Assembly: GCA_016342495.1 (NCBI GenBank) | Contig: JAEIOG010000002.1 | Coordinates: 1-64,000, forward strand | Direction: 5' to 3' | Origin: Phycisphaerae bacterium | Lineage (GTDB): Bacteria; Planctomycetota; Phycisphaerae; Sedimentisphaerales; SM23-30 | DNA: 64,000 nt | Part shown: positions 1 through 64,000 of the stretch, one piece after another | Layout: each line of letters starts with the position of its first letter | Position numbering within the stretch: the first letter of the stretch is position 1 | Translations under genes and position numbers: made by a program | The notes under the pieces: generated by a model | Told to the model about the DNA's origin: nothing | Database searches by the model: none | The model's input: the letters and a program-made list of their open reading frames with translations, nothing else

Positions 1-181
1 GTGCATCTCGTGTTTCCATCGCAATATTATAACAGATAAATACAAAACTTTCATCTATTTAATTGCCGGAGTAATAGCACGGCGATGCAGTTTTTGTTGG
101 TGAAATTTGGGTCAAAAATAAAGATTATGGGGACTTCGGATTTAAATATCACTTTATATTCTATTAAAAATCCCAAAACAC

Positions 182-227
182 TTGACATTTACGACATCAT
201 GTCGTATAATTACGACAATCAGTCGTA
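182..227 (+). promoter_or_regulatory. Promoter with two BlaI-type operator palindromes
   Basis: A textbook sigma-70 promoter is visible: TTGACA (182-187), a 17-bp spacer and TATAAT (205-210). Two 17-bp dyads overlap it. The first (190-206) has arms TACGACAT/ATGTCGTA around one central base and fills the spacer. The second (211-227) has arms TACGAC/GTCGTA and begins right after the -10 box, covering the expected transcription start. The two centres are 21 bp apart, about two helical turns, so both dimers would sit on the same DNA face. Binding should block RNA polymerase, and the repressor gene is the first gene transcribed, which implies autoregulation. The regulator is inferred from position. 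Confidence 0.85.
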
Positions 228-257
228 TTAAAGACAAATATATCAAGGACTATAAAA

Positions 258-635
258 TTGAAACAGCAATTAGCCAACGCCGAATTAGCGATTATGAATT
301 TATTGTGGCAGGAAGAAAATTTGACCGCCCGCCAGATTCGTGAAAAACTATACCCTGACTCCAACAAAGCCCAGCATGGGACAGTCCAGAGACTTTTGCA
401 ACGTCTGGAAGAAAAAGGATTTATCCAACGCGATCGAAGTTTATCTGTGCATATCTTCGCAGCGGTTATATCTCGACATGCCTATGCCGGGGGGCAACTG
501 GAAGCTTTGGCTTCTGAATTAACCTCTGGCTCGTTTGCCCCGCTCATCACCCATCTGGTCGAAAAAAATAAAATTACACCAGAAGAAATAAATAAAATCA
601 GATCTATTCTGGACCAGCAGGAGCAATCAGCATGA
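258..635 (+). CDS. BlaI/MecI/CopY-family winged-helix repressor
   Basis: 125 residues, the usual size for the BlaI/MecI family of dimeric repressors that are inactivated by proteolysis when a partner M56 sensor is triggered. The N-terminal half is a winged helix (LANAELAIMNLLW, then TARQIREKLY and a recognition segment around GTVQRLLQRLEEKGFIQRD, residues about 6-60). The C-terminal half is the dimerisation helix region. The start is TTG at 258, preceded by AAGGA at 245-249. The stop overlaps the start of the M56 gene (ATGA), so the two are translationally coupled. Two matching operators lie directly upstream. The inducing signal cannot be read from sequence; beta-lactam sensing is only one possibility. 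Confidence 0.93.
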   Translation: MKQQLANAELAIMNLLWQEENLTARQIREKLYPDSNKAQHGTVQRLLQRLEEKGFIQRDRSLSVHIFAAVISRHAYAGGQLEALASELTSGSFAPLITHLVEKNKITPEEINKIRSILDQQEQSA

Positions 636-2890
636 TTGATTTATTCTTAAAAATCGGCTTGAGCAATGCATGTCTGTCTGTGGTGTTGGCTATAGCGGCT
701 TTGACTATTGGTATGAAATGTCGGCGGCCCCATATCGCTCATCTGCTTTGGGTGCTGGTTTTTGTCAAGCTGATCACTCCACCGATAATATCAGTGCCAG
801 TTTTTCCAGTTGATTCGGAAAACCAAACTGCTATGGTCGCTATGGACAGCTCCAATAATATTTTTATGGAAACTGAAATTGGCCCAGAGGCAATATCTGA
901 AACCAAAAATATCGACATAGTTTCAACCGCGACCATCCCGGCCATTGTAACAATCAAACAAAATGGAAAAATATGGTTAATGGCAATTTGGTTAATTGGA
1001 AGCCTGACTGTATTAATCTGGTCATTAGTGCGAGTATATCGGTTTAATCGATTGTTGTTGGCAGAATCTAAAGTCGGACCGGCGCAGCTGCAAACTACCG
1101 CTAAGAAAATCTCGCAAAGATTAAAATTAAAAAATACCCCTCTGATTTATACAATCCAAGCTCATCTATCCCCTATGGTGTGGTGGGCTGGCAACAAAGT
1201 AAAAATCATTATTCCAATAGCATTGCTGGAAAAACTCGATAGCCAGCAACAGGAATTAATCATGGCCCATGAACTGGCTCATGTTTATCGTCGTGACTAT
1301 ATGGTCCGATGGCTTGAATGGCTGGCTTGCGTGTGCTTCTGGTGGAACCCAGTGGTATGGCTGGCCCAACGAAAGCTGCGCGTAACAGAAGAAATATGTT
1401 GCGATCAGCTGGTATTGGCCAGTTTGAACCCGCAACCAAAATTGTACGCTAATTCACTTTTAACTGCAGTGGAGTTTCTTGCTAAGGTGGCTATCCGTCC
1501 GCCAGCTATGGCAAGTGAAATCAATAGTGGCGGAGTTCTCGAAAGGCGATTTAAAATGATTATTGCAAACAAAACTAATAGAGAAATGTCGCGTTGGCTC
1601 AAGGCATGTATCTTATTATTTGCTATTGGTTTATTGCCTCTTAGCATAGCTAATGCAAAAGGCACAGACCATGAAGCTATCGGAGCTAAACTGAAGGAAG
1701 CTGTCCAAGCTGGAGAGTTAACCGAAAAAGAAGCGATGGCCATGTGGCAGGCGTTGGAAAAAGTATCGGGTGAAAAGAACAAAAAAGATTTGGATCTAAG
1801 CTGGATAGAAAAAGCTGGCCAAGACCTTCGCAAGGCAGTAGAAAATGGCAGAATAACCGAGAAGCAAGCCTGGGAAAAATGGAAAAGCATCAAAGAAAAT
1901 AAAATTGCCCCGCAACTGAAACAAGCGGTCAAAGATGGTAAATTAAGCGAAGAACAGGGCTGGAAAATCTGGCAAGACATTGAAAAAGCTGAAATAGGAT
2001 CAATGATTGAATCAGCATTAGCCAAAGGCGAAATCACCGAAAAACAGGCAAAAGAAAAATGGGAAGCATATAATGAATACTTAAATAAAAGCAAAGACAA
2101 AAAAGATCTCAATCTTGACTGGGTCAAGCCAGCATTTGAAGAACTCAAATCAGCCGTCGAAGCTGGTAAACTCACCGAAGATCAGGCCTGGGGAAAATGG
2201 GCAAAAATTAAAAATGAACGAATTGGTTCTATGCTGGAAAAAGCTGTCGACCAAGGTAAATTGACCGAAGAAAAAGCCCGTGGCATCTGGCATGAAGTCG
2301 AAAAATTTGAAGTTGGCGAAAAACTTAAAATAGCGATCGCCAAGGGTGAAATATCCCAAGCAGATGCCAAAGCAAAGTGGGAAGCTTACAACAAAACACC
2401 CCAAAAGGAAAATGAACTTGATTTAGATTGGATCGCTGAAATTGGCAATGACATCAGACAGGCAGCTATCCGGGGCGAGATAACCGAAAAACAAGCCTGG
2501 GAAAAATGGGCAAAAATTAAAGAACAACGAATCTTGCCATACCTGAAAGAAGCGGTCAAAGAAGGTAGATTAACCGAAGCACAAGCTCGAGGCCTCTGGC
2601 AGGAAATTGAAAAATCTGAAGCCAATGAAAGACAAACTGTCGAAAATACGAAAAGAGAAATGTATAGCCAAGCAGAAAAAGAAATTCGCAAAGCAGTCAA
2701 AGACGGCAAATTATCCCCAAAAGATGCTGACTACAGATTAAAAACAATCCGGAACGAATTTTGGCCTGAAAAACAGAAACAAGATGCTGATTCCATTGAA
2801 GCCAAACTCCGAGCAGCTGTCAAAAATGGTAGACTCACTGAAGCTCAAGCCCGGGAAAAATGGGAATCGTTGCAAAAAGAAAACCGATAA
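632..2890 (+). CDS. BlaR1-like M56 metallopeptidase with 11-repeat helical C-terminal domain
   Basis: 752-residue membrane protein. Several N-terminal hydrophobic helices surround an M56 zinc protease domain with HELAH at residues 213-217 and a downstream TEEICCD (about 252-258) supplying the usual third ligand. A further membrane segment lies near residues 322-340. In BlaR1/MecR1 the rest is a penicillin-binding sensor. Here residues about 348-750 are instead roughly eleven helical repeats of 30-37 residues with pattern LkxAVxxGxLTExqAxxkW. Three of these blocks are grouped in a higher-order unit of about 105 residues, each opening with a DLDL-W-like motif (near 386, 492 and 595). The repeat resembles SHOCT-type G-x-ITEEEF helices. 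It is probably a signal transducer that cleaves the upstream repressor; the ligand is unknown. Confidence 0.9.
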   Translation: MIDLFLKIGLSNACLSVVLAIAALTIGMKCRRPHIAHLLWVLVFVKLITPPIISVPVFPVDSENQTAMVAMDSSNNIFMETEIGPEAISETKNIDIVSTATIPAIVTIKQNGKIWLMAIWLIGSLTVLIWSLVRVYRFNRLLLAESKVGPAQLQTTAKKISQRLKLKNTPLIYTIQAHLSPMVWWAGNKVKIIIPIALLEKLDSQQQELIMAHELAHVYRRDYMVRWLEWLACVCFWWNPVVWLAQRKLRVTEEICCDQLVLASLNPQPKLYANSLLTAVEFLAKVAIRPPAMASEINSGGVLERRFKMIIANKTNREMSRWLKACILLFAIGLLPLSIANAKGTDHEAIGAKLKEAVQAGELTEKEAMAMWQALEKVSGEKNKKDLDLSWIEKAGQDLRKAVENGRITEKQAWEKWKSIKENKIAPQLKQAVKDGKLSEEQGWKIWQDIEKAEIGSMIESALAKGEITEKQAKEKWEAYNEYLNKSKDKKDLNLDWVKPAFEELKSAVEAGKLTEDQAWGKWAKIKNERIGSMLEKAVDQGKLTEEKARGIWHEVEKFEVGEKLKIAIAKGEISQADAKAKWEAYNKTPQKENELDLDWIAEIGNDIRQAAIRGEITEKQAWEKWAKIKEQRILPYLKEAVKEGRLTEAQARGLWQEIEKSEANERQTVENTKREMYSQAEKEIRKAVKDGKLSPKDADYRLKTIRNEFWPEKQKQDADSIEAKLRAAVKNGRLTEAQAREKWESLQKENR

Positions 2891-2940
2891 GAAAATCAAA
2901 AGGTACAAATAATGATATTTGCATAATTGTTTAGTGCCTG

Positions 2941-2975
2941 AAAGCCTTGTGAGTTAATCTTGCAAGGCTTTTTTG
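2941..2975 (+). terminator. Rho-independent terminator after the BlaI/M56 operon
   Basis: AAAGCCTTG (2941-2949) pairs with CAAGGCTTT (2963-2971) across a 13-nt loop, followed by a T run. It sits 50 bp after the M56 stop. Confidence 0.85.
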
Positions 2976-2981
2976 TTTGCA

Positions 2982-3866
2982 CTAATTGAAATCAGCAATG
3001 GTGATAGCGGCATCATTCAGGATTGCTTTAAGTTTATCGCAATTCATGGAAACATCGCCAATACGGGGCGGGCCGCCAATTTCTTCATGGCGATAAATAC
3101 CTTTTAATAAATGACTGGCTACATTATGCTTGTCTCGCACATAAACACCAATATCATAAAGCGACCATGATTCATTGCCGCCAAAATGATAAAGCCCTTT
3201 CAAATCCAGCGACAATGCTGCCAAAATCATCTGGGCAATCTGGTCACACCATGGACAACTGCGAAATTCATCAAAAAATAATGTAACGGGACGGTCTTTT
3301 GTCAGACGACTTTTAACCCAGTCTATCGCCCCTTTATCCCCCGTACATGAATCGCCCAAAGGCAAACCCAGCCGAACAATGCAACTGTCTTTCAGGGCTT
3401 TTAAAACCAGCTCTGCCTGAACGAAAGTTTTACCGGCGATACTAACCGGATCAGGATCGTGAATTTCGGCATAGCCATCAACCGGCGGCTGTTGTCCTGA
3501 AAAAACCAGATCGGTACTCATATAATAAATTTTACAGCTTTGACCAAAGATCTCAGCGACAGCCTTAGCGCCATTGACATTGAGATCATAAGCCCAACCG
3601 GGCCGTTCTTCACAAATATCCAGATCGCAAACCCCCGCACAGTGAATCACACTATCAGGCTGAAATTCATCAGCAATCGCTCGCAGTTGGTCCTTATCAG
3701 TAATACACATCGGAATAATGTTTTTATCCGGCGGCAATTTTGTCTTGGGCGGACAAATTCCAACCAACCTGCCCGGCTGACACTTGGACCGTAATATATT
3801 ATAAATGGGCCAACCATGGATGGAGGTTATACCTGTAACTAAAATCTTCTGTTGAGTATTGTTCAC
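2982..3866 (-). CDS. RmlD-like NAD(P)-dependent sugar-nucleotide reductase, degenerate catalytic dyad
   Basis: Short-chain dehydrogenase of the dTDP-4-dehydrorhamnose reductase (RfbD/RmlD) type, about 294 residues. The N-terminal Rossmann motif ILVTGITSIHG and the family sequence YMSTDLVFSG are clear. The expected YGxxK segment reads AGKTF, so the catalytic Tyr and Lys both appear replaced. Either the protein works differently or it has lost reductase activity. The longest frame starts with TTG at 3884, but GTG at 3866 has a better ribosome site (GGAAG, 3873-3877), so I prefer it. It ends only 7 bp past the terminator of the rightward operon. It stands alone, without rhamnose pathway genes nearby. 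Confidence 0.8.
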   Translation of the reverse strand: MNNTQQKILVTGITSIHGWPIYNILRSKCQPGRLVGICPPKTKLPPDKNIIPMCITDKDQLRAIADEFQPDSVIHCAGVCDLDICEERPGWAYDLNVNGAKAVAEIFGQSCKIYYMSTDLVFSGQQPPVDGYAEIHDPDPVSIAGKTFVQAELVLKALKDSCIVRLGLPLGDSCTGDKGAIDWVKSRLTKDRPVTLFFDEFRSCPWCDQIAQMILAALSLDLKGLYHFGGNESWSLYDIGVYVRDKHNVASHLLKGIYRHEEIGGPPRIGDVSMNCDKLKAILNDAAITIADFN

Positions 3867-3987
3867 TTTGAGCTTCCATATCAATCAAATTCAAAGCGGA
3901 CATTATAATGAATAATCGAATTTATGCAATACTCCATGACCGAAGTGGGGGCAAACGCATACGATTACCTGTCAAGGAACCAAAATT

Positions 3988-4473
3988 TTAAGCCTGTGAA
4001 CTTTTTCGATTAAAGCAGGTCAGTGAAACAGTCGTCAAAATTGTGCCAAAAAGGACTAAACCGCGCTGATAATTAATATTTTCATTAATAATATTGGCAA
4101 AAACCTTGGGAATTTCAGGGTCAGGTTCGCTGACTTTTTCATTTACGACTGTGGCTTGTTCTTGTGATTCAGCCTCAGTTTGCTCATTTCGCTTTTGATA
4201 ATTAAGAGTATATATTGCAATTCTCTGTATCACAGATGGATCTGCCGCGATAATATTTTCCAATAATCCCTGCTGCTGTTGGCTGAACTGCTCAAGCTTT
4301 TGGATTTGTTGAGCTTCTTTAATTAAATATTCTTTATCATCATAATACTGGCTGACCGGCCCGGCAAGACAGGCAAGAGCTATAGACGCCAACCCAATTG
4401 TCGAGAACAGCAAAAAAAACATACCTCGCGTAAAATGGACTAACATACTAACTTGTTCTTGGGTTTCGGTCAT
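3988..4473 (-). CDS. Small membrane protein of unknown function
   Basis: 161 residues, not recognised. It has a hydrophobic segment near residues 12-36 (FTRGMFFLLFSTIGLASIAL) and a second near 138-153 (LVLFGTILTTVSLTCF). The middle is a soluble, Gln/Glu-rich stretch with coiled-coil character (KEAQQIQKLEQFSQQQQ). The two membrane segments suggest an inner-membrane protein with one extracytoplasmic or cytoplasmic loop of about 90 residues. Its start lies downstream of the enolase terminator, so it has its own promoter. Confidence 0.6.
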   Translation of the reverse strand: MTETQEQVSMLVHFTRGMFFLLFSTIGLASIALACLAGPVSQYYDDKEYLIKEAQQIQKLEQFSQQQQGLLENIIAADPSVIQRIAIYTLNYQKRNEQTEAESQEQATVVNEKVSEPDPEIPKVFANIINENINYQRGLVLFGTILTTVSLTCFNRKSSQA

Positions 4474-4578
4474 CTCTGGCTTTCAATATTGATCTCTATA
4501 AACACACTTATGGTTTATATCGGCTTATTATGGTCAAAATGATTGAAGATTGAAAGGTTTTATCTGTTGATATAAAAA

Positions 4579-4607
4579 AACCCGGACATCAAAATCCGGG
4601 TTTTTTT
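4579..4607 (-). terminator. Terminator of the enolase gene
   Basis: CCCGGA (4581-4586) pairs with TCCGGG (4595-4600) over an 8-nt loop, with A and T runs on the two sides. It lies 37-65 bp beyond the enolase stop on the minus strand and is symmetric enough to work on either strand. Confidence 0.85.
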
Positions 4608-4643
4608 ATTTTTAATCATCTAAAAGACAAAAGCAATCCGAAA

Positions 4644-6283
<1,640 letters not shown>

Positions 6284-7180
6284 ATGGGTAAAACTCTCAA
6301 AAGGGAACATAGACGACTGAAATATATCGCGGTTGTTCCTTCGATCATAACATTAATGAACGCATTATGCGGATTTGCTTCTATTCATTTTGCCGCACGC
6401 GGGATGCATGAGCCCAATGGTTTCTGGATCGACAATGGCAAAAATCTGCAAATCACTTTTTTTGCTGCTTCGGCCTGGTTTATATTTATTGCCATGGTTT
6501 GCGATGCCCTGGATGGCTTTGTAGCCCGAAAATCCGGCTCAGAAAGTGAATTTGGCAGTGAGCTGGACTCATTAAGTGATGTCATCAGCTTTGGGATGGC
6601 CCCGGCATTCCTAACGTTGCAACTAGTAGCTTATGAACTTCAGACCTCGGCTGAACCTTTATTTGGACATTGGCAGGGAAGATTACTCTGGCTGACCTGT
6701 GGCTTATATGTCTGCTGTACAATACTAAGACTGGCCAGATTTAACGTTGAAAATTCAGTTGAAGAATCCGACCACATGACCTTTAGCGGTTTGCCATCGC
6801 CAGCGGCGGCCGGCACGGTCGCGGCATTTGTCCTACTCCATAGTGATATCGGACCTGAAATGGCAGAAAAATGGCCTAACCTCGCTAACGGATTGGCAGG
6901 TATTATTGTGTATTCATTGCCGTTGATAATGCTACTGGTTGGTTTTTTGATGGTTTCAAGAGTACCTTTTGCTCACTTTGCCAATAAATATATCCGAGGC
7001 AAAAAAACTTTCAGCTATATGGTTTGGGCCGTTCCGGTTATTCTGGCTCTTTGGATCAAACCCCAGTGGACATTGGCGGTGGCTTCGCTGATTTATGTAT
7101 TCAGCGGCTTATATGGCACCATACGAGAAAAACAAAAAAACATCAAAACTAAAAAGCAAACCAAAGAAATAACGCAATAA
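6284..7180 (+). CDS. pssA: CDP-diacylglycerol-serine O-phosphatidyltransferase
   Basis: 298-residue integral membrane enzyme that makes phosphatidylserine from CDP-diacylglycerol and serine, the first step to phosphatidylethanolamine. The CDP-alcohol phosphotransferase signature D-x2-D-G-x2-A-R-x8-G-x3-D-x3-D is complete (DALDGFVARKSGSESEFGSE then LDSLSD, about residues 88-113). PSITLMNALCGFASIHFA is the typical first helix of bacterial type II PssA. About six to eight hydrophobic helices follow, with a Lys-rich tail. No phosphatidylserine decarboxylase gene is adjacent. A LysM lipoprotein gene follows after 27 bp and may be co-transcribed. Confidence 0.93.
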   Translation: MGKTLKREHRRLKYIAVVPSIITLMNALCGFASIHFAARGMHEPNGFWIDNGKNLQITFFAASAWFIFIAMVCDALDGFVARKSGSESEFGSELDSLSDVISFGMAPAFLTLQLVAYELQTSAEPLFGHWQGRLLWLTCGLYVCCTILRLARFNVENSVEESDHMTFSGLPSPAAAGTVAAFVLLHSDIGPEMAEKWPNLANGLAGIIVYSLPLIMLLVGFLMVSRVPFAHFANKYIRGKKTFSYMVWAVPVILALWIKPQWTLAVASLIYVFSGLYGTIREKQKNIKTKKQTKEITQ

Positions 7181-7207
7181 TAAGCTGAAAATGGAGATTA
7201 TCAGGGT

Positions 7208-7804
7208 TTGAAATTTCATATTTCACAATTGATTTGCATAATGACCTTACTGGGTGGCTGTTATTATGACAACTACAGCCCTGCACCGCAATATCAACCG
7301 CCATCCATTATCAGAACCAAACAATATACCCTGCAGGACGCTTTTCCTCTGCCGTTAGAATCGATGATTGTCGGGGAAGACTACTGGAAAAACACTCGGT
7401 ATCAAGCACCTAAAACCAAGGTCAGCTCAAATTTGCGGCTTTTACCGGCTCATCGCTGGGGAACAATCGTTCATCAGGTAAAACCCGGCGATACCTTATA
7501 TGGGCTTTCACGAAAATATCATGGCGATGCCAAACGCTGGTCAGCAATTGCTCAGGCTAACGGCCATGCAGTCGATAATAATAATCAGCTTAAAGCCAAC
7601 TGCGATATTTATATTGATGCCCATTTGGTCCAAAACCCCATATTGGCCCAAAAATATGTCGCAAACAGTGGCGATAGCCTCACATCAATCGCCCAGAAAT
7701 TCTTCAATGACCCCCAACGGTCCCAAACAATTCTCAACGCCAACGGCGAACAATTAACCAAAGCTTCAGACCTCCAAGCTGGCATGGTATTAAAACTCAG
7801 ATAG
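7208..7804 (+). CDS. LysM-domain lipoprotein
   Basis: 198 residues. The N terminus is a lipoprotein signal (hydrophobic ICIMTLLGGC; lipobox LGGC, Cys about residue 18). Two LysM peptidoglycan-binding domains follow: one around residues 86-137 (HQVKPGDTLYGLSRKYHGD, then IAQANGH and a final IYI) and one around 145-198 (YVANSGDSLTSIAQKFFND, LNANGEQ, GMVLKL). No catalytic domain is attached, so it probably anchors or scaffolds at the cell wall. The start is TTG at 7208, with weak ribosome-site choices upstream (GGAG at about 12 bases). It is 27 bp after pssA and likely shares its transcript. Confidence 0.83.
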   Translation: MKFHISQLICIMTLLGGCYYDNYSPAPQYQPPSIIRTKQYTLQDAFPLPLESMIVGEDYWKNTRYQAPKTKVSSNLRLLPAHRWGTIVHQVKPGDTLYGLSRKYHGDAKRWSAIAQANGHAVDNNNQLKANCDIYIDAHLVQNPILAQKYVANSGDSLTSIAQKFFNDPQRSQTILNANGEQLTKASDLQAGMVLKLR

Positions 7805-7903
7805 AATCCTGCCCCACGCGAATTAAAACTCAAAAACTAAATATCGCTAAAGGATTGTCCTGTAATAATTTACATCCGGTAACAATAAAAACTCTGAATT
7901 TTC

Positions 7904-8094
7904 GTAACATTTTAGCGACCTGGGGCAACCGGCGTTAATTAGCCAACAAACAGCTGGTAGCGGTAGCGCCCAGCTAAAAAACGTAAATTGTGGTTTTACG
8001 CCAAAATTGCTTTAAGCATCATGGAATCTGGCATAATGCCTTAGCACGGCGTTGCCGCTTCGTGCTGTTTTGCTTCATATGGCTAAAATATTAC
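7904..8094 (+). mobile_element. MITE copy 1 (191 bp, IS66-like ends)
   Basis: Begins GTAACATTTTAGCGA and ends with the inverted sequence GGCTAAAATATTAC. It is flanked by a perfect 8-bp direct repeat GAATTTTC (7896-7903 and 8095-8102), the signature of transposition. The interior has two hairpins (AGCTGG/CCCAGCT type and AGCACG/CGTGCT type) and no ORF. By eye it is about 80% identical to the copies at 23,090 and 30,938, in the same orientation as the latter. It lies in the 624-bp gap between the LysM gene and comM; I see no gene in the rest of that gap. Confidence 0.92.
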
Positions 8095-8189
8095 GAATTT
8101 TCTTTTTTTTTTGCAATAATTCATTTTAATCCCCGTTAATCAGCTTGTAAAACCTCCCAAGTAATTGGCTTGCAAAAGTCATACTGTAG

Positions 8190-8226
8190 CAGCCGTCGTC
8201 CACCCTTTTTCGATGGCTGTTTTTTT
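8190..8226 (+). terminator. Rho-independent terminator upstream of comM
   Basis: CAGCCGTCG (8190-8198) pairs with CGATGGCTG (8211-8219), including one G-U pair, followed by seven T. No ORF precedes it closely; the nearest upstream rightward gene is LysM, now separated from it by MITE copy 1. It may be the original pssA-LysM terminator or the end of a small RNA. Confidence 0.7.
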
Positions 8227-8428
8227 ATGCCTATCTTGTGATTATTTCAAGACCATCAATGCCTCAGATACTGCCAGAGTATTGGTGAATATCCCGCCTG
8301 CTATATTACCACCCCGTTTGGAAATAGTCTAACGATTGACCATAAATTATTATTTGCATCTCATGAAATATTATGGTACTTTCAACCCTTAAGGTTTTCA
8401 ACACGGTCTAATTTAATGAGGTTTTGAA

Positions 8429-9958
8429 ATGCTTGCAAAAATTGCCAGTTCCGCTATGCAGGGCATTGACGCTATCGCCTGTGAAGTCGAAGTTGACACC
8501 GCCAACGGTGGCTTTGAACGCTGTACTATCGTCGGCTTGCCTGATGCGGCGGTTCGTGAAAGCATCGAACGGGTTCGATCCGCTATCCTCAATAGTGGCT
8601 ATGAATATCCCAAAACCACCGGTATTATTAATCTTGCCCCTGCCGACCTGAAAAAAGAAGGCCCTGCCTATGACCTCCCTATTGCCATTGGAACCTTAGC
8701 CGGCGAAGGTATTGTCATGCGTGACAAGCTCAATAATACCGTCATTATCGGCGAATTAGCTCTGGATGGCCGTGTCCGACCGGTCAAAGGCGTCTTGGCC
8801 GCTGCCATCATGGCTCGCGATAACCAGTTTAAAAATATCATCGTTCCAACTGATAATGCCAATGAAGCTGCCGTCGTTCAGGAAATTAATGTCATACCTG
8901 TTTCCAGCTTATCTGAGGCCGTCGGGTTCCTTAACGGTCAACTTGATCTTGAAGCAGCAATGGTTGATATCGAAGCGAATTTTGCCACCGAAAGCCAATA
9001 TGACATTGATTTCAGTGATGTAAAGGGCCAGGAATCGGTCAAACGCGCTATCACAATCGCCGCCGCCGGAAATCATAACATACTCATGATTGGCCCTCCC
9101 GGAACCGGCAAGACCATGTTAGCTAAACGTATCCCCACAATTCTGCCAGCCCTTACTCTGGAAGAATCTCTGGAAACTACCCGAGTCCATTCATCATTGG
9201 GTTTATTAAAAAAGGATCAATCACTGTTGGCTCGTCGGCCTGTTCGCACCCCTCACCATTCAGCCAGCGGACCATCATTAGTTGGCGGTGGGTCTAATCC
9301 CCGGCCAGGAGAATTATCTTTGGCGCATAATGGTTTGTTATTCCTGGACGAATTCCCGGAATTCAGTCGTTCAGTTCTGGAAAATATCCGACAACCATTA
9401 GAAGATGGCACTGTTACTATTTCACGGGCCGCGGGCACTTTTGCTTTTCCTGCCGACTTCATGTTAGTTACGGCCATGAACCCATGTCCCTGTGGCTACC
9501 TAACCGACCCCAAGAAAAAATGCAAGTGTAGCCCCAATCAGGTTGAACGCTATATGGCTAAAATATCCGGCCCTTTAATGGATCGAATTGACATTCACAT
9601 TGAAGTCCCGGCGGTACCTTTTAGAGAATTATCCGACGATTCCGATGGCACAAACTCCGACGAAATGCGCAAAATTGTACTAAATGCACGCGAAATACAG
9701 GCTAAAAGACTCCAAAATGAAATAGTTTTGACCAATTCCCGTATGAATTCCCGGCTTACCAGGAAATATTGCCTACTGAATTCCGATTGCAAAAAACTGC
9801 TGGAACAGGCGGTAACCGAACTGGGGCTAAGTGCCCGTGCTCACGATAAAGTATTGAAAATCGCCAGAACAATTAGCGACCTGGACCAAACCGATGAAAT
9901 TCAGGCCCATCATATCGCCGAGGCCATCCAGTATCGCAAGCTCGACCGCCGATATTAA
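8429..9958 (+). CDS. comM: YifB/ComM-family Mg-chelatase-like AAA+ ATPase
   Basis: 509 residues, normal length. Layout: an N-terminal Lon-protease-like (ChlI) domain in residues 1-180 (ALDGRVRPVKGVL), then an AAA+ module with Walker A GPPGTGKTMLAKR (about 222-234), GELSLAHNGLLFLDE as Walker B, PCPCGY and the zinc-like cysteine pair CKCSP, and a C-terminal Mg_chelatase_C helical domain ending QAHHIAEAIQYRKLDRR. ComM orthologues are hexameric helicases that promote branch migration during natural transformation. Competence genes are not seen nearby, and many non-competent bacteria keep this gene. The ATG has GAGG upstream. Confidence 0.95.
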   Translation: MLAKIASSAMQGIDAIACEVEVDTANGGFERCTIVGLPDAAVRESIERVRSAILNSGYEYPKTTGIINLAPADLKKEGPAYDLPIAIGTLAGEGIVMRDKLNNTVIIGELALDGRVRPVKGVLAAAIMARDNQFKNIIVPTDNANEAAVVQEINVIPVSSLSEAVGFLNGQLDLEAAMVDIEANFATESQYDIDFSDVKGQESVKRAITIAAAGNHNILMIGPPGTGKTMLAKRIPTILPALTLEESLETTRVHSSLGLLKKDQSLLARRPVRTPHHSASGPSLVGGGSNPRPGELSLAHNGLLFLDEFPEFSRSVLENIRQPLEDGTVTISRAAGTFAFPADFMLVTAMNPCPCGYLTDPKKKCKCSPNQVERYMAKISGPLMDRIDIHIEVPAVPFRELSDDSDGTNSDEMRKIVLNAREIQAKRLQNEIVLTNSRMNSRLTRKYCLLNSDCKKLLEQAVTELGLSARAHDKVLKIARTISDLDQTDEIQAHHIAEAIQYRKLDRRY

Positions 9959-9980
9959 ACCTGCCATTTCGACAGAAAAT

Positions 9981-10006
9981 CAGCACGAAGCCGCAGCGCC
10001 ATGCTA
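9981..10006. repeat. Short hairpin related to the MITE interior
   Basis: CAGCACGAAGC followed by a GC-rich loop and ATGCTAA. It matches the AGCACGAAGC...CGTGCTAAGG internal hairpin of the MITEs with a handful of changes. It is probably a decayed fragment or an independent small palindromic element, in the 102-bp gap after comM. Confidence 0.4.
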
Positions 10007-10060
10007 AACTCACTATCTTATCTGAGCTACTAAATCCTTATAATTGCACAGTTGGCTTTG

Positions 10061-10378
10061 CTATTTCTGGCCCCCGCCGAGCGAACGTATGGTTTCGGCG
10101 ACATCCCCGATCTGCATAATTTTCAAACCGAAATTTTCCCCTATTTTCACCGGTTGCCCCAAACCGATAGTGCGATTATTGGCCATCAAATCGATATGCT
10201 GATAGGCATCTTTGTCAAACTGGATAATACTACCGATATTAAGCATCAAAACATTTTGCATAGTCATTTTTTTTTCAGCAACCTTAACAATAACTGGTAC
10301 TTCCATTTTTAAGATACGGTCAATATGGCCATGCCCGGCTTCGCCTTGCTGTTGTTCATTTTCATTTTCTTCTGCCAT
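10061..10378 (-). CDS. fliN: FliN/SpoA-family motor-switch protein
   Basis: 105 residues with the SpoA (C-ring) fold of FliN: ILKMEVPVIVKVAEKKMTMQ, LNIGSIIQFDKDAYQHIDLM, ANNRTIGLGQPVKIGENFGLKI. An acidic, Gln-rich N-terminal tail of about 18 residues precedes it, as is common in FliN. FliN forms part of the flagellar switch that binds phospho-CheY; the same fold occurs in type III secretion (SctQ). No other flagellar or secretion gene lies in the window, although a CheY-like regulator is divergently placed 308 bp away. AGGG precedes the ATG. Confidence 0.85.
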   Translation of the reverse strand: MAEENENEQQQGEAGHGHIDRILKMEVPVIVKVAEKKMTMQNVLMLNIGSIIQFDKDAYQHIDLMANNRTIGLGQPVKIGENFGLKIMQIGDVAETIRSLGGGQK

Positions 10379-10571
10379 AAAACACCCTGTTAAAATTGTT
10401 CTTCTTCTGATTAAAAAATATGATGCCAGCTTTTTCGCTCCAGCATGCCTAAAATCTAGTTACATTATATCTATCGACGTTAAGATTGGCAAGCTGTATA
10501 ATTTGTGTGCTTTTGTCTTTTGTTATAAACACTTTTTTACCAATTCGGCCATGGTAGGCCCTGAACAACCC

Positions 10572-10600
10572 TTGACACAACCCTCTTTTATAGATATTAT
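10572..10600 (+). promoter_or_regulatory. Sigma-70 promoter of the CheY-like gene
   Basis: TTGACA (10572-10577), 17-bp spacer, TATTAT (10595-10600). The predicted start near 10,607 gives an 80-nt leader before the ATG at 10,687. It lies within the 308-bp divergent gap between fliN and the regulator; nothing else recognisable is in the gap. Confidence 0.7.
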
Positions 10601-10686
10601 TAGGATTGAATTTGAAATAGCAAACCATGGGAGATGAAGACAAGCTGCACACCGCGGCATAAAAAACCAAAACATGAGGTATTATT

Positions 10687-11091
10687 ATGGCTGAGTTTGA
10701 AGGAAAAGATATTTTACTGATCGATGACGACAATGATATTATTGTCACCATATCAGCTGCCCTGGAAGAATTGGGCGTTAGCATTCGTCATGCCGGCAAT
10801 GGCAACAAAGCCGTCGATATGGTTAAAGAAAAGACTCCGGATTTATTAATCCTTGACCAGATGCTACCGGGCCGCAGCGGTTTTCTAGTTCTGGAAAAAA
10901 TTAAACAATTGAGGATGGAAACCGGCAAGCCTCCTGTCATTATGATTACAGCTAATCCTGGCGCTCGCCACAAAGCTTATGCTGAAACTTTAGGTGTCAA
11001 CTGTTATATCAACAAGCCATTTAGAATGGATAGACTGTTGACTGCAACTAAAGAATTGCTAAGTGCCACCCCCCCAAAAAACAAAGAGTAA
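10687..11091 (+). CDS. Single-domain response regulator (CheY-like receiver)
   Basis: 134 residues made of one receiver domain and a short tail. The acidic pocket is DDD at residues 13-15, the phospho-acceptor is Asp57 in LLILDQMLPG, the switch Thr is in VIMITAN and the conserved Lys is in INKPF. There is no output domain, so it signals by protein contact, for example with the motor switch, or works in a phosphorelay. The divergent FliN gene makes a chemotaxis role plausible, but this is inference. No histidine kinase is adjacent. Confidence 0.9.
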   Translation: MAEFEGKDILLIDDDNDIIVTISAALEELGVSIRHAGNGNKAVDMVKEKTPDLLILDQMLPGRSGFLVLEKIKQLRMETGKPPVIMITANPGARHKAYAETLGVNCYINKPFRMDRLLTATKELLSATPPKNKE

Positions 11092-11140
11092 AAAAAGACC
11101 CGCTGACATCCTGGCAACGGGCCTGTATATGAATTTTTAT

Positions 11141-11170
11141 AACCCCAGCTTTATGTTGGGGTTTCTCTTT
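11141..11170 (+). terminator. Terminator after the CheY-like gene
   Basis: AACCCC (11141-11146) pairs with GGGGTT (11158-11163), followed by TTCTCTTTTT. It lies 50 bp after the regulator stop and just before the end of the convergent DUF481 gene. Confidence 0.7.
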
Positions 11171-12193
11171 TTAAAACTTGAAGCCTATATTTGAGAAGTA
11201 ATAAGTATCAAGCTTTTCAACATTATCAGATGCCTGAGAATTATAATCGTGTTTTACACCAATCTTAAAATAAATACTCTGGCTTTCATTCAAATACATT
11301 AAAAATGCAGTGTCAGCAGTTATTCGATATTGCTGAAAATCATCTAATACCGGACGGTAAATCGTCAACTGCTGGAAATCAACGCTTGAATTAATTTTAT
11401 AACGCAGGTCTGATTCCAGAGAAGCAATCGGGGACGATTCTGCGGCTTGCTGATATTCTTTCATTCTTTGATAACCAAAGCCAAACCTGTTTTCATATTT
11501 AACATGATCAGTTTCGACCCAACGCATTCCCACACCCGCTGTCAGCGTTGCCAGATAATCAATTTCTTCTACCGGGTCAATTTCAAAATCGACGGCACCA
11601 TAATATGAAAATCTTTTAGAAACTTTGCGGCCGACGCGACCACCAGCTTTCTTTTCATCATCGGTAGTTGTGCTTACACCATTATTCGTCTGTCGGCCAT
11701 AGCGACTGTTAAAATAAGCAGCATATATCCAGTTGGGGTTTTCAGCTTCAAATTTGAAATCAGTGGTGAAACTGGTTTTTTCAGTATTGCCTTCACGCAA
11801 TGCCATACCAAAATCTCCCTGAAAACTTTTTACAAATTTATAAGGGTCGCGGCAATGTTCACCGAAATCTTTGATATCGCCAGCTTTGACGACCTTGGAG
11901 CTGCCACCAGTAATAACCGTAACAACATCATCATCAATCTTAAGTTTGCGTTCGACTGATTTCTCTTCATCGACTAAAATCATGGGCAAAGCATTTTCAG
12001 TTTCCAGTTTGGCAATCTTAGCGATGTCAACCTTCAATGTACCCAAAGTATCAGATTTGAACATCAACTTGCCGCCTTTGATGCCAACAGTGGTTCCATT
12101 GACCACATCGCCATCTTTCATAATCAGCTGATCGGCAAAAGCACCCGAAGTCAGCAACAATACCAGTAAAAACATATCTATTACTTTTTTCAT
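11171..12193 (-). CDS. DUF481 (YdiY-like) outer-membrane protein
   Basis: 340 residues with a cleavable signal peptide (MKKVIDMFLLVLLLTSGAFA). The first part carries two short SH3-like/DUF-type segments (ADQLIMKDGDVVNGTTVGI...) often found in planctomycete DUF481 proteins. The rest (about residues 115-340) alternates in beta-strands typical of an outer-membrane barrel (FQGDFGMALREGNTEKTSFT, NWIYAAYFNSRYGRQ, GVGMRWVETDHVKYENRFGFGY) and ends in aromatic YYFSNIGFKF, a good barrel-insertion signal. The function of the family is unknown; E. coli YdiY is acid-induced. AAGGA precedes the start. Confidence 0.88.
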   Translation of the reverse strand: MKKVIDMFLLVLLLTSGAFADQLIMKDGDVVNGTTVGIKGGKLMFKSDTLGTLKVDIAKIAKLETENALPMILVDEEKSVERKLKIDDDVVTVITGGSSKVVKAGDIKDFGEHCRDPYKFVKSFQGDFGMALREGNTEKTSFTTDFKFEAENPNWIYAAYFNSRYGRQTNNGVSTTTDDEKKAGGRVGRKVSKRFSYYGAVDFEIDPVEEIDYLATLTAGVGMRWVETDHVKYENRFGFGYQRMKEYQQAAESSPIASLESDLRYKINSSVDFQQLTIYRPVLDDFQQYRITADTAFLMYLNESQSIYFKIGVKHDYNSQASDNVEKLDTYYFSNIGFKF

Positions 12194-12381
12194 AAGTATA
12201 TCCTTAAAACAGATTCATAATATTTGCATTCACATTCATGATTTTCTGCAAGTTTCCAATGATTGTCAATACAAAACTCGCTAAATTGCCAACTGTCCGA
12301 TAATATCGCCCATTCAGGCTTGCTCAATTATATTCAACCAAAAATATTTTTTTCAACTCAATAAAAAAAAAAATCTCAGCC

Positions 12382-12942
12382 TCAATCCTGGCCAAATTTC
12401 GGATAATACTCACTCAGTCGGCATATCGCCATCGCCAATGCTTCCACGCTTTCTTTGGTGCAATACACTGGTCCATCATTGTAATCACCACCAATACAGG
12501 GCACCCCAATAAAACAACAAAACCTGCAAAGCTGTGAATAAATATCGGTCTCATCAAAACAGGAAACCGGATCCGGACAGTCTTCATAAAGATCATAACT
12601 CAGATCGCCAAGTGCCTCTGTCAAAAACCTTTGCATTTTCTCATCTTTGCATTTTTCAATCACCAGGTCTTTTTCAGTAGGAGTAGCTGTAACATCAACC
12701 ACCAACACCACATCATCTTCATTTAATGTACTTAAAACTTCACACGCACCGGCCATATCAACTTCTTCATCATAAGTTAATTCAATGCGGGTATGTTCAT
12801 TATTAAGTTGGCCAGAAAAATATGCTTTCATTACCGCATAAACCCCAACAAAATTATCCAGATGTCCTTTATAACAATCGCCCTCGTGCGATAATGAGTG
12901 AAATTCAAAACCCGTATCTGCATGGCAAGAAATAACTAACAT
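12382..12942 (-). CDS. Small M20/M28/M42-like zinc exopeptidase homologue
   Basis: 186 residues, shorter than usual (300 or more). The metal-site pattern of the co-catalytic zinc exopeptidases is recognisable: H7-A-D9 in ISCHAD, the bridging Asp29 in GHLDN, the general base and ligand Glu59-Glu60 in YDEEVDMAG, and Asp83 in VVDVT. The last ligand is normally a His near the C terminus; the equivalent place here reads PVYCTKESVEAL, with Cys161. It lacks the lid/dimerisation domain of M20/M42 enzymes. It could be a minimal peptidase or deacylase, or a binding protein. AGGAAAG lies 6 bases before the ATG. It is upstream of DUF481 on the same strand with a 188-bp gap. Confidence 0.65.
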   Translation of the reverse strand: MLVISCHADTGFEFHSLSHEGDCYKGHLDNFVGVYAVMKAYFSGQLNNEHTRIELTYDEEVDMAGACEVLSTLNEDDVVLVVDVTATPTEKDLVIEKCKDEKMQRFLTEALGDLSYDLYEDCPDPVSCFDETDIYSQLCRFCCFIGVPCIGGDYNDGPVYCTKESVEALAMAICRLSEYYPKFGQD

Positions 12943-13310
12943 AAAATACTTTCCTAATAAAAATTATAATTCCAGAAGAACATGGCCTGTTTTATTCTCA
13001 ATATAAACCACGAGCACGAGGCTGGAAGGGATAGATTTATTTTTACTTAACATATAAAGGATTCAATGACAAAGAACGACACTTAGACATATTACAAACC
13101 AATTCTCATTTGACGATAACCATCCTTCCCCACAAATATTGCACATAAGCCAATTATTTTCAATAGAAGTTACTAAAGTTACCACATCTGGTCTGACAAA
13201 CTCTAAATCAATTTTTCCCCGAGCACGCGGCACAGAATTGCCTGTATCACGGGCAGTAGAACCAAAACATAAACTCCTACAATCTATACCGAATCCAAGC
13301 CCTTAAAGCA
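12943..13310. other. Gene-free stretch
   Basis: 368 bp without a supportable ORF. It contains the upstream region of the metallopeptidase-like gene (leftward promoter expected) and otherwise AT-rich sequence. No repeat family from the rest of the window is obvious in it. Confidence 0.5.
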
Positions 13311-13703
13311 TCAATCATATTTCTGTAGCTCTGCAAACATAAATTCTTTATCCTGAGCTGTTGGTTTGTGTTTGGAAAAGTCAATTTCAGCAAATCTATC
13401 AGAAAAATATGTCTTCAAACCAGCCCAACCCGCTAATTGTAAAACCCTATTCTTTTCACAAGCTAGTTCCAAAAGTACTGGCAAAGCAAATTCAATATCA
13501 TGCCCCCTTTTGGCCAATTCTTTTAAAACAGAATTACACTTCATTTTATTCTTTTGAATTATTTCACGTAATTCTTCAGAAGATTTTTCAGGTATTTTTT
13601 TTATATCTCTCAAAAATTTGCCTGCAATAATAAAATGCAATATTGGCCAGCCTAGAGCCAAAGTAAAACCCAGTATTTTAAGCACAGTCCAGCAATTTTC
13701 CAT
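13311..13703 (-). CDS. Small membrane-anchored protein, HEAT-like
   Basis: About 130 residues from ATG at 13,703 (TGAGG 6 bases upstream; the longer frame to 13,751 has no such site and runs into a repeat). One N-terminal membrane helix (LKILGFTLALGWPILHFIIAG) is followed by a helical soluble part with a HEAT-like pattern (FALPVLLELACEKNRVLQLAGWAGL). Not recognised. A palindromic repeat (GTTAAC type) lies just upstream. The same arrangement is seen at the small gene at 23,456, whose sequence has a loosely similar helical pattern. Confidence 0.5.
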   Translation of the reverse strand: MENCWTVLKILGFTLALGWPILHFIIAGKFLRDIKKIPEKSSEELREIIQKNKMKCNSVLKELAKRGHDIEFALPVLLELACEKNRVLQLAGWAGLKTYFSDRFAEIDFSKHKPTAQDKEFMFAELQKYD

Positions 13704-13754
13704 ACAAAACCTCAAGCTCCTCATTAGACACATAACACTGCAATTGACCACAAA

Positions 13755-13797
13755 GTACTGTCGGGCGGGTGGTAACGATTAACTTGTTAACCGATGG
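13755..13797 (-). repeat. GTTAAC palindromic repeat, copy 1
   Basis: Core GGTTAAC-AA-GTTAACC-type palindrome (here partly mutated: TAACGATTAACTTGTTAACCG) with a GC-rich flank reading CCACCCGCCCGA on the minus strand. It is related to copies at 23,751-23,786, 29,035-29,093 and 29,543-29,600. Confidence 0.6.
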
Positions 13798-13949
13798 TTA
13801 AATGCTACAAAAAACATTACAACGATAGCCATCCATCACGACCAATATTAATGGAATCATTTTTTAATTCTTCCAAAATTAAAAATCTATTCTAACCCAA
13901 CCCAACATCTCAATCAAATAAAAAACCACCCACCAGCCAGAGCCCTGAT

Positions 13950-14044
13950 AAAATCAACATGAGCAAAGCGAACTCCACAACCCAGCCCGTAACTAACCCC
14001 AACCAATCGCCGGCAGTATATCCAACCAGTCCAAACACAAACCA
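13950..14044 (-). repeat. Dispersed AT/CA-rich repeat (family E), copy 1
   Basis: Contains ATGAGCAAAGCGAAnnCCACAACCCAGCCC and the following CTAACnCCnACCAATC words shared with copies at 22,930, 23,046, 25,025, 28,832 and 29,321. It is non-coding, in the 397-bp gap between rho and the small membrane protein gene. The sequence between this copy and repeat copy 13,755 holds nothing recognisable. Confidence 0.5.
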
Positions 14045-14078
14045 ACAAAAAAGGCATAGCCTTTTATTGCTATGCCTT
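14045..14078 (-). terminator. Terminator of rho
   Basis: AAGGCATAGC (14051-14060) pairs perfectly with GCTATGCCTT (14069-14078). On the minus strand it is followed by TTTTTTG. It lies 22 bp after the rho stop. Confidence 0.9.
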
Positions 14079-14100
14079 GGATTCTCAAAATATATTTTCT

Positions 14101-15666
14101 TTAATTCAGATTCATCGTCATCAAAAATTCCGCATTGGATTGAACTTTCCTTAAACGGTTTTTCAAAAGCTCGACACTTTCGACCGGGTTCATATCGCTT
14201 AATACCCGACGCAAGCGATAAACCAGTTCCAGTTCCTTCGGATCCATCAGCAACTCTTCACGACGTGTGCCACTGCGACCAATATCAATTGCTGGCCAGG
14301 TGCGACGTTCGACCAGACGACGATCAAGATGCAATTCCATATTACCGGTACCTTTGAACTCTTCAAAAATAACTTCGTCCATCTTTGAACCAGTATCAAC
14401 CAGTGCGGTAGCAAGAATTGTCAGCGAGCCGCCTTCTTCAATATTACGGGCAGCACCAAAGAATTTCTTAGGTTTCTGCAAAGCATTTGCATCAACACCA
14501 CCGGTTAGAATCTTACCGGAATGAGGAATTTCAGTATTATACGCACGAGCCAGACGAGTAATCGAATCCAGCAAAATCACAACATCCTGGCCATATTCAA
14601 CCTGGCGTTTGGCTTTTTCGATAACCATTTCAGCAACCTGTACATGACGGGATGCAGGTTCATCAAAACAGCTGGAGATAACTTCAACTTCTTTGCCAGT
14701 GGCCCGCTGCATTTCTGTCACTTCTTCAGGACGTTCATCAATCAGCAAAACAATAAGTTGTACTTCTGGATGATTTATACTGATAGCATTAGCGATCTTC
14801 TGCAGCAGAATAGTTTTACCGGTTCTAGGCGGAGCAACGATAAGACCACGTTGGCCTTTACCGATTGGAGTTGCGATATCAACAATACGCATGCTGATTT
14901 CTTCCGGGTTTGTCTCCAAAACCAGTCTTTCATTGGGATGCAAAGGGGTAAGATCTTCAAAAACAGTTTTCTCTGTTAGAGCTTCTGGATCTTCATAATT
15001 GACCGCCTCAACTCGCAATAAAGCAAAATATTTTTCCGATTCCTTTGGCGGACGAATCTGACCTGCTACAATATTACCATTTCGCAATCCAAATCGACGA
15101 ATCTGACTGGGCGAAACATAAATATCATCCGGGCAGGGAATATAGTTATAATCCGGAGTCCGCAAAAAACCATAGCCATCTGGCAATAGCTCCAAAACAC
15201 CTTCGCCATACATCAAACCATTACGGCGAATTCGCTCGCGGACAATTTTAAAGGTCAAATCCTGTTTCTTCAAACCAGTATATTCGTTTAGGCCTTCTTC
15301 TTTGGCCATCGCCCGAAGTTCTTCAACGCTCATTTTCTGCAAATCAGTAATATGCAGATTGCCACGTTTGATTTCTTCGTATTTGGCATGGGTCTCTTCA
15401 TCGAAAACATTAACGATGGTATGACTTGAAGATTCTTCCTGAGCCTTTTTGTCATTGGATTTCCCGTTTGTACCATTGCCTTCTTTGACTTGAGACTTCG
15501 AAGCGGCTTTAGCTACCTTGGGCTTGCGACCTCTTTTTTGTTTTTTGTCAGTCACGGCTGATTCCTCCGCTTGCTCTTTGGTATTTCCGTCAACATCTTT
15601 AGCTACCTCTTTAGCAACTTTTTGTGTCTTCTTTTTTGTACTTCTTTTGATAGTGGCCTTAGCCAT
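14101..15666 (-). CDS. rho: Transcription termination factor Rho
   Basis: 521 residues, about 100 longer than E. coli Rho. The extra part is an N-terminal Lys/Ala-rich, low-complexity extension (residues 1-95: [31 protein letters not shown]), typical of high-GC Gram-positive and planctomycete Rho and likely an extra RNA contact. Then come the Rho_N helical domain ([20 protein letters not shown]), the RNA-binding cold-shock-like domain ([20 protein letters not shown]) and the RecA-type motor with Walker [21 protein letters not shown], and the Q/R-loop segment [20 protein letters not shown]. Hexameric RNA/DNA helicase that ends transcription. The start is followed immediately by the basic tail. 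Confidence 0.97.
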
Positions 15667-16000
15667 CTAAAACTCCTGTTAATTAAAAGCTAATCTGAAT
15701 TATTTCAAATTATCTGTAAAACACCAATATATAATGACTTATGTCATATATATGGATATTGCCATTTGCAATAATCATCTAAGCCAGGAGGTTATTCGTC
15801 GGAAATAGTTTTGGAAAACTTTTAACTGATGAGAAAACACCTTTTTTTGAGACTGAGCCCAAAATCTTTGGCTTTTGCGTGCCGATGGCGTAAAACAATA
15901 ATATGTAAGTGATGACAGCTTCAGTATTTATACTTCACAATCGAAAGTTTTAATACATTTACTTTCCCCAGACTAAGGTCACTGTGCAATAACCTAATGG
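15667..16000. other. Leader/intergenic region between coaE and rho
   Basis: 334 bp. It is the upstream region of rho on the minus strand, where a long, often autoregulated rho leader would be expected. I see no convincing promoter, hairpin or ORF. Confidence 0.4.
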
Positions 16001-16633
16001 CTATTCGCTTGCTGTGCTTGATATTATTCGGGAAAAAACACTAGCGACCTGTTGTGCTGTATCGGTGATACCGGAACTGTTGTTGACAATATAATCGGAC
16101 ATTTTGGCCTTCATGTCCAGTGGAATCTGACAATTTTCCACGTTTTTTATTCTTTTTTTATCCCAATTGCGATTTTTTATCAATCTTTCGTGCCGAATTG
16201 ACTCTTCCACCTCCACAAAAACCAGAAAATCGCATAAATGCCCTTGCTCAGCTTCCAATAATACCGGGGCATCTAATATTATCGCCTTAACATCAACTTC
16301 AGCCGAAATCAATGCAATTTGATTCCTAACTTCCTTAAATATCAGAGGATATAGATAATTCGTCAGTTTTTTCAGCTTCGCCTGGTCCCCAAAGACAATC
16401 TGAGCTATCGCCCCGCGATCCAACTGACCATCACTTACAATACCCCCACCCCACCAACTGACCAGAACTTCCACTATTTCCGGCCAGGTCAATATCTGAT
16501 GATTAATCCGGTCGGCATCTATCGACTCACAGCCCAGCTTGACAAATTCCGCCGCAACCGAACTCTTACCAGCCCCAACACCACCTAACAGCCCAATCAC
16601 CGGCTTACTATGTTTACCATTTGTCTTTGTCAT
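16001..16633 (-). CDS. coaE: Dephospho-CoA kinase
   Basis: 210 residues, normal length. It phosphorylates the 3'-OH of dephospho-CoA in the last step of coenzyme A synthesis. P-loop GGVGAGKS at residues 17-24, the family motif DADRINHQ (Asp at the active site), and the lid segment RLIKNRNWDKKRIKN. A short hydrophilic N-terminal extension (about 10 residues) precedes the usual start; an internal start cannot be excluded. GGAG lies about 12 bases before the ATG. It is the next gene upstream of rho on the same strand, but 334 bp away. Confidence 0.92.
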   Translation of the reverse strand: MTKTNGKHSKPVIGLLGGVGAGKSSVAAEFVKLGCESIDADRINHQILTWPEIVEVLVSWWGGGIVSDGQLDRGAIAQIVFGDQAKLKKLTNYLYPLIFKEVRNQIALISAEVDVKAIILDAPVLLEAEQGHLCDFLVFVEVEESIRHERLIKNRNWDKKRIKNVENCQIPLDMKAKMSDYIVNNSSGITDTAQQVASVFSRIISSTASE

Positions 16634-16662
16634 AAAAATTCATAACTCCATACCATATTCAA

Positions 16663-16693
16663 GGTAGGATGGGCTATGCCCATGCTGTTCAAA
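16663..16693 (+). repeat. GGTAGGATGGGC palindromic repeat (family A), copy 1
   Basis: GGTAGGATGGGC-TAT-GCCCATGCTG followed by TTCAAA. The core ATGGGC/GCCCAT is a small hairpin. Other copies are at 17,118, 21,625, 22,887 and 63,113. Confidence 0.75.
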
Positions 16694-16846
16694 TTCCTCA
16701 TATTCCATATTAACATTAAAATCTATTTTAGCTATTTAAATTCTATTGTACCAGCCACACACAGCCGCTACCGGGCTTAAAAATCTACATTATATTTAAC
16801 TATCTCATCAAGTTCATAGTCAAGATTGAAAAGTAAACATATACAT

Positions 16847-17071
16847 TTACCATTCATTCCTAACCCCCCCCATCATGCCATCAGTTAAAGTAATAGCGTA
16901 TGTCGTTGAATAACCGCGAACAGGATCATTATATCTTTTCCCTGAAATCACAGATTCACTTGTTGGCTCTCCTAATGTGATTGTACTTAAATATGGATAA
17001 AAGGGGATAACCGCCGTTTCTTCATTATTTTTTGTCAGATACCCATGCCATGCTGAACCCTGTAGAGACAA
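16847..17071 (-). pseudogene. Possible gene fragment between repeats
   Basis: A 74-codon open frame whose first codons lie inside a palindromic repeat (17,065-17,086 is just outside). The unique part reads ...YLSTITLGEPTSESVISGKR... and ends GMMGGVRNEW. Not recognised. No ribosome site. It could be the 3' remnant of a gene truncated by repeat insertion, or chance. Confidence 0.2.
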
Positions 17072-17146
17072 GGCATGCCTTGTCTCATTCCTACCCAGGT
17101 GCCGAATCCAGCCCAGTCCGATGGGCTATGCCCATGCTGATTAAAA
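17061..17146. repeat. Palindrome B copy 1 followed by family A copy 2
   Basis: 17,065-17,086 is a perfect 22-bp palindrome (GAGACAAGGCA plus its reverse complement) preceded by TGTA. The same sequence recurs at 21,516-21,537. 17,118-17,146 is a family A element (GATGGGCTATGCCCATGCTG, then ATTAAAA). A family E fragment (GAGCTCAGCGAATACCACGA) follows to about 17,215. The remainder of the 795-bp gap 16,634-17,428 holds no supportable gene. Confidence 0.75.
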
Positions 17147-17288
17147 CAGCAATGAGCTCAGCGAATACCACGACCAACCCATCGACCAGTACCCAAGCCA
17201 CAATAAAAACCAATTGCATCAAAGCAGGCTCTGCCAGCTAAAAAAAATCCCCAACCATCTACGCGCACCTGCAGTCTAAATAAAATTA

Positions 17289-17315
17289 AACCCCGTCGCC
17301 CAGCAACATCGGGGT
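17289..17315 (-). terminator. Possible terminator of the FKBP gene
   Basis: On the minus strand ACCCCG and CGGGGT pair around a 14-nt loop, followed by TTAATTTTATTTA. It is 114 bp beyond the FKBP stop. The loop contains the GTCGCCCAGC word also found in the duplicated tails at 25.1 and 25.6 kb. Confidence 0.4.
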
Positions 17316-17428
17316 CTAATTCACTTTTACCATTACATTTAAATTAAGGGAATCTCTAATAATTGCTTTCATCAGCGAGAGCGAAAAAAGATTCGCTCAC
17401 AGTAGAAATCCAATTTTTAGAGTTTGCC

Positions 17429-17857
17429 TTAGGCTATCTCGACCATTTCTATCTCAAAGGTCAGATCCTCACCGGCCAATTCATGGTTAGCATCAAGAGT
17501 GATGGCTTCTTCAGCAATTTTAGTAATTGTTACAACTACCATCTGACCACCAGGCTGAGGCATTTGCAGTTTCATACCCAACTCCAATTGCATATCTTCT
17601 GGAAAACGGTCCCGCGGAGCTTCTAAAGTTAGCTCATCACGTTTTTCCCCATAAGCCTCTGCCGCTGGAATTGTTATTGTCTTTTTATCGCCTACAGCCA
17701 TACCTTCAACTGCCTTATCAAAACCAGGAATCATTTGCCCAGCGGCAACTTTGAATTCCAAAGGGTCCCGCCCATGGGAACAATCAAATTCATTGCCATC
17801 TTTTAAGGTGCCGCGGTAATGTACTTTTACGGTATCGCCTTGTTTAACCTGAGTCAT
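17429..17857 (-). CDS. FKBP-type peptidyl-prolyl isomerase (SlyD-like)
   Basis: 142 residues. FKBP fold split by an insert-in-flap domain as in SlyD: QGDTVKVHYRGTLKDGNEFD, then PLEFKVAAGQMIPGFDKAVEGM, the chaperone insert around residues 70-120 (AEAYGEKRDELTLEAPRDRF) and the closing LDANHELAGEDLTFEIEMVEI. It lacks SlyD's His-rich metal-binding tail. Cytoplasmic folding helper; no signal peptide. The start ATG is followed directly by the domain. Single gene. Confidence 0.93.
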   Translation of the reverse strand: MTQVKQGDTVKVHYRGTLKDGNEFDCSHGRDPLEFKVAAGQMIPGFDKAVEGMAVGDKKTITIPAAEAYGEKRDELTLEAPRDRFPEDMQLELGMKLQMPQPGGQMVVVTITKIAEEAITLDANHELAGEDLTFEIEMVEIA

Positions 17858-18095
17858 TTTACTTACTTTCTGTGAGATAGTTATTGTTTGGCTCCTTACT
17901 TACAGGATTTCGCCGACAATTATAACAAAATATCTCCCATACCGAAACAATAATCAATCCCAATATTGGGCCTACCCTTTCCCGACAACTATTACTCCAT
18001 ATTTACATGAATTAGTTTGAGAACTATCGAATCTAACGCTATCATCTGTTATTGCAATTCAGCAAATATATATCCAGCTTAAAATGGAGACTATT

Positions 18096-19007
18096 ATGAA
18101 AAATTTCACTTCCATCGCCTTATTGCTCTTATGCACTCTGACCGCAGGTTGCCAGAATAATCATCGAGCCGCCCTCAACCATGAAATCCAAATGCATGGC
18201 TTGCTTGCCGAAGGTGCAACCGTACAGGAACTCGCAAGCGATTTCAATTTCACCGAAGGCCCTGCCGCCGACACCCAGGGCAATGTCTACTTCACCGATA
18301 TCCCCAATAATCGCATCCACAAATTCTCCATAGATAATAAACTTTCCTTATTCAAGGATGACACCGGCGGGGCTAATGGCCTGTATTTCGATAAAAATGG
18401 CAATTTATTGGCCTGTGCTGGCGGCGCTGGCAAACTCGTCCGATTTGATCTCCATACCAAAATGACCGAAACTCTAGCCGACAAATTCAACAATAAATCC
18501 TTCAATAGCCCCAATGATCTCTGGCCCGACCATAAAGGTGGCATTTATTTCACCGACCCACGCTATGGCCGCGACCGAAATCTGCCCCAGGACGGCGAAC
18601 ACGTCTATTATCTTCCACCCGATGGCAAAAACATAATTCGCGTAGTCAACGATATGGTCCGCCCTAATGGCCTGATCGGCACTCCCGATGGCAATATCCT
18701 CTATATCACCGATAACGGTGCTGGCAAAACATGGAAATACCACATCAATAGCGATGGCTCTTTGACAGACAAAACCCTTTTTGCCGAAGTTGGCAGCGAT
18801 GGTATGACCATCGACATTCTCGGCAACGTTTACCTTACTACAAATTCTATCGAAGTTTATCAACCTTCAGGCCAGAAACTTACTAATATCCCCATCCCCC
18901 AGCGACCCACAAATGTCACTTTTGGCGGCAAAAATAACGACACCCTGTTTATCACCGCCAGAAAATCGCTATATGCCATCAAGCTCAGGGTAACCGGAGC
19001 TGAATAA
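18096..19007 (+). CDS. SMP-30/gluconolactonase-family lipoprotein
   Basis: 303 residues from ATG 18,096 (GGAG 6 bases before it; an in-frame ATG at 18,084 has no such site). Lipoprotein signal LLLLCTLTAGC, lipid Cys at about residue 19. The rest is a six-bladed beta-propeller of the SMP-30 family: FNFTEGPAADTQGNVYFTD (metal-ligand Glu), NSPNDLWPDHKGGIYFTDPRYG, VRPNGLIGTPDGNILYITDN, GSDGMTIDILGNVYLT. The metal residues Glu, Asn and Asp of lactonases are in place. Probably a cell-surface sugar lactonase. It is followed by a NIPSNAP gene 37 bp downstream, likely the same operon. Confidence 0.9.
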   Translation: MKNFTSIALLLLCTLTAGCQNNHRAALNHEIQMHGLLAEGATVQELASDFNFTEGPAADTQGNVYFTDIPNNRIHKFSIDNKLSLFKDDTGGANGLYFDKNGNLLACAGGAGKLVRFDLHTKMTETLADKFNNKSFNSPNDLWPDHKGGIYFTDPRYGRDRNLPQDGEHVYYLPPDGKNIIRVVNDMVRPNGLIGTPDGNILYITDNGAGKTWKYHINSDGSLTDKTLFAEVGSDGMTIDILGNVYLTTNSIEVYQPSGQKLTNIPIPQRPTNVTFGGKNNDTLFITARKSLYAIKLRVTGAE

Positions 19008-19044
19008 TTTATATAATGCAATTAATAAATAAAGGAGCATTTTC

Positions 19045-19824
19045 ATGAAACGAAGAGATTTTTTAACCGCCACGGCCATAACAACAGCCATTTCTATCAC
19101 TAGCCAATCCCACGCTGCCGATAAGGCACCCGACACCAAACAATATCTGGAATTGCGACAATATGAATTTTCTTCCCGCCAAAAGCAAAACGCCTTTGAA
19201 AATTTCCTCGCCAAAGCCGCCATCCCGGCATTAAACCGCCAGTCAATCAAGCCCATAGGCGTTTTCAAAGCCGCTGACGACCAGAGTACCGACCTGTGGC
19301 TACTCATCCCGCACAATACCGCCGAATCCGCAATTGCTTCCAATTCCAAAATGCTCGCCGACCCACTTTTCAAACAAGCTGGCAGCGACATCATCACTTG
19401 CCCCAAGACCGATCTGGCCTACAAACGTTTTACCAGCTCGCTGCTGTTGGCTTTTGATAAATGCCCCAAAGCGGAAGTGCCATCTCGGAAAAGCTCCAGA
19501 ATATTCCAATTACGCATATATGAAAGCCATAACACAACGATGGCTAAACGAAAAATCGAAATGTTCAACACCGGTGGCGAAATCGACCTGTTCAGAAGTA
19601 CCGGACTAAACCCCGTATTTTTCGGCGAATCCATTGTTGGCTCTAAAATGCCAAATCTTACCTATATGGTTGGCTTTGACGACACCGAAGCCCAAACCAA
19701 AGCATGGGCTACTTTCCAAAAACACCCTAAATGGACAAAACTCAAATCCGACCCCTATTACAAAGACACCGTCTCCAATATCACCAACATTGTCCTGCGA
19801 CCCAGCGACTCATCCCAAATATAG
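19045..19824 (+). CDS. Secreted NIPSNAP-family protein
   Basis: 259 residues. The N terminus MKRRDFLTATAITTAIS is a twin-arginine-type signal ending near SHA-AD. Two ferredoxin-like NIPSNAP domains follow: YLELRQYEFSSRQKQNAFENF (about residues 32-120) and IFQLRIYESHNTTMAKRK (about 150-258). The function of the family is unknown. In Planctomycetota and Bacteroidota such Tat-exported copies are common near sugar-metabolism genes, which fits the SMP-30 gene upstream. AAAGGAG precedes the ATG. A bidirectional terminator ends the unit. Confidence 0.9.
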   Translation: MKRRDFLTATAITTAISITSQSHAADKAPDTKQYLELRQYEFSSRQKQNAFENFLAKAAIPALNRQSIKPIGVFKAADDQSTDLWLLIPHNTAESAIASNSKMLADPLFKQAGSDIITCPKTDLAYKRFTSSLLLAFDKCPKAEVPSRKSSRIFQLRIYESHNTTMAKRKIEMFNTGGEIDLFRSTGLNPVFFGESIVGSKMPNLTYMVGFDDTEAQTKAWATFQKHPKWTKLKSDPYYKDTVSNITNIVLRPSDSSQI

Positions 19825-19843
19825 CCAACCACCTTTAAAAAAC

Positions 19844-19877
19844 AAAAAGCCTCCTTATTATAATAGGGAGGCTTTTT
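19844..19877. terminator. Bidirectional terminator
   Basis: AAAAAGCCTCC (19844-19854) pairs perfectly with GGAGGCTTTTT (19867-19877). It serves the rightward NIPSNAP gene and the leftward membrane-protein gene that ends at 19,913. Confidence 0.9.
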
Positions 19878-19912
19878 TTCCTGAAAAATCAAATTATTTC
19901 TTCAGCAAATCT

Positions 19913-20155
19913 CTATTCGTATGTGGCTTCTTCGGTGTCGATTTTTCGGGAAATTAGATACACGATGATTATAGCGATAGAATTCACTGCCAAAGCAATC
20001 TTTGGATGATAAGGCAGTGCCACTTCACTATTAATCAATTTCACCAATGGCAACGAAACCACATAAGATATCGCAACCATACTGATCATGGCAAAAAAGC
20101 CATAGATCACGTTCAACAAATTAATGATGAACATCGTCAGAGTTCTACTAGCCAT
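19913..20155 (-). CDS. Small two-helix membrane protein
   Basis: 80 residues from ATG 20,155, chosen because GGAAGGA lies 7 bases upstream; the open frame extends to 20,212 without a site. Two membrane segments (LLNVIYGFFAMISMVAISYVV and IALAVNSIAIIIVYLIS) joined by a short loop, with an acidic tail. Not recognised. Confidence 0.6.
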   Translation of the reverse strand: MASRTLTMFIINLLNVIYGFFAMISMVAISYVVSLPLVKLINSEVALPYHPKIALAVNSIAIIIVYLISRKIDTEEATYE

Positions 20156-20517
20156 AACTTTATCCTTCCCATTCCATATATTATCTCCTGCCCGCATGTG
20201 TGTTTCTCCCACTCCACGGGCAGCTCATAACTAGAACGTCAACTAACTTAAAAAAATATTTTATCTACAAGCTATCACTTACTTAGTGACAATCTCTATA
20301 TATAAATTCCCTAAAACAAGGAAAATTTGCTAAAAAAATAAAATTTTTCTTCAATTTATAAAAAATAGTAATGATAAATCATACAAATAACACACAGCTT
20401 ACCCAACCTAACACTCTGAAGTTAAAAAAGTTAGAGCCCATATCAACAAAAGAACAATCAAATTGCTTTTACAATCAAAAATTTAACTCGCATCTAACAG
20501 CAACGCCGGCCAATCAC
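20156..20517. other. Gene-free AT-rich stretch
   Basis: 362 bp, strongly AT-rich. I see only an imperfect TCACTnnnnnAGTGA dyad near 20,274. No ORF and no dispersed repeat. Confidence 0.5.
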
Positions 20518-21168
20518 TCACATACCAAGTGGTAGCTCCTCACCCATCTTTTTCATTATCTTACCCATCAGCTTTTCTTCACTTGGGCTAAGTGCATATC
20601 CGGTAATACCACCTGCTACGCCACCTATAACTGCACCAGTACCAGCTTCACCACTGTCTTTACCGACTACAGCACCGGCGACCGCACCAACACCAACACC
20701 AATAGCAGTATTCAATGCCCGGTTGCTCTTGCCTTCGCCAGTTCCCATCCACAATGTCAAGCCAGTCTGGGCATCAACAATTTTTACGGTTATTATCACC
20801 GTATCCTTAAATTTCGGAATATCTACCAGTACGATTGCTGGCACATTTAATATTTCACCCGCTTTGGCTATACTTTCTCTACTGGTAACATCGCTGGCCT
20901 GAAACTGTTGTTCTTTCAATATCGCCTGTACCTTTTCCCGTTCAATTACCCGATAACCCTTACGCATCAATTCCATCTGGAACTTATTTGCTATTAGATT
21001 TTTATCATTACTACGATTATACGCACCGCCCACAACATCTACTATTGCTATCTGATTGTACTTCACCGGGCTGAAATGCGGACTGCTTACAACATCAACC
21101 GTAGGACCGCAGCCCGAAATAACCACGCACATCACCAACATTACCATCACTATAATCATCTTTTTCAT
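20518..21168 (-). CDS. CsgG/TolB-like lipoprotein with glycine zipper
   Basis: 216 residues. Lipoprotein signal MLVMCVVISGC, Cys about residue 20. Residues 35-145 follow the CsgG/curli-assembly fold: YNQIAIVDVVGG, FQMELMRKGYRVIEREKVQAILKEQQ, AGEILNVPAIVLVDI, VKIVDAQTGLTLWMGTGEG. Then comes a Gly/Ala zipper (GVGVGAVAGAVVGKDSG..., residues about 155-190) that could insert in a membrane. It is too short to be the curli export pore and has no curli genes nearby; such proteins are common periplasmic lipoproteins in this phylum. Confidence 0.78.
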   Translation of the reverse strand: MKKMIIVMVMLVMCVVISGCGPTVDVVSSPHFSPVKYNQIAIVDVVGGAYNRSNDKNLIANKFQMELMRKGYRVIEREKVQAILKEQQFQASDVTSRESIAKAGEILNVPAIVLVDIPKFKDTVIITVKIVDAQTGLTLWMGTGEGKSNRALNTAIGVGVGAVAGAVVGKDSGEAGTGAVIGGVAGGITGYALSPSEEKLMGKIMKKMGEELPLGM

Positions 21169-21668
21169 GATTTTTCTCCTGTAGAGTTTTATCGTTTAAC
21201 TTACATCTATTAATTTAGACGTCGCTCAAGACTTTTTCTTGCATAAAAAATCGTCATTTCCACCATTATCTAACAATTCACACGAATTATCCACCTTTAT
21301 TTCCCTACCTACGATAACCAATCTATCAACTTCCAACAAACAGCACCGTGCTAACCCCTTAACTATAACCACAAGCGCCAGCGCGTGGACTATGCCCACG
21401 CTGTTTAAAATAGCTTCTCTTCCTTATCTTTAATCGTATTCCTGCGCTGGGTGCCAGTGGCCTGCCATACCTGTTCGCCGTGGCATCCGTTGGCACCCTC
21501 ACGCTAACTCATGTAGAGACAAGGCATGCCTTGTCTCCCTCTCCCCACACATCGCACCAACCCCATCCCCCCAGGGCTAACGCATGAAATTTAATTATGT
21601 CATTCCCGCGACGGGTGGCAGCCAGGTAGGATGGGTAAAACTTGTTTTGCCCATGCGGTTTAAAATTT
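21169..21668. repeat. Repeat-filled gap next to the terminase gene
   Basis: 500 bp without a gene. It contains a family E fragment (ATAACCACAAGCGCCAGCGC, near 21,366), a GGTGCCA/TTGGCACC imperfect palindrome (about 21,450-21,498), palindrome B copy 2 (21,516-21,537) and family A copy 3 (21,625-21,665, with a longer stem AAAACTTGTTTTGCCCAT). Confidence 0.7.
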
Positions 21669-22856
21669 TCATGAGCAAAAGCGAATACGGATTTTCTGTT
21701 GGTTTTTGCTGACGGCCGTTTGAAATTCTGCTGGCGATGGAATGTGTTCGAGTCGCTGGTTGATTGCGCCGGGTGCCCGCACCCGGTATGGCCAACGCTC
21801 ACGCATCACCCGGACATGTTCGCTTATCGTCGCTCGCCGCCGAACATATTTATCCACCACAAAAACCATCCCGTCACTATCAACCTGAATCAGCAAACAA
21901 GCAAACGGATTACTAAAACCAAAATCAATCGCCCGATACGTCTCAAGCCCTTCCCGATATGCCACATCACCAACATTTATATCCGCGTCAAACTCCGCGA
22001 AAACCAAATCTTGAACAGAAGGCCTCTTACATAACATCTCGCTTTGCCACCCCGCTTTGCTGGCCCGACGCTTTTGTGCTATCGCATCGTCAATTTTATA
22101 ATGACCACCCGCCTGCTTTGCCCGCCCCCTGCAATCTGCCAACAATGCACACCGACTGCAACTCCGACCCACACATTTTTCAATCACATCAAACAAACAC
22201 CATTTAAAAATCTCCGCATCACCCTGCTGAGCATTTTTGATAATCTTACTCATCAAACCCGTTGGCCTGTGCATCGTCGACAACACTTCCAGCCTTGCCG
22301 ATATATTATTTTTCGATTGTGTCACAAACTGCGCCGCCTGCCACACATCCTCGTCAAACATCTCCACCTCATCACAACGCAAACGCTGAACATGATGGCC
22401 CCGCACGCTCGATTGCGATTGCGTCAAAGCCTGAACCGATGACCCATTGACAAAGCGACAAATGTTTTGCGTTATCTTGCCATCAACCATTTCTTCATAG
22501 CCACCCATTAGCCCCTGCTGCACATATTCATACATTCGCTGCGACTGCTGTTGGCTGCCGCCCAATATCCGCACCTGACACCTCGGTAAAAAAACACATT
22601 CCAAAAGCGAAGCCGCCGCCGCCAACTGCGTCTTACCGCCACCCCGACAGGACCACACTACAATATCTTTATTGTCATTATTCAAAAGCGAATAACTCAA
22701 ATAATCCAAAGGGGTATTATGTTCCTTGCAAACCGAATTCACCGATAGCTTCAAACCCAAAAATGCCTCCGCATAAGCCGCCACCTGCTCACGACTACTA
22801 GGCCGACATCTCCGCAACCGCTCATACAACTTAACCTGACTACCTTCATCAAACAT
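21669..22856 (-). CDS. Phage-type terminase large subunit, C-terminally decayed
   Basis: About 395 residues from ATG 22,856 (GGGAG 7 bases upstream). The open frame continues to 22,907, but its first codons come from a family A repeat. The packaging ATPase is complete: Walker A VVWSCRGGGKTQLAAAA, Walker B VQRLRCDEVEMFDED, coupling segment LEVLSTMHRPTG, a Cys-rich insert (CVGRSCSRCALLADC), and the start of the RNase H-like nuclease (YRAIDFGFSNPFACLLIQVD). Beyond about residue 350 the frame runs into palindromic repeat DNA (CCGGGTG/CACCCGG near 21,779-21,796) and stops, so the remaining nuclease acids are missing. Probably non-functional as a nuclease, or a domesticated motor. No portal or capsid genes are nearby. 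Confidence 0.8.
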   Translation of the reverse strand: MFDEGSQVKLYERLRRCRPSSREQVAAYAEAFLGLKLSVNSVCKEHNTPLDYLSYSLLNNDNKDIVVWSCRGGGKTQLAAAASLLECVFLPRCQVRILGGSQQQSQRMYEYVQQGLMGGYEEMVDGKITQNICRFVNGSSVQALTQSQSSVRGHHVQRLRCDEVEMFDEDVWQAAQFVTQSKNNISARLEVLSTMHRPTGLMSKIIKNAQQGDAEIFKWCLFDVIEKCVGRSCSRCALLADCRGRAKQAGGHYKIDDAIAQKRRASKAGWQSEMLCKRPSVQDLVFAEFDADINVGDVAYREGLETYRAIDFGFSNPFACLLIQVDSDGMVFVVDKYVRRRATISEHVRVMRERWPYRVRAPGAINQRLEHIPSPAEFQTAVSKNQQKIRIRFCS

Positions 22857-23089
22857 ATCAATTCTCCCAATAATAAAATCATTCCAGGTAGGATGGGCTC
22901 TGCCCATGCCGTTTCAAACACCATGACCACAACCAACACCACAACCCAGCCCGCCTACTAACACCCACCAATCACCCACAGCATATCAAACCATCGCAAA
23001 CACCACCTATAACCACAAGCGCCAGCGTGTGGACGTCAAACCCATGAACAAAGCGAATACCACAACCAACCCGTCACCTAACACCAACC
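22857..23089. repeat. Repeats A and E upstream of the terminase gene
   Basis: Family A copy 4 at 22,887-22,918 (GGTAGGATGGGCTCTGCCCA). Then two family E stretches in leftward sense: 22,930-23,003 and 23,008-23,089. The second includes CCACAAGCGCCAGCG, GGACGTCAAACCCATGAACA and AAGCGAATACCACAACCAAC. The MITE at 23,090 is inserted in the second. Confidence 0.75.
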
Positions 23090-23279
23090 GTAACATTTTA
23101 GCGATCTGGAGCAAAACAGCACGAAGCGGTATCGCCGTGCTAAGGCACTATGCTACATTACATGATGATTAAAGTGATTTTAGCATTAAAACACAATTTG
23201 CGTTTTTTAGCTGGGCGCTGCCGCTACCAGCTGTTTGTTGGTCAATTGTCGCCTTTGCTACATGTCGCTAAAATATTAC
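23090..23279 (-). mobile_element. MITE copy 2 (190 bp), nested in a family E repeat
   Basis: Starts GTAACATTTTAGCGA, ends TCGCTAAAATATTAC, with a perfect 8-bp target duplication CACCAACC (23,082-23,089 and 23,280-23,287). As reverse complement it differs from copy 3 (30,938) by only about three bases over 190, so both moved recently. Without the element the flanks rejoin as CTAACACCAACCAAT, matching uninterrupted family E copies. Confidence 0.95.
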
Positions 23280-23287
23280 CACCAACC

Positions 23288-23400
23288 AATACAATTTCCA
23301 GCCCGAAGGGCTAACACACCACAGCCCAGGGCAACGCCCTGGGTATACACCCCCAAAAAAATCCACGCCCTGAAAGGGCAACATAAAACATATTCATTCC
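23288..23400. repeat. GCCCGAAGGGC/CAGCCCAGGGC repeat (family F), copy 1
   Basis: GCCCGAAGGGCTAACAC, then CACAGCCCAGGGCAACGCCCTGGGTA in two pieces: two adjacent small hairpins. A third, GCCCTGAAAGGGC, follows. Related to copies at 23,970 and 24,930. Confidence 0.7.
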
Positions 23401-23455
23401 TCACTTTGAAAACAAACCCTACCACCCACAATCACATACCATTACCAAACAATCA

Positions 23456-23740
23456 TTACTGGGGGACATAAGAATTCTTAAAAGCCTCAAATTCACTACC
23501 AGCGCCATTATTACATGCAATTTTTCCAGCCATTATCATATCGGAATCATTCATTATATCACTGCAATTACCCCAATTATGAACAATTGCCCTGCAAGCC
23601 AAAATTCCCCATCTTTTACCTAATGTTTTAATGCTATCTTCAACAACAGGTATCGCATCACTTTGATAACCGTTAAGACAAATTGCTAATATACATTTAT
23701 ATCTTGCTTCTATCCAGTTAGTTTTTTTGGTATAAGCCAT
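23456..23740 (-). CDS. Small protein of unknown function, HEAT-like
   Basis: 94 residues (ATG 23,740, no clear ribosome site). Helical, with a pattern (YQSDAIPVVEDSIKTLGKRW, GILACRAIVHNWGN) reminiscent of one HEAT repeat pair. It may be a fragment of a larger HEAT protein or a small stand-alone one. A GTTAAC palindrome lies immediately upstream, as for the gene at 13,311. Not recognised. Confidence 0.4.
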   Translation of the reverse strand: MAYTKKTNWIEARYKCILAICLNGYQSDAIPVVEDSIKTLGKRWGILACRAIVHNWGNCSDIMNDSDMIMAGKIACNNGAGSEFEAFKNSYVPQ

Positions 23741-23750
23741 TTTGTAATAT

Positions 23751-24110
23751 TCGGCGAGTGACAGCGGTTAACTCGTTAACCGATGGAAAACTCATCCAAA
23801 CCACAATAACCTAATCTATGCAATATGTAGGACATGCATCCTGCTTGTCCATATTTCAACCATGAACAAAGCGAACACTCTCCCCACTCATTGCAAGCAA
23901 GCCTTATTATTCCATACTAAATATTACACAAACAAATCAAAAAAAAATTCCCCACAACCACTAATCCACCCTACGGCCCGAAGGGCCAACACAACTCAGC
24001 CCAGGGCAAAATGAACAAAGTGAATGTCGCCCTGGGTAAACCTCCCCTCTCTTAAATTTAAAAAACCATGAGCGAAGCGAATCCCGAGGACCCAGTCTCA
24101 ACCGCAAATA
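23751..24110. repeat. Repeat cluster: GTTAAC palindrome copy 2 and family F copy 2
   Basis: 23,751-23,786: GTTAAC palindrome (GCGGTTAACTCGTTAACCG). 23,820-23,885: TGTAGGACATGCATCCTGCTTG and following sequence that recurs near 24,855. 23,970-24,075: GGCCCGAAGGGCC hairpin, CAGCCCAGGGC...GCCCTGGGTA hairpin with AATGAACAAAGTGAATGTC in the loop, then CTCCCCTCTCTTAAATTT and ATGAGCGAAGCGAAT. This last block is nearly identical to 24,928-25,040. No gene in the 375-bp gap. Confidence 0.75.
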
Positions 24111-24115
24111 ACACA

Positions 24116-24631
24116 TTAATCTACAAAAGCGGCTTCGCCTTCGATGAAACTATTTTCAATGTCTGGATAATCACCAAATGGATCAATGGTAAAATAATGC
24201 ATTAATTTATCTACTGCAACTTTATATCCAGAATATTTTTCATGATTCATTATTTTGCCCATAATAAATATTTTAGGCGTAACATTCATGTGTCCAGCAT
24301 CGACAGCATCAATAATCACTATTTCAGTGCCGGCATCGATAATATCAATTATTTTATACTCATCGCCACCATCTGGCCCATGCCACTGCCCCTTTCTGAA
24401 TAGTTCCATATATTCTTCTTTATCACCCACCAATCCAGCTACGAAATAATAATCACTGAACATATCTTTATATCTACCAAAAAACATAGGCGAAGTAAGC
24501 ACAAGTTTATGGCCTACATATTTCTTGAATACCAATTGCTGAGCTTCCGGGCAAGGCCGCGAAATGCTGCACGAACAAAGAACCAAAGGCAAAATAAGCA
24601 ATATAGCTAAAATCATAATATTTTTACGCAT
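24116..24631 (-). CDS. Lipoprotein of unknown function
   Basis: 171 residues. Lipoprotein signal MILAILLILPLVLCSC (lipid Cys about residue 19-21). The mature part is acidic, with beta-rich segments (YKIIDIIDAGTEIVIIDAVDAG, PKIFIMGKI). Not recognised. It sits between repeat clusters and is probably a host or cargo gene rather than phage. No strong ribosome site, but AGAGGAAG lies about 9 bases before the start. Confidence 0.6.
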   Translation of the reverse strand: MRKNIMILAILLILPLVLCSCSISRPCPEAQQLVFKKYVGHKLVLTSPMFFGRYKDMFSDYYFVAGLVGDKEEYMELFRKGQWHGPDGGDEYKIIDIIDAGTEIVIIDAVDAGHMNVTPKIFIMGKIMNHEKYSGYKVAVDKLMHYFTIDPFGDYPDIENSFIEGEAAFVD

Positions 24632-25109
24632 AATAACTTCCTCTGTAATATTTATTTTAATACGCAGTCATCTATCCGAATTATCTACTAATAAATTCAC
24701 ATCCTAATATAACAAATCCAACATAAAAAACAATCCCAAATAAAAGCGAAGCAAAATAATTTCAACAAGAGCGAAGCGATTTCCACCAAACTCAAATTGT
24801 CATCCTCGCGCAGACGAGGATCCAGCCAAACCTATCCAAAATAACAAACTCACAATAAGTATCCCAAACATCCTGCTTGTCAACATTTCAACCGTGAACA
24901 AAGCGAACACGTTACCCACTAATCCCACCCCACGGCCCGAAGGGCCAACACAACTCAGCCCAGGGCAAAATGAACAAAGTGAATGTCGCCCTGGGTAAAC
25001 CTCCCCTCTCTTAAATTTTAAAACCATGAGCGAAGCGAATACCACAACCCACCCCGCCAACTAACACCCACCAATCACTCGTAGCATATCAAACCATCGC
25101 AAACACAAA
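24632..25109. repeat. Repeat cluster: family F copy 3 and family E
   Basis: 24,855-24,910 duplicates the CATCCTGCTTGTC...CGAACAC block of 23,830-23,880. 24,928-25,020 is family F, almost identical over about 115 bp to 23,970-24,075. 25,022-25,105 is family E (ATGAGCGAAGCGAATACCAC, then CTAACACCCACCAATCAC and GCATATCAAACCATCGC). No gene; the first 150 bp are AT-rich leader of the lipoprotein gene. Confidence 0.75.
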
Positions 25110-25180
25110 TAATTTAAAACAAAGTCGCCCAGCGACACCGCCTCTTACTCGCTTACTCTCTTGCTCTCCTACTCTCTTAC
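25110..25180 (-). repeat. Duplicated 3' tail, copy after the small terminase-like gene
   Basis: In gene direction: GAGTAAGAGAG-type 8-mer repeats, then GTGTCGCTGGGCGAC (stem GTCGC/GCGAC) and TTTGTTTT. The same block follows the GNAT gene at 25,607-25,643. The hairpin plus T-rich end resembles a weak terminator. Confidence 0.7.
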
Positions 25181-25579
25181 TCACCCAAACGCCTTAGCCA
25201 ACTTCACCAATATTGGCTTCAAATCCTTGTCGGCTATACCATAATCATTATCTTCTTTCTCTTTTTCCTGATTATCATCATTGCATCTTTCAATCATATC
25301 CAAAGCCGCCCGCCGTGCAACATCGGGTTTATCCGAATTCAGCAGCCCAACCAGCGTCTCCGCCGCTATCGGGCCATACCGGGCAATCTTCACTCTTGTC
25401 TCCAATTGTGCCTTTCTACATAAGCAGGCGATTTCCCGATTGAAAGATTTGCTATTCATAACCCGCTCCAGTTGACCCGGTTTTAATTTATACTTTTCAA
25501 TAATCTGCTCCTGCGTCAATTTCCCTTCAAACAAATCAAACGCAACACTACAATGTTTACCAATCGATCTTCTTGCCAT
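25181..25579 (-). CDS. Small-terminase-like DNA-binding protein
   Basis: 132 residues from ATG 25,579 (GGGAG 8 bases upstream; a TTG at 25,594 is less likely). The N-terminal HTH-like part (LFEGKLTQEQIIEKYKLKPGQLERVMNS) looks like the DNA-recognition domain of small terminases. Then come a helical middle (ARYGPIAAETLVGLLNSDKPDVARRAALDMIERC) and an acidic, charged linker before a C-terminal helix. This shape and its place near a large terminase suggest the DNA-selection subunit of a packaging motor. The large subunit gene is 2.3 kb downstream, separated by repeats and two small genes. Confidence 0.6.
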   Translation of the reverse strand: MARRSIGKHCSVAFDLFEGKLTQEQIIEKYKLKPGQLERVMNSKSFNREIACLCRKAQLETRVKIARYGPIAAETLVGLLNSDKPDVARRAALDMIERCNDDNQEKEKEDNDYGIADKDLKPILVKLAKAFG

Positions 25580-25599
25580 AACAATATCTCCCAATCTCA

Positions 25600-25643
25600 G
25601 TAGTTGAAAACAAAGTCGCCCAGCGACACCACCTCTCGCTCTC
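25600..25643 (-). repeat. Duplicated 3' tail, copy after the GNAT gene
   Basis: Same hairpin (GTCGC/GCGAC) and GAGTAAGA 8-mers as at 25,110-25,180, starting directly at the GNAT stop codon. If it terminates transcription it would separate GNAT from the small terminase-like gene. Confidence 0.7.
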
Positions 25644-26384
25644 TTACTCTCTTACTCTCTTCTTCTTAATAAAATACACCGGCACACTACCCATCTGCTC
25701 GACAACAAATTCACATTTATCCACAAAACTATCTTGCCGCTTATTTACATACTTACTCATAAAACGTTTTATCCGATAACACACCAATTCTTTTTCACTT
25801 TCACCCAGACCATCTATAGCTTCCATCAATTTTTTCCCACTAATCAAATCTCTATCCTTAATCTCCATCTCATCAAAAGTCGCCAACAATTTTTCATGCT
25901 CAGCCGACACGCCACCATCATAGCGAATCATCCCGGCTTTTTCAAAAAATGGATTAATCCTTCCCATCACCGCCAGTGCTTCTACATATTTCGTCCCAGC
26001 CATATCCAGGGTCTCTTTTACCAGCCAACTGCCCAGCGACATCCCGCGATATTGGGGCGCTATAATCACCCGACTTATACAACGCATTTCACTATTCAAT
26101 AATTTCAATCCCGCCGACCTGTCCGAACCGCAATACCTGTTATCTGTTGCGACATTTCTCAACCGGCAATTTATCACCGGCATCGAATAAACTATCACAC
26201 CCACAACTTCCCTTTTACCGCCTAACTTATAAACTAAGGTTTTGCGCTCAGAATAAATCGCGAAAACCTTGTCAACAAACCCTGGCCTGCCATTGCGATA
26301 ATGAAAATCTTTCAAAGCACCATAAGCTCCCATCCCCGCCGGCTCAATCACCAAACCATCATACAATGTACATCTTTTCACCAT
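25644..26384 (-). CDS. GNAT-family N-acetyltransferase, partner of the ABC ATPase
   Basis: 246 residues. GNAT core with the acetyl-CoA pyrophosphate loop PQYRGMSLGSWLV (about residues 112-124) after the beta-4 strand ISRVIIA, and MGRINPFFEKAGM as the C-terminal motif. The last 80 residues are a charged helical extension. The ATG lies 6 bp after the stop of the ABC ATPase gene, so the two are translationally coupled. In archaea the same pairing occurs as a single fused protein (COG2401, ABC-type ATPase fused to a predicted acetyltransferase). The substrate is unknown; in a phage context it might modify a nucleic acid or a host protein. Confidence 0.83.
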   Translation of the reverse strand: MVKRCTLYDGLVIEPAGMGAYGALKDFHYRNGRPGFVDKVFAIYSERKTLVYKLGGKREVVGVIVYSMPVINCRLRNVATDNRYCGSDRSAGLKLLNSEMRCISRVIIAPQYRGMSLGSWLVKETLDMAGTKYVEALAVMGRINPFFEKAGMIRYDGGVSAEHEKLLATFDEMEIKDRDLISGKKLMEAIDGLGESEKELVCYRIKRFMSKYVNKRQDSFVDKCEFVVEQMGSVPVYFIKKKRVRE

Positions 26385-26390
26385 GACTTC

Positions 26391-27062
26391 TCACTTCCCC
26401 GGATAATACACATCGCAATGACTGCCCAAATGTTTTATCATCACCACATCCGGCGCCAGGTCTTCCAGCATATCATCATGGCTGGTAGCTACCACAAATG
26501 TCGTTCCAAACCGGTTGGCAAACTTTCGCACATTATGAGCCACCACCGCCGCAGTCACCCGATCCAGCGTTGAGCAAAACTCATCGATAAAAATCACATC
26601 CGGATTAATCGACAATGCCAGTGCCAACTTAAACCGATAGCGTTGACCATCACTTAAATGCTCAGAATTTCTCAGCACCGCAAAGGCATCACTTAATCCA
26701 GCCATACTGAGCCAACTCATAACATCACTCAAATGGTCATCAATAAAACAATCAACCAATGGCCTGCCGGTTGGCACTTCTAATTCTCCAAGATTAAGAA
26801 TCTCTTTAAAACCGACACCCTTCTTTTTGGCATTAGCCTGCATCTGCTCATACAACATCTTAAATATCTGCGATTTACCGGCCCCGCTGCCACCGGTAAT
26901 ATAAACCACCTGACCAGATTCGATTTTGACTTTGCAATTATCAACAACAATCATCTCCCGACCAGGTCGGTTGCCCAGACCAAACATCGACGAAACCGCC
27001 GCGACATTTGGCGATAATTTTACTTTGGTATCAAACTTCTTCGTTAAAACATAACTTGTCAT
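26391..27062 (-). CDS. Soluble ABC-type ATPase (COG2401-like)
   Basis: 223 residues from ATG 27,062 (GGAG 9 bases upstream; the open frame to 27,149 overlaps the preceding gene by about 50 bp). All ABC motifs are present: Walker A GGSGAGKS (about residues 60-67), signature LSDGQRYRFKLALAL (variant of LSGGQ), Walker B DVIFIDEF with catalytic Glu, D-loop STLD and switch His in VVATSHDD. No membrane domain is encoded nearby, so it is not a transporter. With the coupled acetyltransferase it matches the two halves of COG2401. It was expressed from the leftward promoter of the phage-like region. Confidence 0.87.
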   Translation of the reverse strand: MTSYVLTKKFDTKVKLSPNVAAVSSMFGLGNRPGREMIVVDNCKVKIESGQVVYITGGSGAGKSQIFKMLYEQMQANAKKKGVGFKEILNLGELEVPTGRPLVDCFIDDHLSDVMSWLSMAGLSDAFAVLRNSEHLSDGQRYRFKLALALSINPDVIFIDEFCSTLDRVTAAVVAHNVRKFANRFGTTFVVATSHDDMLEDLAPDVVMIKHLGSHCDVYYPGK

Positions 27063-27096
27063 AATAATCTTCTCCAAATTGATAACTTTTACTATA

Positions 27097-27567
27097 TTAG
27101 CAGCATCCCGCGAATCTTGCTGATTTTTCATTGAGGTTTTTATGTTCATTTCTGGCTTTGTGTTTTATTAGCCATTCATCCAAATAACAAAGTTGGCGAT
27201 AAACTGTACTGACAGAAATTTTTCTTTTCAATGCGATAGTTCGCCGCCCCTGACCTAACAAAAAATGGTCGTAGGCAATCAATAATTGATTGTCAGTGAA
27301 CTGATTACGATTTCGCAAAAAACACATATAGTCGTCGCTCAATAATCTTTTTACCATTTTACGAATTTTCCTGGATATATTCGCCGGGGTGATACCAATT
27401 AAAATACCCAGTTGACTAAAACTGGCATTATGGGACAAGTGTAGCTCCAGAATTATCCGGTCTGGTGGGGCCAGAAGTTTCATTCTATTCATGATAATGT
27501 CATACTCTGCCAATTGCATTTTTCGAAAATCAACTGATTTACTAATTTGATCTAATTTGCCAACCAT
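27097..27567 (-). CDS. Two-HTH regulator, sigma-70 region 4-like
   Basis: 156 residues from ATG 27,567 (AAAGGAG 5 bases upstream; an in-frame TTG lies at 27,582). Residues about 30-75 resemble sigma region 4 or a related HTH (RIILELHLSHNASFSQLGIL, GITPANISRKIRKMVKRL). A second HTH is near 100-140 (QGRRTIALKRKISVSTVYRQ, LCYLDEWLIKHK). It is the first gene leftward from the control region and 34 bp before the ABC ATPase gene. Likely the activator or late-gene regulator of the cassette, or a small-terminase-like protein; both readings fit. Confidence 0.65.
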   Translation of the reverse strand: MVGKLDQISKSVDFRKMQLAEYDIIMNRMKLLAPPDRIILELHLSHNASFSQLGILIGITPANISRKIRKMVKRLLSDDYMCFLRNRNQFTDNQLLIAYDHFLLGQGRRTIALKRKISVSTVYRQLCYLDEWLIKHKARNEHKNLNEKSARFAGCC

Positions 27568-27724
27568 AAAAACTCCTTTCAATACATTCTATATAATCAA
27601 TACAAATAGTTTGTTATTTATATAACTAACAGACTTATGAAGTTTACAACAGATTTAGGGAAATGCAAAAAAAATTTAGAATTTTTATAAAAAAATATTA
27701 AAATTACTTGTTTATCTAACTTTT

Positions 27725-27980
27725 TAGGGCATAATTAAGGGTATAGAGGGTAAATAATTAAACAGTTATTATTTAATAGAAGGCCCGGCCTGTGAATTAA
27801 ATAACAGTTGTCGCAGTTTATTTAGGGTATTTTTATGGTAAGTTTGTGTCTACTACTAATTTTTACATGTAATTGCATAATTTATACCCAAAGGGTATGA
27901 ACTTTTTGGCAGGTCCAGTTTTAATGCCTTGCAATGCAAGAACTTATGTATTTAAGAATGGAAAATTTTAAGGGTAATCA
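27725..27980. promoter_or_regulatory. Control region with repeated GGGTAT half-sites
   Basis: In the 442-bp divergent gap (27,568-28,009) the word GGGTAT or GGGTAA occurs at 27,739-27,744, 27,748-27,753, 27,825-27,830, 27,893-27,898 and 27,972-27,977. The fourth is half of a perfect 15-bp palindrome ATACCC-AAA-GGGTAT (27,884-27,898). This is the layout of a lambda-like operator array, with the S24 repressor gene starting at 28,010. Promoter boxes are not clear enough to call. Confidence 0.55.
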
Positions 27981-28009
27981 GTATACAATGCTTTTCAACA
28001 GGAGCTAAT

Positions 28010-28795
28010 ATGTCTTTAGGTCAGATCATCAGACAAAAACGTGAATCATTAAAAATGACATTAGATGAAGTATCACGTCACGTGGGTTATTCAAAACCTT
28101 ATCTTTCGACCATTGAAACTGGGCGGGTCAAGAATCCGCCAGCTGATGATTTACTAATTAAGCTTGAGCAAACTTTGCAGTTTACTTCTGGTGATTTACT
28201 AAGGATGGCCCATTTGGAAAAGATGCCAGCTGATGTTCGCCAGGCCTTTGAAAACAATCAGGCTGAGGTGGAATACTGGCGCGGGTTGGTTCGGAAGCTG
28301 GCGGCGAATGATGATAATTTAGCGATTGAAATTGATGAAAAACACGGTCATTTTTTGGGAAAAAACGCAAATAACTGCCAACAAATGTCGATTCCGGGAC
28401 TTTTGGTGCCCGTAATTAATAAGGTTTCGGCGGGATATCCGGTGGATTATGACGATATGGGCTATCCACCTGGTGCGGCGGATGACTATGTACGCTGTCC
28501 GGATTTGCATGATGCTAATGCTTTTGCGGTACGGGTAGTGGGTGATTCGATGGAGCCAAAGTATAAGCAAGGGGACATCATTGTGTTTTCACCAAATATA
28601 AATGTCAATAGCGGCGATGACTGTTTTGTGCGGTTGACCGACCCGCATGAGACGACATTTAAGCAGGTGTTTTTTAATGGGGATGGGAAAGTACGTCTTC
28701 AGCCTCGTAATCATAAATATGCGCCGATGGTATTGCCCGAAGAAAAGATTAATGGGATATATAAGGCGGTTATTCGGTATGAAACGATTACGTGA
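28010..28795 (+). CDS. CI/LexA-type repressor: XRE HTH plus S24 peptidase domain
   Basis: 261 residues. XRE helix-turn-helix in residues 5-60 (IIRQKRESLKMTLDEVSRHV, YSKPYLSTIETGRVKNPP). The C-terminal S24 self-cleavage domain has a cleavage-site-like VSAGYP (Ala-Gly), the serine in VVGDSMEP and the general-base lysine in TTFKQV. Such proteins repress phage lytic genes and self-cleave with RecA after DNA damage. AGGAGC precedes the ATG. It is divergent from the HTH/ABC/GNAT/terminase genes with a half-site array between. It probably controls them. Confidence 0.92.
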   Translation: MSLGQIIRQKRESLKMTLDEVSRHVGYSKPYLSTIETGRVKNPPADDLLIKLEQTLQFTSGDLLRMAHLEKMPADVRQAFENNQAEVEYWRGLVRKLAANDDNLAIEIDEKHGHFLGKNANNCQQMSIPGLLVPVINKVSAGYPVDYDDMGYPPGAADDYVRCPDLHDANAFAVRVVGDSMEPKYKQGDIIVFSPNINVNSGDDCFVRLTDPHETTFKQVFFNGDGKVRLQPRNHKYAPMVLPEEKINGIYKAVIRYETIT

Positions 28796-29698
28796 TTTTG
28801 TTTTATTTTTGTTATTTTTTTGTGGCGCTGGTTTGATATGCTGCGGGCGATTGGTTGGTGTTAGTTAGCGAGCTGGGTTGTGGGATTCGCTTTGCTCATG
28901 GGTTTGAAGTCCACGTGCTGGCGCTTGTGGTTATAGTTTGTGTTTGGGTTTTATTTTACAGGGTGGGCAAAGTAGTTGCCCATCTTATGCGACAGTATCT
29001 GTTCAATGGTAATGCCGACAATATCCTTTAGAGCTGTGGGCAGCATATGGGAATTTCCATCGGTTAACAAGTTAACCGCTGGGTGCCCGTCGCCGTTGAA
29101 AGATTATCAGGGGACGATGAATTGGATGAGGATTGAATTTTGTAGAAGGTATGAGGTATTCGCTTCGCTCATGAAATTTATATCAGCGTGGGCATGGCCC
29201 ACCCTTTCGTTGGTAGAATTGTTTGCCGCTGGCTTTGTTCGCTGGTGCCGTTTGCTTCATGTTTGCGGTTGGGACAGAGTCTGCAAAATGAATTTGTCCA
29301 TCCTACCTGGCTGGCTACATTGGCTGGTCGGTGGGTTGGTGTTAGTTGGCGGGCTTGGTTGTGGGATTCGCTGTGCTCATGGGTTTGACGTCCACGCGCT
29401 GGCGCTTGTGGTTATAGTTTGTGTTTGGGCTAGTTTGATATGCTGCGGGCGATGGGTTAGTGTTGGTTGGCGGGGCTGGTGTTTGTGTTTGAGGCAAAAT
29501 ATGATAGCGGGATAGGTAGATGATTTAGCCGGCCTATATGGCTGTGGGCAGCATATGGAAATCCCCGTCGGTTAAGAAGTTAACCGCTGGGTGTCCATCG
29601 TTTTTTTGGGTTCATTGAGATATTTGATTGGGTTAAGATTAAGACGTTGCATGCAACGTCTCTACAATTTGGTGGTGTAGCCGAAAAGGAGTAAGGTA
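28796..29698. repeat. 903-bp repeat block right of the repressor
   Basis: No gene. Contains, in rightward sense, family E at 28,832-28,949 and 29,321-29,490 (one and a half copies). It holds GTTAAC palindrome units at 29,035-29,093 and 29,543-29,600, both led by TGTGGGCAGCATATGG. At 29,642-29,661 is a 20-bp palindrome AGACGTTGCA plus its complement, followed by CTAC, a variant of palindrome B. A GGGTGGGCAAAGTAGTTGCCCAT element (28,961-28,984, in two halves) and GGGCATGGCCCACCC (29,190-29,205) resemble family A. The E copies are inverted relative to those at 22.9-25.1 kb. Confidence 0.75.
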
Positions 29699-30865
29699 GT
29701 GATTTATACAATTGGTAATATCCGGTTGCCTTTGGCGATAGAAGGGTTTCATAATCTCTTAAATAATACCGGTGTTCCGGCATTGATTATTTTGACGGCG
29801 GTGATCTGCGCGATCGTCATTAATGCTATTATTTTCAGGATTATCCTGGTCATTAGCAAACGCAGCCGTCATATACCTGATAAATCACCTTCGGATCATT
29901 GCCACAAGCCCGGACAATGGGTATTGATATCCTGTTCATTGTATCTAGCATTGAATTTGATAGACATGGAACAATCGACTCGTAAATTTCTATATCATTT
30001 GATAACATTATTTTTAATTGCTTCTGTCTCCTGGCTGGTCGGGAAGGTGATATATGTGCTTGAAGATTTGGTTCTTAGGAATTTTGACGTAACGGCAAAA
30101 GACAACCTTCGGGCCAGAAAAATTCATACACAGCTAAAAGTATCAAGACGAATTTTAATTATTGTAATTGGAATTATATCAGTCGGTATGATGCTGATGA
30201 CTTTTGACAAGGTGCGTCAGTTAGGGACTACGCTGTTAGCATCGGCGGGCATTTTGGGGATTGTTGTCGGGCTTGCCGCCCAACGGACGATCGGCACTTT
30301 TATAGCGGGTCTACAGATTGCTTTTACGCAGCCTATCCGTATTGATGATGTTTTGATCGTAGAAAACGAGTGGGGCCGGGTCGAAGAGATCACCTTAACA
30401 TACGTTGTTTTGAAGATATGGGATCAAAGGCGTTTGATAGTTCCCATTACGTTTTTTATTGAAAAACCATTTCAAAACTGGACAAGGGTTTCATCGGATT
30501 TACTTGGCACGGTATTTGTTTACGTTGACTACACGATACCGGTTGAAAAGGTCAGGGAGCAATTAAAGGTAATTCTTGATAAGTCTGAGCACTGGGATCG
30601 AAAGGTGTGTGTATTGCAGGTTACAAATACAAGTGAGAGAACTATCGAACTGCGGGCATTAATGAGTGCATCGGATGCTTCAATTGCCTGGACGCTGCGC
30701 TGCGAGGTGAGAGAGAAACTCATCGAATATATTAAAGATCATTATGGCTGGACTCTGCCTAAGGCCCGAGTAGAATTAGAAAAACAATCGATGGCAAATA
30801 CCGATACAGAAAACGAATTTCTGAAAGGAAACGATCATGGCAATCTAAAAGACAAAGTTCAATAG
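29699..30865 (+). CDS. MscS-family mechanosensitive channel
   Basis: 388 residues. GTG start with AAAGGAG 7 bases upstream. About five membrane segments; the last is the pore-lining helix (TTLLASAGILGIVVGLAAQR, about residues 178-197) followed by the beta domain signature TIGTFIAGLQIAFTQPIRID and WGRVEEITLTYVVLKIWDQR. The C-terminal cytoplasmic vestibule is present, and the tail is charged. It releases osmolytes on hypo-osmotic shock. Monocistronic, between repeat block and MITE copy 3. Confidence 0.93.
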   Translation: MIYTIGNIRLPLAIEGFHNLLNNTGVPALIILTAVICAIVINAIIFRIILVISKRSRHIPDKSPSDHCHKPGQWVLISCSLYLALNLIDMEQSTRKFLYHLITLFLIASVSWLVGKVIYVLEDLVLRNFDVTAKDNLRARKIHTQLKVSRRILIIVIGIISVGMMLMTFDKVRQLGTTLLASAGILGIVVGLAAQRTIGTFIAGLQIAFTQPIRIDDVLIVENEWGRVEEITLTYVVLKIWDQRRLIVPITFFIEKPFQNWTRVSSDLLGTVFVYVDYTIPVEKVREQLKVILDKSEHWDRKVCVLQVTNTSERTIELRALMSASDASIAWTLRCEVREKLIEYIKDHYGWTLPKARVELEKQSMANTDTENEFLKGNDHGNLKDKVQ

Positions 30866-30937
30866 TAATAAATCCTGGTAGTTAAGGTGAGCGGTAAACT
30901 ATCAAAGGTTTGGAGAGTTATCAGAGTAAAATTATTG

Positions 30938-31127
30938 GTAACATTTTAGCGACATGTAGCAAAGGCGACAATTGACCAACAGACAGCTGGTAGCGGCAGC
31001 GCCCAGCTAAAAAACGCAAATTGTGTTTTAATGCTAAAATCACTTTAATCATCATGTAATGTAGCATAGTGCCTTAGCACGGCGCTACCGCTTCGTGCTG
31101 TTTTGCTCCAGATCGCTAAAATGTTAC
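30938..31127 (+). mobile_element. MITE copy 3 (190 bp)
   Basis: GTAACATTTTAGCGA at the left and TCGCTAAAATGTTAC at the right form perfect 15-bp terminal inverted repeats. The 8-bp target duplication AATTATTG (30,930-30,937 and 31,128-31,135) is perfect. Inside are two hairpins and no ORF. It is nearly identical to copy 2 in opposite orientation. Confidence 0.96.
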
Positions 31128-31135
31128 AATTATTG

Positions 31136-31613
31136 TCAGTTGCTAAATATTATTACAATAAATCGACGTAAGCTTCCGAGCAACCAGTGGGACCAGCTAA
31201 GGCAGATAAACCATTTGTTAATGATGTGACGACCAAGACTATAGAGGAATTGGTTTCCTGGTGGGTTGTGTTTTTTGGCAAAGGGGGGAGTTTGATTGTC
31301 ACTTGAGCACCCGGGGAGTTATGGTGTACCCAGCTGTGGAGTTTGGTGATTATTGGACCTGGGGATGATTAATATTGCAAAAGAGTAAGTTTTTGGTGTT
31401 GCCAACGGGGCCGGTGGGGTTATATAATTTAATGTTAATGCTTATTTTTAGTAAGTTTACGCTGATAAAAGGTATATTATAATGGTTTTATGTTGACCTG
31501 CGGATATGTAAGCTATAAACTCAAGCGCTTTCGATTGTTTTATAATAGGTATAATAGCCGATGATATTAACATAAGATGTCCAGAACCGGATAGAGAAAG
31601 ACAGTAAATATAA
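31136..31613. other. Gene-free stretch between two MITEs
   Basis: About 480 bp with no supportable ORF and no match to the other repeat families. The base composition is less AT-rich near 31,190-31,430. It may be decayed coding DNA. Confidence 0.4.
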
Positions 31614-31621
31614 AAGATAGC

Positions 31622-31740
31622 GTAACATTTTAGCGACCTGGAGCAACCAGTGATGATTGGCAAGAAATAAGATTTTCTATCTAACCAACACACTATGGGG
31701 ACAAGCTGGGAGCTTATCCTACCTATAGCTAAAATATTAC
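31622..31740 (+). mobile_element. MITE copy 4, short 119-bp variant
   Basis: Same ends (GTAACATTTTAGCGACCTGGAGCAA at left in family form; AGCTAAAATATTAC at right) but a different, shorter interior. Perfect 8-bp target duplication AAGATAGC (31,614-31,621 and 31,741-31,748). The interior includes an AAGCT/AGCTT hairpin next to ATCCTACC, which resembles family A on the minus strand. Confidence 0.9.
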
Positions 31741-31827
31741 AAGATAGCCATTGCGATGGAAATATCATAATAATAACCGACCAATACATAGAATTAGCAT
31801 AAACTGTTGATTCAGAAGGACTTATGG

Positions 31828-32709
31828 ATGGCCAACAAGGCGGAAAAGAGTTTCGCAAACGACTTTAGGAAATTTTTTCTGAAGGGTCTGGCAACATTAT
31901 TGCCAACGGTATTGACCATTATTTTGCTGATTAAAGGCTATGAATTTATTCAGGAGAACATAAGCGTTCATATCACCGAGGGGGTAATTAAGCTGGTAGT
32001 AAACTCAACAGACAGCTATCCGGTTGTTGACCCTGAAGAATTACCTGAATTTTACCGGAGTAACCCTGATATATCGATAGAGCAAAAAAGTAGTATGACC
32101 CCGGAAGAAGCGTTAAGAAGTAAAGCTGTTCGCAGTTGGAAAATGAGCGAACAATGGAATCAATGGCCCAGATCGCTGGTAGGTTTTGTGCTGGCGGTGC
32201 TATTGGTGTATATTGTCGGCCGGGTGCTGGCATCGTTTCTAGGTCGCCGCCTGTGGCAGATGTTTGAACATGGCGTAGCGCGAGTTCCAGGTTTTAAGCA
32301 GGTTTATCCACATATTAAACAGGTAACCGAGTTTTTCTTTGGGGAAAACAAGGTTCAGTTTAATCGGGTGGTGGCGGTGCAATACCCCAGGGCAGGTTTA
32401 TGGTCGATAGGATTAGTGACCGGTAGTGGCATGAACTATATCAATGAAACGCAAAAGGAGCAGTATTTGACGATATTTGTTCCAAGTTCACCAACCCCGG
32501 TAACCGGTTATATAATACACGCCAAACGGGACGAGGTACTGGACCTTCCAATGACAATAGATGAGGCATTTAGATTCACGATAAGTGGTGGAGTAATTGT
32601 TCCGGAACATCAATTGGTTCCTGGTAGCCATAAGGAATTTCCAGCGGTGGCGGAATTGATAAGAAAACAAGAGATTAAGAACGAAACTGAAACTAAAAAT
32701 GAAGATTAA
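31828..32709 (+). CDS. DUF502-family membrane protein
   Basis: 293 residues from ATG 31,828 (AAGGA 7 bases upstream; an in-frame TTG at 31,807 is less likely). Two membrane helices (GLATLLPTVLTIILLIKGYEF and SLVGFVLAVLLVYIVGRVLAS) are followed by the DUF502 core with VARVPGFKQVYPHIKQVTEF, VAVQYPRAGLWSIGLVTG and the conserved IFVPSSPTPVTGYI. An insert of about 60 residues separates the helices. The function of the family is unknown; planctomycetes and cyanobacteria commonly carry it. The HPF gene follows 65 bp later. Confidence 0.9.
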   Translation: MANKAEKSFANDFRKFFLKGLATLLPTVLTIILLIKGYEFIQENISVHITEGVIKLVVNSTDSYPVVDPEELPEFYRSNPDISIEQKSSMTPEEALRSKAVRSWKMSEQWNQWPRSLVGFVLAVLLVYIVGRVLASFLGRRLWQMFEHGVARVPGFKQVYPHIKQVTEFFFGENKVQFNRVVAVQYPRAGLWSIGLVTGSGMNYINETQKEQYLTIFVPSSPTPVTGYIIHAKRDEVLDLPMTIDEAFRFTISGGVIVPEHQLVPGSHKEFPAVAELIRKQEIKNETETKNED

Positions 32710-32774
32710 TCTGTCAGAACCTAGCAGAGGCAAGGTATGGCAGACAGTTACAAACAAGATAGGAGAACCTGCTA

Positions 32775-33146
32775 ATGATCACTAATATTACCGGCAGACA
32801 CATTGAAATAACTGAAGCAATCAAAACTCACATTGAAAAGAAAGTAAAAAAACTCAGCAAATACAATCAAAGGCTGGCAGAAATAGATGTAGTAGTTGAA
32901 ACCGAAGGCAAAGGCTGCAAAGTCGAGATTATTGTCAAAGCCGACAATCATCAGCCATTTGTAGTTCATGAAAATGATAAAGACGCATATACCGCATTGG
33001 ATTTGTGCATAGATAAGATAGAACGTCAACTCAGAAAACATAAAGAAATCGTTCATAATCATAAGGATCAGGTTTCAACGGCGGAAGCGGTAGCTGGAGT
33101 AATTGAATCACAGGAAGCAGAAGCTGAGGCCAATGAACTGGAATAG
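32775..33146 (+). CDS. hpf: Ribosome hibernation promoting factor (HPF/RaiA family)
   Basis: 123 residues. Beta-alpha-beta ribosome-binding fold from the N terminus: ITGRHIEITEAIKTHIEKKV, KKLSKYNQRLAEIDVVVE, DAYTALDLCIDKIERQLRKHKE. It is the short form (no 50-residue C-terminal dimerisation domain), with an acidic tail. It binds the 30S subunit and inactivates ribosomes in stationary phase. It stands just upstream of the ptsN-like gene, as in the rpoN-hpf-ptsN neighbourhood of proteobacteria, although rpoN is absent here. GGAGAA precedes the ATG. Confidence 0.92.
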   Translation: MITNITGRHIEITEAIKTHIEKKVKKLSKYNQRLAEIDVVVETEGKGCKVEIIVKADNHQPFVVHENDKDAYTALDLCIDKIERQLRKHKEIVHNHKDQVSTAEAVAGVIESQEAEAEANELE

Positions 33147-33343
33147 ACAAAAACGATGCGGATAATGCGGATTTAGCGTATTTTCGTAGATAATTAAAAT
33201 AATCCGCAATAATTTGCGATTACGAGTTTTCAATTATTCAAGCTTAATTACAGGCAAGCAGTAAAGTTTGTGCTGGTTTTGGTTGCTAAATTGGGAAGAA
33301 TCAGGTTTCCCCCTGATGATAGAGGTTAAAAAGCTTTATTTGA

Positions 33344-33372
33344 TTGGGAAAACCTGAGAAATAGAGTATAAT
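33344..33372 (+). promoter_or_regulatory. Promoter of the PTS operon
   Basis: TTGGGA (33,344-33,349), 17-bp spacer, TATAAT (33,367-33,372). The predicted start is near 33,379, giving an 80-nt leader. The preceding 33,147-33,343 is AT-rich with nothing else recognised. Confidence 0.65.
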
Positions 33373-33375
33373 ATG

Positions 33376-33444
33376 TCCGAAACAATTGGAGTTTCGGACT
33401 GCATGAAGTTTTTATCAGATCATCGGGCATTTGTCACGATGATC
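33376..33444 (+). promoter_or_regulatory. Two perfect dyads in the ptsN leader
   Basis: TCCGAAAC (33,376-33,383) and GTTTCGGA (33,391-33,398) flank a 7-base centre right at the predicted transcription start, suiting an operator. GATCATCG (33,418-33,425) and CGATGATC (33,437-33,444) form an 8-bp stem with an 11-nt loop that ends directly at the CGGAG ribosome site (33,445-33,449), suiting translational control. Confidence 0.6.
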
Positions 33445-33458
33445 CGGAGTATTTACAA

Positions 33459-33935
33459 ATGAAATTGATGGATTTTATGGTACCAGACGCATTGGTGCCT
33501 GAATTACAGTCAGCGAATCGGGATGATATTGTCAACGAACTGGTTGATTCACTGGTCAAAGCAGGCAAAGTTTCGACAAAGGACCGTGACGATATAGTCG
33601 AACAGCTAATTGAACGTGAACGTCAGGGATCAACCGGGATCGGCAAGGGCATAGCAGTGCCACACATCAAGCACCCTTCGGTAAAAAGCATAATAGGCAC
33701 TATAGGTTGCAGTACTGAAGGTATTGATTTTAATTCGCTGGATAAGGCTCCGGTATATTCGGTATTATTGCTATTGAGTCCGCCAAATAACCCTGATCAG
33801 CATCTTGAAGCCATGGAAAAACTTTTCTCGCACCTGCAAAGGGATATGTTCCGCAAATTCTTACGTCAGGCCCAGAGCACTGAAGACATTGTAGATTTGC
33901 TAAAAGAAGCAGATGATGGGCGTAATGAGCTTTAG
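33459..33935 (+). CDS. ptsN: PTS EIIA component, PtsN (nitrogen-type) family
   Basis: 158 residues, a single PTS_EIIA_2 domain. The phospho-acceptor is His69 in GIGKGIAVPHIKH. The rest follows the family (STGIGKG, VLLLLSPPNNPDQHLEAMEKL). No EIIB or membrane EIIC is attached, so it is likely a regulator rather than a sugar carrier. It receives phosphate from the HPr encoded 33 bp downstream. First gene of the ptsN-ptsH-ptsI operon. Confidence 0.92.
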   Translation: MKLMDFMVPDALVPELQSANRDDIVNELVDSLVKAGKVSTKDRDDIVEQLIERERQGSTGIGKGIAVPHIKHPSVKSIIGTIGCSTEGIDFNSLDKAPVYSVLLLLSPPNNPDQHLEAMEKLFSHLQRDMFRKFLRQAQSTEDIVDLLKEADDGRNEL

Positions 33936-33968
33936 AAGTGAAAAGAATAAGATAACTGGTAAGATCAA

Positions 33969-34250
33969 ATGGCATTGAATCCCTCAGATAAAATAGTAAA
34001 AGAAGTGCAGGTGCTAATCGAAGAAGGATTACACATGCGTCCGGCAATGCAACTTGTTGAATGTGCAAACAAATATGATTCATCGGTATCATTGTCAAAT
34101 GGCAAGACCGAAGTCGATGGCAAAAGTATAATGCAAGTGACAATGTTGGCAGCAACCAAAGGCACAATGCTGACGCTAAGCGCCAGTGGGTCAGATGCTC
34201 ACCAGCAAGTCGAAGCGTTGGCACTGATCATTGAAGACAAAGTAAAATAA
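33969..34250 (+). CDS. ptsH: HPr-family phosphocarrier protein
   Basis: 93 residues. Catalytic His22 in GLHMRPA; regulatory Ser53 in GKSIMQV, the position phosphorylated by HPr kinase in other bacteria. It carries phosphate from EI to EIIA. The stop codon is one base from the EI start (34,252), so the genes are coupled. No HPr kinase gene is in the window. Confidence 0.95.
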   Translation: MALNPSDKIVKEVQVLIEEGLHMRPAMQLVECANKYDSSVSLSNGKTEVDGKSIMQVTMLAATKGTMLTLSASGSDAHQQVEALALIIEDKVK

Positions 34251-34251
34251 T

Positions 34252-35991
34252 ATGGAAATATTAAAAGGCATAGGCGTATCACATGGCGTAGCGATCTGCT
34301 CGGCGGTGGTTCTAGATGCTGAAGAGGTACGGATACCTCAGCGTCACGTAGTTCCCAGTAAAACCGAAGTAGAGATTCAACGTCTGCGCAAAGCTTTTTT
34401 GGATGCCACTCAGGAAGTTTCCAATTTAAGGGTATCCCAGTCGGATCAATGGGACAGTCGAATCAAAGATATTTTTGCCGTACATTTACATTTTTTGCGT
34501 GATAAAACCCTGCGAAAAAAAATAGATGACCTGCTGGCAGAGAAATGTTATACGGCGGAATATGCGGTAAGTTTTGTGATGCGTGAAATTGCCCAGCATT
34601 TTTCTAATGAAAAAGATGCTTATATTTCTGAGCGTGCCAATGACATTATCGATATTGAGAAACGCCTGTTAAGGCATTTATTAGGGGAAAAACGTAAAGA
34701 TCTCAAAAATCTGCGTGATCCGGTAGTGGTGGTTGGCTATGACCTTAGCCCAACTCAGACCGCCAGTTTCGACAAGCGTTATATTAAAGGTTTTGCTATC
34801 GATGCCGGTGGTCGAACATCCCATACAGCAATTGTCGCAAAGACTCTCGGGATACCAGCGGTAGTGGCACTGGGAAATATCAGCACTCTGGTGACATCAG
34901 GGGATACGGTGATAGTTGATGGGACCCGTGGTCGGGTTGTGATCAATCCTGATGAAGAAACCATAGCTGAATATCGGGCATTTGCCGCAGACATCCTTCA
35001 GGCTTCCATCGAACTAGATGTTCTAAAGGACATGCCAGCAGAGACACTCGATGGAGAAATTATCGAGCTGATGGCCAACATTGAATTTCCCAAAGAGGCC
35101 TTGACTACTTTGGAAAAAGGCGGAGATGGAATAGGTCTATATCGCACCGAGTTTTTATATCTGGATGCACCGAAGGAGCCAGAGGAAGAAACCCAATACA
35201 AAGTGTATGTTGAGACCCTGAAGAATATGGGCGACAAACCGGTTACGTTTCGGACAGTGGATTTAGGCGGTGATAAATTTCCGCGTAATATAAAGATGAT
35301 TCGAGAAAAGAACCCATATCTGGGTCTACGGTCAATACGATATTGTTTGCAGCATATGGACATGTTCAAGACTCAGATAAGAGCATTGCTTAGAGCATCG
35401 GTGCATGGCAAGACAAAAATCATGTTTCCATTAATAACAAATCTGATGGAATTACGTCAGGCAAAATGGGTAGTTGCAGATGTAAAAGAAGACCTTGAAG
35501 AACAAGGTATCCCATTTGACGATAATGTTGAGATTGGCATTATGATCGAAACACCGGCAGCGGCCCTTACCGCTGACAGTCTGGCCGACGAAGTTGATTT
35601 TTTCAGTATTGGTACAAATGACCTGATCCAATACACCCTGGCGGTTGACCGTGTCAATGAGAAGGTAGCATCGCTATATAGTCCATTGCATCCGGCGGTT
35701 TTACAATTGCTCAGAAAAATTGTGAAAGTGGCCAAGCGTTCGCGCATTGATCTGAGTCTCTGTGGTGAGATGGCATCGGAGCCGGAATTTACGCCATTAT
35801 TGCTGGGTCTGGGATTTGACACCTTATCGCTGGCAGCGCCGATGATACCAGAAATCAAACAGATAATACGATCAGTATCTATGGAATATTGTCGAGATGT
35901 TGCCCGAAGAGCATTAAAATTCGACACCGATACACAAACAATCAGCTACTTACGCGAAGAGCTGCGAAAAATACAAAAAAGGGAAATATGA
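34252..35991 (+). CDS. ptsI: Phosphoenolpyruvate-protein phosphotransferase (Enzyme I)
   Basis: 579 residues, standard length. N-terminal HPr-binding and phosphohistidine domain with His191 in GGRTSHTAIVAKTLGIPAV. PEP-binding TIM barrel with GIGLYRTEFLYLD, FRTVDLGGDKFPRNI, GTNDLIQYTLAVDR and the catalytic Cys504 in LSLCGEMASEP. No GAF domain, so it is the sugar-type EI rather than PtsP. It phosphorylates HPr from PEP. The last codons overlap the start of the TIGR03936 gene by 4 bases. Confidence 0.97.
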   Translation: MEILKGIGVSHGVAICSAVVLDAEEVRIPQRHVVPSKTEVEIQRLRKAFLDATQEVSNLRVSQSDQWDSRIKDIFAVHLHFLRDKTLRKKIDDLLAEKCYTAEYAVSFVMREIAQHFSNEKDAYISERANDIIDIEKRLLRHLLGEKRKDLKNLRDPVVVVGYDLSPTQTASFDKRYIKGFAIDAGGRTSHTAIVAKTLGIPAVVALGNISTLVTSGDTVIVDGTRGRVVINPDEETIAEYRAFAADILQASIELDVLKDMPAETLDGEIIELMANIEFPKEALTTLEKGGDGIGLYRTEFLYLDAPKEPEEETQYKVYVETLKNMGDKPVTFRTVDLGGDKFPRNIKMIREKNPYLGLRSIRYCLQHMDMFKTQIRALLRASVHGKTKIMFPLITNLMELRQAKWVVADVKEDLEEQGIPFDDNVEIGIMIETPAAALTADSLADEVDFFSIGTNDLIQYTLAVDRVNEKVASLYSPLHPAVLQLLRKIVKVAKRSRIDLSLCGEMASEPEFTPLLLGLGFDTLSLAAPMIPEIKQIIRSVSMEYCRDVARRALKFDTDTQTISYLREELRKIQKREI

Positions 35992-36686
35992 CAGATAATC
36001 CAATCGGTTCTGAGGTTCAGAAATATCGGCTGGTATTATGGTTTACGATTAAAAGGGACAGGAGATTTCTGTCGCATCGTGATACAGTAAAACTTTGGCA
36101 GCAGACATTTAGTCGCTGTGAGGTACCTTTGCGGTATACTCAGGGTTTTAATCCGCGAATTCGTTTATCATTGCCAATGCCGCGTAATGTCGCAATTGCT
36201 TCAGATTGCGAGCTTCTGATCGTCGAACTGACCGAACAACTTGAAATTGATTCGTTTATCGCTAAGATCAACGCGAATTTGCCAGCGAACATTGAAGTGA
36301 CACATGGTCGCTATGCAGCTTTTGATGAGCCCTTGTACCCAACGGGCTGCACATATGCTCTTAGTATAGCTAAGGAAGCTGATTTGGCAAAAATAGCGGG
36401 CAACATTGATAAATTTAATGCAATGGAAAAGTTGGTTTTTACCCGTCCGTCTCGAGGTCGCCATCCAGTTAAATATTTAGATCTTAAGGTAACAGTTGGT
36501 TCTTTGGAACTGAATGGCAATACCATCAATTTAAGCATGAATATATTTCGTACTGGCACCAGCAGGATTGATGAATTAATGAGTATGCTGGGAATTGATA
36601 TGATAAAGGATATAACTTTTATCCAGAGAACAAAAGCTGTATTTGGCAAACAGATAGAGCTGGAACAGAATATAGAAATAATTTAA
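35988..36686 (+). CDS. TIGR03936 radical-SAM-linked protein (DUF2344)
   Basis: 232 residues from ATG 35,988, which overlaps the ptsI stop (ATGA). Family features: LWFTIKRDRRFLSHRDTVKL, QTFSRCEVPLRYTQGFNPRI, LSLPMPRNVAIASDCELLIV. Elsewhere this domain is encoded next to, or fused with, a radical SAM protein (TIGR03960) and followed by RNase E/G. Here RNase G/E does follow (226 bp), but the radical SAM partner is missing and PTS genes take its place. Molecular role unknown; tRNA or rRNA modification has been suspected. Confidence 0.9.
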   Translation: MTDNPIGSEVQKYRLVLWFTIKRDRRFLSHRDTVKLWQQTFSRCEVPLRYTQGFNPRIRLSLPMPRNVAIASDCELLIVELTEQLEIDSFIAKINANLPANIEVTHGRYAAFDEPLYPTGCTYALSIAKEADLAKIAGNIDKFNAMEKLVFTRPSRGRHPVKYLDLKVTVGSLELNGNTINLSMNIFRTGTSRIDELMSMLGIDMIKDITFIQRTKAVFGKQIELEQNIEII

Positions 36687-36912
36687 AAGTGAAAAGTTGA
36701 GATATTTATAAAAATATATTCTGCTTAGGTTATGGCAACAGGTTTCAGGTTTTTAATTGGCATAGCTACCCTGAAAACCATTAATTTGTAATAACGAAGC
36801 TACAACTAATTTTTCACTATAAAAAAGAAAATCACCGCCAACAGTGGCGTATACCAATACAATGTACCCAGGGCGAAAGCTTTAAAGGGTAAAACAAATT
36901 GAAAGGACAATC

Positions 36913-38445
36913 ATGGCAAGAGAAATGCTAATAAATGTGGCCCAGGAGGAAGAGTGCCGCATAGCTGTCATGGCTAACAGAAGGCTGGAAGAGCTTTATG
37001 TAGAACGTTTGGGATCAGCGAGTCTGGTCGGAAATATCTATAAAGGCAAAGTAGTAAATGTTGAGCCAAGTATTCAGGCGTGCTTCATAGATTTTGGAGT
37101 AGGGCAAAATGGTTTTTTACACATCAGCGATGTGCAAAGTTCATATTTAAAACAAGGTGAAAAGAAAGAGCGAGTTGGCAAGAAAAAGCCCCGCAAAGAT
37201 CGTCCGCCAATTCAGGACTGTATCAAAAAAGGTCAGGAAATAATTGTTCAGGTGATCAAAGAAGGCATAGGGACCAAGGGGCCAACCCTGAGTACTTATC
37301 TTTCGATTCCAGGTCGCTTCCTGGTTTTGATGCCGGGCATGAATAAAACCGGAGTATCACGTAAAATAGAAGATGAAGATGCTCGAGGTAAGCTTAAGGT
37401 TCTGCTGGGCCAGTTGGACCCGCCTAAGGATATGGGCATTATTATGCGTACAGCGGCGCAGGGTTCAAATAAACGTGATTTGCAGCGGGATATGAATTAT
37501 CTGCTGAGGCTCTGGAAAAACATGACCAAGAGTATCAAGCACGATCCGGCCCCGACGGCATTATATCAGGAATCTGATCTTATTACCCGCACCATACGCG
37601 ATGTTTTTAATACTTCTATATCAAAAATACACTGCGATAGCGAAGCAGCTTATCATAAGGTTCGCAAGTTTCTCTCTATCGCGATGCCACGCAGTCGCAA
37701 ATGCGTTACGCTTTATAAAGGCGCATCGCCGATGTTCAAGAATTATAAAATTGAACAGGAAATCGAACTAATTCAAAAGCGGCATGTTCCGTTGGCATCG
37801 GGCGGCTCGATTGTGATTGACCAGACCGAAGCATTAGTAGCAATCGATATCAATAGTGGCAAATATCGCGAACAGGAAAACGCTGAAACTACGGCATTTA
37901 AGATCAATGTAGAAGCAGCCCAGGAAATCGCCCGTCAATTAAGATTGCGTGACCTTGGCGGCGTGATCGTCATCGATTTTATCGATATGATCGCAGAAAA
38001 ACATAAACGTGAGGTAGAACGAACATTAAGAGCAGCGGTCAGCACCGACCGGGCCAGTACCAAGATTCTGCGTACCAGTCAGTTTGGTCTGGTTGAAATG
38101 ACCCGGCAGCGTATGAAACCTTCGCTAAAGAGCAGCATATTTAAGGATTGTCCGCATTGCAAAGGTTCAGGTCTGATTAAGACTCCTGAGTCAATGTCAA
38201 TTGAGATTATGCGACATATGCAATATGCCATGGAACATGACAGCACAGAATCTATCGATATCAGAGTTTCGATCGATGTGGCAGCATATTTACAGAACCG
38301 CAAGCGGTCATCAATAAGTGATCTGGAAAAGCTGCATAACAAGAGCATTGAAATCCATATCGATTCGCTTTTGAGCAATGATGAATATATTTTCACGGCC
38401 CGCAATGGCCGGGGAATGACAATAAATTCCCTAAATAGAGATTAG
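36913..38445 (+). CDS. rng: Ribonuclease E/G family endoribonuclease
   Basis: 510 residues, size of RNase G. S1 domain near residues 38-120 (GNIYKGKVVNVEPSIQACFI, FGVGQNGFLHISDV) with a Lys/Arg-rich insert (KKPRKDRPP). Then comes the 5' sensor and DNase I-like catalytic site (VAIDINSGKYREQENAETTA and GGVIVIDFIDM, with the Mg-binding Asp residues), and the zinc link CPHCKGSG. The degradosome scaffold of RNase E is lacking. Processes rRNA and decays mRNA. The ATG has AAAGGA upstream. A terminator follows at 38,467. Confidence 0.95.
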   Translation: MAREMLINVAQEEECRIAVMANRRLEELYVERLGSASLVGNIYKGKVVNVEPSIQACFIDFGVGQNGFLHISDVQSSYLKQGEKKERVGKKKPRKDRPPIQDCIKKGQEIIVQVIKEGIGTKGPTLSTYLSIPGRFLVLMPGMNKTGVSRKIEDEDARGKLKVLLGQLDPPKDMGIIMRTAAQGSNKRDLQRDMNYLLRLWKNMTKSIKHDPAPTALYQESDLITRTIRDVFNTSISKIHCDSEAAYHKVRKFLSIAMPRSRKCVTLYKGASPMFKNYKIEQEIELIQKRHVPLASGGSIVIDQTEALVAIDINSGKYREQENAETTAFKINVEAAQEIARQLRLRDLGGVIVIDFIDMIAEKHKREVERTLRAAVSTDRASTKILRTSQFGLVEMTRQRMKPSLKSSIFKDCPHCKGSGLIKTPESMSIEIMRHMQYAMEHDSTESIDIRVSIDVAAYLQNRKRSSISDLEKLHNKSIEIHIDSLLSNDEYIFTARNGRGMTINSLNRD

Positions 38446-38466
38446 AGGGGAAACGATACTAAAAAT

Positions 38467-38503
38467 AAAGCCAGCTCCAATTAAATGGGACTGGCTTTTT
38501 TTA
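38467..38503 (+). terminator. Terminator of rng
   Basis: AAAGCCAG (38,467-38,474) pairs with CTGGCTTT (38,491-38,498), extended by a partial CTCC/GGGA inner stem, followed by seven T. A family E fragment (GTCCACGCGCTGTCGCTTG) follows at 38,538. Confidence 0.85.
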
Positions 38504-38572
38504 ATTTTAAATTCAGGCGACGAATCTATCTTTGTGGTCCACGCGCTGTCGCTTGAGGTTATAGTTGTGTTG

Positions 38573-39031
38573 TTATTGTCTGCCTTCTTCGATAGATGTA
38601 GACTCTGCAACCTGTCGATAGCCCAGAGCATAAATAATATCCAGAATTTCAGTATAGCTAGGAAATGGCCGACGATTAACTTTTTTGTATTCTTCAATGG
38701 CTTTAAGGAAAGCGAACTGTTCATCGTTCATTTCGCCCTCTTCGGCACTGCGGCGTTCGTCGCTGCGGCGTTTACCAGGGCCACGACGTCGTTCCATTTC
38801 GACCCGGCGATCATCATTATTTACCCGTCTTTCGGGGCCGGCATAGTCACCAATGCCATTACGGCGGTCAAAACCACTGCGGCGACCATCACCACGACGA
38901 TCCTGGTTGTTGCCACGTTTTTCATCAAAATCAATATCATCGAGATTTTCTATGTCTTCGATATCATCAATATCGTCTAAATCGTCTGTGCTATCATAAT
39001 CTTCCAGCATTGTGTCACTCATTTCCTGCAT
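38573..39031 (-). CDS. Acidic/RR-repeat protein of unknown function
   Basis: 152 residues; GGAGGA lies 6 bases before the ATG. Three zones: a very acidic N terminus (residues 9-37, DDLDDIDDIEDIENLDDIDF), an arginine-rich central zone with repeated RR-x-x-x-D/E-RR motifs (GPERRVNNDDRRVEMERRR), and a folded-looking C-terminal helix pair (FAFLKAIEEYKKVNRRPFPS then YTEILDIIYALGYRQV) that could be a small HTH. Its start is 3 bp after the stop of a 46-codon ORF, itself overlapping a DUF2007 gene, so the three look like one operon. Not recognised. Confidence 0.7.
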   Translation of the reverse strand: MQEMSDTMLEDYDSTDDLDDIDDIEDIENLDDIDFDEKRGNNQDRRGDGRRSGFDRRNGIGDYAGPERRVNNDDRRVEMERRRGPGKRRSDERRSAEEGEMNDEQFAFLKAIEEYKKVNRRPFPSYTEILDIIYALGYRQVAESTSIEEGRQ

Positions 39032-39033
39032 TT

Positions 39034-39174
39034 TCAGTCCTCCATGTATTGATCATTGTCAAAGTTATCTGATAGGTCATGGCCGAGTTCGGGGTCAAAA
39101 GCTGAGAAATTTTCGGCTATCTGCAATTCGTCGTCATCGGTGTCATCATAATCAATTAGAATCAAAATATTCAT
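39034..39174 (-). CDS. 46-codon acidic ORF between DUF2007 and the RR-repeat gene
   Basis: ATG at 39,174 to TGA at 39,034. Starts MNILILIDYDDTDDDELQIA and ends NFDNDQYMED; 16 or so acidic residues. It overlaps the DUF2007 gene end by 23 bases, and its stop region contains the GGAGGA ribosome site of the next gene. The tight packing argues for a real gene, but ribosome-site support for its own start is weak. Confidence 0.45.
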   Translation of the reverse strand: MNILILIDYDDTDDDELQIAENFSAFDPELGHDLSDNFDNDQYMED

Positions 39175-39391
39175 ATTCGAGCTCATCGCTCAAATCATTT
39201 ATGCGTTCGAGGATGTCTCTAGCGTCATCAATTTGATCTTCCGGAACTTTGATAGTGATTTCATTATCAGCATCAGGGTCTCTTTTAGAGATAATAGCTT
39301 CGATGTCATAATCTTCCAGCAATGTCTGAAATTGTCTAGCCTGGGTAAGATTGTCCGCAATCGTTAGAATTATATAGTCATCATGATCCAT
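39152..39391 (-). CDS. DUF2007-family (putative signal-transducing) protein
   Basis: 79 residues from ATG 39,391 (the longer frame reaches 39,469 but its extra part has no family match). Ferredoxin-like pattern: YIILTIADNLTQARQFQTLL, DYDIEAIISKRD, ITIKVPEDQIDDARDILERI. DUF2007 proteins are small, GlnB-like in fold and of unknown role. Head of a small leftward operon. Confidence 0.75.
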   Translation of the reverse strand: MDHDDYIILTIADNLTQARQFQTLLEDYDIEAIISKRDPDADNEITIKVPEDQIDDARDILERINDLSDELEYEYFDSN

Positions 39392-39766
39392 AATTAAGAT
39401 ATACCTTATTTTGTCAGTTTTTATCAATAAAAAAGCATTCAGCCTAAAACTAATATAAGTATAGCCCAAAAAAAAGCTTCGTGCATAATAACCAGCAAAA
39501 AAAATATGGTTTTGCTATTGATAGCAACTTTTATATATTCGACCAGTTCCGGGTGTATCTTTGATAATTTTTGGTCAAAATATGGTAAATAATAAATTAT
39601 TCACGGATTTTAGCTGATTATTAAGGAATAACACATATTGTCTAACTTATTGCTTAGGTTTTTAGTGCGATAAAAAAAATATAGTATATCAATAATTATT
39701 GGTATGGGTGTATTTGGTCGATAATGGTTATTTAAGATATATAGTCATATAACAGGAGAAATATAA
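39392..39766. other. AT-rich divergent intergenic region
   Basis: 375 bp between the leftward DUF2007 operon and the rightward LOG gene. It must hold both promoters. Several AT-rich candidate boxes exist, none decisive. No repeat or ORF. Confidence 0.5.
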
Positions 39767-40441
39767 ATGCCAATCAAAGAAGACTTTACCCAAGAAACCT
39801 GGCGAGTATTTAGAATCATGGCTGAATTTGTTGAAGGATTTGACGAATTAAGCAAGTTAGGGCCAGCAGTTACGATATTCGGCTCGGCCCGAACCCAACC
39901 GGGCACACCATATTATGATTTGGCTGTCGAGACCGCAGCTGCATTTGTCAAGGCAGATATGTCGGTAATTACAGGTGGTGGCGGCGGGATCATGGAAGCT
40001 GCTAACAAAGGAGCCATCGAAGCTGGTGGTACCAGTGTTGGGCTAAATATAGAGCTGCCCCATGAGCAAAAGCCCAATGAATACCAGAATTTATCTTTGA
40101 GTTTTCGATATTTCTTTGCTCGCAAGACCATGTTTACCAAGTATGCCGACGGTTTTGTATGTCTTCCGGGCGGATTTGGGACCTTAGATGAATTTTTTGA
40201 ATCATTAACACTGATTCAAACCCTGAAAATGCATAGATTTCCCGTGGTATTAATGGGTACAGACTACTGGAAAGGTCTGCTGGAATGGATCGAAAAAGTA
40301 ATGCTGGCCGGCGGTAATATTTCACCGGAGGATATTGATCTTTATACCTTAACCGATGATCCTGGGGTGGCAGTAGATATTATCACTAAAAGCCAAAAAA
40401 AATGGATAGAGCCAAATGGAGTAGTTAAAAGAAAAAAATAG
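39767..40441 (+). CDS. LOG-family (TIGR00730-like) Rossmann-fold protein
   Basis: 224 residues. Contains the nucleotide-binding start VTIFGSARTQPGTPYYDLA and the family hallmark PGGFGTLDEFFE. GGGGGIMEAANKGA is the second conserved loop. LOG proteins (formerly mis-named lysine decarboxylases) are nucleoside 5'-monophosphate phosphoribohydrolases; plant and some bacterial members release active cytokinins. AGGAG precedes the ATG. Confidence 0.93.
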   Translation: MPIKEDFTQETWRVFRIMAEFVEGFDELSKLGPAVTIFGSARTQPGTPYYDLAVETAAAFVKADMSVITGGGGGIMEAANKGAIEAGGTSVGLNIELPHEQKPNEYQNLSLSFRYFFARKTMFTKYADGFVCLPGGFGTLDEFFESLTLIQTLKMHRFPVVLMGTDYWKGLLEWIEKVMLAGGNISPEDIDLYTLTDDPGVAVDIITKSQKKWIEPNGVVKRKK

Positions 40442-40470
40442 TTTCTTAAGAGAAATTGGATATACTATCA

Positions 40471-40508
40471 GGTCATGTTGGCAGAAGCTGGCATGGCCTT
40501 TTTATTTA
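40471..40508 (+). terminator. Weak terminator after the LOG gene
   Basis: GGTCATG (40,471-40,477) pairs with CATGGCC (40,492-40,498), one G-U, then TTTTTATTT. Confidence 0.5.
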
Positions 40509-40530
40509 GCCAGAGTTATGCTGGGAATTA

Positions 40531-41646
40531 ATGATGGAAGATTTTAGACAATTGCATGTTGATGTAGCTTTTGGGCGTTCAAAAGGTAAGATTATCTGGC
40601 AGCCCCGAATCACTTGCTGGTATAACGACAAATATTTCAATAATGAAACTTTGCCGGATGGCTATGAGGGATTATCGTTTTATGACATTTATCGTAAGCT
40701 GGGCTGTTCGGCCAGGCTATATGATTTTAATGATTGCTTTATACGCAATGAAGAGCCAAGGGTTAGAGAATATATTGAAGATTTAGGTAATAATCGACAA
40801 AAAAGGACAATAGAAACCCCAGTCGGTCGACAAATTGAAATACTCCAAAAGAGTAACCATAACCCAGAGTCGATACGTATTAAATGGGAAGTAGAAACTG
40901 AAGATGAACTGAAAGTGGCACTGTGGCGTGAAGAAAATGCTACGTGGCAATGGGACCAGCAAAAATACGACAAGCTTTATGCTGAACTTTGCGATTTGGG
41001 TGCTCCGACAATATTTATGCCCCGCATGAATGTACAAAATTTATATATTGAGAAAATGGGTATTGAAAAAGGCATCTATGCATTATATGATTGGCCCGAT
41101 ACAATAGAAGCGTATTTTAAGGCCAGAAGTTTATCGCATGATATATTAATAAAACTTATAAATGATTCGCCAATTGAGATAATAAATTTTGGCGAGAATA
41201 TTCATTCGGCGACATTGACCCCGCGTCTATTTAAAAAGTATCATCTGCCTGAATGTCAAAGCCGCTGTGAAAAACTCCATGCAGCTAATAAATTTGTCTG
41301 TTCACATTGGGATGGGAACTGTCAAGGTCTTTTACAATATGCAGGGGATACCGGACTGGATGGTATCGAAGCTATTACGCCAAAGCCCCAGGGCGATGTA
41401 ACCCTGGAAGAGATAAAAGAGGCATTGGGCGAGGAGATGTTTTTGCTGGATGGAATACCGGCGGTATATTTTGATAAGACATATTCGGAAGAAATTTTGA
41501 TTAATTGTGTACATAAGTTAATTGGGTTGTTTGCCCCGAAATTAATTCTTGGAATTTCCGATGAAATTTCTTCGACCGGTGATATAGAACGAGTCAGAAT
41601 TGTAAAAGAAATCGTTGATGAATATAACAGAAAGCAGCTTTGCTGA
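40531..41646 (+). CDS. Uroporphyrinogen decarboxylase-family protein (methyltransferase-like)
   Basis: 371 residues. A UroD/MtaA-type TIM barrel, not haem-synthesis HemE: key words are YDWPDTIEAYFKARSLSHDI, NFGENIHSATLTPRLFKKYH, VCSHWDGNCQGLLQYAGDTG, LDGIEAITPKPQGDVTLEEI, LGISDEISSTGDIERVRIVK. Members are often corrinoid-dependent methyltransferases or of unknown role, and are much expanded in planctomycetes. A Zn-ligand-like His/Cys pair is visible around C-S-H-W. ATG at 40,531 or 40,534. It overlaps the MATE gene by 7 bases. Confidence 0.88.
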   Translation: MMEDFRQLHVDVAFGRSKGKIIWQPRITCWYNDKYFNNETLPDGYEGLSFYDIYRKLGCSARLYDFNDCFIRNEEPRVREYIEDLGNNRQKRTIETPVGRQIEILQKSNHNPESIRIKWEVETEDELKVALWREENATWQWDQQKYDKLYAELCDLGAPTIFMPRMNVQNLYIEKMGIEKGIYALYDWPDTIEAYFKARSLSHDILIKLINDSPIEIINFGENIHSATLTPRLFKKYHLPECQSRCEKLHAANKFVCSHWDGNCQGLLQYAGDTGLDGIEAITPKPQGDVTLEEIKEALGEEMFLLDGIPAVYFDKTYSEEILINCVHKLIGLFAPKLILGISDEISSTGDIERVRIVKEIVDEYNRKQLC

Positions 41647-43085
41647 ATAAAGTTGAGAATCATTTGTTAAAAAAACTAAAAAAACGCTGGAACGGCCCGG
41701 TTGGCTATAAAAAAATATTGTTATTGGCAATGCCATTGATTGTCAGTAGCGGTTCGCATTCGATTCAGATGTTTGTTGACAGGATATTCCTTGCCAAACT
41801 TGACCCAAACATGATGAGCGGGTCGGTAATGGCTGGCATAACCAACTGGACAATTTTAAGTCTATTTGTTGGTGTGGCAAGCTACACAAATACATTTGTG
41901 GCCCAATATCATGGAGCAAAAAAATATAATCAAATTGGCATTGCGATATGGCAAGGGATATTTTTTGCCACTTTTGCCGGTTTGTTTATGGTTGGAGTCA
42001 GCTTCCTGTCGGAAGATATTTTTGCATTTATGAAACATGATGAAAAAATCATTCCGCATGAGATTATGTATTTCAGGATTTTAACACTTGGTGCCTGGCC
42101 TATGCTTTTAAGTAATTCGTTATCATGCTTTTTTAGCGGCAGAGGCAAGACCAGGGTGATTATGATAACAACATTAATTGGCACCACTTTGAATGTCATT
42201 CTGGATTATATATTAATCTTTGGTAAATTTGGTTTTCCGCAAATGGGAATAAAAGGAGCAGGTATAGCAACAGTTGCTGCGGCGGTGTTAATGAGCGTAA
42301 TTTATATATGTTTAGTTTTCAACAGTAAGTATCGCCAAAAATACAATATTCTGCCAAAAAAATATTTCGATCGTGATATATTTACAAGGCTAATGCGTTT
42401 TGGTTTCCCAAGTGGTTTGCAAAACACTCTGGACATGATTTCATTTATGACTTTTGGTCTATACGTCGGTAGACTGGGAGATGTCAAGATGAATGCACAC
42501 ATGTTAGCTTTGCAGGTAAATCTTTTGGCTTTCTTACCGATGATAGGTATGTCGATTGCAGTTGCAACCCTGGTTGGTCAATCATTGGGAAGTAATGATC
42601 CTAAAAAAGCTCAGACAATTACCTGGCGTGCCGCCCAGATGTCTTTTACATATATGACTTTGCTGGCAATCAGTTTTTGTATCATTCCAGATTTATACCT
42701 GAATTTATTTAAGAGCGAGCGCAATGCTGATATTTTCGCTGAAATGCTACCCATCGCCCGACAGCTTTTGATATTTGCAGCACTGATATCTATTTTTGAC
42801 ACCGGAAGCATTATCATGGGCGGAGCCTTGCGCGGAGCTGGCGACACTCGTTTTGTGATGTGGATGTCGGTTGCGATACACTGGGGTTTACTATTAATAC
42901 CAAGTATTATTATTAATGCTTGCGGTGGCGGGCTTTACCATTACTGGGCATTTTTCACACTAACGGTTTGTGTTTTGGCTATAGCTTTTCTGTGGCGGTT
43001 TAATAACGGTAAATGGAAAACAATGCGGGTAATCGAAATGGACGAGCCTGTTACCGAAGGTTTTGAGCCGCCTGAATACCAGTAG
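41640..43085 (+). CDS. MATE-family efflux transporter
   Basis: 481 residues, about 12 membrane helices in two repeats. PVGYKKILLLAMPLIVSSGS opens the first half, and MRFGFPSGLQNTLDMISFMT opens the second. MGGALRGAGDTRFVMWMSV is the conserved late motif. Cation-coupled exporter of drugs or metabolites. TTG start at 41,640 overlapping the UroD-family stop, so the pair are co-translated and possibly functionally linked (methylated product and its export); this link is inference. Confidence 0.9.
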   Translation: MLNKVENHLLKKLKKRWNGPVGYKKILLLAMPLIVSSGSHSIQMFVDRIFLAKLDPNMMSGSVMAGITNWTILSLFVGVASYTNTFVAQYHGAKKYNQIGIAIWQGIFFATFAGLFMVGVSFLSEDIFAFMKHDEKIIPHEIMYFRILTLGAWPMLLSNSLSCFFSGRGKTRVIMITTLIGTTLNVILDYILIFGKFGFPQMGIKGAGIATVAAAVLMSVIYICLVFNSKYRQKYNILPKKYFDRDIFTRLMRFGFPSGLQNTLDMISFMTFGLYVGRLGDVKMNAHMLALQVNLLAFLPMIGMSIAVATLVGQSLGSNDPKKAQTITWRAAQMSFTYMTLLAISFCIIPDLYLNLFKSERNADIFAEMLPIARQLLIFAALISIFDTGSIIMGGALRGAGDTRFVMWMSVAIHWGLLLIPSIIINACGGGLYHYWAFFTLTVCVLAIAFLWRFNNGKWKTMRVIEMDEPVTEGFEPPEYQ

Positions 43086-43134
43086 AATAACTCAAACTGA
43101 CTATCTGTAAGTTTGAAAGTGCGAATATCTACAT

Positions 43135-46100
43135 CTAAAATGAAGTGTTCTCTATGCCGAACATCACGCCCCCGGCAATATAACCCTGGTTGCGAAAAAC
43201 TGGAACAGGGAGGAATTGTTTTGGAGTACCGAAAGGTTTGTCGCTGGCGATAGCGGTGGTTAGGCCAATGAGATAATCGCCATAATTGATTTTCAATTTG
43301 GTGCCATTGGCATCTTTAGCTATGAGCTGCTGAATATAATTTAATCGCTGCCGATAATATTGCTTTTGGGTATCGGTTACATTAATTTTGTTTTGATTAA
43401 TGAGTTCAAGTTGGGACTGCTGCAGTTTGAGTTCGGCGTTTAGCAGGCCGATAGCCTTATCATATTCGGCTGAATTTCTAACCGGAATGGTCGTGCCATT
43501 CATATACAGGTCAAATTTATCACCCTGGAAAACCAGGTGATTGTTGCGGGAGCCATCGGCTAACTGATCGAATTTACAAGTCATTTTTTGCCATTGGTAT
43601 TGTGATGTTTTAAGTGAAGGGATAATTTTTTGCATCCAGCCGGGGCCACCAGAGCCAATGGTTAAGCCATCATTAAGGACGGTTTGGCCTTTGCCAGTCC
43701 AGCAATATTCCATATTAAAAACATCATAAAGACTGGTTTGGAAATCATATTTTTCGCTTACATCACCTTGAAGGATAAGTCCGGGCAGTTTATTTTCGAC
43801 AATTCGACAAAGCGCGGGGCTGGCCATAAGGGCATTGCTTTGCATAGAATATTTCAAGATCGGTTTTTCTTCGGCAAGGTCACAATTAATATCGACAGAA
43901 TAAACACCTGCATTAACACTGGTGATAACACTGCCAAGAAGCTGTTGGTCGGCTATGGAAAATTTACCTTTGAGCTGTTTGGGTTGGAGAAAAACTTCAT
44001 TTTCAGGATCGGTAAAACCCAGGTTGGAAATATTGGCATTAACCTGAATATTACATTGCTTGAGATATTTAACTATTGCTTCGGCATTAAAATCTGTGTC
44101 AGAGGAATTGGTAAAATCAAGTATTTTTATATCGGCTTGCATCTGGTCAATATCGAGGTTTTGGCTATTGAGAAAAATTTCTCCGCTCGGATATTTATCA
44201 AGTTTATCAAATACAGAAAGATTGGTTAGATGAGCATTTACGTTAACATCATTTTGATTTAGCTTAAACTGAAGATTGTCCAACAAGGTCAGGTTATCGC
44301 AAAATTTAATCTTATCGAAAGCTATGACGAAATCCTGAGATTTATATTGGCCACCCAGGGTGCCCATGCAATCAATTGAATGGATATAAAATTCAGGGGG
44401 AGAATTATGTTTGACAGTAAGAGCAATATCACCGGAGAGTTGGGTCTGAAAGTCTTCGACTGGGAAGTTATCGAGCCAACCTATTAAGCTCTGGCCATCG
44501 GTTATATTGAAGTTGCAATTATAATTCTGGTCGTCTTTGATTGCTATGGCAATAACATTATCGAGAGCATTGATTTTAATACGGTTTAAGTTAAGTTTTG
44601 ATTTATTTTTGTCATAGGCGGCATCAAAAGCGATATCTAATTTTTCAGTGGCAGGCTTATTAAAATGTTGTGGTCCATCTTGAATTTCAAGTTTATGTTT
44701 TATCTCAGTATTGGTCAAATCGAGATTAGACTGAATATCAACACTATCGCTATCCCATTTAATAATCCCATCAAACTGGGCAGCGCCTTGCAGCTGTGGC
44801 AGGTCATCATAGCCAGCGAAAACCAGGTCAAGAATTTGTTCAGATTGGATATTTGAATTAACATTAAAATTACCCTCATAAATCGATGTAAAATAATTAT
44901 AATCATAAACATCGCCAACGGATTCATCCAGATACAAAGAGCCACTGGCACTAAGGCGGGATTTATCCAGCAGAAAATCGAGCGACAGGCAATTGGCAAT
45001 GATCATCGGTTGGCTATTGAAAAAACCTGGAAAAATGCAACGCATCAGATCATAATTAATTTTAATTTCAAAATTGGTATTAAGTTTGCAAGGCTGTTGA
45101 GAAATTTTATTATAGGTATGAAATTCTTGTTTTTTATTTTTGACAATAATATCAAAGTCAGCTTCGGTTGCGTCAAAACCGAGTTTCGCCTGCCAGTTGT
45201 TTGCATGATTGAGTTTAAAACCTAACTTGATTTTACCCGTGAGATTTTCCAGTTGGTGATCTTTGACTTTTATCGAGCCATCAAAGTCTGGAAAAGCCTG
45301 GAAAAGTTTTTCGCAATGGTCGGTTTCTGCAATAAGAGTCGCATCGTAGAATTGATAGCTTCCCAGGTTAAAAGGCAGGAGTTGATTTTCTAAATTAATA
45401 TTGCTGTAAAAATCTTTTCTAAAACAGCCCTTCACATTTAGATTCAGGCCATCGATATCCATTGCTACCTTGCCATTAATATAGCCAATCACTATATTTT
45501 CGGTTAAATCAAAATCTATATGAGCTGGAAAATTCATTAACTTGTGGTAGGTAAATTTGCCGCTGTTGTCTTGTAAACAAAAATCTGCATTAGTCAAATC
45601 GAGTTTGCTATGCAATGTATTTTTTGTGGGGCTTTGCTCAAAATTAATATTCGCCTGTAAATCTCCATCCAGATTAATTTGTTTGCGAATAAGCATTTTC
45701 TGCAAGAAAGGAAATATTTTTTTCAACGAGTCAATATTTTTCAATTCAATATCGGCGTCGAGCTGGGCAATGTTTTTTTGATCGGTTAGAATCAGCTTAT
45801 GAGCTTGCAACTGGATATTGCCCTGGCCAACACTGACGTCTGCAGAAATATTCTCAAAAGTATTTTGATTTGTTGGCCATCGGCCTTGAACATTCATTTT
45901 TAGCTGTTGGCCCAGCTCTTTTGCAAAGATAGTTTGGTTTTGATAATATCCATGGCAGGAACTATCACCGGCCATCACCGCTGAAGCGGCTAAAGTATCA
46001 TCATGAAAATCCAGATCAAATACCATCGGGCCACCTGCGACGATATTTTCACTGATCGGAAAACATAAATCATTGCCAAATTGAGCGACATCTTCAAAAT

Positions 46101-47448
46101 TAATTCTAACAGTGCCGTTGGGTTTGATCGCCTGTGCGAAGATATCTTGAATAATTATTTGGGCTCGCATGGTTGCAGTTGACAGCTGAGAATCATTAAT
46201 ATCAAGTTTTATTTTGTTCGCTTGTTTGTTGAGTTTACCTTGCATAACAAACGGTATGCCCGCAGGTTTGATGGCATATTCGAGATCAAAACCCATGTCA
46301 GTAGCATCTATTTCAAAGGATGCCCGGGTAAAAGAACCTGGTGTACAATTAAGATTAAACTTCAGATTGCCCCGAGGCTTTAGCTGTTGAGCCAACTGCA
46401 AATTATTTAAAAAGGGCAAAGTCTGGAAAATTTTATCAAAATTCAGTTGGCTATCTTTCAGTTCAAAATTTAAGCTGTTCAAACCAAAATCATAGCTGAA
46501 TTCACCAGCGGTATTAAATTCTGAACTGGCAAATGTTGATTGAGCTTCGATATAGTCCTGGGAAATAATTGAATTAATTTTTGTCGCTATGGAAAAATCT
46601 TTGAATATATCGCCCTGCTCGCTTTTAACAGTTAAATTATTGACAGCCAAGTTCAGATTGGCATTTAGGGAAATATCTGGATTAAATCTGGTAGTTAGAT
46701 TTGCCGAAAGCCTACCGGTAATACCAGTGGGGTTGATGCCAAAGTCAGCCAAAAGGGATTTCAGTTTCTCGTTAAGGATAATTCTGGAAAGATCAAAATT
46801 TGTGATGTCAACGCAAACGGGGATTTTAGCATCGCCGGGCGATAAATAATCTGGAACATCTCCATTTTTGCCAAACGAGGTTATAGCCGGGTCAGAGCCG
46901 GATTTTTGGGAGGCATTTATATTCCATGCAAATTTATTGTTTAGATTATTAATCCAGACCTGGCCATTACTGTAAAGGGTGAGAATTTTTTCATTTTTGA
47001 GGAAAAATCCCACGGTCATCTGTTGATAATCAAAACGGTCAAAATCAATTTGCAGGGGTGGCAATTCCATAACATTGACACGGCCATCTGGTAATACCAC
47101 TACATTGACATCGACATCCTGCATCACAGCCAACTCTAAATGCCTGGCTTTAAGTCCAAAAAGATCAAATTCACACTGAAATTTGCCAATTCGCATCAGT
47201 TGGCCAATACCAAAATCACTATGTCGGGCGACATTAATACCCTGAATTTCAATGCCTTGCGTCCAGCTTAATTTTAACGAATCGATTTTAGTCTGACGAT
47301 TCATCTGGGAAGTCATCTGTTTTTCAATAGTGGCCTTTATATAACTTTTGGGCAGCCAATATGGTAAGGTTAAAGTAGCCAACGCCAGCAAAAACACGCA
47401 TAAAGCTATTATTATCAGTATCTTATGTTTTTTCGACCTTTTTTTCAT
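43135..47448 (-). CDS. Very large AsmA/TamB-like membrane-anchored protein
   Basis: 1437 residues. One N-terminal signal anchor (ILIIIALCVFLLALATLTLP) and then AsmA-type start (YIKATIEKQMTSQMNRQTKI, DSLKLSWTQGIEIQGINVAR). The rest is long, beta-rich repeats of the TamB/Mdm31 kind (hydrophobic groove rods) and a C-terminal helix with coiled-coil character (LLNAELKLQQSQLELINQNK). Such proteins bridge inner and outer membranes and are thought to move phospholipid to the outer membrane. That fits a didermic planctomycete. No ribosome site is obvious. It is convergent with the MATE gene. Confidence 0.85.
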   Translation of the reverse strand: MKKRSKKHKILIIIALCVFLLALATLTLPYWLPKSYIKATIEKQMTSQMNRQTKIDSLKLSWTQGIEIQGINVARHSDFGIGQLMRIGKFQCEFDLFGLKARHLELAVMQDVDVNVVVLPDGRVNVMELPPLQIDFDRFDYQQMTVGFFLKNEKILTLYSNGQVWINNLNNKFAWNINASQKSGSDPAITSFGKNGDVPDYLSPGDAKIPVCVDITNFDLSRIILNEKLKSLLADFGINPTGITGRLSANLTTRFNPDISLNANLNLAVNNLTVKSEQGDIFKDFSIATKINSIISQDYIEAQSTFASSEFNTAGEFSYDFGLNSLNFELKDSQLNFDKIFQTLPFLNNLQLAQQLKPRGNLKFNLNCTPGSFTRASFEIDATDMGFDLEYAIKPAGIPFVMQGKLNKQANKIKLDINDSQLSTATMRAQIIIQDIFAQAIKPNGTVRINFEDVAQFGNDLCFPISENIVAGGPMVFDLDFHDDTLAASAVMAGDSSCHGYYQNQTIFAKELGQQLKMNVQGRWPTNQNTFENISADVSVGQGNIQLQAHKLILTDQKNIAQLDADIELKNIDSLKKIFPFLQKMLIRKQINLDGDLQANINFEQSPTKNTLHSKLDLTNADFCLQDNSGKFTYHKLMNFPAHIDFDLTENIVIGYINGKVAMDIDGLNLNVKGCFRKDFYSNINLENQLLPFNLGSYQFYDATLIAETDHCEKLFQAFPDFDGSIKVKDHQLENLTGKIKLGFKLNHANNWQAKLGFDATEADFDIIVKNKKQEFHTYNKISQQPCKLNTNFEIKINYDLMRCIFPGFFNSQPMIIANCLSLDFLLDKSRLSASGSLYLDESVGDVYDYNYFTSIYEGNFNVNSNIQSEQILDLVFAGYDDLPQLQGAAQFDGIIKWDSDSVDIQSNLDLTNTEIKHKLEIQDGPQHFNKPATEKLDIAFDAAYDKNKSKLNLNRIKINALDNVIAIAIKDDQNYNCNFNITDGQSLIGWLDNFPVEDFQTQLSGDIALTVKHNSPPEFYIHSIDCMGTLGGQYKSQDFVIAFDKIKFCDNLTLLDNLQFKLNQNDVNVNAHLTNLSVFDKLDKYPSGEIFLNSQNLDIDQMQADIKILDFTNSSDTDFNAEAIVKYLKQCNIQVNANISNLGFTDPENEVFLQPKQLKGKFSIADQQLLGSVITSVNAGVYSVDINCDLAEEKPILKYSMQSNALMASPALCRIVENKLPGLILQGDVSEKYDFQTSLYDVFNMEYCWTGKGQTVLNDGLTIGSGGPGWMQKIIPSLKTSQYQWQKMTCKFDQLADGSRNNHLVFQGDKFDLYMNGTTIPVRNSAEYDKAIGLLNAELKLQQSQLELINQNKINVTDTQKQYYRQRLNYIQQLIAKDANGTKLKINYGDYLIGLTTAIASDKPFGTPKQFLPVPVFRNQGYIAGGVMFGIENTSF

Positions 47449-47532
47449 AGTTTAGGCATTCTAATGAAAAGGGTGGCAATGAGCAACTAAAAAGATTTCA
47501 CCTTTACTATTGAGCTAAAATTGAGTTTTATC

Positions 47533-47560
47533 TTGCATATACAAGACTTTTAGATATAAT
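47533..47560 (+). promoter_or_regulatory. Promoter of the gene at 47,612
   Basis: TTGCAT (47,533-47,538), 16-bp spacer, TATAAT (47,555-47,560). The leader is about 45 nt. Confidence 0.55.
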
Positions 47561-47611
47561 GACAAATTGCGAAATATTGTGATTTTTGTTATTTTAAATA
47601 TGGTTTAACGT

Positions 47612-47986
47612 ATGCCAAACACATTTGGACAGACCGGAAAGACAGCTATAGTATTAGCGATGTTGATATGCTCAACTTTTGCGATAATATCGCTTACGAG
47701 CCCGACAACCGCTCAAGGTCAAGCTGAAATTCAAAATAGCAATAATGCCATCATTTCATATCCGTTTCTAACCCGAACCGGAGATGAAGCAATAGCATTA
47801 ATAGATACCGAAAACAAAACCATGTGTATCTATAAATATGAGTCAGGCAACTCAGGCAGTTACCAGCTAAAGCTAGTTGCTGCCCGAAGCTATCGCTATG
47901 ATTCCCTCCTGAAAGACTATAATACTGCAGAGCCCAGACCTGAAGAAGTCAAAAAACTGTTATTTAATGACTCCCGGAAAGACTAA
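47612..47986 (+). CDS. Small exported protein of unknown function
   Basis: 124 residues. N-terminal signal peptide or anchor (AIVLAMLICSTFAIISLTSP then TTAQGQA, an AxA-type cleavage site). The mature part contains FLTRTGDEAIALIDTENKTM and CIYKYESGNSGSYQLKLVAA. This resembles a short stand-alone segment with beta-strands seen in planctomycete proteins beside HTH/membrane genes such as the next one. Not recognised as a named family. Confidence 0.65.
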   Translation: MPNTFGQTGKTAIVLAMLICSTFAIISLTSPTTAQGQAEIQNSNNAIISYPFLTRTGDEAIALIDTENKTMCIYKYESGNSGSYQLKLVAARSYRYDSLLKDYNTAEPRPEEVKKLLFNDSRKD

Positions 47987-48140
47987 AAAGCACACTGAAA
48001 AACAGGTTTACTGCCAAAGTATAAGTTATCAGAATAAGCAGACAAAATAAAATATCTTGTCATAAAAGATTATTTGACAAGACCTTAAATAAATAATAAT
48101 CGTTCGGAACAAAAAGCAACGAACCGGAGGACCCACCGTA

Positions 48141-49232
48141 ATGGCTAAAATGTTTTACAATATCGAAGAAGCCATGAATAAACTAGGCTGCAGCGAAGAT
48201 AAAGTCAGGCAACTGGCTCAAGATGGCACGCTGCGTGAGTTCAAAGATTGCGGCAAGTCAATTTTCAAAGTAGATGAAATTGATGAACTGGCAATTGGCA
48301 TGGTTAGCGGCGATGCTGCTGGGGCCAGTCCCATAGTCGAACCTCCATCACTAGGCGACTCCAATATGGACATTTCTCTGGCTGATACTGCCGAAGACAT
48401 ATCTCTAAGTGGAAGCACTACCGGGGAAATTGACCTTTTGTCAATGAGCACCGGCACCAGCATCGGGCTTTCATCAACATCAACTGGCGATGCAATATCG
48501 CTAGGGGCTGATGATTCACTGGGTGAACTATCACTAGACGACACTACACCGGCAAATGATGACACTGTTGTAACCAGTTTTGGCACTAATGCCCTATCTG
48601 CCAGTAGTTTAGGTGATGACGACTTTGCGATGGGCGACCTTGAAAGCGATGAACTGGGCGACCAGATTTCACTTGATAGCGGTTCCAGCGGCTCAGGTTT
48701 GCTTGATTTATCTCGTGAAGCTGATGAAACCAGTCTTGGGGCAGAACTATTAGAAGAAATTTACCCTGGTGCTGAGGATTTTGGAAATGCAGCCCCGGCA
48801 GCATCATTAGATATGCCCGAGAGAACTTCAACATCGACAGTTCTTGTAGATGATAATGCCGCTGGTGGAGCAGTTGAACCCATGTCAACGCCATCGATGC
48901 CGATGGCGGCAGCTAGAAATATTCAAATGTACGATGAAGCAAGCGGAAAATTTGGCGTTATGCTACTGGCACCGCTTCTGATACTCATTTATATGGCTTG
49001 TGTAGCATTTTCATCAGCAATGAATGTTAAATTGCCAATGGTTTCAGATACACTTAATCCCAAGATTGCCTATATTGCCGTTGGCGGATTGGTCTGGGTC
49101 ATTATTTTCCTGATTATTTCTATGGCCGGTGGCGGTTCTGGTGGTGGTGCATCGACGGCTTCTGCCAAGGCAAAAAAAGCAAAACCTGCTAAAAAAGCCT
49201 CTACACCAAGAAAAGCAAAGAAAAAGAAATAA
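48141..49232 (+). CDS. MerR/excisionase-like HTH fused to a membrane domain
   Basis: 363 residues. Residues 1-52 are a DNA-binding-type winged helix (MFYNIEEAMNKLGCSEDKVR, LAQDGTLREFKDCGKSIFKV). Residues about 55-255 are a long low-complexity, Ser/Asp/Gly-rich linker with repeated ISLxxxxxGxxSLG-like words. Then come two membrane helices (FGVMLLAPLLILIYMACVAF and IAYIAVGGLVWVIIFLIISM) and a Lys/Ala-rich tail (KAKKAKPAKKASTPRKAKKKK, in two parts). A membrane-tethered possible DNA binder. This build occurs in planctomycetes; its role is unknown. CCGGAGGA is upstream of the ATG. Confidence 0.78.
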   Translation: MAKMFYNIEEAMNKLGCSEDKVRQLAQDGTLREFKDCGKSIFKVDEIDELAIGMVSGDAAGASPIVEPPSLGDSNMDISLADTAEDISLSGSTTGEIDLLSMSTGTSIGLSSTSTGDAISLGADDSLGELSLDDTTPANDDTVVTSFGTNALSASSLGDDDFAMGDLESDELGDQISLDSGSSGSGLLDLSREADETSLGAELLEEIYPGAEDFGNAAPAASLDMPERTSTSTVLVDDNAAGGAVEPMSTPSMPMAAARNIQMYDEASGKFGVMLLAPLLILIYMACVAFSSAMNVKLPMVSDTLNPKIAYIAVGGLVWVIIFLIISMAGGGSGGGASTASAKAKKAKPAKKASTPRKAKKKK

Positions 49233-49254
49233 TCTTAATATAGCAAACATGACC

Positions 49255-49292
49255 AAACTCCTTTTCTTTTATCGGGAAAAGGAGTTTTTTTA
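49255..49292 (+). terminator. Terminator after the HTH/membrane gene
   Basis: AAACTCCTTTTC (49,255-49,266) pairs perfectly with GAAAAGGAGTTT (49,276-49,287), followed by further T. Confidence 0.92.
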
Positions 49293-49516
49293 ATTTAGAA
49301 GTCTACCAATCATTAAAATTTTCACTGGAATATAAAGGACTTACAAAGGTTTTTTCACAAGAGTAATTAACAGGATTGACTAGACTGAAAATTTTGTTAA
49401 TATCATATTGTTAAATAATGTCTGAAAGCCTAAGTGTATACACCACAAGGATTATCGGACGATAATATTATAGTAAATACTTAGTAGCCGGCAGAGTCCG
49501 GGTTAGGAGCACGGGT

Positions 49517-50305
49517 ATGAAAGCCGTCAAGCTTATCAGCAAATTTGTGATTACAGGTTTGATCCTCATCAGTGTCAGTGGTTGTGTGCCAACGGCCAAA
49601 TATAAAGAACTGCAACGCGAGAACCAGACAGCTAACCGGGCTCGTGAAGAAGCCATGGAGCAAAAGCAAAATCTCGAACTGCAGCTGCAGCTCTGGCAAA
49701 GTAAATTCAATCAAATTGACAATTTGCGCAAAGTTGACCAAGACCGAGTGATTACTCTCAAAGAAGCTATCAGTCAACAAGATGCAATTATCAAAAGATT
49801 ATCTGAACAGATTGGCGAATCATTTTTGCCACCAGAGCTCAATAGTGCATTGCAGGAATGGGCGATAAGCACAGGCAGCGATCTGGTAACTTTCGATGAA
49901 AAAACCGGCGTGGTAAAATTCAAAAGCGACCTGACTTTCGCACCCGGCAGTGACACTGTTTCAGACAATGCCCGTGCAGCTTTAGAAAAGTTCAGTCAGA
50001 TCATGTCTGAAGATACCGCAGGGACATTTGATATTATTGTTGCTGGTCATACCGATGACATCCCAATTAAAAAACCTGAGACAAGAGCCAAGCACCCAAC
50101 CAACTGGCATTTATCGGCTCACCGGGCAATATCAGTTGAAAACATACTTTCAACTTCTGGCATAGCTGAAACCCGTTTGTCTGTCGCAGGCTTTGGTGAG
50201 TTCAGACCCGCCGAACCAAATGCACCCGGTAAAAAAGGCAATGAGAAAAACCGTCGGGTAGAAATTTACATAGTACCTTCCGGCAATGTCAAAGTTGCAA
50301 AATAA
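49517..50305 (+). CDS. OmpA-family peptidoglycan-associated lipoprotein with coiled coil
   Basis: 262 residues. Lipoprotein signal (FVITGLILISVSGC, Cys about residue 24), a coiled coil near residues 30-95 (QRENQTANRAREEAMEQKQN), then a C-terminal OmpA domain with SDLTFAPGSDTVSDNARAAL, VAGHTDDIPIKKP, NWHLSAHRAISVENIL, AGFGEFRPAEPN, KNRRVEIYI. The Asp and Arg that grip diaminopimelate are present. Resembles MotB/Pal-type anchors. GTTAGGAG lies about 6 bases before the ATG. Confidence 0.92.
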   Translation: MKAVKLISKFVITGLILISVSGCVPTAKYKELQRENQTANRAREEAMEQKQNLELQLQLWQSKFNQIDNLRKVDQDRVITLKEAISQQDAIIKRLSEQIGESFLPPELNSALQEWAISTGSDLVTFDEKTGVVKFKSDLTFAPGSDTVSDNARAALEKFSQIMSEDTAGTFDIIVAGHTDDIPIKKPETRAKHPTNWHLSAHRAISVENILSTSGIAETRLSVAGFGEFRPAEPNAPGKKGNEKNRRVEIYIVPSGNVKVAK

Positions 50306-50329
50306 GATTATTCAAAAATACTGATTATA

Positions 50330-50359
50330 AGGCAGGGCTATGCGGTCCTGTCTTTTTTT
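50330..50359 (+). terminator. Terminator of the OmpA-family gene
   Basis: AGGCAGG (50,330-50,336) pairs with CCTGTCT (50,347-50,353), one G-U, followed by T7. It lies only 16 bp before the dtd start, so read-through could still feed dtd. Confidence 0.65.
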
Positions 50360-50374
50360 ATGGAAGGTTTTTTT

Positions 50375-50824
50375 ATGCGAGTTGTTATTCAGCGGGTAAG
50401 CAATGCTACAGTTCGGGTCGAGGGTAAAGCTGTTGGGCAAATCTCAAAGGGTCTGCTTGTGTATCTGGGGGTTGAAAATGGTGATACTGAGGATGACATG
50501 AAATTTATTGCCGACAAAATCGTGAACTTAAGGGTTTTCAGTGATGACCAGGGCAAGATGAACCTATCGACCCTTAATGTGAGCAGTGAAGTTTTAATTG
50601 TCAGCCAGTTTACATTGCTAGGGGATTGCCGTAAAGGCAGAAGGCCCGGATTTGACTTATCAGCAGAACCAAAAGTTGCGGAAATACTTTATGAAAAAAC
50701 CATTGAGGCAGTAAAAGCCTATGGGGTCAAGGTGCAAACCGGAATGTTCCGGGCTCACATGTATATCGAAAGCGTCAATGACGGGCCGGTAACATTTTTA
50801 CTGGACAGCAAAAAGTTGTTTTAA
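50375..50824 (+). CDS. dtd: D-aminoacyl-tRNA deacylase
   Basis: 149 residues from ATG 50,375 (GGAAGG 7 bases upstream; the frame extends to 50,360). Full DTD family: MRVVIQRVSNATVRVEGKAV at the N terminus, the cross-subunit Gly-cisPro motif (NDGPVTFLL) and the SQFTLLGDCRKGRRPGF loop. It hydrolyses D-amino acids from mischarged tRNA. Convergent with the glycosyltransferase gene, 5 bp apart. Confidence 0.96.
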   Translation: MRVVIQRVSNATVRVEGKAVGQISKGLLVYLGVENGDTEDDMKFIADKIVNLRVFSDDQGKMNLSTLNVSSEVLIVSQFTLLGDCRKGRRPGFDLSAEPKVAEILYEKTIEAVKAYGVKVQTGMFRAHMYIESVNDGPVTFLLDSKKLF

Positions 50825-50829
50825 ATATA

Positions 50830-52020
50830 TCAATTTATATTTCTGGTTTTGGCCCAGGTAACATGTTGGCGTTTCATTACGAATCGCATAAAGCCAATTA
50901 GTATCGCAAAATTCATTGAGATAAAGTATTTTGGTATTGCCAGTAATTTCAGAACCCCGGTAAGTTTAGGCGTCACTGTGCTAATTAAGCCGCTGCCATA
51001 GAATATGGTTTGTAATATCATTGTTGAGCCATAAAATGCTTTGCCGACCAGCAGAATATTAGCCATCAGCATCCCAATCAAAAAGAATGGCACCATCCAC
51101 CTCAAAAGTTTATGGCTATAAAAAGCAAAGCTGACCCGTCCACATCGGGGGTTTAGGATTTGCGGCACTAAGAACAATGATTGGAAATTACCCGCACTAA
51201 TTCTGATTCGCCTACGTAGTTCGCCCTTCCAGTCTGCAACATCTTCATGAGCCCTGGCATCATCGGCAAAAACACAGCGATAGCCCTGTGTCATTATTTT
51301 CATGCCCAGCACCTGATCTTCAGTAACTGCATGTTCGGGTAAAACATTATAGAGTTCACGACGAATAGCAAAAATGCCGCCATTAACGGTCGGGACGGCA
51401 CCGAGGTCGCTTTCTAATTGTTTAATTTTATTTTCATAGCGCCAATACATGCCTTCAGGTTTACATGCGTCAGCGTCGGTAGTTTGGGCAGATAATTCCA
51501 GATGGCCAATGACACAGCCAACTTTTTCGTCATTGAATTTACTTACTAGTTTTCTTATTGAATCACTGGCATACATGGTATTTGCATCAGAAAAAACCAC
51601 CAGGTCGCTATGCACCAGTCCCATCAAAAGATTAAGCATTCTGACTTTGCCACGCCGTTGAGGAATCAGCACGACATGAAACCTTGTATCAGTTAACTTC
51701 TGCAGGATTTCATTGGTACGATCATCACAACCGTCAGAGCCAATAATAAATTTTATCCGGTCTTCGGGATAATCAATTGCCATGCAGTTTAAGATTTTAT
51801 CACTTATTACATCCTGCTCATTATAAGCACTTATTACCATGGTGACTGCGGGCAGTTCCAAATCTGTTGAGATTAAACTGTCATCATTGCTGTTAAAAGT
51901 ATTTCGGCTGAACCTGTTCATTAGAATTAACAAAACCGGGTACAAAACATAAGTGTACATCGTTGCTAACAAACACATCCAAAATATAATTTGCAAAATT
52001 AATCTATAGTTATCATTCAT
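50830..52020 (-). CDS. Family 2 glycosyltransferase, membrane-bound
   Basis: 396 residues. An N-terminal membrane helix, then a GT-A domain: VTMVISAYNEQDVISDKILN, FIIGSDGCDDRTNEIL, LVVFSDANTMYAS (metal-binding DAN), VNGGIFAIRRELY, HAVTEDQVLGMKIM (catalytic ED), and the (Q)RRIRISAGN acceptor motif. Two to three membrane helices at the C terminus make it a processive-type or flippase-linked enzyme. Last gene of the four-gene leftward glycan operon (48 bp after the methyltransferase). The donor sugar is unknown. Confidence 0.9.
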   Translation of the reverse strand: MNDNYRLILQIIFWMCLLATMYTYVLYPVLLILMNRFSRNTFNSNDDSLISTDLELPAVTMVISAYNEQDVISDKILNCMAIDYPEDRIKFIIGSDGCDDRTNEILQKLTDTRFHVVLIPQRRGKVRMLNLLMGLVHSDLVVFSDANTMYASDSIRKLVSKFNDEKVGCVIGHLELSAQTTDADACKPEGMYWRYENKIKQLESDLGAVPTVNGGIFAIRRELYNVLPEHAVTEDQVLGMKIMTQGYRCVFADDARAHEDVADWKGELRRRIRISAGNFQSLFLVPQILNPRCGRVSFAFYSHKLLRWMVPFFLIGMLMANILLVGKAFYGSTMILQTIFYGSGLISTVTPKLTGVLKLLAIPKYFISMNFAILIGFMRFVMKRQHVTWAKTRNIN

Positions 52021-52068
52021 TTTTTTATTAACCCCCCAGTAAAAAATTCAGCAGGATGAAATCTGTAA

Positions 52069-52977
52069 TTACAAAGGTTTGCGGCAATAGATTTCGAGAT
52101 TGCCCGGGTGTTTGCCACTAATTTTTTCATAGCTGGCCATCACATAATTGCTGACAGACTTAATTCTGTTAATTAAGCTGCTGTTGGCATTGGTTTCATT
52201 GGAAGTTGATTTAACTTTGACAACTTCCAGGCCGGCCTTATTAGCAATTGTTGTAAAAGTATCTTCATTAAAAAAGTAAAGATGCATGGTCGGGCCAAAC
52301 GAAGGACGTTTGCTATGCAAAAGTCTTTGCAAGACAATACCTTTGATTTTTTGCCAGGTTGCCGAAGGGAAACGCAGAGCGACGATGCCGCCTGGTTTGA
52401 GCCATTTATTAACCTGCTCCAGCACCGCGCGGGGGTCACTGACATGTTCGATAACATCCCAAAGGGTAATGGCGTCAAAGCTTTCATGGGGCAACTGAAC
52501 ATTTTTCATATCATCGCAAATCACCGGCATATTCATAATATTCCGGGCATAATGCGCGGAAGTTTCAGCCGGTTCGATACCAGTTACATCAAAACCATTA
52601 TTCTGGGCCAATTGCATGAAATGGCCACTGCCACAACCGATATCCAGAAGTTTATTTTCATTAGAAGGATTTTTATTTAAGAAGTTTTTAATTTCTGTGA
52701 TAGCTGGTTTAAAGACTACCATTTTGGCCTGACCATGGGCCTGGAATTGTTCATCGCTGGAATTATCATAAAGATATGTAGCATTATGTTCGCTTAGACG
52801 AGGGTTGGTATAAACCAGCTGGCAATGCCTGCATCGGACTATTTGAAAATCCAGCTCCTGGCCAAAATGTTCGACAGTTTCTTTATGATAGACAGCAGTA
52901 TCATCACGGCCACAAATATTACAGCATATGTATTCCCATTGCAGCGATACTTTTTTTTGTTCTAATGTAGATTCCAT
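52069..52977 (-). CDS. Class I SAM methyltransferase with zinc-ribbon head
   Basis: 302 residues. An N-terminal C-x2-C...C-x2-C zinc ribbon (YICCNICGRDDTAVY, VRCRHCQLVYTNPR, residues about 18-62), then a Methyltransf_11-type domain: LLDIGCGSGHFMQLAQNNGF, VTGIEPAETS, AITLWDVIEHVSDPRAVL, VNKWLKPGGIVALRFPSATW. This architecture is usual in methyltransferases of glycan and secondary-metabolite clusters, as in its surroundings here. 21 bp after the radical SAM gene. Confidence 0.92.
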   Translation of the reverse strand: MESTLEQKKVSLQWEYICCNICGRDDTAVYHKETVEHFGQELDFQIVRCRHCQLVYTNPRLSEHNATYLYDNSSDEQFQAHGQAKMVVFKPAITEIKNFLNKNPSNENKLLDIGCGSGHFMQLAQNNGFDVTGIEPAETSAHYARNIMNMPVICDDMKNVQLPHESFDAITLWDVIEHVSDPRAVLEQVNKWLKPGGIVALRFPSATWQKIKGIVLQRLLHSKRPSFGPTMHLYFFNEDTFTTIANKAGLEVVKVKSTSNETNANSSLINRIKSVSNYVMASYEKISGKHPGNLEIYCRKPL

Positions 52978-52998
52978 ATTCTTACCAAACTGACGTTT

Positions 52999-54462
52999 TT
53001 ATTTTTTAACCAGGTGTCTTGCCACTTTACAAAAGCCTTTGATATTTCTTTTAGCTTCATGCGGATTAGATATAGATTGAATAAATTTTTTCACTATGTA
53101 TTTTCGTCTCAGATAAAATGATCTTCTTGCATGGTCGCAAAACCCTACCACATCGCAGCCTTTAAGCCCAGGCAGGTCCACGACGCTATTGTGCATACCC
53201 TGGGGGGTAAGCCATTTATTAAAATTTGTGGTATTCAAATATTTATTTTCTTCTGCCCAGCTATACATCTGGGTTCCCGGATAAACAATCACCGGGAAAA
53301 ACTGAGCAGTGTCAGGGTCCAGTTCGATAGCCATATCTAATGTTTTTTGCATTAGCTCTGGAGTTTCACCCGGGTTGCCAAATACAAAGCAGCCATGCAC
53401 CAGCAATTTGGCTTTGCGTGCGTTGGCCATAAATTCCCGTCCCTGCTGAACCGTTGCGCGTTTATTAATATTTTTAAGGATTTCTTCATCGCCGCTTTCA
53501 AAGCCAGCGACCAGTAAACGGCAACCAGCCTTTTTCAATAGCTGCATGGTTTCAAAATCAAGATCGACGCGGGTATCACACCAGAAATCAATTTGATTGC
53601 CTTGCTCGATCAGAAGTTCGCAAGTTTTGCGGAGACGTTTAAGGTCACCGGTAAAGAGATCATCTTCAATGCCGATTTCCCGGACATCGGGTAGCTCTTT
53701 AGCAATATAAGCGAATTCCGCGGCGATATTTTCCGGAGAACGCATGCGATATTTACCGCGATGCATAACCTGTGGATACAAACACCACTTGCATCGATTA
53801 GTACAGCCACGTGAAGTGATGATCATAATCATCGGAAACTGGGCGGCAGAAAATACATAATCGCGAACATTTAGAAACTTTTTATAGACGCTGCTGACAA
53901 ATGGCAGGCTGTCCAAATCGCTGATGAGCTCACGGTCTGGGTTATTGATAATCTGGTCGCCGGATCGATATGAAATACCATCGACATTTTCAATACTTTT
54001 GCCATTCAGAACCGCCTGACAGATTTCCATTGAGGTAATATCATATTCACCCCTTGCAACAGCATCAATACGCTGATCGGCATTTAGTACATCACAAGCC
54101 ATCGCGGTAGCATGAGTGCCAACCATAATAACTTTGCAATCTTGAAATGCTTCTTTGATCGCACCGGCAGTAATAATATCTTCGTATATACTGGGTGTTG
54201 ATGTATCACAGAAAACTATATCAGGAGGACTTGCCTGTAGATACTGAACGGTTTCTCTAGCATTGAATTTTCGAGCCGCGGCATCCAGCAATTCGATATT
54301 AATTTTTTCAGTATCGCTATGCAATCTCTGCTGAGCGACGCCAGCGGCATAAGCAAGCCAGATCGGGTAATAGATAGTCCCGCTTTTGGTCACGGCGGGC
54401 GATCTGCTCGAACGTGAAAATGCTTTTTTATTAAATGGGCCGTTAAGATATATGATATTCAT
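52999..54462 (-). CDS. B12-binding-domain radical SAM protein
   Basis: 487 residues. N-terminal cobalamin-binding-like Rossmann domain (about 1-150; DIVFCDTSTPSIYEDIITAG, KVIMVGTHATAMACDVL). Radical SAM core with the cluster motif SRGCTNRCKWC (Cys 220, 224 and 227), GIEDDLFTGDLKRL, and LLVAGFESGDEEILKNINKR. C-terminal basic part. Family relatives act as class B methyltransferases or rearranging enzymes on sugars and lipids (for example in hopanoid and antibiotic pathways). 11 bp separates it from the preceding ligase gene. Exact reaction unknown. Confidence 0.92.
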   Translation of the reverse strand: MNIIYLNGPFNKKAFSRSSRSPAVTKSGTIYYPIWLAYAAGVAQQRLHSDTEKINIELLDAAARKFNARETVQYLQASPPDIVFCDTSTPSIYEDIITAGAIKEAFQDCKVIMVGTHATAMACDVLNADQRIDAVARGEYDITSMEICQAVLNGKSIENVDGISYRSGDQIINNPDRELISDLDSLPFVSSVYKKFLNVRDYVFSAAQFPMIMIITSRGCTNRCKWCLYPQVMHRGKYRMRSPENIAAEFAYIAKELPDVREIGIEDDLFTGDLKRLRKTCELLIEQGNQIDFWCDTRVDLDFETMQLLKKAGCRLLVAGFESGDEEILKNINKRATVQQGREFMANARKAKLLVHGCFVFGNPGETPELMQKTLDMAIELDPDTAQFFPVIVYPGTQMYSWAEENKYLNTTNFNKWLTPQGMHNSVVDLPGLKGCDVVGFCDHARRSFYLRRKYIVKKFIQSISNPHEAKRNIKGFCKVARHLVKK

Positions 54463-54473
54463 TGGTGCACTTT

Positions 54474-55907
54474 TTATTTATTAGTTTGAATAGAGTTAAC
54501 AGGAATAAAAACCATTGATGGATTTGGATATGTCCATAAATCACGGGCAGGAGCTTTATCCGGCTCGACGGCATAAGCACGACAGCCGGCAACTAACATA
54601 CCAGTCATAAACCAGAAATTAAGCGACCCGCCCGGCAGCATATAAGTATTATTAGCGATCCAGATAAACAATTGACAAATAGTTCCAATTAAGGCCCCGA
54701 CAATAACTGCAACAACCAGAGGATCTTGAATAAGTTTTAATTGCCGTCGAATATGGCGAACTAATGCCACAAGAATTAAAATGAACCCGACTACCCCGGG
54801 CAAACCGAGACGACAGAAAAGATTCAGCCAGAAGGAATTATAACCATTCCAGATACTGGTGGCTGGTATGATTTTTAAACTCCAGCCTAATTCCTGGACA
54901 TCTACTAATAACATTCGTCCCAGTCCACAACCAAGTGGGCTGGTTTCCAGCATTTGCCATGCCATACTGGGGAAATTAATTCGATGGTCTCCATGTAAAG
55001 CGTGAGTGCCAAACCTGGATTCAATATATCCATTTATCATTCCCCCACTAAACATAACTATAAATACGATAATCGCTGGTGCTGTAAATAATGTCCAGCG
55101 ACTACGCCATAGAAAAATCAAAAATGTCATTAATACCAGGCAAAGCAAACCGGCCCTTGAACCAGTAAAGACCAGACAGGTGACATTCAAAGCCACCACA
55201 ATAACAGCGATCACCCTGTTCCTGGGCGAAATATTTTTGCCAATAAACATCGCCAAGCCAATACCGATAAATACCAGTAATTGACAAGCTAATACATTTG
55301 GGTCACCATAACTGCTAAGAACACGTCGCATCGATTGAGAAGACACAATATATGAACTAGCGTTTTGTGTAGCAGAGTTATAAGTAAGTTTGTCAATTAA
55401 AATACTGCTGCCGATGAATTTCTGCGCGATGCCATAAATGCTGACTAAAATTGAAATTGTTAACAGCAGCCAGACAAATGACATGAAAAAATGCTTTTTA
55501 GCAAAGGCTTCACTAACATAGAAAAATATCCCTATGGAGTAAAGATACAGGAATAGTTCAATAAAAGCAATTTTGTAATGACTGCCATAACTAAGGCCAA
55601 CAAATAGTCCAATACCAGCTATTGCGGCATAAACCAGAAAAAACTTGCCATAACTTTTGTGGACTTTCTGGCGGTGATGGCATATTAATAGCCATTCCAT
55701 AATCAAAACCGCAGCTAAAATATGTGCCAGTGGCAAAGGCAAACCCACTGCCGGTACAAATATACCTGCCCGGGGAAGGCCAAACAACAATAAGGTCATT
55801 ATCAGTAGCCAGATTTCCGGGCTGCTTCTTGGTCTCAATGCGATAACACTGCTAATGGCTACCAAGCCAAGCAGTATCAATATTATTGGATCTGTGAAAA
55901 AAAACAT
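54474..55907 (-). CDS. O-antigen ligase/polymerase-like membrane protein
   Basis: 477 residues, about 11-12 membrane helices, with the Wzy_C/O-antigen ligase signature around TGSRAGLLCLVLMTFLIFLW. The large periplasmic loop (about residues 300-355; HALHGDHRINFPSMAWQMLE, TSPLGCGLGRMLLV) contains the conserved Gly-x-G-x. Probably the ligase or polymerase of a surface glycan. First gene of the leftward operon. The next gene follows after 11 bp. Confidence 0.9.
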   Translation of the reverse strand: MFFFTDPIILILLGLVAISSVIALRPRSSPEIWLLIMTLLLFGLPRAGIFVPAVGLPLPLAHILAAVLIMEWLLICHHRQKVHKSYGKFFLVYAAIAGIGLFVGLSYGSHYKIAFIELFLYLYSIGIFFYVSEAFAKKHFFMSFVWLLLTISILVSIYGIAQKFIGSSILIDKLTYNSATQNASSYIVSSQSMRRVLSSYGDPNVLACQLLVFIGIGLAMFIGKNISPRNRVIAVIVVALNVTCLVFTGSRAGLLCLVLMTFLIFLWRSRWTLFTAPAIIVFIVMFSGGMINGYIESRFGTHALHGDHRINFPSMAWQMLETSPLGCGLGRMLLVDVQELGWSLKIIPATSIWNGYNSFWLNLFCRLGLPGVVGFILILVALVRHIRRQLKLIQDPLVVAVIVGALIGTICQLFIWIANNTYMLPGGSLNFWFMTGMLVAGCRAYAVEPDKAPARDLWTYPNPSMVFIPVNSIQTNK

Positions 55908-56166
55908 AATAAATCCTGTAATAGTTTCATTAAAACATAAACAAATTCAGCCGAAACATCCCAAAGTTAAGTTCATCTGGTAATGTCTCATTGTCTAATT
56001 TATCGGTTTTATTGGCATTTAGGTTAATATTAAATAGCAAAGCTTTACCGATTAAAACAATTATAGGATATGGCGGGGATGTGAGGGGTAATTATCGGAC
56101 TAATGCTATTTTAGATATTTGTATAAAACAGGGATGGGTACAGAATTGAATTCCGCAGAAAAACGG

Positions 56167-57351
56167 CTAATCAGGCAATTTAGAGCTGTATTGTGGTTTC
56201 AATTTGATGGCAATTTTTATATCATCAAACTTGCCATTAAGTTCTTTGTACAGATTTTCTATGATAAACCGACTTTTTGACTTTGATAAATGGGGCTGGA
56301 CAATTAATGAAAAAATTGCCTTACTATTCTCGTCATGTCCGATAATACGCATGTCCTGAAAACCTTCGATATAATCATAGTTCTTAATTGCCTCTGCAAT
56401 TGTATCGTATAGCTTTTGATATTGAGGATGCTCGGTATTAATCGGATCAATGTGCACAACAACGTGCTGGCAGAGTTGTCGGGCCAATTCTCTTTCAACG
56501 TTTTCAGCTATGTCATGGAGGTCCATCGCCGATAGCTGAGACTGAACTTCAATATGCAATGAAATCATTCGAGTTTGTCCATATTGATGCACTATGACAT
56601 CATGAACAGCCTGAACACCTGGCACTCCATTAGCAATTTTGTCAATTTCTTCGATAACCTGCATTGATGGGCGCTGTCCCAGCAAAGGATGAATCGCCTG
56701 CTTGGCCAGCTTGTAGCCACACTGAACAACAATCCCAGCGACAACTAGCCCGGCGACGCCATCGACCCAGCCATAACCTTTATTGCTGCACCATATCGCA
56801 ATAACAACAAAAACCGTGGAAATCGCATCAGAACGATGATGCCACCCGTCAGCTTTTAAGGCCTGAGAATCCATTGCATTCCCTAATTCTATAGCAAAAC
56901 GACCCATTAACTCTTTTGCAATAATAGTTCCGATCATAATTACTAAAACCAAAAAGCTGACATGAGCGGTTGCCACTGGGTGGATAATTCGCATTGTCGA
57001 ACTTTTAAATAATTCAATACCTGCGACAATAAGGGTTATAGCCACTATGAGCCCGGCAATATGTTCTGCCTGACCATGCCCAAAAGGATGCTCGCGATCC
57101 CCTGGTTTACACGAAGCCTTAAAACCAATTAAAACCACAATAGAACTACCGCAATCACTTAAGGTATGGATGGCGTCGGCTACCAACGAAACACTATTAA
57201 GGACCAGTCCGATAATAAGTTTGATAATAAATAATACCAGATTGATAAAAATGCTTAGCCATGCCTGCATATTGCCATAATGACGGCGAACTTCCAGAAT
57301 GTGCATTTTATTTATGTCACTGCCGATGATTTTCTTAACGATAGCTTTCAT
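56167..57351 (-). CDS. Cation diffusion facilitator (CDF) metal exporter
   Basis: 394 residues from ATG 57,351 (the open frame extends to 57,438 with no family match; no strong ribosome site for either). Six helices of the CDF family with the metal pair DAIHTLSDCGSS (helix 2) and HHRSDAISTVFVV (helix 5), both HxxxD-type. A C-terminal cytoplasmic metallochaperone-like domain (AVHDVIVHQYGQTRMISLHI) is followed by a second, unusual extension (residues about 315-394; YDTIAEAIKNYDYIEGFQDM). Exports Zn, Mn or Fe. Single gene, own promoter. Confidence 0.92.
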   Translation of the reverse strand: MKAIVKKIIGSDINKMHILEVRRHYGNMQAWLSIFINLVLFIIKLIIGLVLNSVSLVADAIHTLSDCGSSIVVLIGFKASCKPGDREHPFGHGQAEHIAGLIVAITLIVAGIELFKSSTMRIIHPVATAHVSFLVLVIMIGTIIAKELMGRFAIELGNAMDSQALKADGWHHRSDAISTVFVVIAIWCSNKGYGWVDGVAGLVVAGIVVQCGYKLAKQAIHPLLGQRPSMQVIEEIDKIANGVPGVQAVHDVIVHQYGQTRMISLHIEVQSQLSAMDLHDIAENVERELARQLCQHVVVHIDPINTEHPQYQKLYDTIAEAIKNYDYIEGFQDMRIIGHDENSKAIFSLIVQPHLSKSKSRFIIENLYKELNGKFDDIKIAIKLKPQYSSKLPD

Positions 57352-57511
57352 ATAAACAATTATACCGCCAATATTATTGATTAGCAATAGTTTAACGCAA
57401 CTGCCACCAACGACCGATAACTGTTGACTTGTTGGCAATTATCACCTCATGATGCCAAATTTAACCAGAATTATGCCATATGTTGGGAAAAAACAACGCA
57501 TATGTTTGACT

Positions 57512-57540
57512 TTGACCTCATTGAATATTACCTATTATAT
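57512..57540 (+). promoter_or_regulatory. Possible promoter of the two-component pair
   Basis: TTGACC (57,512-57,517), 17-bp spacer, TTATAT (57,535-57,540), about 50 bp before the kinase start. Confidence 0.4.
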
Positions 57541-57591
57541 AGAGTTTCAATAATTATTAGGAAATTTACGCAAGGAACCCATTAGCAATAT

Positions 57592-58734
57592 ATGTATGAG
57601 ATCCCAGAAAAACTTGAAAGCCCAGAGCTGGCAGGAATTCATTTTGATACGGTCGCTTTTGATCTCATCAGAAATATGCCAATGGGTGTGATCGCCTTTG
57701 ACGCAAATTTAATCATTAGCGACAGCAACCATCAAGGTCAGGATATTTTACATTGTCAAAAGCATCAAAATATCGCCGCAATCTTAACAGCTGCTACAGG
57801 CCATAATTGCGATACGGACTGGGTTGAAATAATATCAAATGCATTGCAGGGAACAAAATCAGTTACCTTTGACGATCTTGAATTCAAGAATAACGATGTC
57901 GATCTGGTACTGCGAATCATTTGCATACCGATGAAAACTGAATATGACCATGAATGCCCTGGCGGTGTTTTCTTAGTTGAAGACATTACCAGTTATGTAA
58001 GAATGCAGCAAGAGTTGGCAATGACCGAAAAATTAGCTTCGGTTGGCAAGCTTGCAGCTAAGGTTGCCCATGAACTCAATAATCCGCTGGATGGCATTTT
58101 ACGTTATTTGAATTTAGCGGTCCGGGTCTTACAGGAATCAAATCAGGACCAGCCCATAAAATATTTAGAGCAATGCCAAAAAGGCGTGCTACGTATGGCC
58201 AAGATTGTAAATGAGTTGCTGGACTTTTCACGCAGCAGCACCCAGGCGACCCAGCAGGCTAATATAAATGACATTATCGTCGATGCTATTAAATCGATGC
58301 AGCCTTTGGCCAATGATAAGAAAATTATAATTAAGCAAAATCTCGCTGACAATATGCCTTCTATTCGTAGTGGCAACCTGTTTCAGGTATTTACCAATCT
58401 CATCAAAAATGCGATTGACGCAATGCGATATGACGGCAGTATCAGCATCAACAGCAATATCATTAATAATAATATAGTCATTGCTTTTGCCGACACCGGC
58501 GCTGGCATCGACGATGATATTGTCGACAAAATTTTTGAACCTTTCTTTACTACCAAAGAAAGCGGCAAAGGCACAGGTTTGGGCCTGGCCATCTGCAAAG
58601 ATATTGTTCAGCGTTATAATGGAACCATAATCGCAAAAAATAAAACCGACAGAACCGGTACAATATTTACAATTAATATCCCCATACAAAGTACCAGCTG
58701 GGTCAAGGGTCAAGAAAATTACCGAGGAAAATAA
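57592..58734 (+). CDS. Sensor histidine kinase (PAS, HisKA, HATPase), NtrB-like
   Basis: 380 residues, no membrane segment. PAS domain near residues 20-135 ([38 protein letters not shown]). HisKA with His160 in [16 protein letters not shown]. HATPase with N box [11 protein letters not shown]1 [19 protein letters not shown]2 [10 protein letters not shown]. Cytoplasmic signal, unknown. The stop is overlapped by the start of the NtrC-type regulator, the usual kinase-regulator coupling. Confidence 0.95.
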
Positions 58735-60134
58735 TGGATAATAAATCAATACTTGTCGTCGATGATGAAATGATAATTAGAGATTCGCTTTGTGAATTTC
58801 TTAAACTTGAAGGCTACCATTGCAATAGCGCCGACAGTTTCAAAAATGCCTTAGTACAGCTCGAACAGCATCCATACAACATGGTTATTACCGATGTCAA
58901 TATGCCCGAAGCTGATGGCTTTGAATTATTGCGCGTCGTTCGCAAACGATATCCTGATATTGCTATCGTCGTTATCACTGGCTATGGCACTATCGAAAGT
59001 GCGATAGGCGCTATTAAAGCCGGGGCATTCAATTATCTCACCAAGCCTATTGTCGATGACGAAATTCGTGTTATTGTCTCAAAAGCATTGGAACAGCAGG
59101 CACTGCTCAGCGAAAACAAACAATTGAAACAAAAGCTTTCCAATCGCTATGGCATGGAAAACATCATCGGCACCGACTACAAAATGCTCAAAGTTTTTGA
59201 TATGGTCGAAGCTGTTGCACAAAGCAAAGCAACCGTGCTGCTATCGGGACAGAGTGGAACAGGCAAAAGCATTATCGCCCGTGCGATCCATCAGCGTTCA
59301 GACCGAATGACAAAACCTTTTGTCGAGCTAAGCTGTGGCTCACTGCCGGAAACATTATTGGAAAGTGAACTATTTGGCCATGTCAAAGGCTCCTTTACCG
59401 GCGCTGCCAGTGACAAGCAAGGTAAGTTTTTATCCGCTGATGGCGGCACACTATTTTTAGATGAGATTAATTCAGCGACACCTGGTTTACAAATGAAACT
59501 CTTGCGGGTCATTCAGGAACGTCAGTTCGAACCGGTTGGCAGCAATGAAACCAAAACCGTTGATGTGCGTTTGGTCCTTGCCACAAATAGAGACCTGCAA
59601 CAGCAAGTTCGCGAAGGCAAATTCCGTGAAGACCTTTATTATCGAATTAATGTTGTCAATATTGACCTGCCATCATTAGCTCAGCGTATCACCGACGTTC
59701 CAGTATTAGCTGAACATTTCCTGCAAAATATGTCATTAGTCCATGGCCGGGAAAAACATGGATTCACCGAAAAAGCGATGGCAAAACTGGAAGATTACCA
59801 TTGGCCCGGCAATGTTCGCGAACTGGAAAATGTTGTCGAAAGAGCAGTAGTTCTAAGCACAGGATATTATATCGACATTATCGATCTGCCCCCACATATT
59901 GCCCAGCCCGCCAATGGCACAATTATCAATGACTACAGTGCTATGACATTAAAGCAGGCTTTAGAGGAACCGGAAAAAAGAATCATCGAAGCCGCTCTGA
60001 AAAAGAATAATTTTAATCGCCAGGCAACCGCCGATACGCTGGGAATTAATCGAACGACACTTTACAAAAAAATGAAAAGCTATCAACTCGATATGGATAA
60101 CGAATTCGCTAAATCACAAATAATTGATTATTAA
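58734..60134 (+). CDS. NtrC-family sigma-54-dependent response regulator
   Basis: 466 residues. Receiver with Asp54 (VITDVNMPEADG), sigma-54 AAA+ domain with Walker A GQSGTGKS (about 172-179), the sigma-54-contacting loop GSFTGA (about 219-224; the usual GAFTGA with Ser, so still a plausible sigma-54 activator), Walker B GGTLFLDEI, and a Fis-type HTH at the C terminus (ATADTLGINRTTLYKKMKSY). It activates sigma-54 promoters when phosphorylated by the upstream kinase. Targets unknown; rpoN is not in the window. Its stop is followed by a terminator. Confidence 0.96.
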   Translation: MDNKSILVVDDEMIIRDSLCEFLKLEGYHCNSADSFKNALVQLEQHPYNMVITDVNMPEADGFELLRVVRKRYPDIAIVVITGYGTIESAIGAIKAGAFNYLTKPIVDDEIRVIVSKALEQQALLSENKQLKQKLSNRYGMENIIGTDYKMLKVFDMVEAVAQSKATVLLSGQSGTGKSIIARAIHQRSDRMTKPFVELSCGSLPETLLESELFGHVKGSFTGAASDKQGKFLSADGGTLFLDEINSATPGLQMKLLRVIQERQFEPVGSNETKTVDVRLVLATNRDLQQQVREGKFREDLYYRINVVNIDLPSLAQRITDVPVLAEHFLQNMSLVHGREKHGFTEKAMAKLEDYHWPGNVRELENVVERAVVLSTGYYIDIIDLPPHIAQPANGTIINDYSAMTLKQALEEPEKRIIEAALKKNNFNRQATADTLGINRTTLYKKMKSYQLDMDNEFAKSQIIDY

Positions 60135-60163
60135 TGAATATCGGAAGCTGTCAGGTTATATTA

Positions 60164-60202
60164 TAAAAAAACCCTCGATTTTACACCGAGGGTTTTTTTA
60201 TT
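60164..60202. terminator. Bidirectional terminator between the NtrC-type gene and GH20
   Basis: AACCCTCG (60,170-60,177) pairs with CGAGGGTT (60,187-60,194), with A and T runs on the two sides, 30 bp after the regulator stop and before the convergent hexosaminidase end. Confidence 0.9.
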
Positions 60203-60222
60203 TTTAAGAACAATTGTGTGAT

Positions 60223-62532
60223 TTAATTGGTAAACAAAACCTTTGCGGGTATATTTTGTTTTTTGACGCCTGGGCCTTCATAAACAACTTTTAGCGATTC
60301 GGCTTCGCCCGCTTCAAAATATCCCACGTGGATTTTATGCATACCTTTTTGCAATAGCACCTGACCACGAACCAGGTCACCGCCACCATGCAAACCATCA
60401 TTATCGACGATCTTGGCCCCATCAATATACAGCACGCTACCATCATCACTGCTGGTATAGAAAGTATAAATGCCATCGGTTTCGATTTTGATATAGCCAT
60501 CATATGCGACCGCAAAATTGTCAGGACGTGATTGTGGCAGAGCAAAATCTTTTTGCACACCGGTTTTTTTAGCAGTCATATTTTTGAAATCCGGTACTTT
60601 ATTCAAACTGCCAGTTTCATAATATGCAAATGTTATACCGGGTTTTACGACACCGGGATCAACAGCTTTTTGCATGGTCTGCTTTCTAAAGTTTCCAGTT
60701 ACTATTGGGCTAAGCTTGCCGGATTTCGTTACCGTGCGGGCCTTGATTGTCATATTTGAATCAACTTTCAGCGGGCCTTTGAAAACTGGAGACTTGGCTG
60801 TTGGTTCGTTGCCATCAGTTGTATAGCGAACAGTTGCTCCTGCGATTGAAGCGGTTAAATCAATAGTTACATCCTTTTCAAAAACATAGCTTTTCTGCAG
60901 TCCAGCTGGGCCGGGCAAACGGTAATTCGCACCGATATAATCCAGACGACTAAGGTGATAAGCTAAGCGTTTACTGAAATCTTCATAATTCTTATTTTCT
61001 TTTTTACTCCAGACCACTTCAGCCAGTGCACATGCTCGCGGCAGCAGCATATATTCTACCTGGGCAAAATTAGGAATATATTCGGTCCAGATATTAGCCT
61101 GAGCACCTAAGATATGCTTTGCCTGCTGGGCGTTAAGCACTGCGGGAATTGGTTCATAACTGTAAACTTTTTCCAGAGGTAAAAATCCGCCAATGGCCAA
61201 TGGTTCATTTGCGGGTGTTCCCTGATAATGATCAAAATAGCAATGGCTGTTAGGAGTCATAATAACATCATGGCCTTCTTTAGCCGCGGCGATACCGCCA
61301 GCTTCGCCCCGCCAGCTCATCACAGTTGCCTCTGGAGCCAGGCCACCTTCGAGAATTTCATCCCAGCCGATAATTTTGCGGCCTTTACTATTTAAGAATT
61401 TTTCGATACGTTTGATAAAATAACTTTGCAGTTCATGTTCATTATGCAGACCTTCATCCTTGATACGCTTTTGACATTTGGGACATACCTTCCAGCTGGC
61501 CTTGGGACATTCATCGCCACCGATATGGATATAGGTACCTGGGAAAAGATCTATTACTTCGGTAAGAACATCTTGTAAGAATTCAAAAGTCTTTTCATCA
61601 CCGGCACAGTAAACTTCCTTAAATACACCCCAGGTTTGAGCAACTTTATAAGGGCCACCGGTACAGCCCAATTCTGGATAAGCCGCCAACGCTGCCAGTG
61701 AATGACCCGGTAATTCGATTTCAGGGATAACAGTCACATAACGCTCTGCTGCATATTTTACAACATCACGAATTTCATCCTGAGTATAAAAACCGCCATG
61801 TTTTTTGCCATCATATTTACCTGTATTCTTACCGATAACAGTCTGGTCACGCCAGGCAGAAATTTCAGTGAGCTTAGGATACTTTTTGATTTCGATACGC
61901 CAACCCTGATCTTCTGTCAGATGCCAATGGAAACGATTCATCTTGTGCATGGCCAAATAATCAATATATTTTTTGACTGAAGCGGCATCTTCAAAATGGC
62001 GGGCAACATCTAAATGCATCCCGCGATATCCAAAGCGTGGCTGGTCCTGAATTCGCACCGGCGGGACAGTCCACTTTATATTTTTGACTTTGGTTTTGCT
62101 TTCGATTTCAGCTGGCAATAATTGACGAAGGGTCTGGCAGCCATAAAATACGCCCTGGGCGGTTTTTGCCGAAATCGCGACCCCAAATGGCGTGGTCGAA
62201 AGGAAATAGCCTTCATCGCCAATATCAGTTTTAGGCTTTTTAGTCACAGCCAAAATAATCATTCCACCGCTTAAGTCTTTCAAGTCTTTCTGATCGATAA
62301 CCTTTAAATCAAAGCCGGTAGCTGGCTTAATCAGCTTTGCGAAATATTTACCCACTGGTGCAGTCATTTCATCAACAATAATTTTGGTTGAACTGGTTAT
62401 GACAAAATCGCTACCTTCAATTTCAGTAATCTTATCAGGTCTGGGAATAATATTAATATTTTCCAGTGCCGCAAAACCCGGACCAGTTAGTAATAACAAT
62501 AATACAACAATAGTCAATAAAACTCTTCGCAT
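60223..62532 (-). CDS. GH20 beta-N-acetylhexosaminidase, secreted, with PA14 domain
   Basis: 769 residues from ATG 62,532 (GGAGG 7 bases upstream; the open frame reaches 62,577). Signal peptide MRRVLLTIVVLLLLLTGPGF. Chitobiase-like N-terminal domain (Glyco_hydro_20b), GH20 catalytic barrel with the DE pair Asp340-Glu341 in HIGGDECPK, and tryptophans in MSWRGEAGGI and QANIWTEYI. It is followed by a CHB_HEX C-terminal beta domain (TVRYTTDGNEPTAKSPVF) and a C-terminal PA14 carbohydrate-binding domain (DGIYTFYTSSDDGSVLYIDG). Cleaves terminal GlcNAc or GalNAc from chitin or glycans outside the cell. 34 bp after the asparaginase-like gene. Confidence 0.95.
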   Translation of the reverse strand: MRRVLLTIVVLLLLLTGPGFAALENINIIPRPDKITEIEGSDFVITSSTKIIVDEMTAPVGKYFAKLIKPATGFDLKVIDQKDLKDLSGGMIILAVTKKPKTDIGDEGYFLSTTPFGVAISAKTAQGVFYGCQTLRQLLPAEIESKTKVKNIKWTVPPVRIQDQPRFGYRGMHLDVARHFEDAASVKKYIDYLAMHKMNRFHWHLTEDQGWRIEIKKYPKLTEISAWRDQTVIGKNTGKYDGKKHGGFYTQDEIRDVVKYAAERYVTVIPEIELPGHSLAALAAYPELGCTGGPYKVAQTWGVFKEVYCAGDEKTFEFLQDVLTEVIDLFPGTYIHIGGDECPKASWKVCPKCQKRIKDEGLHNEHELQSYFIKRIEKFLNSKGRKIIGWDEILEGGLAPEATVMSWRGEAGGIAAAKEGHDVIMTPNSHCYFDHYQGTPANEPLAIGGFLPLEKVYSYEPIPAVLNAQQAKHILGAQANIWTEYIPNFAQVEYMLLPRACALAEVVWSKKENKNYEDFSKRLAYHLSRLDYIGANYRLPGPAGLQKSYVFEKDVTIDLTASIAGATVRYTTDGNEPTAKSPVFKGPLKVDSNMTIKARTVTKSGKLSPIVTGNFRKQTMQKAVDPGVVKPGITFAYYETGSLNKVPDFKNMTAKKTGVQKDFALPQSRPDNFAVAYDGYIKIETDGIYTFYTSSDDGSVLYIDGAKIVDNDGLHGGGDLVRGQVLLQKGMHKIHVGYFEAGEAESLKVVYEGPGVKKQNIPAKVLFTN

Positions 62533-62566
62533 AACAATGCCTCCAAAAAAAATTAATTTTATACCT

Positions 62567-63067
62567 TTAATTCTCAATTATCATTTCAATATCTTCAAAC
62601 CTGGCAAGCTGGACATTTTTGCAAACCTTGTCAGCATCAAACACCCTGCCACTCATCGCGATATATACGCCTGGACCTTTGCATTGGACCGCCGCTACCG
62701 CCAACCCTAAATTAAATTCAGCATCGGTAAATTTGAACCTTGCCGGCGACAATGCCCCGGTCAGCACAATTGTTTTACCTTTTATCTCCGATAGCTTCAG
62801 GGCACTTTTAACCATAGTATCGGTGCCATGCGTTACCACAATATATTTATTTTCGTCAGCGGCGACTCTGTCAAATAGCAGTTGCCGGTCTGCGTCTGTC
62901 ATTTCCAGGCTGTCCTTTTGCATAATCGATTCACTTTCATATTCGAAAGTTATATTTGCTTCTTCCAGCAAACCAATCAATTGCGGACTACCTATCTGAT
63001 ATTCACTTTTCGCATCGAAATATATTTTATCGATTGTACCACCAACCGAGAAAAACTTAATTTTCAT
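62567..63067 (-). CDS. Single-domain L-asparaginase N-terminal homologue
   Basis: 166 residues from ATG 63,067 (GGAGA 6 bases upstream). It covers the N-terminal domain of L-asparaginase only: GGTID with catalytic Thr11, VTHGTDTM with the second Thr and Asp, VLTGALSPARFKFTDAEFNL. Classical asparaginases are about 330 residues with a C-terminal domain that completes the active site from a neighbouring subunit; that domain is absent and no frame after the stop supplies it. It could be a domain-only enzyme acting as an oligomer or a non-asparaginase relative. Sits between purD and GH20 on the same strand. Confidence 0.85.
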   Translation of the reverse strand: MKIKFFSVGGTIDKIYFDAKSEYQIGSPQLIGLLEEANITFEYESESIMQKDSLEMTDADRQLLFDRVAADENKYIVVTHGTDTMVKSALKLSEIKGKTIVLTGALSPARFKFTDAEFNLGLAVAAVQCKGPGVYIAMSGRVFDADKVCKNVQLARFEDIEMIIEN

Positions 63068-63112
63068 AACCATTCTCCACTAGCTTAACAAAATATGAAT
63101 CGCAAGATACAT

Positions 63113-63143
63113 GGTAGGATGGGACCTGCCCATGTTGATAAAA
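63113..63143. repeat. GGTAGGATGGGC-type repeat (family A), copy 5
   Basis: GGTAGGATGGGACCTGCCCA followed by TGTTGATAAAAC; in the 87-bp gap between purD and the asparaginase-like gene. Confidence 0.75.
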
Positions 63144-63154
63144 CTAAAATATTG

Positions 63155-64000
63155 CTAGCTTTTTTTAATCGCCTTAGCACCAATATCGGTTCGGTAAACT
63201 GCATCATCAAATTTAACTTTGGCGACTGCTTCATAAGCACGCTTTTGGGCATCGGCGATGTCGCTACCCAAAGCAGTAACACAAAGCACGCGTCCGCCGC
63301 TATTGACTAAGGTTTCGCCTTCGGTTTTGGTGCCGGCATGGAAAACTTTCACATCGTCAACCGCTTCGGCTTGATCGATACCGGTAATCACCTTACCTTT
63401 TTCATAAGCATCAGGGTAACCACCGGAGGCCATCACCACGCCAACTGCTGGTCGTGGATCCCATTTTAATGTTATTTCATCCAGCTTGCCATCAGCACAG
63501 GCGATCATCGCTTCGAGCAAATCACTTTGCAGACGCATAAGAATTGGCTGAGTTTCCGGGTCGCCAAAACGTACATTAAATTCCAAAACCCGTGGGCCAC
63601 CAGCTGTGATCATAATACCGGCATAAAGCAAACCTTTATAAGGAGTTTCATTTCGGTTCATTCCATCGACAACCGGTACGAGCACTTCTCTTTCGATTTG
63701 ACTCATCAGCTTTTCGGTAACACAGGGTGCCGGACTGTATGCGCCCATGCCGCCAGTATTAGGGCCTTTATCACCATCACATAAAGGTTTATGATCCTGT
63801 GATGATTCCAAAACATAAATATTGCGGCCATCAACAAAAGCTAAAATCGATGCTTCCTGGCCCAGCATTTTTTCTTCTACAATAATCTGTCGGCCAGCAT
63901 CTCCAAAAATTCTGTCTTTCATGATTTTTTCAGCGGCACGCAAAGCCTCCGAAGGTTCATTGCAAACATAGACACCCTTGCCTTTAGCCAGACCGGCGGC
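63155..64000 (-). CDS. purD: Phosphoribosylamine-glycine ligase, 3' part
   Basis: The C-terminal 281 or so codons; the gene runs off the right end of the window and has no start here (the frame is open to 64,000, reading AAGLAKGKGVYVCNEPSEAL). ATP-grasp signatures: IIVEEKMLGQEASILAFVDG, KGPNTGGMGAYSPAPCVTE, RVLEFNVRFGDPETQPILMR, and the C-terminal GARS domain ending RVLCVTALGSDIADAQKRAY. It forms GAR from phosphoribosylamine, glycine and ATP in purine synthesis. Confidence 0.95.
   Translation of the reverse strand, partial: AAGLAKGKGVYVCNEPSEALRAAEKIMKDRIFGDAGRQIIVEEKMLGQEASILAFVDGRNIYVLESSQDHKPLCDGDKGPNTGGMGAYSPAPCVTEKLMSQIEREVLVPVVDGMNRNETPYKGLLYAGIMITAGGPRVLEFNVRFGDPETQPILMRLQSDLLEAMIACADGKLDEITLKWDPRPAVGVVMASGGYPDAYEKGKVITGIDQAEAVDDVKVFHAGTKTEGETLVNSGGRVLCVTALGSDIADAQKRAYEAVAKVKFDDAVYRTDIGAKAIKKS

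What the first reader, a model, noticed from the sequence alone, without database searches (positions are those of the whole stretch)
21669..28795. Phage-derived cassette: S24 repressor, sigma-like HTH, ABC ATPase, GNAT and terminase without structural genes
Seen: a CI/LexA-type repressor diverges from five leftward genes (two-HTH regulator, ABC ATPase, GNAT, small-terminase-like, large terminase). No capsid, portal, tail, lysis, integrase or replication gene is in the surrounding 10 kb. Known: S24 repressors control SOS-inducible lytic genes, and terminases package DNA. Inference: either a prophage reduced to its control and packaging ends, or a domesticated SOS-inducible module in which the ABC/GNAT pair acts on DNA or a protein during packaging or defence.
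Basis: partly seen in the sequence, partly recalled or inferred. Interest (0 to 1): 0.75.

Follow-up and report, generated by a model that had tools for sequence, protein, structure and literature searches.

The report
Domesticated phage DNA-packaging module without capsid
A whole class of bacteria has kept, by ordinary inheritance, one copy of a virus's DNA-packaging genes under a DNA-damage-type switch but without the virus's shell genes, and the copy in this genome is a partly broken member of that family.

Summary
The cassette S24 repressor | HTH–ABC–GNAT–(ParB-like)–TerS–TerL recurs across the window's class. GNAT is in 256 and TerL in 201 of 397 genomes, nearly always one copy. Every multiply sampled family is monophyletic in the GNAT and TerL trees, so it was inherited vertically. 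The cognate phage portal occurs in 1 of 47 genomes and HK97 capsid in 8. TerL keeps its ATPase and nuclease residues elsewhere. The window copy is decayed: its TerL loses most of the nuclease domain and its ParB-like gene is gone. The S24 protein is a single-copy host regulator, often unlinked from the cassette. An 18-bp operator pattern lies at the HTH promoter and at unlinked S24 promoters. The same operator precedes parB–comEA in two relatives. Gene-strand-independent GC skew flips, origin-like, at the HTH start in the window and several relatives. Best reading: an ancient domesticated, probably DNA-damage-inducible, DNA-marking and DNA-translocating module, gene-transfer-agent-like in logic but without a recognised shell. 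Function is inferred.

The parts
28010..28795 (+). S24/LexA-like repressor: HTH_3 plus Peptidase_S24, with SAGYP cleavage site, GDSMEP Ser and TTFKQ Lys
   Evidence: 49-67% identical full-length single-copy orthologues across the order, weaker ones in other families
27612..27631 (-). Putative S24 operator TGTTAGTTATATAAATAACA (inverted repeat TGTTAG-N8-CTAACA)
   Evidence: same pattern at HTH promoters and unlinked S24 promoters of relatives
27641..27668 (-). Sigma70-like promoter of the HTH operon (-35 TTGCAT, 16 bp, -10 TAAACT), directly upstream of the operator
   Evidence: read from sequence, conserved arrangement in relatives
27603..27603 (.). Minimum of cumulative GC skew: origin-type skew switch at the HTH start
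27097..27582 (-). Two-HTH, sigma70-region-4-like regulator, first gene of the module
26391..27149 (-). ABC ATPase (start more likely 27062); Walker A, LSDGQ signature and Walker B intact
25644..26384 (-). GNAT-fold acyltransferase, conserved partner of the ABC ATPase (fused to it in several families of the class)
25181..25594 (-). TerS-like small terminase subunit (start more likely 25579)
25595..25643 (.). Site where relatives carry the ParB_N-like gene; here absent, with a repeat on both sides of TerS (25110-25145 and 25601-25659)
21669..22907 (-). TerL pseudogene: ATPase domain intact, nuclease domain cut after its first Asp; likely start 22856, homology ends about 21780

Best explanation
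An ancient phage DNA-packaging cassette (HTH, ABC ATPase, GNAT, ParB-like, TerS, TerL) was captured in the ancestor of this bacterial class and has been inherited vertically as a host system under an S24/LexA-like regulator. Shown: one copy per genome, conserved gene set, intact catalytic residues in relatives, family-by-family vertical descent, no conserved shell genes among those sought, a shared operator between module and regulator, and an origin-like strand-asymmetry apex at the module start. Inferred: DNA damage makes activated RecA trigger S24 self-cleavage and the operon is derepressed. ABC+GNAT then acylate bases of the DNA, in the manner of Mom. ParB-like and TerS proteins mark or recognise start sites. 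TerL translocates and cuts host DNA. Local replication starting at the module supplies template, as in Bartonella run-off replication. The product would be marked, processed host DNA for release/transfer or repair, gene-transfer-agent-like in logic. In this genome the packaging half is probably dead (TerL nuclease and ParB lost), while the regulator, ABC and GNAT are intact.
For: Presence: GNAT 256/397, TerL 201/397, mostly full-length, S24 207/397 at 1e-30. TerL and S24 co-occur: 170 genomes with both, 159 with neither, Fisher p 4e-42, phylogeny not corrected. Linkage: TerL on the same strand within 12 kb downstream of GNAT in 62 of 95 genomes, and still intact where unlinked. Vertical: family monophyly in two gene trees. 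Full-length close TerL is class-restricted; in the phylum sample the other hits are weaker and mostly partial. Cognate portal in 1/47, PF05065 in 8/47, PF04860 over cut-off in 5/59. TerL Walker A, CDE and three nuclease Asp motifs conserved; nuclease similar to solved TerLs 5oe8 and 2wbn. Operator: 20 hits in 36 genomes, 11 of them at HTH, S24 or parB-comEA. GNAT model (pLDDT 89) matches GNATs including TmcA/NAT10 and phage Mom; ABC+GNAT pairs are predicted DNA-base acyl-modifiers (PMC7824862). Phages carry ParB-ABC-GNAT-DNA-binding-TerL-portal-capsid. Skew jump at HTH start 0.59 in the window versus at most 0.26 in 18 random regions of the same genome; plus-strand genes at 18-20 kb also carry -0.53 to -0.65 third-position skew; unlinked S24 loci show no such jump.
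Against: No function was measured. Only three structural families were sought genome-wide, so an unrecognised shell may exist. The module is absent or broken in many genomes of the class, so it is dispensable. ABC-GNAT persists without TerL in some families, so its job may not be packaging. Many relatives are MAGs. The genomes with the strongest skew show several similar apexes elsewhere, so the apex need not be specific to the module.
Confidence: 0.55

Rival explanations
1. A true gene transfer agent whose capsid, portal and tail genes lie elsewhere in the genome or are too divergent for the models used; this locus is its control and packaging arm.
For: TerS/TerL kept intact for a class-wide time span implies DNA is moved somewhere; origin-like skew apex recalls Bartonella run-off replication next to its GTA; in G005 portal, scaffold and major capsid genes follow TerL directly.
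Against: Cognate portal found in only 1/47 module-bearing genomes, HK97 capsid in 8/47 and Phage_portal over cut-off in 5/59, none co-conserved.
Confidence: 0.25
2. A DNA-modification and defence or self-marking locus: ABC+GNAT acylate chromosomal DNA, and the terminase is an effector that translocates and cuts unmarked DNA.
For: ABC-GNAT pair predicted to modify DNA bases, GNAT model near phage Mom, ABC-GNAT kept without TerL in families f9, f18 and f19.
Against: Vertical inheritance and low mobility are unlike defence islands; the best PADLOC match is the ABC ATPase to mad3 (8e-17) and the rest of that system was not seen; LexA-type repression at rest would leave DNA unmarked.
Confidence: 0.15
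3. A DNA-uptake or recombination aid: the S24 regulon couples DNA damage to competence, and the packaging motor processes imported DNA.
For: The same operator precedes a parB-comEA operon in G008 and G235; comEA identity confirmed; in several genomes S24 sits next to genes read as comF and a pseudopilin (identified by eye).
Against: Only two genomes show the comEA site; parB may be the relevant target; TerL motors are not known in uptake.
Confidence: 0.15
4. A decayed prophage remnant with no function.
For: The window copy has lost ParB and the TerL nuclease domain, probably through repeats.
Against: Intact single-copy orthologues with conserved active sites and family-wise monophyly across the class; core-gene neighbourhood.
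Confidence: 0.05
5. A satellite that hijacks the capsids of helper phages, like PICI or P4.
For: S24 repressor, TerS and no capsid are typical of such satellites (general knowledge).
Against: No integrase seen, vertical inheritance, housekeeping flanks, and a full TerL is carried.
Confidence: 0.07

Closest known systems
Packaging cassette of Pseudomonas phage nickie (Nickievirus) and Rhizobium phages RHEph10 / RHph_N1_10
   Same: ParB-like, ABC ATPase, GNAT and DNA-binding (TerS-position) proteins upstream of TerL; ABC is phrog_293 and GNAT is phrog_886-like
   Different: In phages portal and capsid follow at once and some carry a DNA methyltransferase; in the bacterial class there is no shell gene, a LexA-like host regulator and vertical descent
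Gene transfer agents (RcGTA, BaGTA with run-off replication)
   Same: Phage-derived, vertically inherited, host-controlled, TerL retained; an origin-like signal near the locus recalls Bartonella ROR
   Different: No recognised capsid or portal genes co-conserved; DNA particles not shown
Mom / ABC-GNAT predicted DNA base acyl-modification systems (Iyer et al., cited in PMC7824862)
   Same: GNAT coupled to an ABC ATPase; GNAT model close to phage Mom
   Different: Here joined to TerS/TerL and a LexA-like switch; no base modification shown
LexA / CI-type S24 repressors
   Same: HTH plus S24 domain with Ala-Gly site and Ser/Lys dyad; apparent autoregulation through an inverted-repeat operator
   Different: HTH_3 reading head, not the LexA winged helix; small regulon centred on a terminase operon; scores below the LexA equivalog cut-off

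Membership tests
Functional prophage | Structural genes (portal, capsid) in or near the locus | tested here: not met
   None seen in the window; cognate portal phrog_145 in 1/47 genomes, PF05065 in 8/47
Functional prophage | Patchy, horizontal distribution | tested here: not met
   Family-wise monophyly in GNAT and TerL trees, single copy
Functional prophage | Integrase and attachment sites | tested here: inconclusive
   No integrase among the ORFs scanned around the module and housekeeping flanks; att sites not searched for
Gene transfer agent | Vertically inherited phage-derived gene cluster | tested here: met
Gene transfer agent | Capsid and tail genes co-conserved with TerL | tested here: not met
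   for three portal/capsid families; other families and tail genes not tested
Gene transfer agent | Particles packaging host DNA | not testable with these tools
   needs experiment
Large terminase (TerL) | Walker A, Walker B and three nuclease Asp motifs | tested here: met
   Met in relatives; NOT met in the window copy, which keeps only the first nuclease Asp
Small terminase (TerS) | Sequence match and position before TerL | tested here: met
   phrog_2538 8e-8 in L034, 0.004 in the window
ABC-GNAT (Mom-like) DNA modification system | ABC ATPase adjacent or fused to GNAT | tested here: met
   fused in L059-L062, L067, L068, L071
ABC-GNAT (Mom-like) DNA modification system | Covalent acyl modification of DNA bases | not testable with these tools
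   prediction only
LexA-type self-cleaving repressor | Ala-Gly site, catalytic Ser and Lys | tested here: met
   Present in the sequences of ten relatives and the window
LexA-type self-cleaving repressor | Operator at own and target promoters | tested here: met
   TGTTAG-N8-CTAACA-like sites at S24, HTH and parB promoters; binding itself not shown
LexA-type self-cleaving repressor | RecA-dependent cleavage and SOS induction | not testable with these tools
   needs experiment
Phage satellite (PICI/P4 type) | Mobile element with integrase and helper-dependent packaging | tested here: inconclusive
   No integrase seen and vertical inheritance; mobilisation not tested

The most novel reading that the evidence does not exclude
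A new kind of domesticated phage machine: a capsid-free packaging motor with its own DNA-marking enzymes and a local replication start, under a LexA-like host switch, that moves or processes chromosomal DNA after damage. It would be kept for a class-wide time span without ever making a particle.
Probability: 0.35. Interest if true: 0.93.

Novelty: new variant of a known kind. Interest (0 to 1): 0.8.

Why it matters
Terminases are known as motors that fill viral heads. An intact, vertically inherited terminase operon across a bacterial class, controlled by a LexA-like regulator and lacking recognised shell genes, implies either an unknown class of gene transfer agent or a cellular use of a packaging motor. 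It also offers a direct genetic test of what ABC-GNAT 'DNA acylation' pairs do. The origin-like skew apex at the module gives a simple, testable sign (a copy-number peak) of activity in vivo. The literature searches made here found no description of it.

Tried and rejected
Viral contigs scanned with the GNAT: no relative. Genome-contig scan with the ABC protein: one distant Prevotellaceae hit, not used. Literature on COG2401 and on domesticated terminases in planctomycetes: nothing held; the Iyer 2013 paper is not held. parS-like sites at the module: none; only near a chromosomal parB 30 kb away in G243/G362. Recurrent operator-like sites in G292/G351 lie inside ribosomal-protein coding sequence and are coincidental; several other exact operator matches (e.g. 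G000:C116, C143, C172) lie inside genes. 'Module is simply next to oriC': closed genomes often place it 50-150 kb from a dnaA gene, but several do not, and the skew decays within about 20-25 kb. 'Skew follows gene direction': rejected for the strong cases, because plus-strand genes on the left share the negative third-position skew and unlinked S24 loci show no jump; for weak-amplitude genomes gene direction remains a confounder.
Full report
OBSERVATION. The S24 repressor (28010-28795, +) diverges from a leftward set: HTH (27097-27582), ABC ATPase (26391-27149), GNAT (25644-26384), TerS-like (25181-25594) and TerL-like (21669-22907). The sampled neighbours (enolase, Rho, MscS, PTS enzyme I, RNase E/G) are core genes; no phage structural gene or integrase was seen. 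Two corrections matter. The TerL is a pseudogene: aligned with 28 relatives it keeps the ATPase domain and the first nuclease Asp but lacks the DPAG and DHxxDALRY motifs, and its end is dispersed-repeat DNA also found in other contigs of this genome. And a ParB-like gene that sits between GNAT and TerS in relatives is missing here, where similar repeats flank TerS.

DISTRIBUTION. GNAT is found in 256 of 397 genomes of the window's class, nearly always once; a TerL profile (A1) finds 201 of 397, mostly full-length and single. In 40 fetched loci the usual order is S24(divergent) | HTH-ABC-GNAT-ParB-like-TerS-TerL, with S24 absent from the locus in some families, ABC and GNAT fused in some, and host-type genes inserted between TerS and TerL in one family. 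Of 95 genomes with both positions printed, 62 have TerL downstream on the same strand within 12 kb; in the rest TerL is elsewhere on the contig or on another contig, mostly still intact. In a phylum sample, the strong full-length matches lie in the class; outside it matches are weaker and mostly partial.

INHERITANCE. In maximum-likelihood trees of TerL and GNAT, each family sampled more than once is monophyletic, and the two trees broadly agree. With single copy number, this is vertical descent, not repeated prophage entry. TerL relatives keep Walker A (RGGGKT), CDE and three acidic nuclease motifs, and the profile matches solved TerL nucleases. Shell genes do not follow: Phage_portal over cut-off in 5 of 59 genomes, the cognate portal phrog_145 in 1 of 47, HK97 capsid in 8 of 47. 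The exception, G005, has portal, scaffold and major capsid right after TerL, in a contig that also carries chromosomal genes. The portal there is related to that of phage nickie, whose genome has ParB-ABC-GNAT-DNA-binding-TerL-portal-capsid. So the cassette is of phage origin and the shell genes are missing elsewhere.

REGULATION. S24 orthologues occur in 207 of 397 genomes at 1e-30. They are single copy and 49-67% identical full-length across the order, including genomes where S24 lies far from the module. Ala-Gly, Ser and Lys of LexA-type self-cleavage are conserved. TerL and S24 co-occur (170 both, 31 TerL only, 37 S24 only, 159 neither; not corrected for phylogeny). Upstream of HTH, many genomes share a sigma70-like promoter followed at once by TGTTAG-N8-CTAACA; the window site is 27612-27631. 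A stricter 18-base pattern gives only 20 hits in 36 genomes. Six are at HTH, four at unlinked S24 promoters and one at a parB-comEA operon; the reversed-pattern control gives about 14 hits in the same genomes, so the other nine are probably chance. Thus S24 very probably represses itself and the module, in trans where unlinked. The parB-comEA link is seen in two genomes. S24 next to genes that I read as comF and a pseudopilin hints at competence; both are leads.

CHEMISTRY. The GNAT model (pLDDT 89) matches GNATs in the PDB, including tRNA/rRNA cytidine acetyltransferases, and, among viral models, a phage Mom. ABC-coupled GNATs were predicted to acylate DNA bases (PMC7824862). This is a prediction, not shown.

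STRAND ASYMMETRY. In the window cumulative GC skew has its minimum at 27603, the HTH start; skew is -0.38 on the left and +0.24 on the right. The jump (0.59) exceeds every value in 18 sampled regions of the same genome (at most 0.26). Plus-strand genes at 18.1-19.8 kb carry third-position skew -0.65 and -0.53 like their minus-strand neighbours, so gene direction is not the cause. In G362, G243 and G072 the jump is at or within about 0.5 kb of the HTH gene. Over 36 loci the largest jump falls within about 600 bp of the HTH/ABC start in 15 (binomial 1e-7 under a uniform null; gene direction confounds the weak ones). Unlinked S24 loci show no jump. G362 and G243 also have other apexes every 30-40 kb, so the process is not unique to the module. 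An origin-like process starting at the module is the simplest reading; Bartonella run-off replication beside a GTA is the known parallel.

MECHANISM. Shown: gene set, inheritance, conserved active sites, shared operator, skew apex. Inferred: damage, S24 cleavage, operon expression, DNA marking by ABC-GNAT, site recognition by ParB/TerS, translocation and cutting by TerL, fed by local replication. The purpose (transfer, repair or uptake) is open. I put 0.85 on 'ancient domesticated host module' and about 0.4 on 'DNA-mobilising use'. In this genome the packaging half is probably lost.

COMPARISON. It works most like a gene transfer agent's packaging arm but fails the tested shell-gene criterion, so it is not filed as one. 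It shares gene order with phage cassettes but is not a prophage. No known defence system explains it; the best PADLOC match is the ABC ATPase alone to mad3.

Noticed in passing
G362 loci L075,L076,L056,L077,L078; G243 loci L079,L080,L064,L081,L082; G072 loci L083-L086 and L055: Saw-tooth GC skew up to +/-0.5, gene-strand-independent, with sharp origin-type switches every ~30-40 kb; one apex lies within about 1 kb of a parS-like site near chromosomal parB, another in a phosphofructokinase gene. I know of no bacterial precedent.
   Followed up: partly
L070 / L194 (G005:C3): Only genome where portal, scaffold and major capsid genes follow the module's TerL directly, in a contig that also carries chromosomal genes (NAD synthetase, cation efflux); perhaps a less reduced state.
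   Followed up: partly
L136, L137, L147, L148 (G235, G008): Module operator in front of a parB-comEA operon, suggesting that the S24 regulon touches DNA uptake or segregation.
   Followed up: partly
L154-L157, L160-L163: Unlinked S24 gene lies next to genes that read as comF and a pseudopilin in several genomes of one family.
   Followed up: no
L059, L061, L062, L067, L068: Fused ABC-GNAT without any TerS/TerL nearby in families f9, f18 and f19: the pair has a role independent of packaging.
   Followed up: no
L052 (G253): HTH runs directly into GNAT with no ABC gene between, another sign of erosion in the window's own family.
   Followed up: no
phylum search, family f48 (G417, G441, G478, G525, G627 and others): About a dozen genomes of another family in the phylum carry a TerL whose nuclease domain matches consistently (about 1e-28 to 1e-35): possibly a second domesticated or prophage lineage.
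   Followed up: no
window 21400-21800, 22840-23120, 25100-25200, 28796-29690: Dispersed intergenic repeats (also in other contigs of this genome) at the TerL ends, around TerS and downstream of S24; they probably mediated the TerL truncation and the loss of ParB.
   Followed up: partly

What the first reader, a model, noticed from the sequence alone, without database searches (positions are those of the whole stretch)
25644..27062. Coupled ABC ATPase and GNAT genes match the split halves of COG2401
Seen: ABC ATPase with intact Walker A, LSDGQ-type signature, Walker B Glu and switch His, no transporter partner, stop 6 bp before the ATG of a GNAT protein. Known: archaea encode a fused ABC-ATPase/acetyltransferase protein (COG2401) of unknown function. 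A bacterial, split, phage-linked version would hint at a nucleic-acid-directed role.
Basis: partly seen in the sequence, partly recalled or inferred. Interest (0 to 1): 0.6.

Follow-up and report, generated by a model that had tools for sequence, protein, structure and literature searches.

The report
Phage-derived ABC–acetyltransferase gene pair in planctomycetes
Two neighbouring genes, an ATPase and an acetyltransferase-like enzyme, turn out to be part of a small set of phage DNA-packaging and DNA-marking genes that a whole class of planctomycete bacteria seems to have kept in its chromosomes without any capsid gene of the type tested, so a phage machine may have been put to a new use.

Summary
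The pair is real and as described: ABC ATPase (26391-27062, minus) and GNAT protein (25644-26384, minus), 6 bp apart. The COG2401 idea is partly supported: one PHROG model of a fused phage ABC-GNAT protein covers both kinds of half, fused orthologues occur in other planctomycetes, and two deposited phage GNAT relatives are named after MK0520/COG2401. No archaeal COG2401 sequence could be compared. Phage versions were already predicted as a DNA-base acylation system (Iyer and Aravind; read here only as a citing passage in PMC7824862). What seems new is the setting. In the window's class a single-copy cassette, HTH-ABC-GNAT-(ParB)-TerS-TerL, sometimes with a divergent S24 repressor, is inherited with the genomes: GNAT in 196 of 298, TerL strongly tied to it, catalytic residues and purifying selection kept, yet HK97 capsid genes in only 31 of those 196. 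In phages the same order (ParB-ABC-GNAT-TerS-TerL-portal) recurs. Best reading: a domesticated phage modification/packaging module, most likely acyl-marking DNA; a transfer agent with an unrecognised capsid is not excluded. The window's own copy has a truncated TerL and no ParB, so it may be decaying.

The parts
28010..28795 (+). S24-peptidase/HTH repressor (CI/LexA-like), divergent from the cassette
   Evidence: Pfam Peptidase_S24 6.7e-20, HTH_3 1.2e-8; phrog_4 repressor 3.5e-33; a divergent homologue upstream of the cassette in 18 of 141 loci, the window included
27583..28009 (.). intergenic control region with five AGGGTA hexamers, one pair as TACCC-N3-GGGTA
   Evidence: 5 observed, 0.12 mean in 1000 shuffles, 19 in the whole window; not seen as a repeated motif in the 10 relatives' intergenic regions examined
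27097..27582 (-). HTH protein, sigma-region-4/antitermination-Q-like
   Evidence: sigma70-ECF 1.6e-5, weak Phage_antitermQ; homologues in 83 of 101 order-level loci
26391..27062 (-). ABC ATPase (223 aa from the likely start)
   Evidence: phrog_293 2.2e-36, phrog_11143 7.9e-27; 35-42% identity to split phage homologues
25644..26384 (-). GNAT acyltransferase-like protein (246 aa)
   Evidence: phrog_886 1.6e-8; AlphaFold model pLDDT 88.7 with GNAT fold
25181..25594 (-). terminase small subunit (TerS)-like
   Evidence: phrog_2538 E 0.004 for the window copy, 6.1e-9 for the orthologue in L177
23456..24631 (-). two small ORFs of unknown function (94 and 171 aa, the second with a lipoprotein-like N-terminus) between TerS and TerL
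   Evidence: no Pfam match over its cut-off; other genomes carry unrelated host genes at this place
21669..22907 (-). terminase large subunit (TerL), truncated: matches intact relatives up to about residue 392; ATPase domain kept, last catalytic parts of the nuclease domain lost
   Evidence: phrog_2 1.9e-13; alignment with six intact relatives; no continuation in the other frames

Best explanation
The pair is the split form of an ABC-ATPase/GNAT module that tailed phages carry just upstream of their packaging genes. Planctomycetes of the window's class inherited one copy of that packaging-proximal block (S24 repressor, HTH activator, ABC, GNAT, ParB-like, TerS, TerL) and kept it in the chromosome without virion genes of the tested families: a domesticated module. 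How it most likely works: the ABC protein acts as an ATP-dependent DNA clamp (inferred from family), with the ParB-like protein as DNA-loading partner (inferred from gene order); the GNAT transfers an acyl group from an acyl-CoA to a base amine in DNA (inferred; first predicted by Iyer and Aravind); and the terminase then acts on, or spares, marked DNA (inferred). Shown here: coupling, gene order, conservation, selection, lack of association with the tested capsid and portal families. Not shown: any chemistry.
For: Coupling: ABC and GNAT on the same strand in 94 of 101 order-level loci, 54 with a gap of 50 bp or less; of 80 split-type IMG/VR loci 76 show a GNAT with the ABC, four of them fused. 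Phage order: ParB directly upstream in 72 of 80 and TerL downstream in 71 of 80. Chromosomal cassette: HTH 83, ABC 94, GNAT 101, ParB 80, TerS 51, TerL 39 of 101 loci within the stretches fetched. Class: GNAT 196 of 298 genomes, TerL 178 of 298 (150 at E 1e-50 or better); 136 both, 60 GNAT only, 14 TerL only, 88 neither, Fisher p 6e-21 (a test that ignores relatedness); 77 of 100 placed pairs within 10 kb. Vertical: GNAT tree needs 7 family changes, shuffled mean 39.6 (97 of 101 rows). Function kept: TerL Walker and RNase-H Asp columns near 100% in 39 rows; median dN/dS 0.16-0.27 for five genes, 0.44 for HTH. No capsid link: PF05065 in 31 of 196 GNAT-positive and 35 of 102 GNAT-negative genomes; portal PF04860 over cut-off in 4 of 59. 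Acyl chemistry: fused-type phage neighbours include PanD (8 of 79 loci) and CoA-transferase III (10 of 79) clusters and, in two phages, a formyltransferase. Fold: Mu Mom, TmcA/NAT10 and KacT are among the best Foldseek matches.
Against: No biochemical evidence of DNA modification. Fold matches do not single out nucleic-acid GNATs: glyphosate acetyltransferase, RimI and others tie with Mom at Z 11-12, and no sequence similarity to Mom was found. 60 of 196 genomes have the GNAT without a strong TerL, so the link to packaging is not obligatory. Only two virion families were tested, so a capsid of another type may be missed. The window's own copy has a truncated TerL, no ParB in the window, a Ser in the CoA loop and a long branch (1.13). 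The S24 repressor is found in only 18 of 141 loci.
Confidence: 0.5

Rival explanations
1. A gene transfer agent: the cassette is the packaging and regulation locus, and the capsid and tail genes lie elsewhere and belong to families not tested. S24 repressor release starts HTH-driven expression; TerS/TerL fill particles with host DNA; ABC-GNAT marks or prepares it.
For: Intact TerL and TerS under purifying selection, single copy, vertical inheritance, a phage-like S24 repressor and a sigma/Q-like HTH at the head of the cassette in part of the loci.
Against: HK97 capsid and PF04860 portal are not associated with the cassette; host genes such as sulfatase, RpiB and an FAD oxidoreductase sit between TerS and TerL; some families keep ABC-GNAT and have no TerL nearby.
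Confidence: 0.22
2. A plain prophage remnant in decay, without function.
For: For the window copy: truncated TerL, missing ParB, repeats next to the TerL, Ser in the CoA loop, long tree branch.
Against: For the class: conservation in 163 of 230 better genomes, nearly always one copy, dN/dS well below 1, catalytic residues kept. In the window the ABC, GNAT, TerS, HTH and repressor frames are all open.
Confidence: 0.13
3. A cellular RNA- or protein-acetylating enzyme (TmcA- or KacT-like) that happens to neighbour phage genes.
For: TmcA, NAT10, KacT and AtaT are among the closest folds; ABC-GNAT persists without a strong TerL in 60 of 196 genomes.
Against: The numerous phage versions sit beside ParB and terminase genes; no tRNA or ribosome gene association was noticed in the neighbourhoods read.
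Confidence: 0.1
4. An anti-phage defence locus (for example MADS-like) built on phage packaging genes.
For: P0002 matches PADLOC mad3 at 8e-17, over the ABC C-terminal half only.
Against: The best stretch covers 81 of 374 positions and is what any ABC ATPase may give; near-universal single-copy inheritance is unlike the patchy spread of defence genes.
Confidence: 0.05

Closest known systems
[quoted passage not shown] 2013, as described in PMC7824862, section 3.4.7; passage read, the 2013 paper itself not held)
   Same: GNAT coupled to an ABC ATPase; found in phages
   Different: Here split, chromosomal, class-wide in planctomycetes and tied to terminase genes without virion genes of the tested families; that setting is not in the passage read
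COG2401 / MK0520, ABC-type ATPase fused to a predicted acetyltransferase (name recalled and seen as product names)
   Same: Same two domains, fused form present in other planctomycetes and in phages
   Different: The window's form is split and bacterial; no archaeal sequence was compared
SSU5-like phages and phage-plasmids, Nickievirus, Rhizobium phages: ParB-ABC-GNAT-TerS-TerL-portal
   Same: Same gene order and homologous ABC (35-42% identity) and GNAT
   Different: Those are full phages with virion genes; TerL of the chromosomal cassette is only about 25% identical to phage TerLs
Phage Mu Mom (PDB 8bv8)
   Same: GNAT fold, VIA Z 12.0, rmsd 3.2, 141 residues aligned
   Different: No sequence match, no Pfam Mom hit for P0001, no ABC gene beside Mom in the Mu stretch read; many other GNATs tie
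RcGTA-type gene transfer agents (recalled)
   Same: Domesticated phage packaging genes inherited vertically
   Different: The HK97 capsid and portal families are not associated with this cassette

Membership tests
ABC-GNAT predicted DNA-modification module (Iyer/Aravind) | GNAT gene or domain coupled to an ABC ATPase | tested here: met
ABC-GNAT predicted DNA-modification module (Iyer/Aravind) | acyl modification of a DNA base | not testable with these tools
   Needs nucleoside mass spectrometry
COG2401 / MK0520 | both domains in one polypeptide | tested here: not met
   Split in the window and in all 94 order-level loci with both (0 fused); fused in other planctomycete families
COG2401 / MK0520 | halves homologous to the halves of a fused ABC-GNAT protein | tested here: met
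   phrog_11143 both halves; hhalign 96.4%; tested on phage fused proteins
COG2401 / MK0520 | match to the COG2401 profile or to archaeal members | tested here: inconclusive
   No COG library; no archaeal sequence reachable; phrog_886 matched none of 14 control genomes, four of them archaeal; only the product names
Mom | sequence similarity to Mom (PF25680) | tested here: not met
   (no Mom hit for P0001; Mu Mom itself hits the model)
Mom | Mom-type fold | tested here: inconclusive
   Z 12.0, tied with unrelated GNATs
ABC transporter ATPase (LolD, FtsE) | curated family score reached and a membrane partner next to it | tested here: not met
   Best NCBIfam FtsE 66.9 bits against a cut-off of 264.85, LolD 50.5 against 307.75; no permease gene seen among the neighbouring ORFs
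RimI-type N-acetyltransferase | match to a RimI family model | tested here: not met
   No RimI model among the four NCBIfam families at E up to 1 for P0001; as a fold RimI ties
Gene transfer agent | conserved terminase genes in host genomes | tested here: met
Gene transfer agent | conserved HK97 capsid and portal genes | tested here: not met
   PF05065 31 of 196 with and 35 of 102 without the GNAT; PF04860 over cut-off in 4 of 59; other capsid families not tested
Gene transfer agent | release of particles carrying host DNA | not testable with these tools
   Needs culture work
Intact prophage | virion genes next to the terminase | tested here: not met
   G000 has no PF05065 match and no PF04860 match; flanks are host genes such as rho, coaE, a mechanosensitive channel and PTS EIIA

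The most novel reading that the evidence does not exclude
Planctomycetes of this class run an ancient, vertically inherited, possibly damage-inducible machine made from a phage's DNA-marking and DNA-packaging genes (ABC-GNAT-ParB-TerS-TerL): chromosomal DNA is acyl-marked by ABC-GNAT and processed by a functional terminase, either inside the cell with no capsid at all or into a transfer particle whose shell belongs to no recognised capsid family.
Probability: 0.3. Interest if true: 0.88.

Novelty: new variant of a known kind. Interest (0 to 1): 0.62.

Why it matters
A bacterial class that keeps it with an intact terminase and without recognised virion genes offers a way to test the function in cells that do not depend on a lytic cycle, and would add a domesticated terminase, or a new kind of transfer agent, to the known fates of prophages. 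It may also explain why phage databases call a GNAT protein 'ABC transporter ATP-binding subunit' (phrog_886): the name was probably carried over from the fused protein (inference).

Tried and rejected
LolD/FtsE-type transporter ATPase and RimI: family scores far below the curated cut-offs or absent. Mom homology: no sequence match. Whole-family search with phrog_293 in relatives: useless, since all 59 genomes and all 14 controls ring through ordinary ABC transporters. First repressor search: two of eight seeds (L179, L180) were FHA proteins by mistake; redone without them. First cluster analysis chained HTH and ABC into one cluster (c0); separated by profile search. Direct test of docking: not done; the fused model (L058, pLDDT 81.9, pTM 0.69) starts inside the ABC domain because the ORF begins after the start of the tblastn match, so Walker A is missing, and no inter-domain error was returned. 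Archaeal COG2401: the single genome-contig scan returned no archaeal record. Phage TerL search with the chromosomal TerL: only distant relatives, many split into an ATPase and a nuclease gene; no source phage identified. Paper searches without a relevant hit: (search listings only); PMC11780129 was read by passages and does not mention the pair. PMC7824862, found, was read by passages only. No statement is made that the cassette is unpublished beyond these searches.

Full report
1. On the minus strand of the window an ABC ATPase gene (26391-27062 from the likely ATG; the ORF runs to 27149) is followed after 6 bp by a GNAT gene (25644-26384). Walker A, LSDGQ, Walker B Glu and switch His are present. 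No membrane-domain neighbour was seen.

2. What the proteins are. P0002 matches phrog_293 (2.2e-36) and phrog_11143 (7.9e-27); P0001 matches phrog_886 (1.6e-8). phrog_886 is labelled 'ABC transporter ATP-binding subunit', but the SSU5 gene with that kind of name (SSU5_129) aligns as the GNAT downstream of the ABC gene. In phages the pair is either split (SSU5, Nickievirus, Rhizobium phages) or fused (Gordonia/Rhodococcus phage Jace gp86, AnClar gp2, a Porphyromonas phage). GNAT profiles of the two forms align with probability 96.4% over 78 columns. In deposited phages Cyrano and ST13-OXA48phi12.3 the GNAT gene is named after MK0520/COG2401.

3. Phage neighbourhoods. Of 80 split-type IMG/VR loci, 76 show a GNAT with the ABC, 72 have a ParB-like gene directly upstream, 71 a TerL and 54 a portal gene downstream. 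In 79 fused-type loci a ParB-like gene upstream is again the commonest neighbour (55 loci), followed by terminase genes; a CoA-transferase cluster occurs in 10 and a PanD cluster in 8; the stricter profile count gives ParB 45 of 79 and TerL 10 of 79, the TerL profile there being built from split-type phages. A formyltransferase follows in AnClar and the Porphyromonas phage. These fit an acyl-transfer chemistry, as predicted by Iyer and Aravind (passage in PMC7824862).

4. The chromosomal cassette. In the window's genome (G000; a planctomycete by my reading of its nearest named matches, several of which are titled Phycisphaeraceae or Planctomycetota) the pair is single-copy. phrog_886 is found in 108 of 148 genomes of the relatives sample, the own genome included, and in 0 of 14 controls. 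I fetched stretches from 100 of the 107 other genomes and found, with the window, GNAT in 101, ABC in 94, HTH in 83, ParB in 80, TerS in 51 and TerL in 39 of 101 loci, limited by contig ends and stretch length. Four of the seven loci without ABC start at or near a contig end. Host genes (sulfatase, RpiB, FAD oxidoreductase) are interspersed. Flanking genes are shared between genera of one family. The GNAT tree (97 of 101 rows; 4 dropped by length) follows the families: 7 changes against a shuffled mean of 39.6.

5. Class and phylum. The GNAT profile is found in 196 of 298 class genomes (163 of 230 better ones) and 68 of 392 phylum genomes (some shared with the class sample). Outside the order many are fused ABC-GNAT proteins of about 410-560 aa: in 40 loci fetched, fused forms with TerL next door (for example L387-L389, L401, L402), fused forms without TerL nearby (for example L383-L386, L394, L395, L400) and split forms all occur. 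TerL is found in 178 of 298 genomes. With TerL at E 1e-50 or better, 136 genomes have both, 60 only GNAT, 14 only TerL, 88 neither; of 100 genomes whose places were listed for both, 77 pairs lie within 10 kb, 11 within 10-50 kb, 12 on different contigs.

6. Function is kept, the tested virion genes are not. TerL columns for Walker A, Walker B and the RNase-H aspartates are near 100% in 39 rows. Same-genus dN/dS medians: ABC 0.25, GNAT 0.25, ParB 0.27, TerL 0.19, TerS 0.16, HTH 0.44 (pairs with dS below 1.5 only). HK97 capsid PF05065 occurs in 66 of 298 genomes: 31 of 196 with and 35 of 102 without the GNAT. Portal PF04860 passes its cut-off in 4 of 59 relatives. Other capsid families were not tested.

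7. Regulation. An S24/HTH repressor lies divergently upstream in 18 of 141 loci, the window (28010-28795) among them. The window's intergenic region holds AGGGTA five times (0.12 expected in shuffles); relatives do not share the motif. Which protein binds it is unknown.

8. Structure. The P0001 model (pLDDT 88.7) is a GNAT fold. Foldseek's first ten include Naa50, Mu Mom, KacT, ArgA, NAT10 and TmcA; by VIA-align Mom scores Z 12.0, level with glyphosate acetyltransferase (12.1) and RimI (11.9). So the fold fits but does not prove a nucleic-acid substrate. No solved structure matches the GNAT profile by sequence below E 0.01 (best 0.015).

9. State of the window copy. TerL matches intact relatives up to about residue 392 and then stops short of the CDPAG and DHxIDALRYF motifs, with no continuation in other frames and dispersed repeats nearby. 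No ParB gene of this kind was found in the window. The CoA-loop Gly is Ser, as in 4 of 101 rows with the window counted, and the branch is long. This copy may be decaying or may rely on ABC-GNAT alone, as in families that have ABC-GNAT without TerL nearby.

10. Verdict. The module itself is known as a prediction; the split form is a new member of it. The vertically inherited cassette with terminase and without the tested capsid and portal families, in a planctomycete class, is the new part. The most likely mechanism is acyl-marking of DNA by ABC-GNAT, with ParB and terminase as DNA-handling partners; a transfer agent with an unrecognised shell is the main rival.

Noticed in passing
class sample, family f11 (for example G151, G160, G169, G177, G183): A family most of whose members lack the GNAT cassette has a very common, mostly single HK97 capsid gene of similar length and weak TerL matches: a candidate conserved prophage or transfer agent of its own.
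   Followed up: no
window 22912-23281: Dispersed repeats next to the TerL gene, 84-98% identical to copies at 30936-31127, 7904-8095, 29334-29479, 28853-28946 and 25016-25106.
   Followed up: partly
window 27583-28009: Five AGGGTA hexamers, two of them facing each other, in the control region of the repressor and HTH genes.
   Followed up: partly
window 43135-47448: A 1437-aa ORF without any Pfam match at 1e-5.
   Followed up: no
L424-L465 (IMG/VR): In phages the TerL relatives of this cassette are often encoded as two genes, nuclease part and ATPase part, with the nuclease gene first.
   Followed up: no
window 14101-15666 and L170 11122-12270: A rho gene lies on the downstream side of the cassette in the window and in one genome of another family, which may mark a shared ancestral location.
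   Followed up: partly
whole window, near 27500: Cumulative GC skew has its minimum close to the divergent promoter region of the cassette; it may only reflect gene orientation.
   Followed up: no
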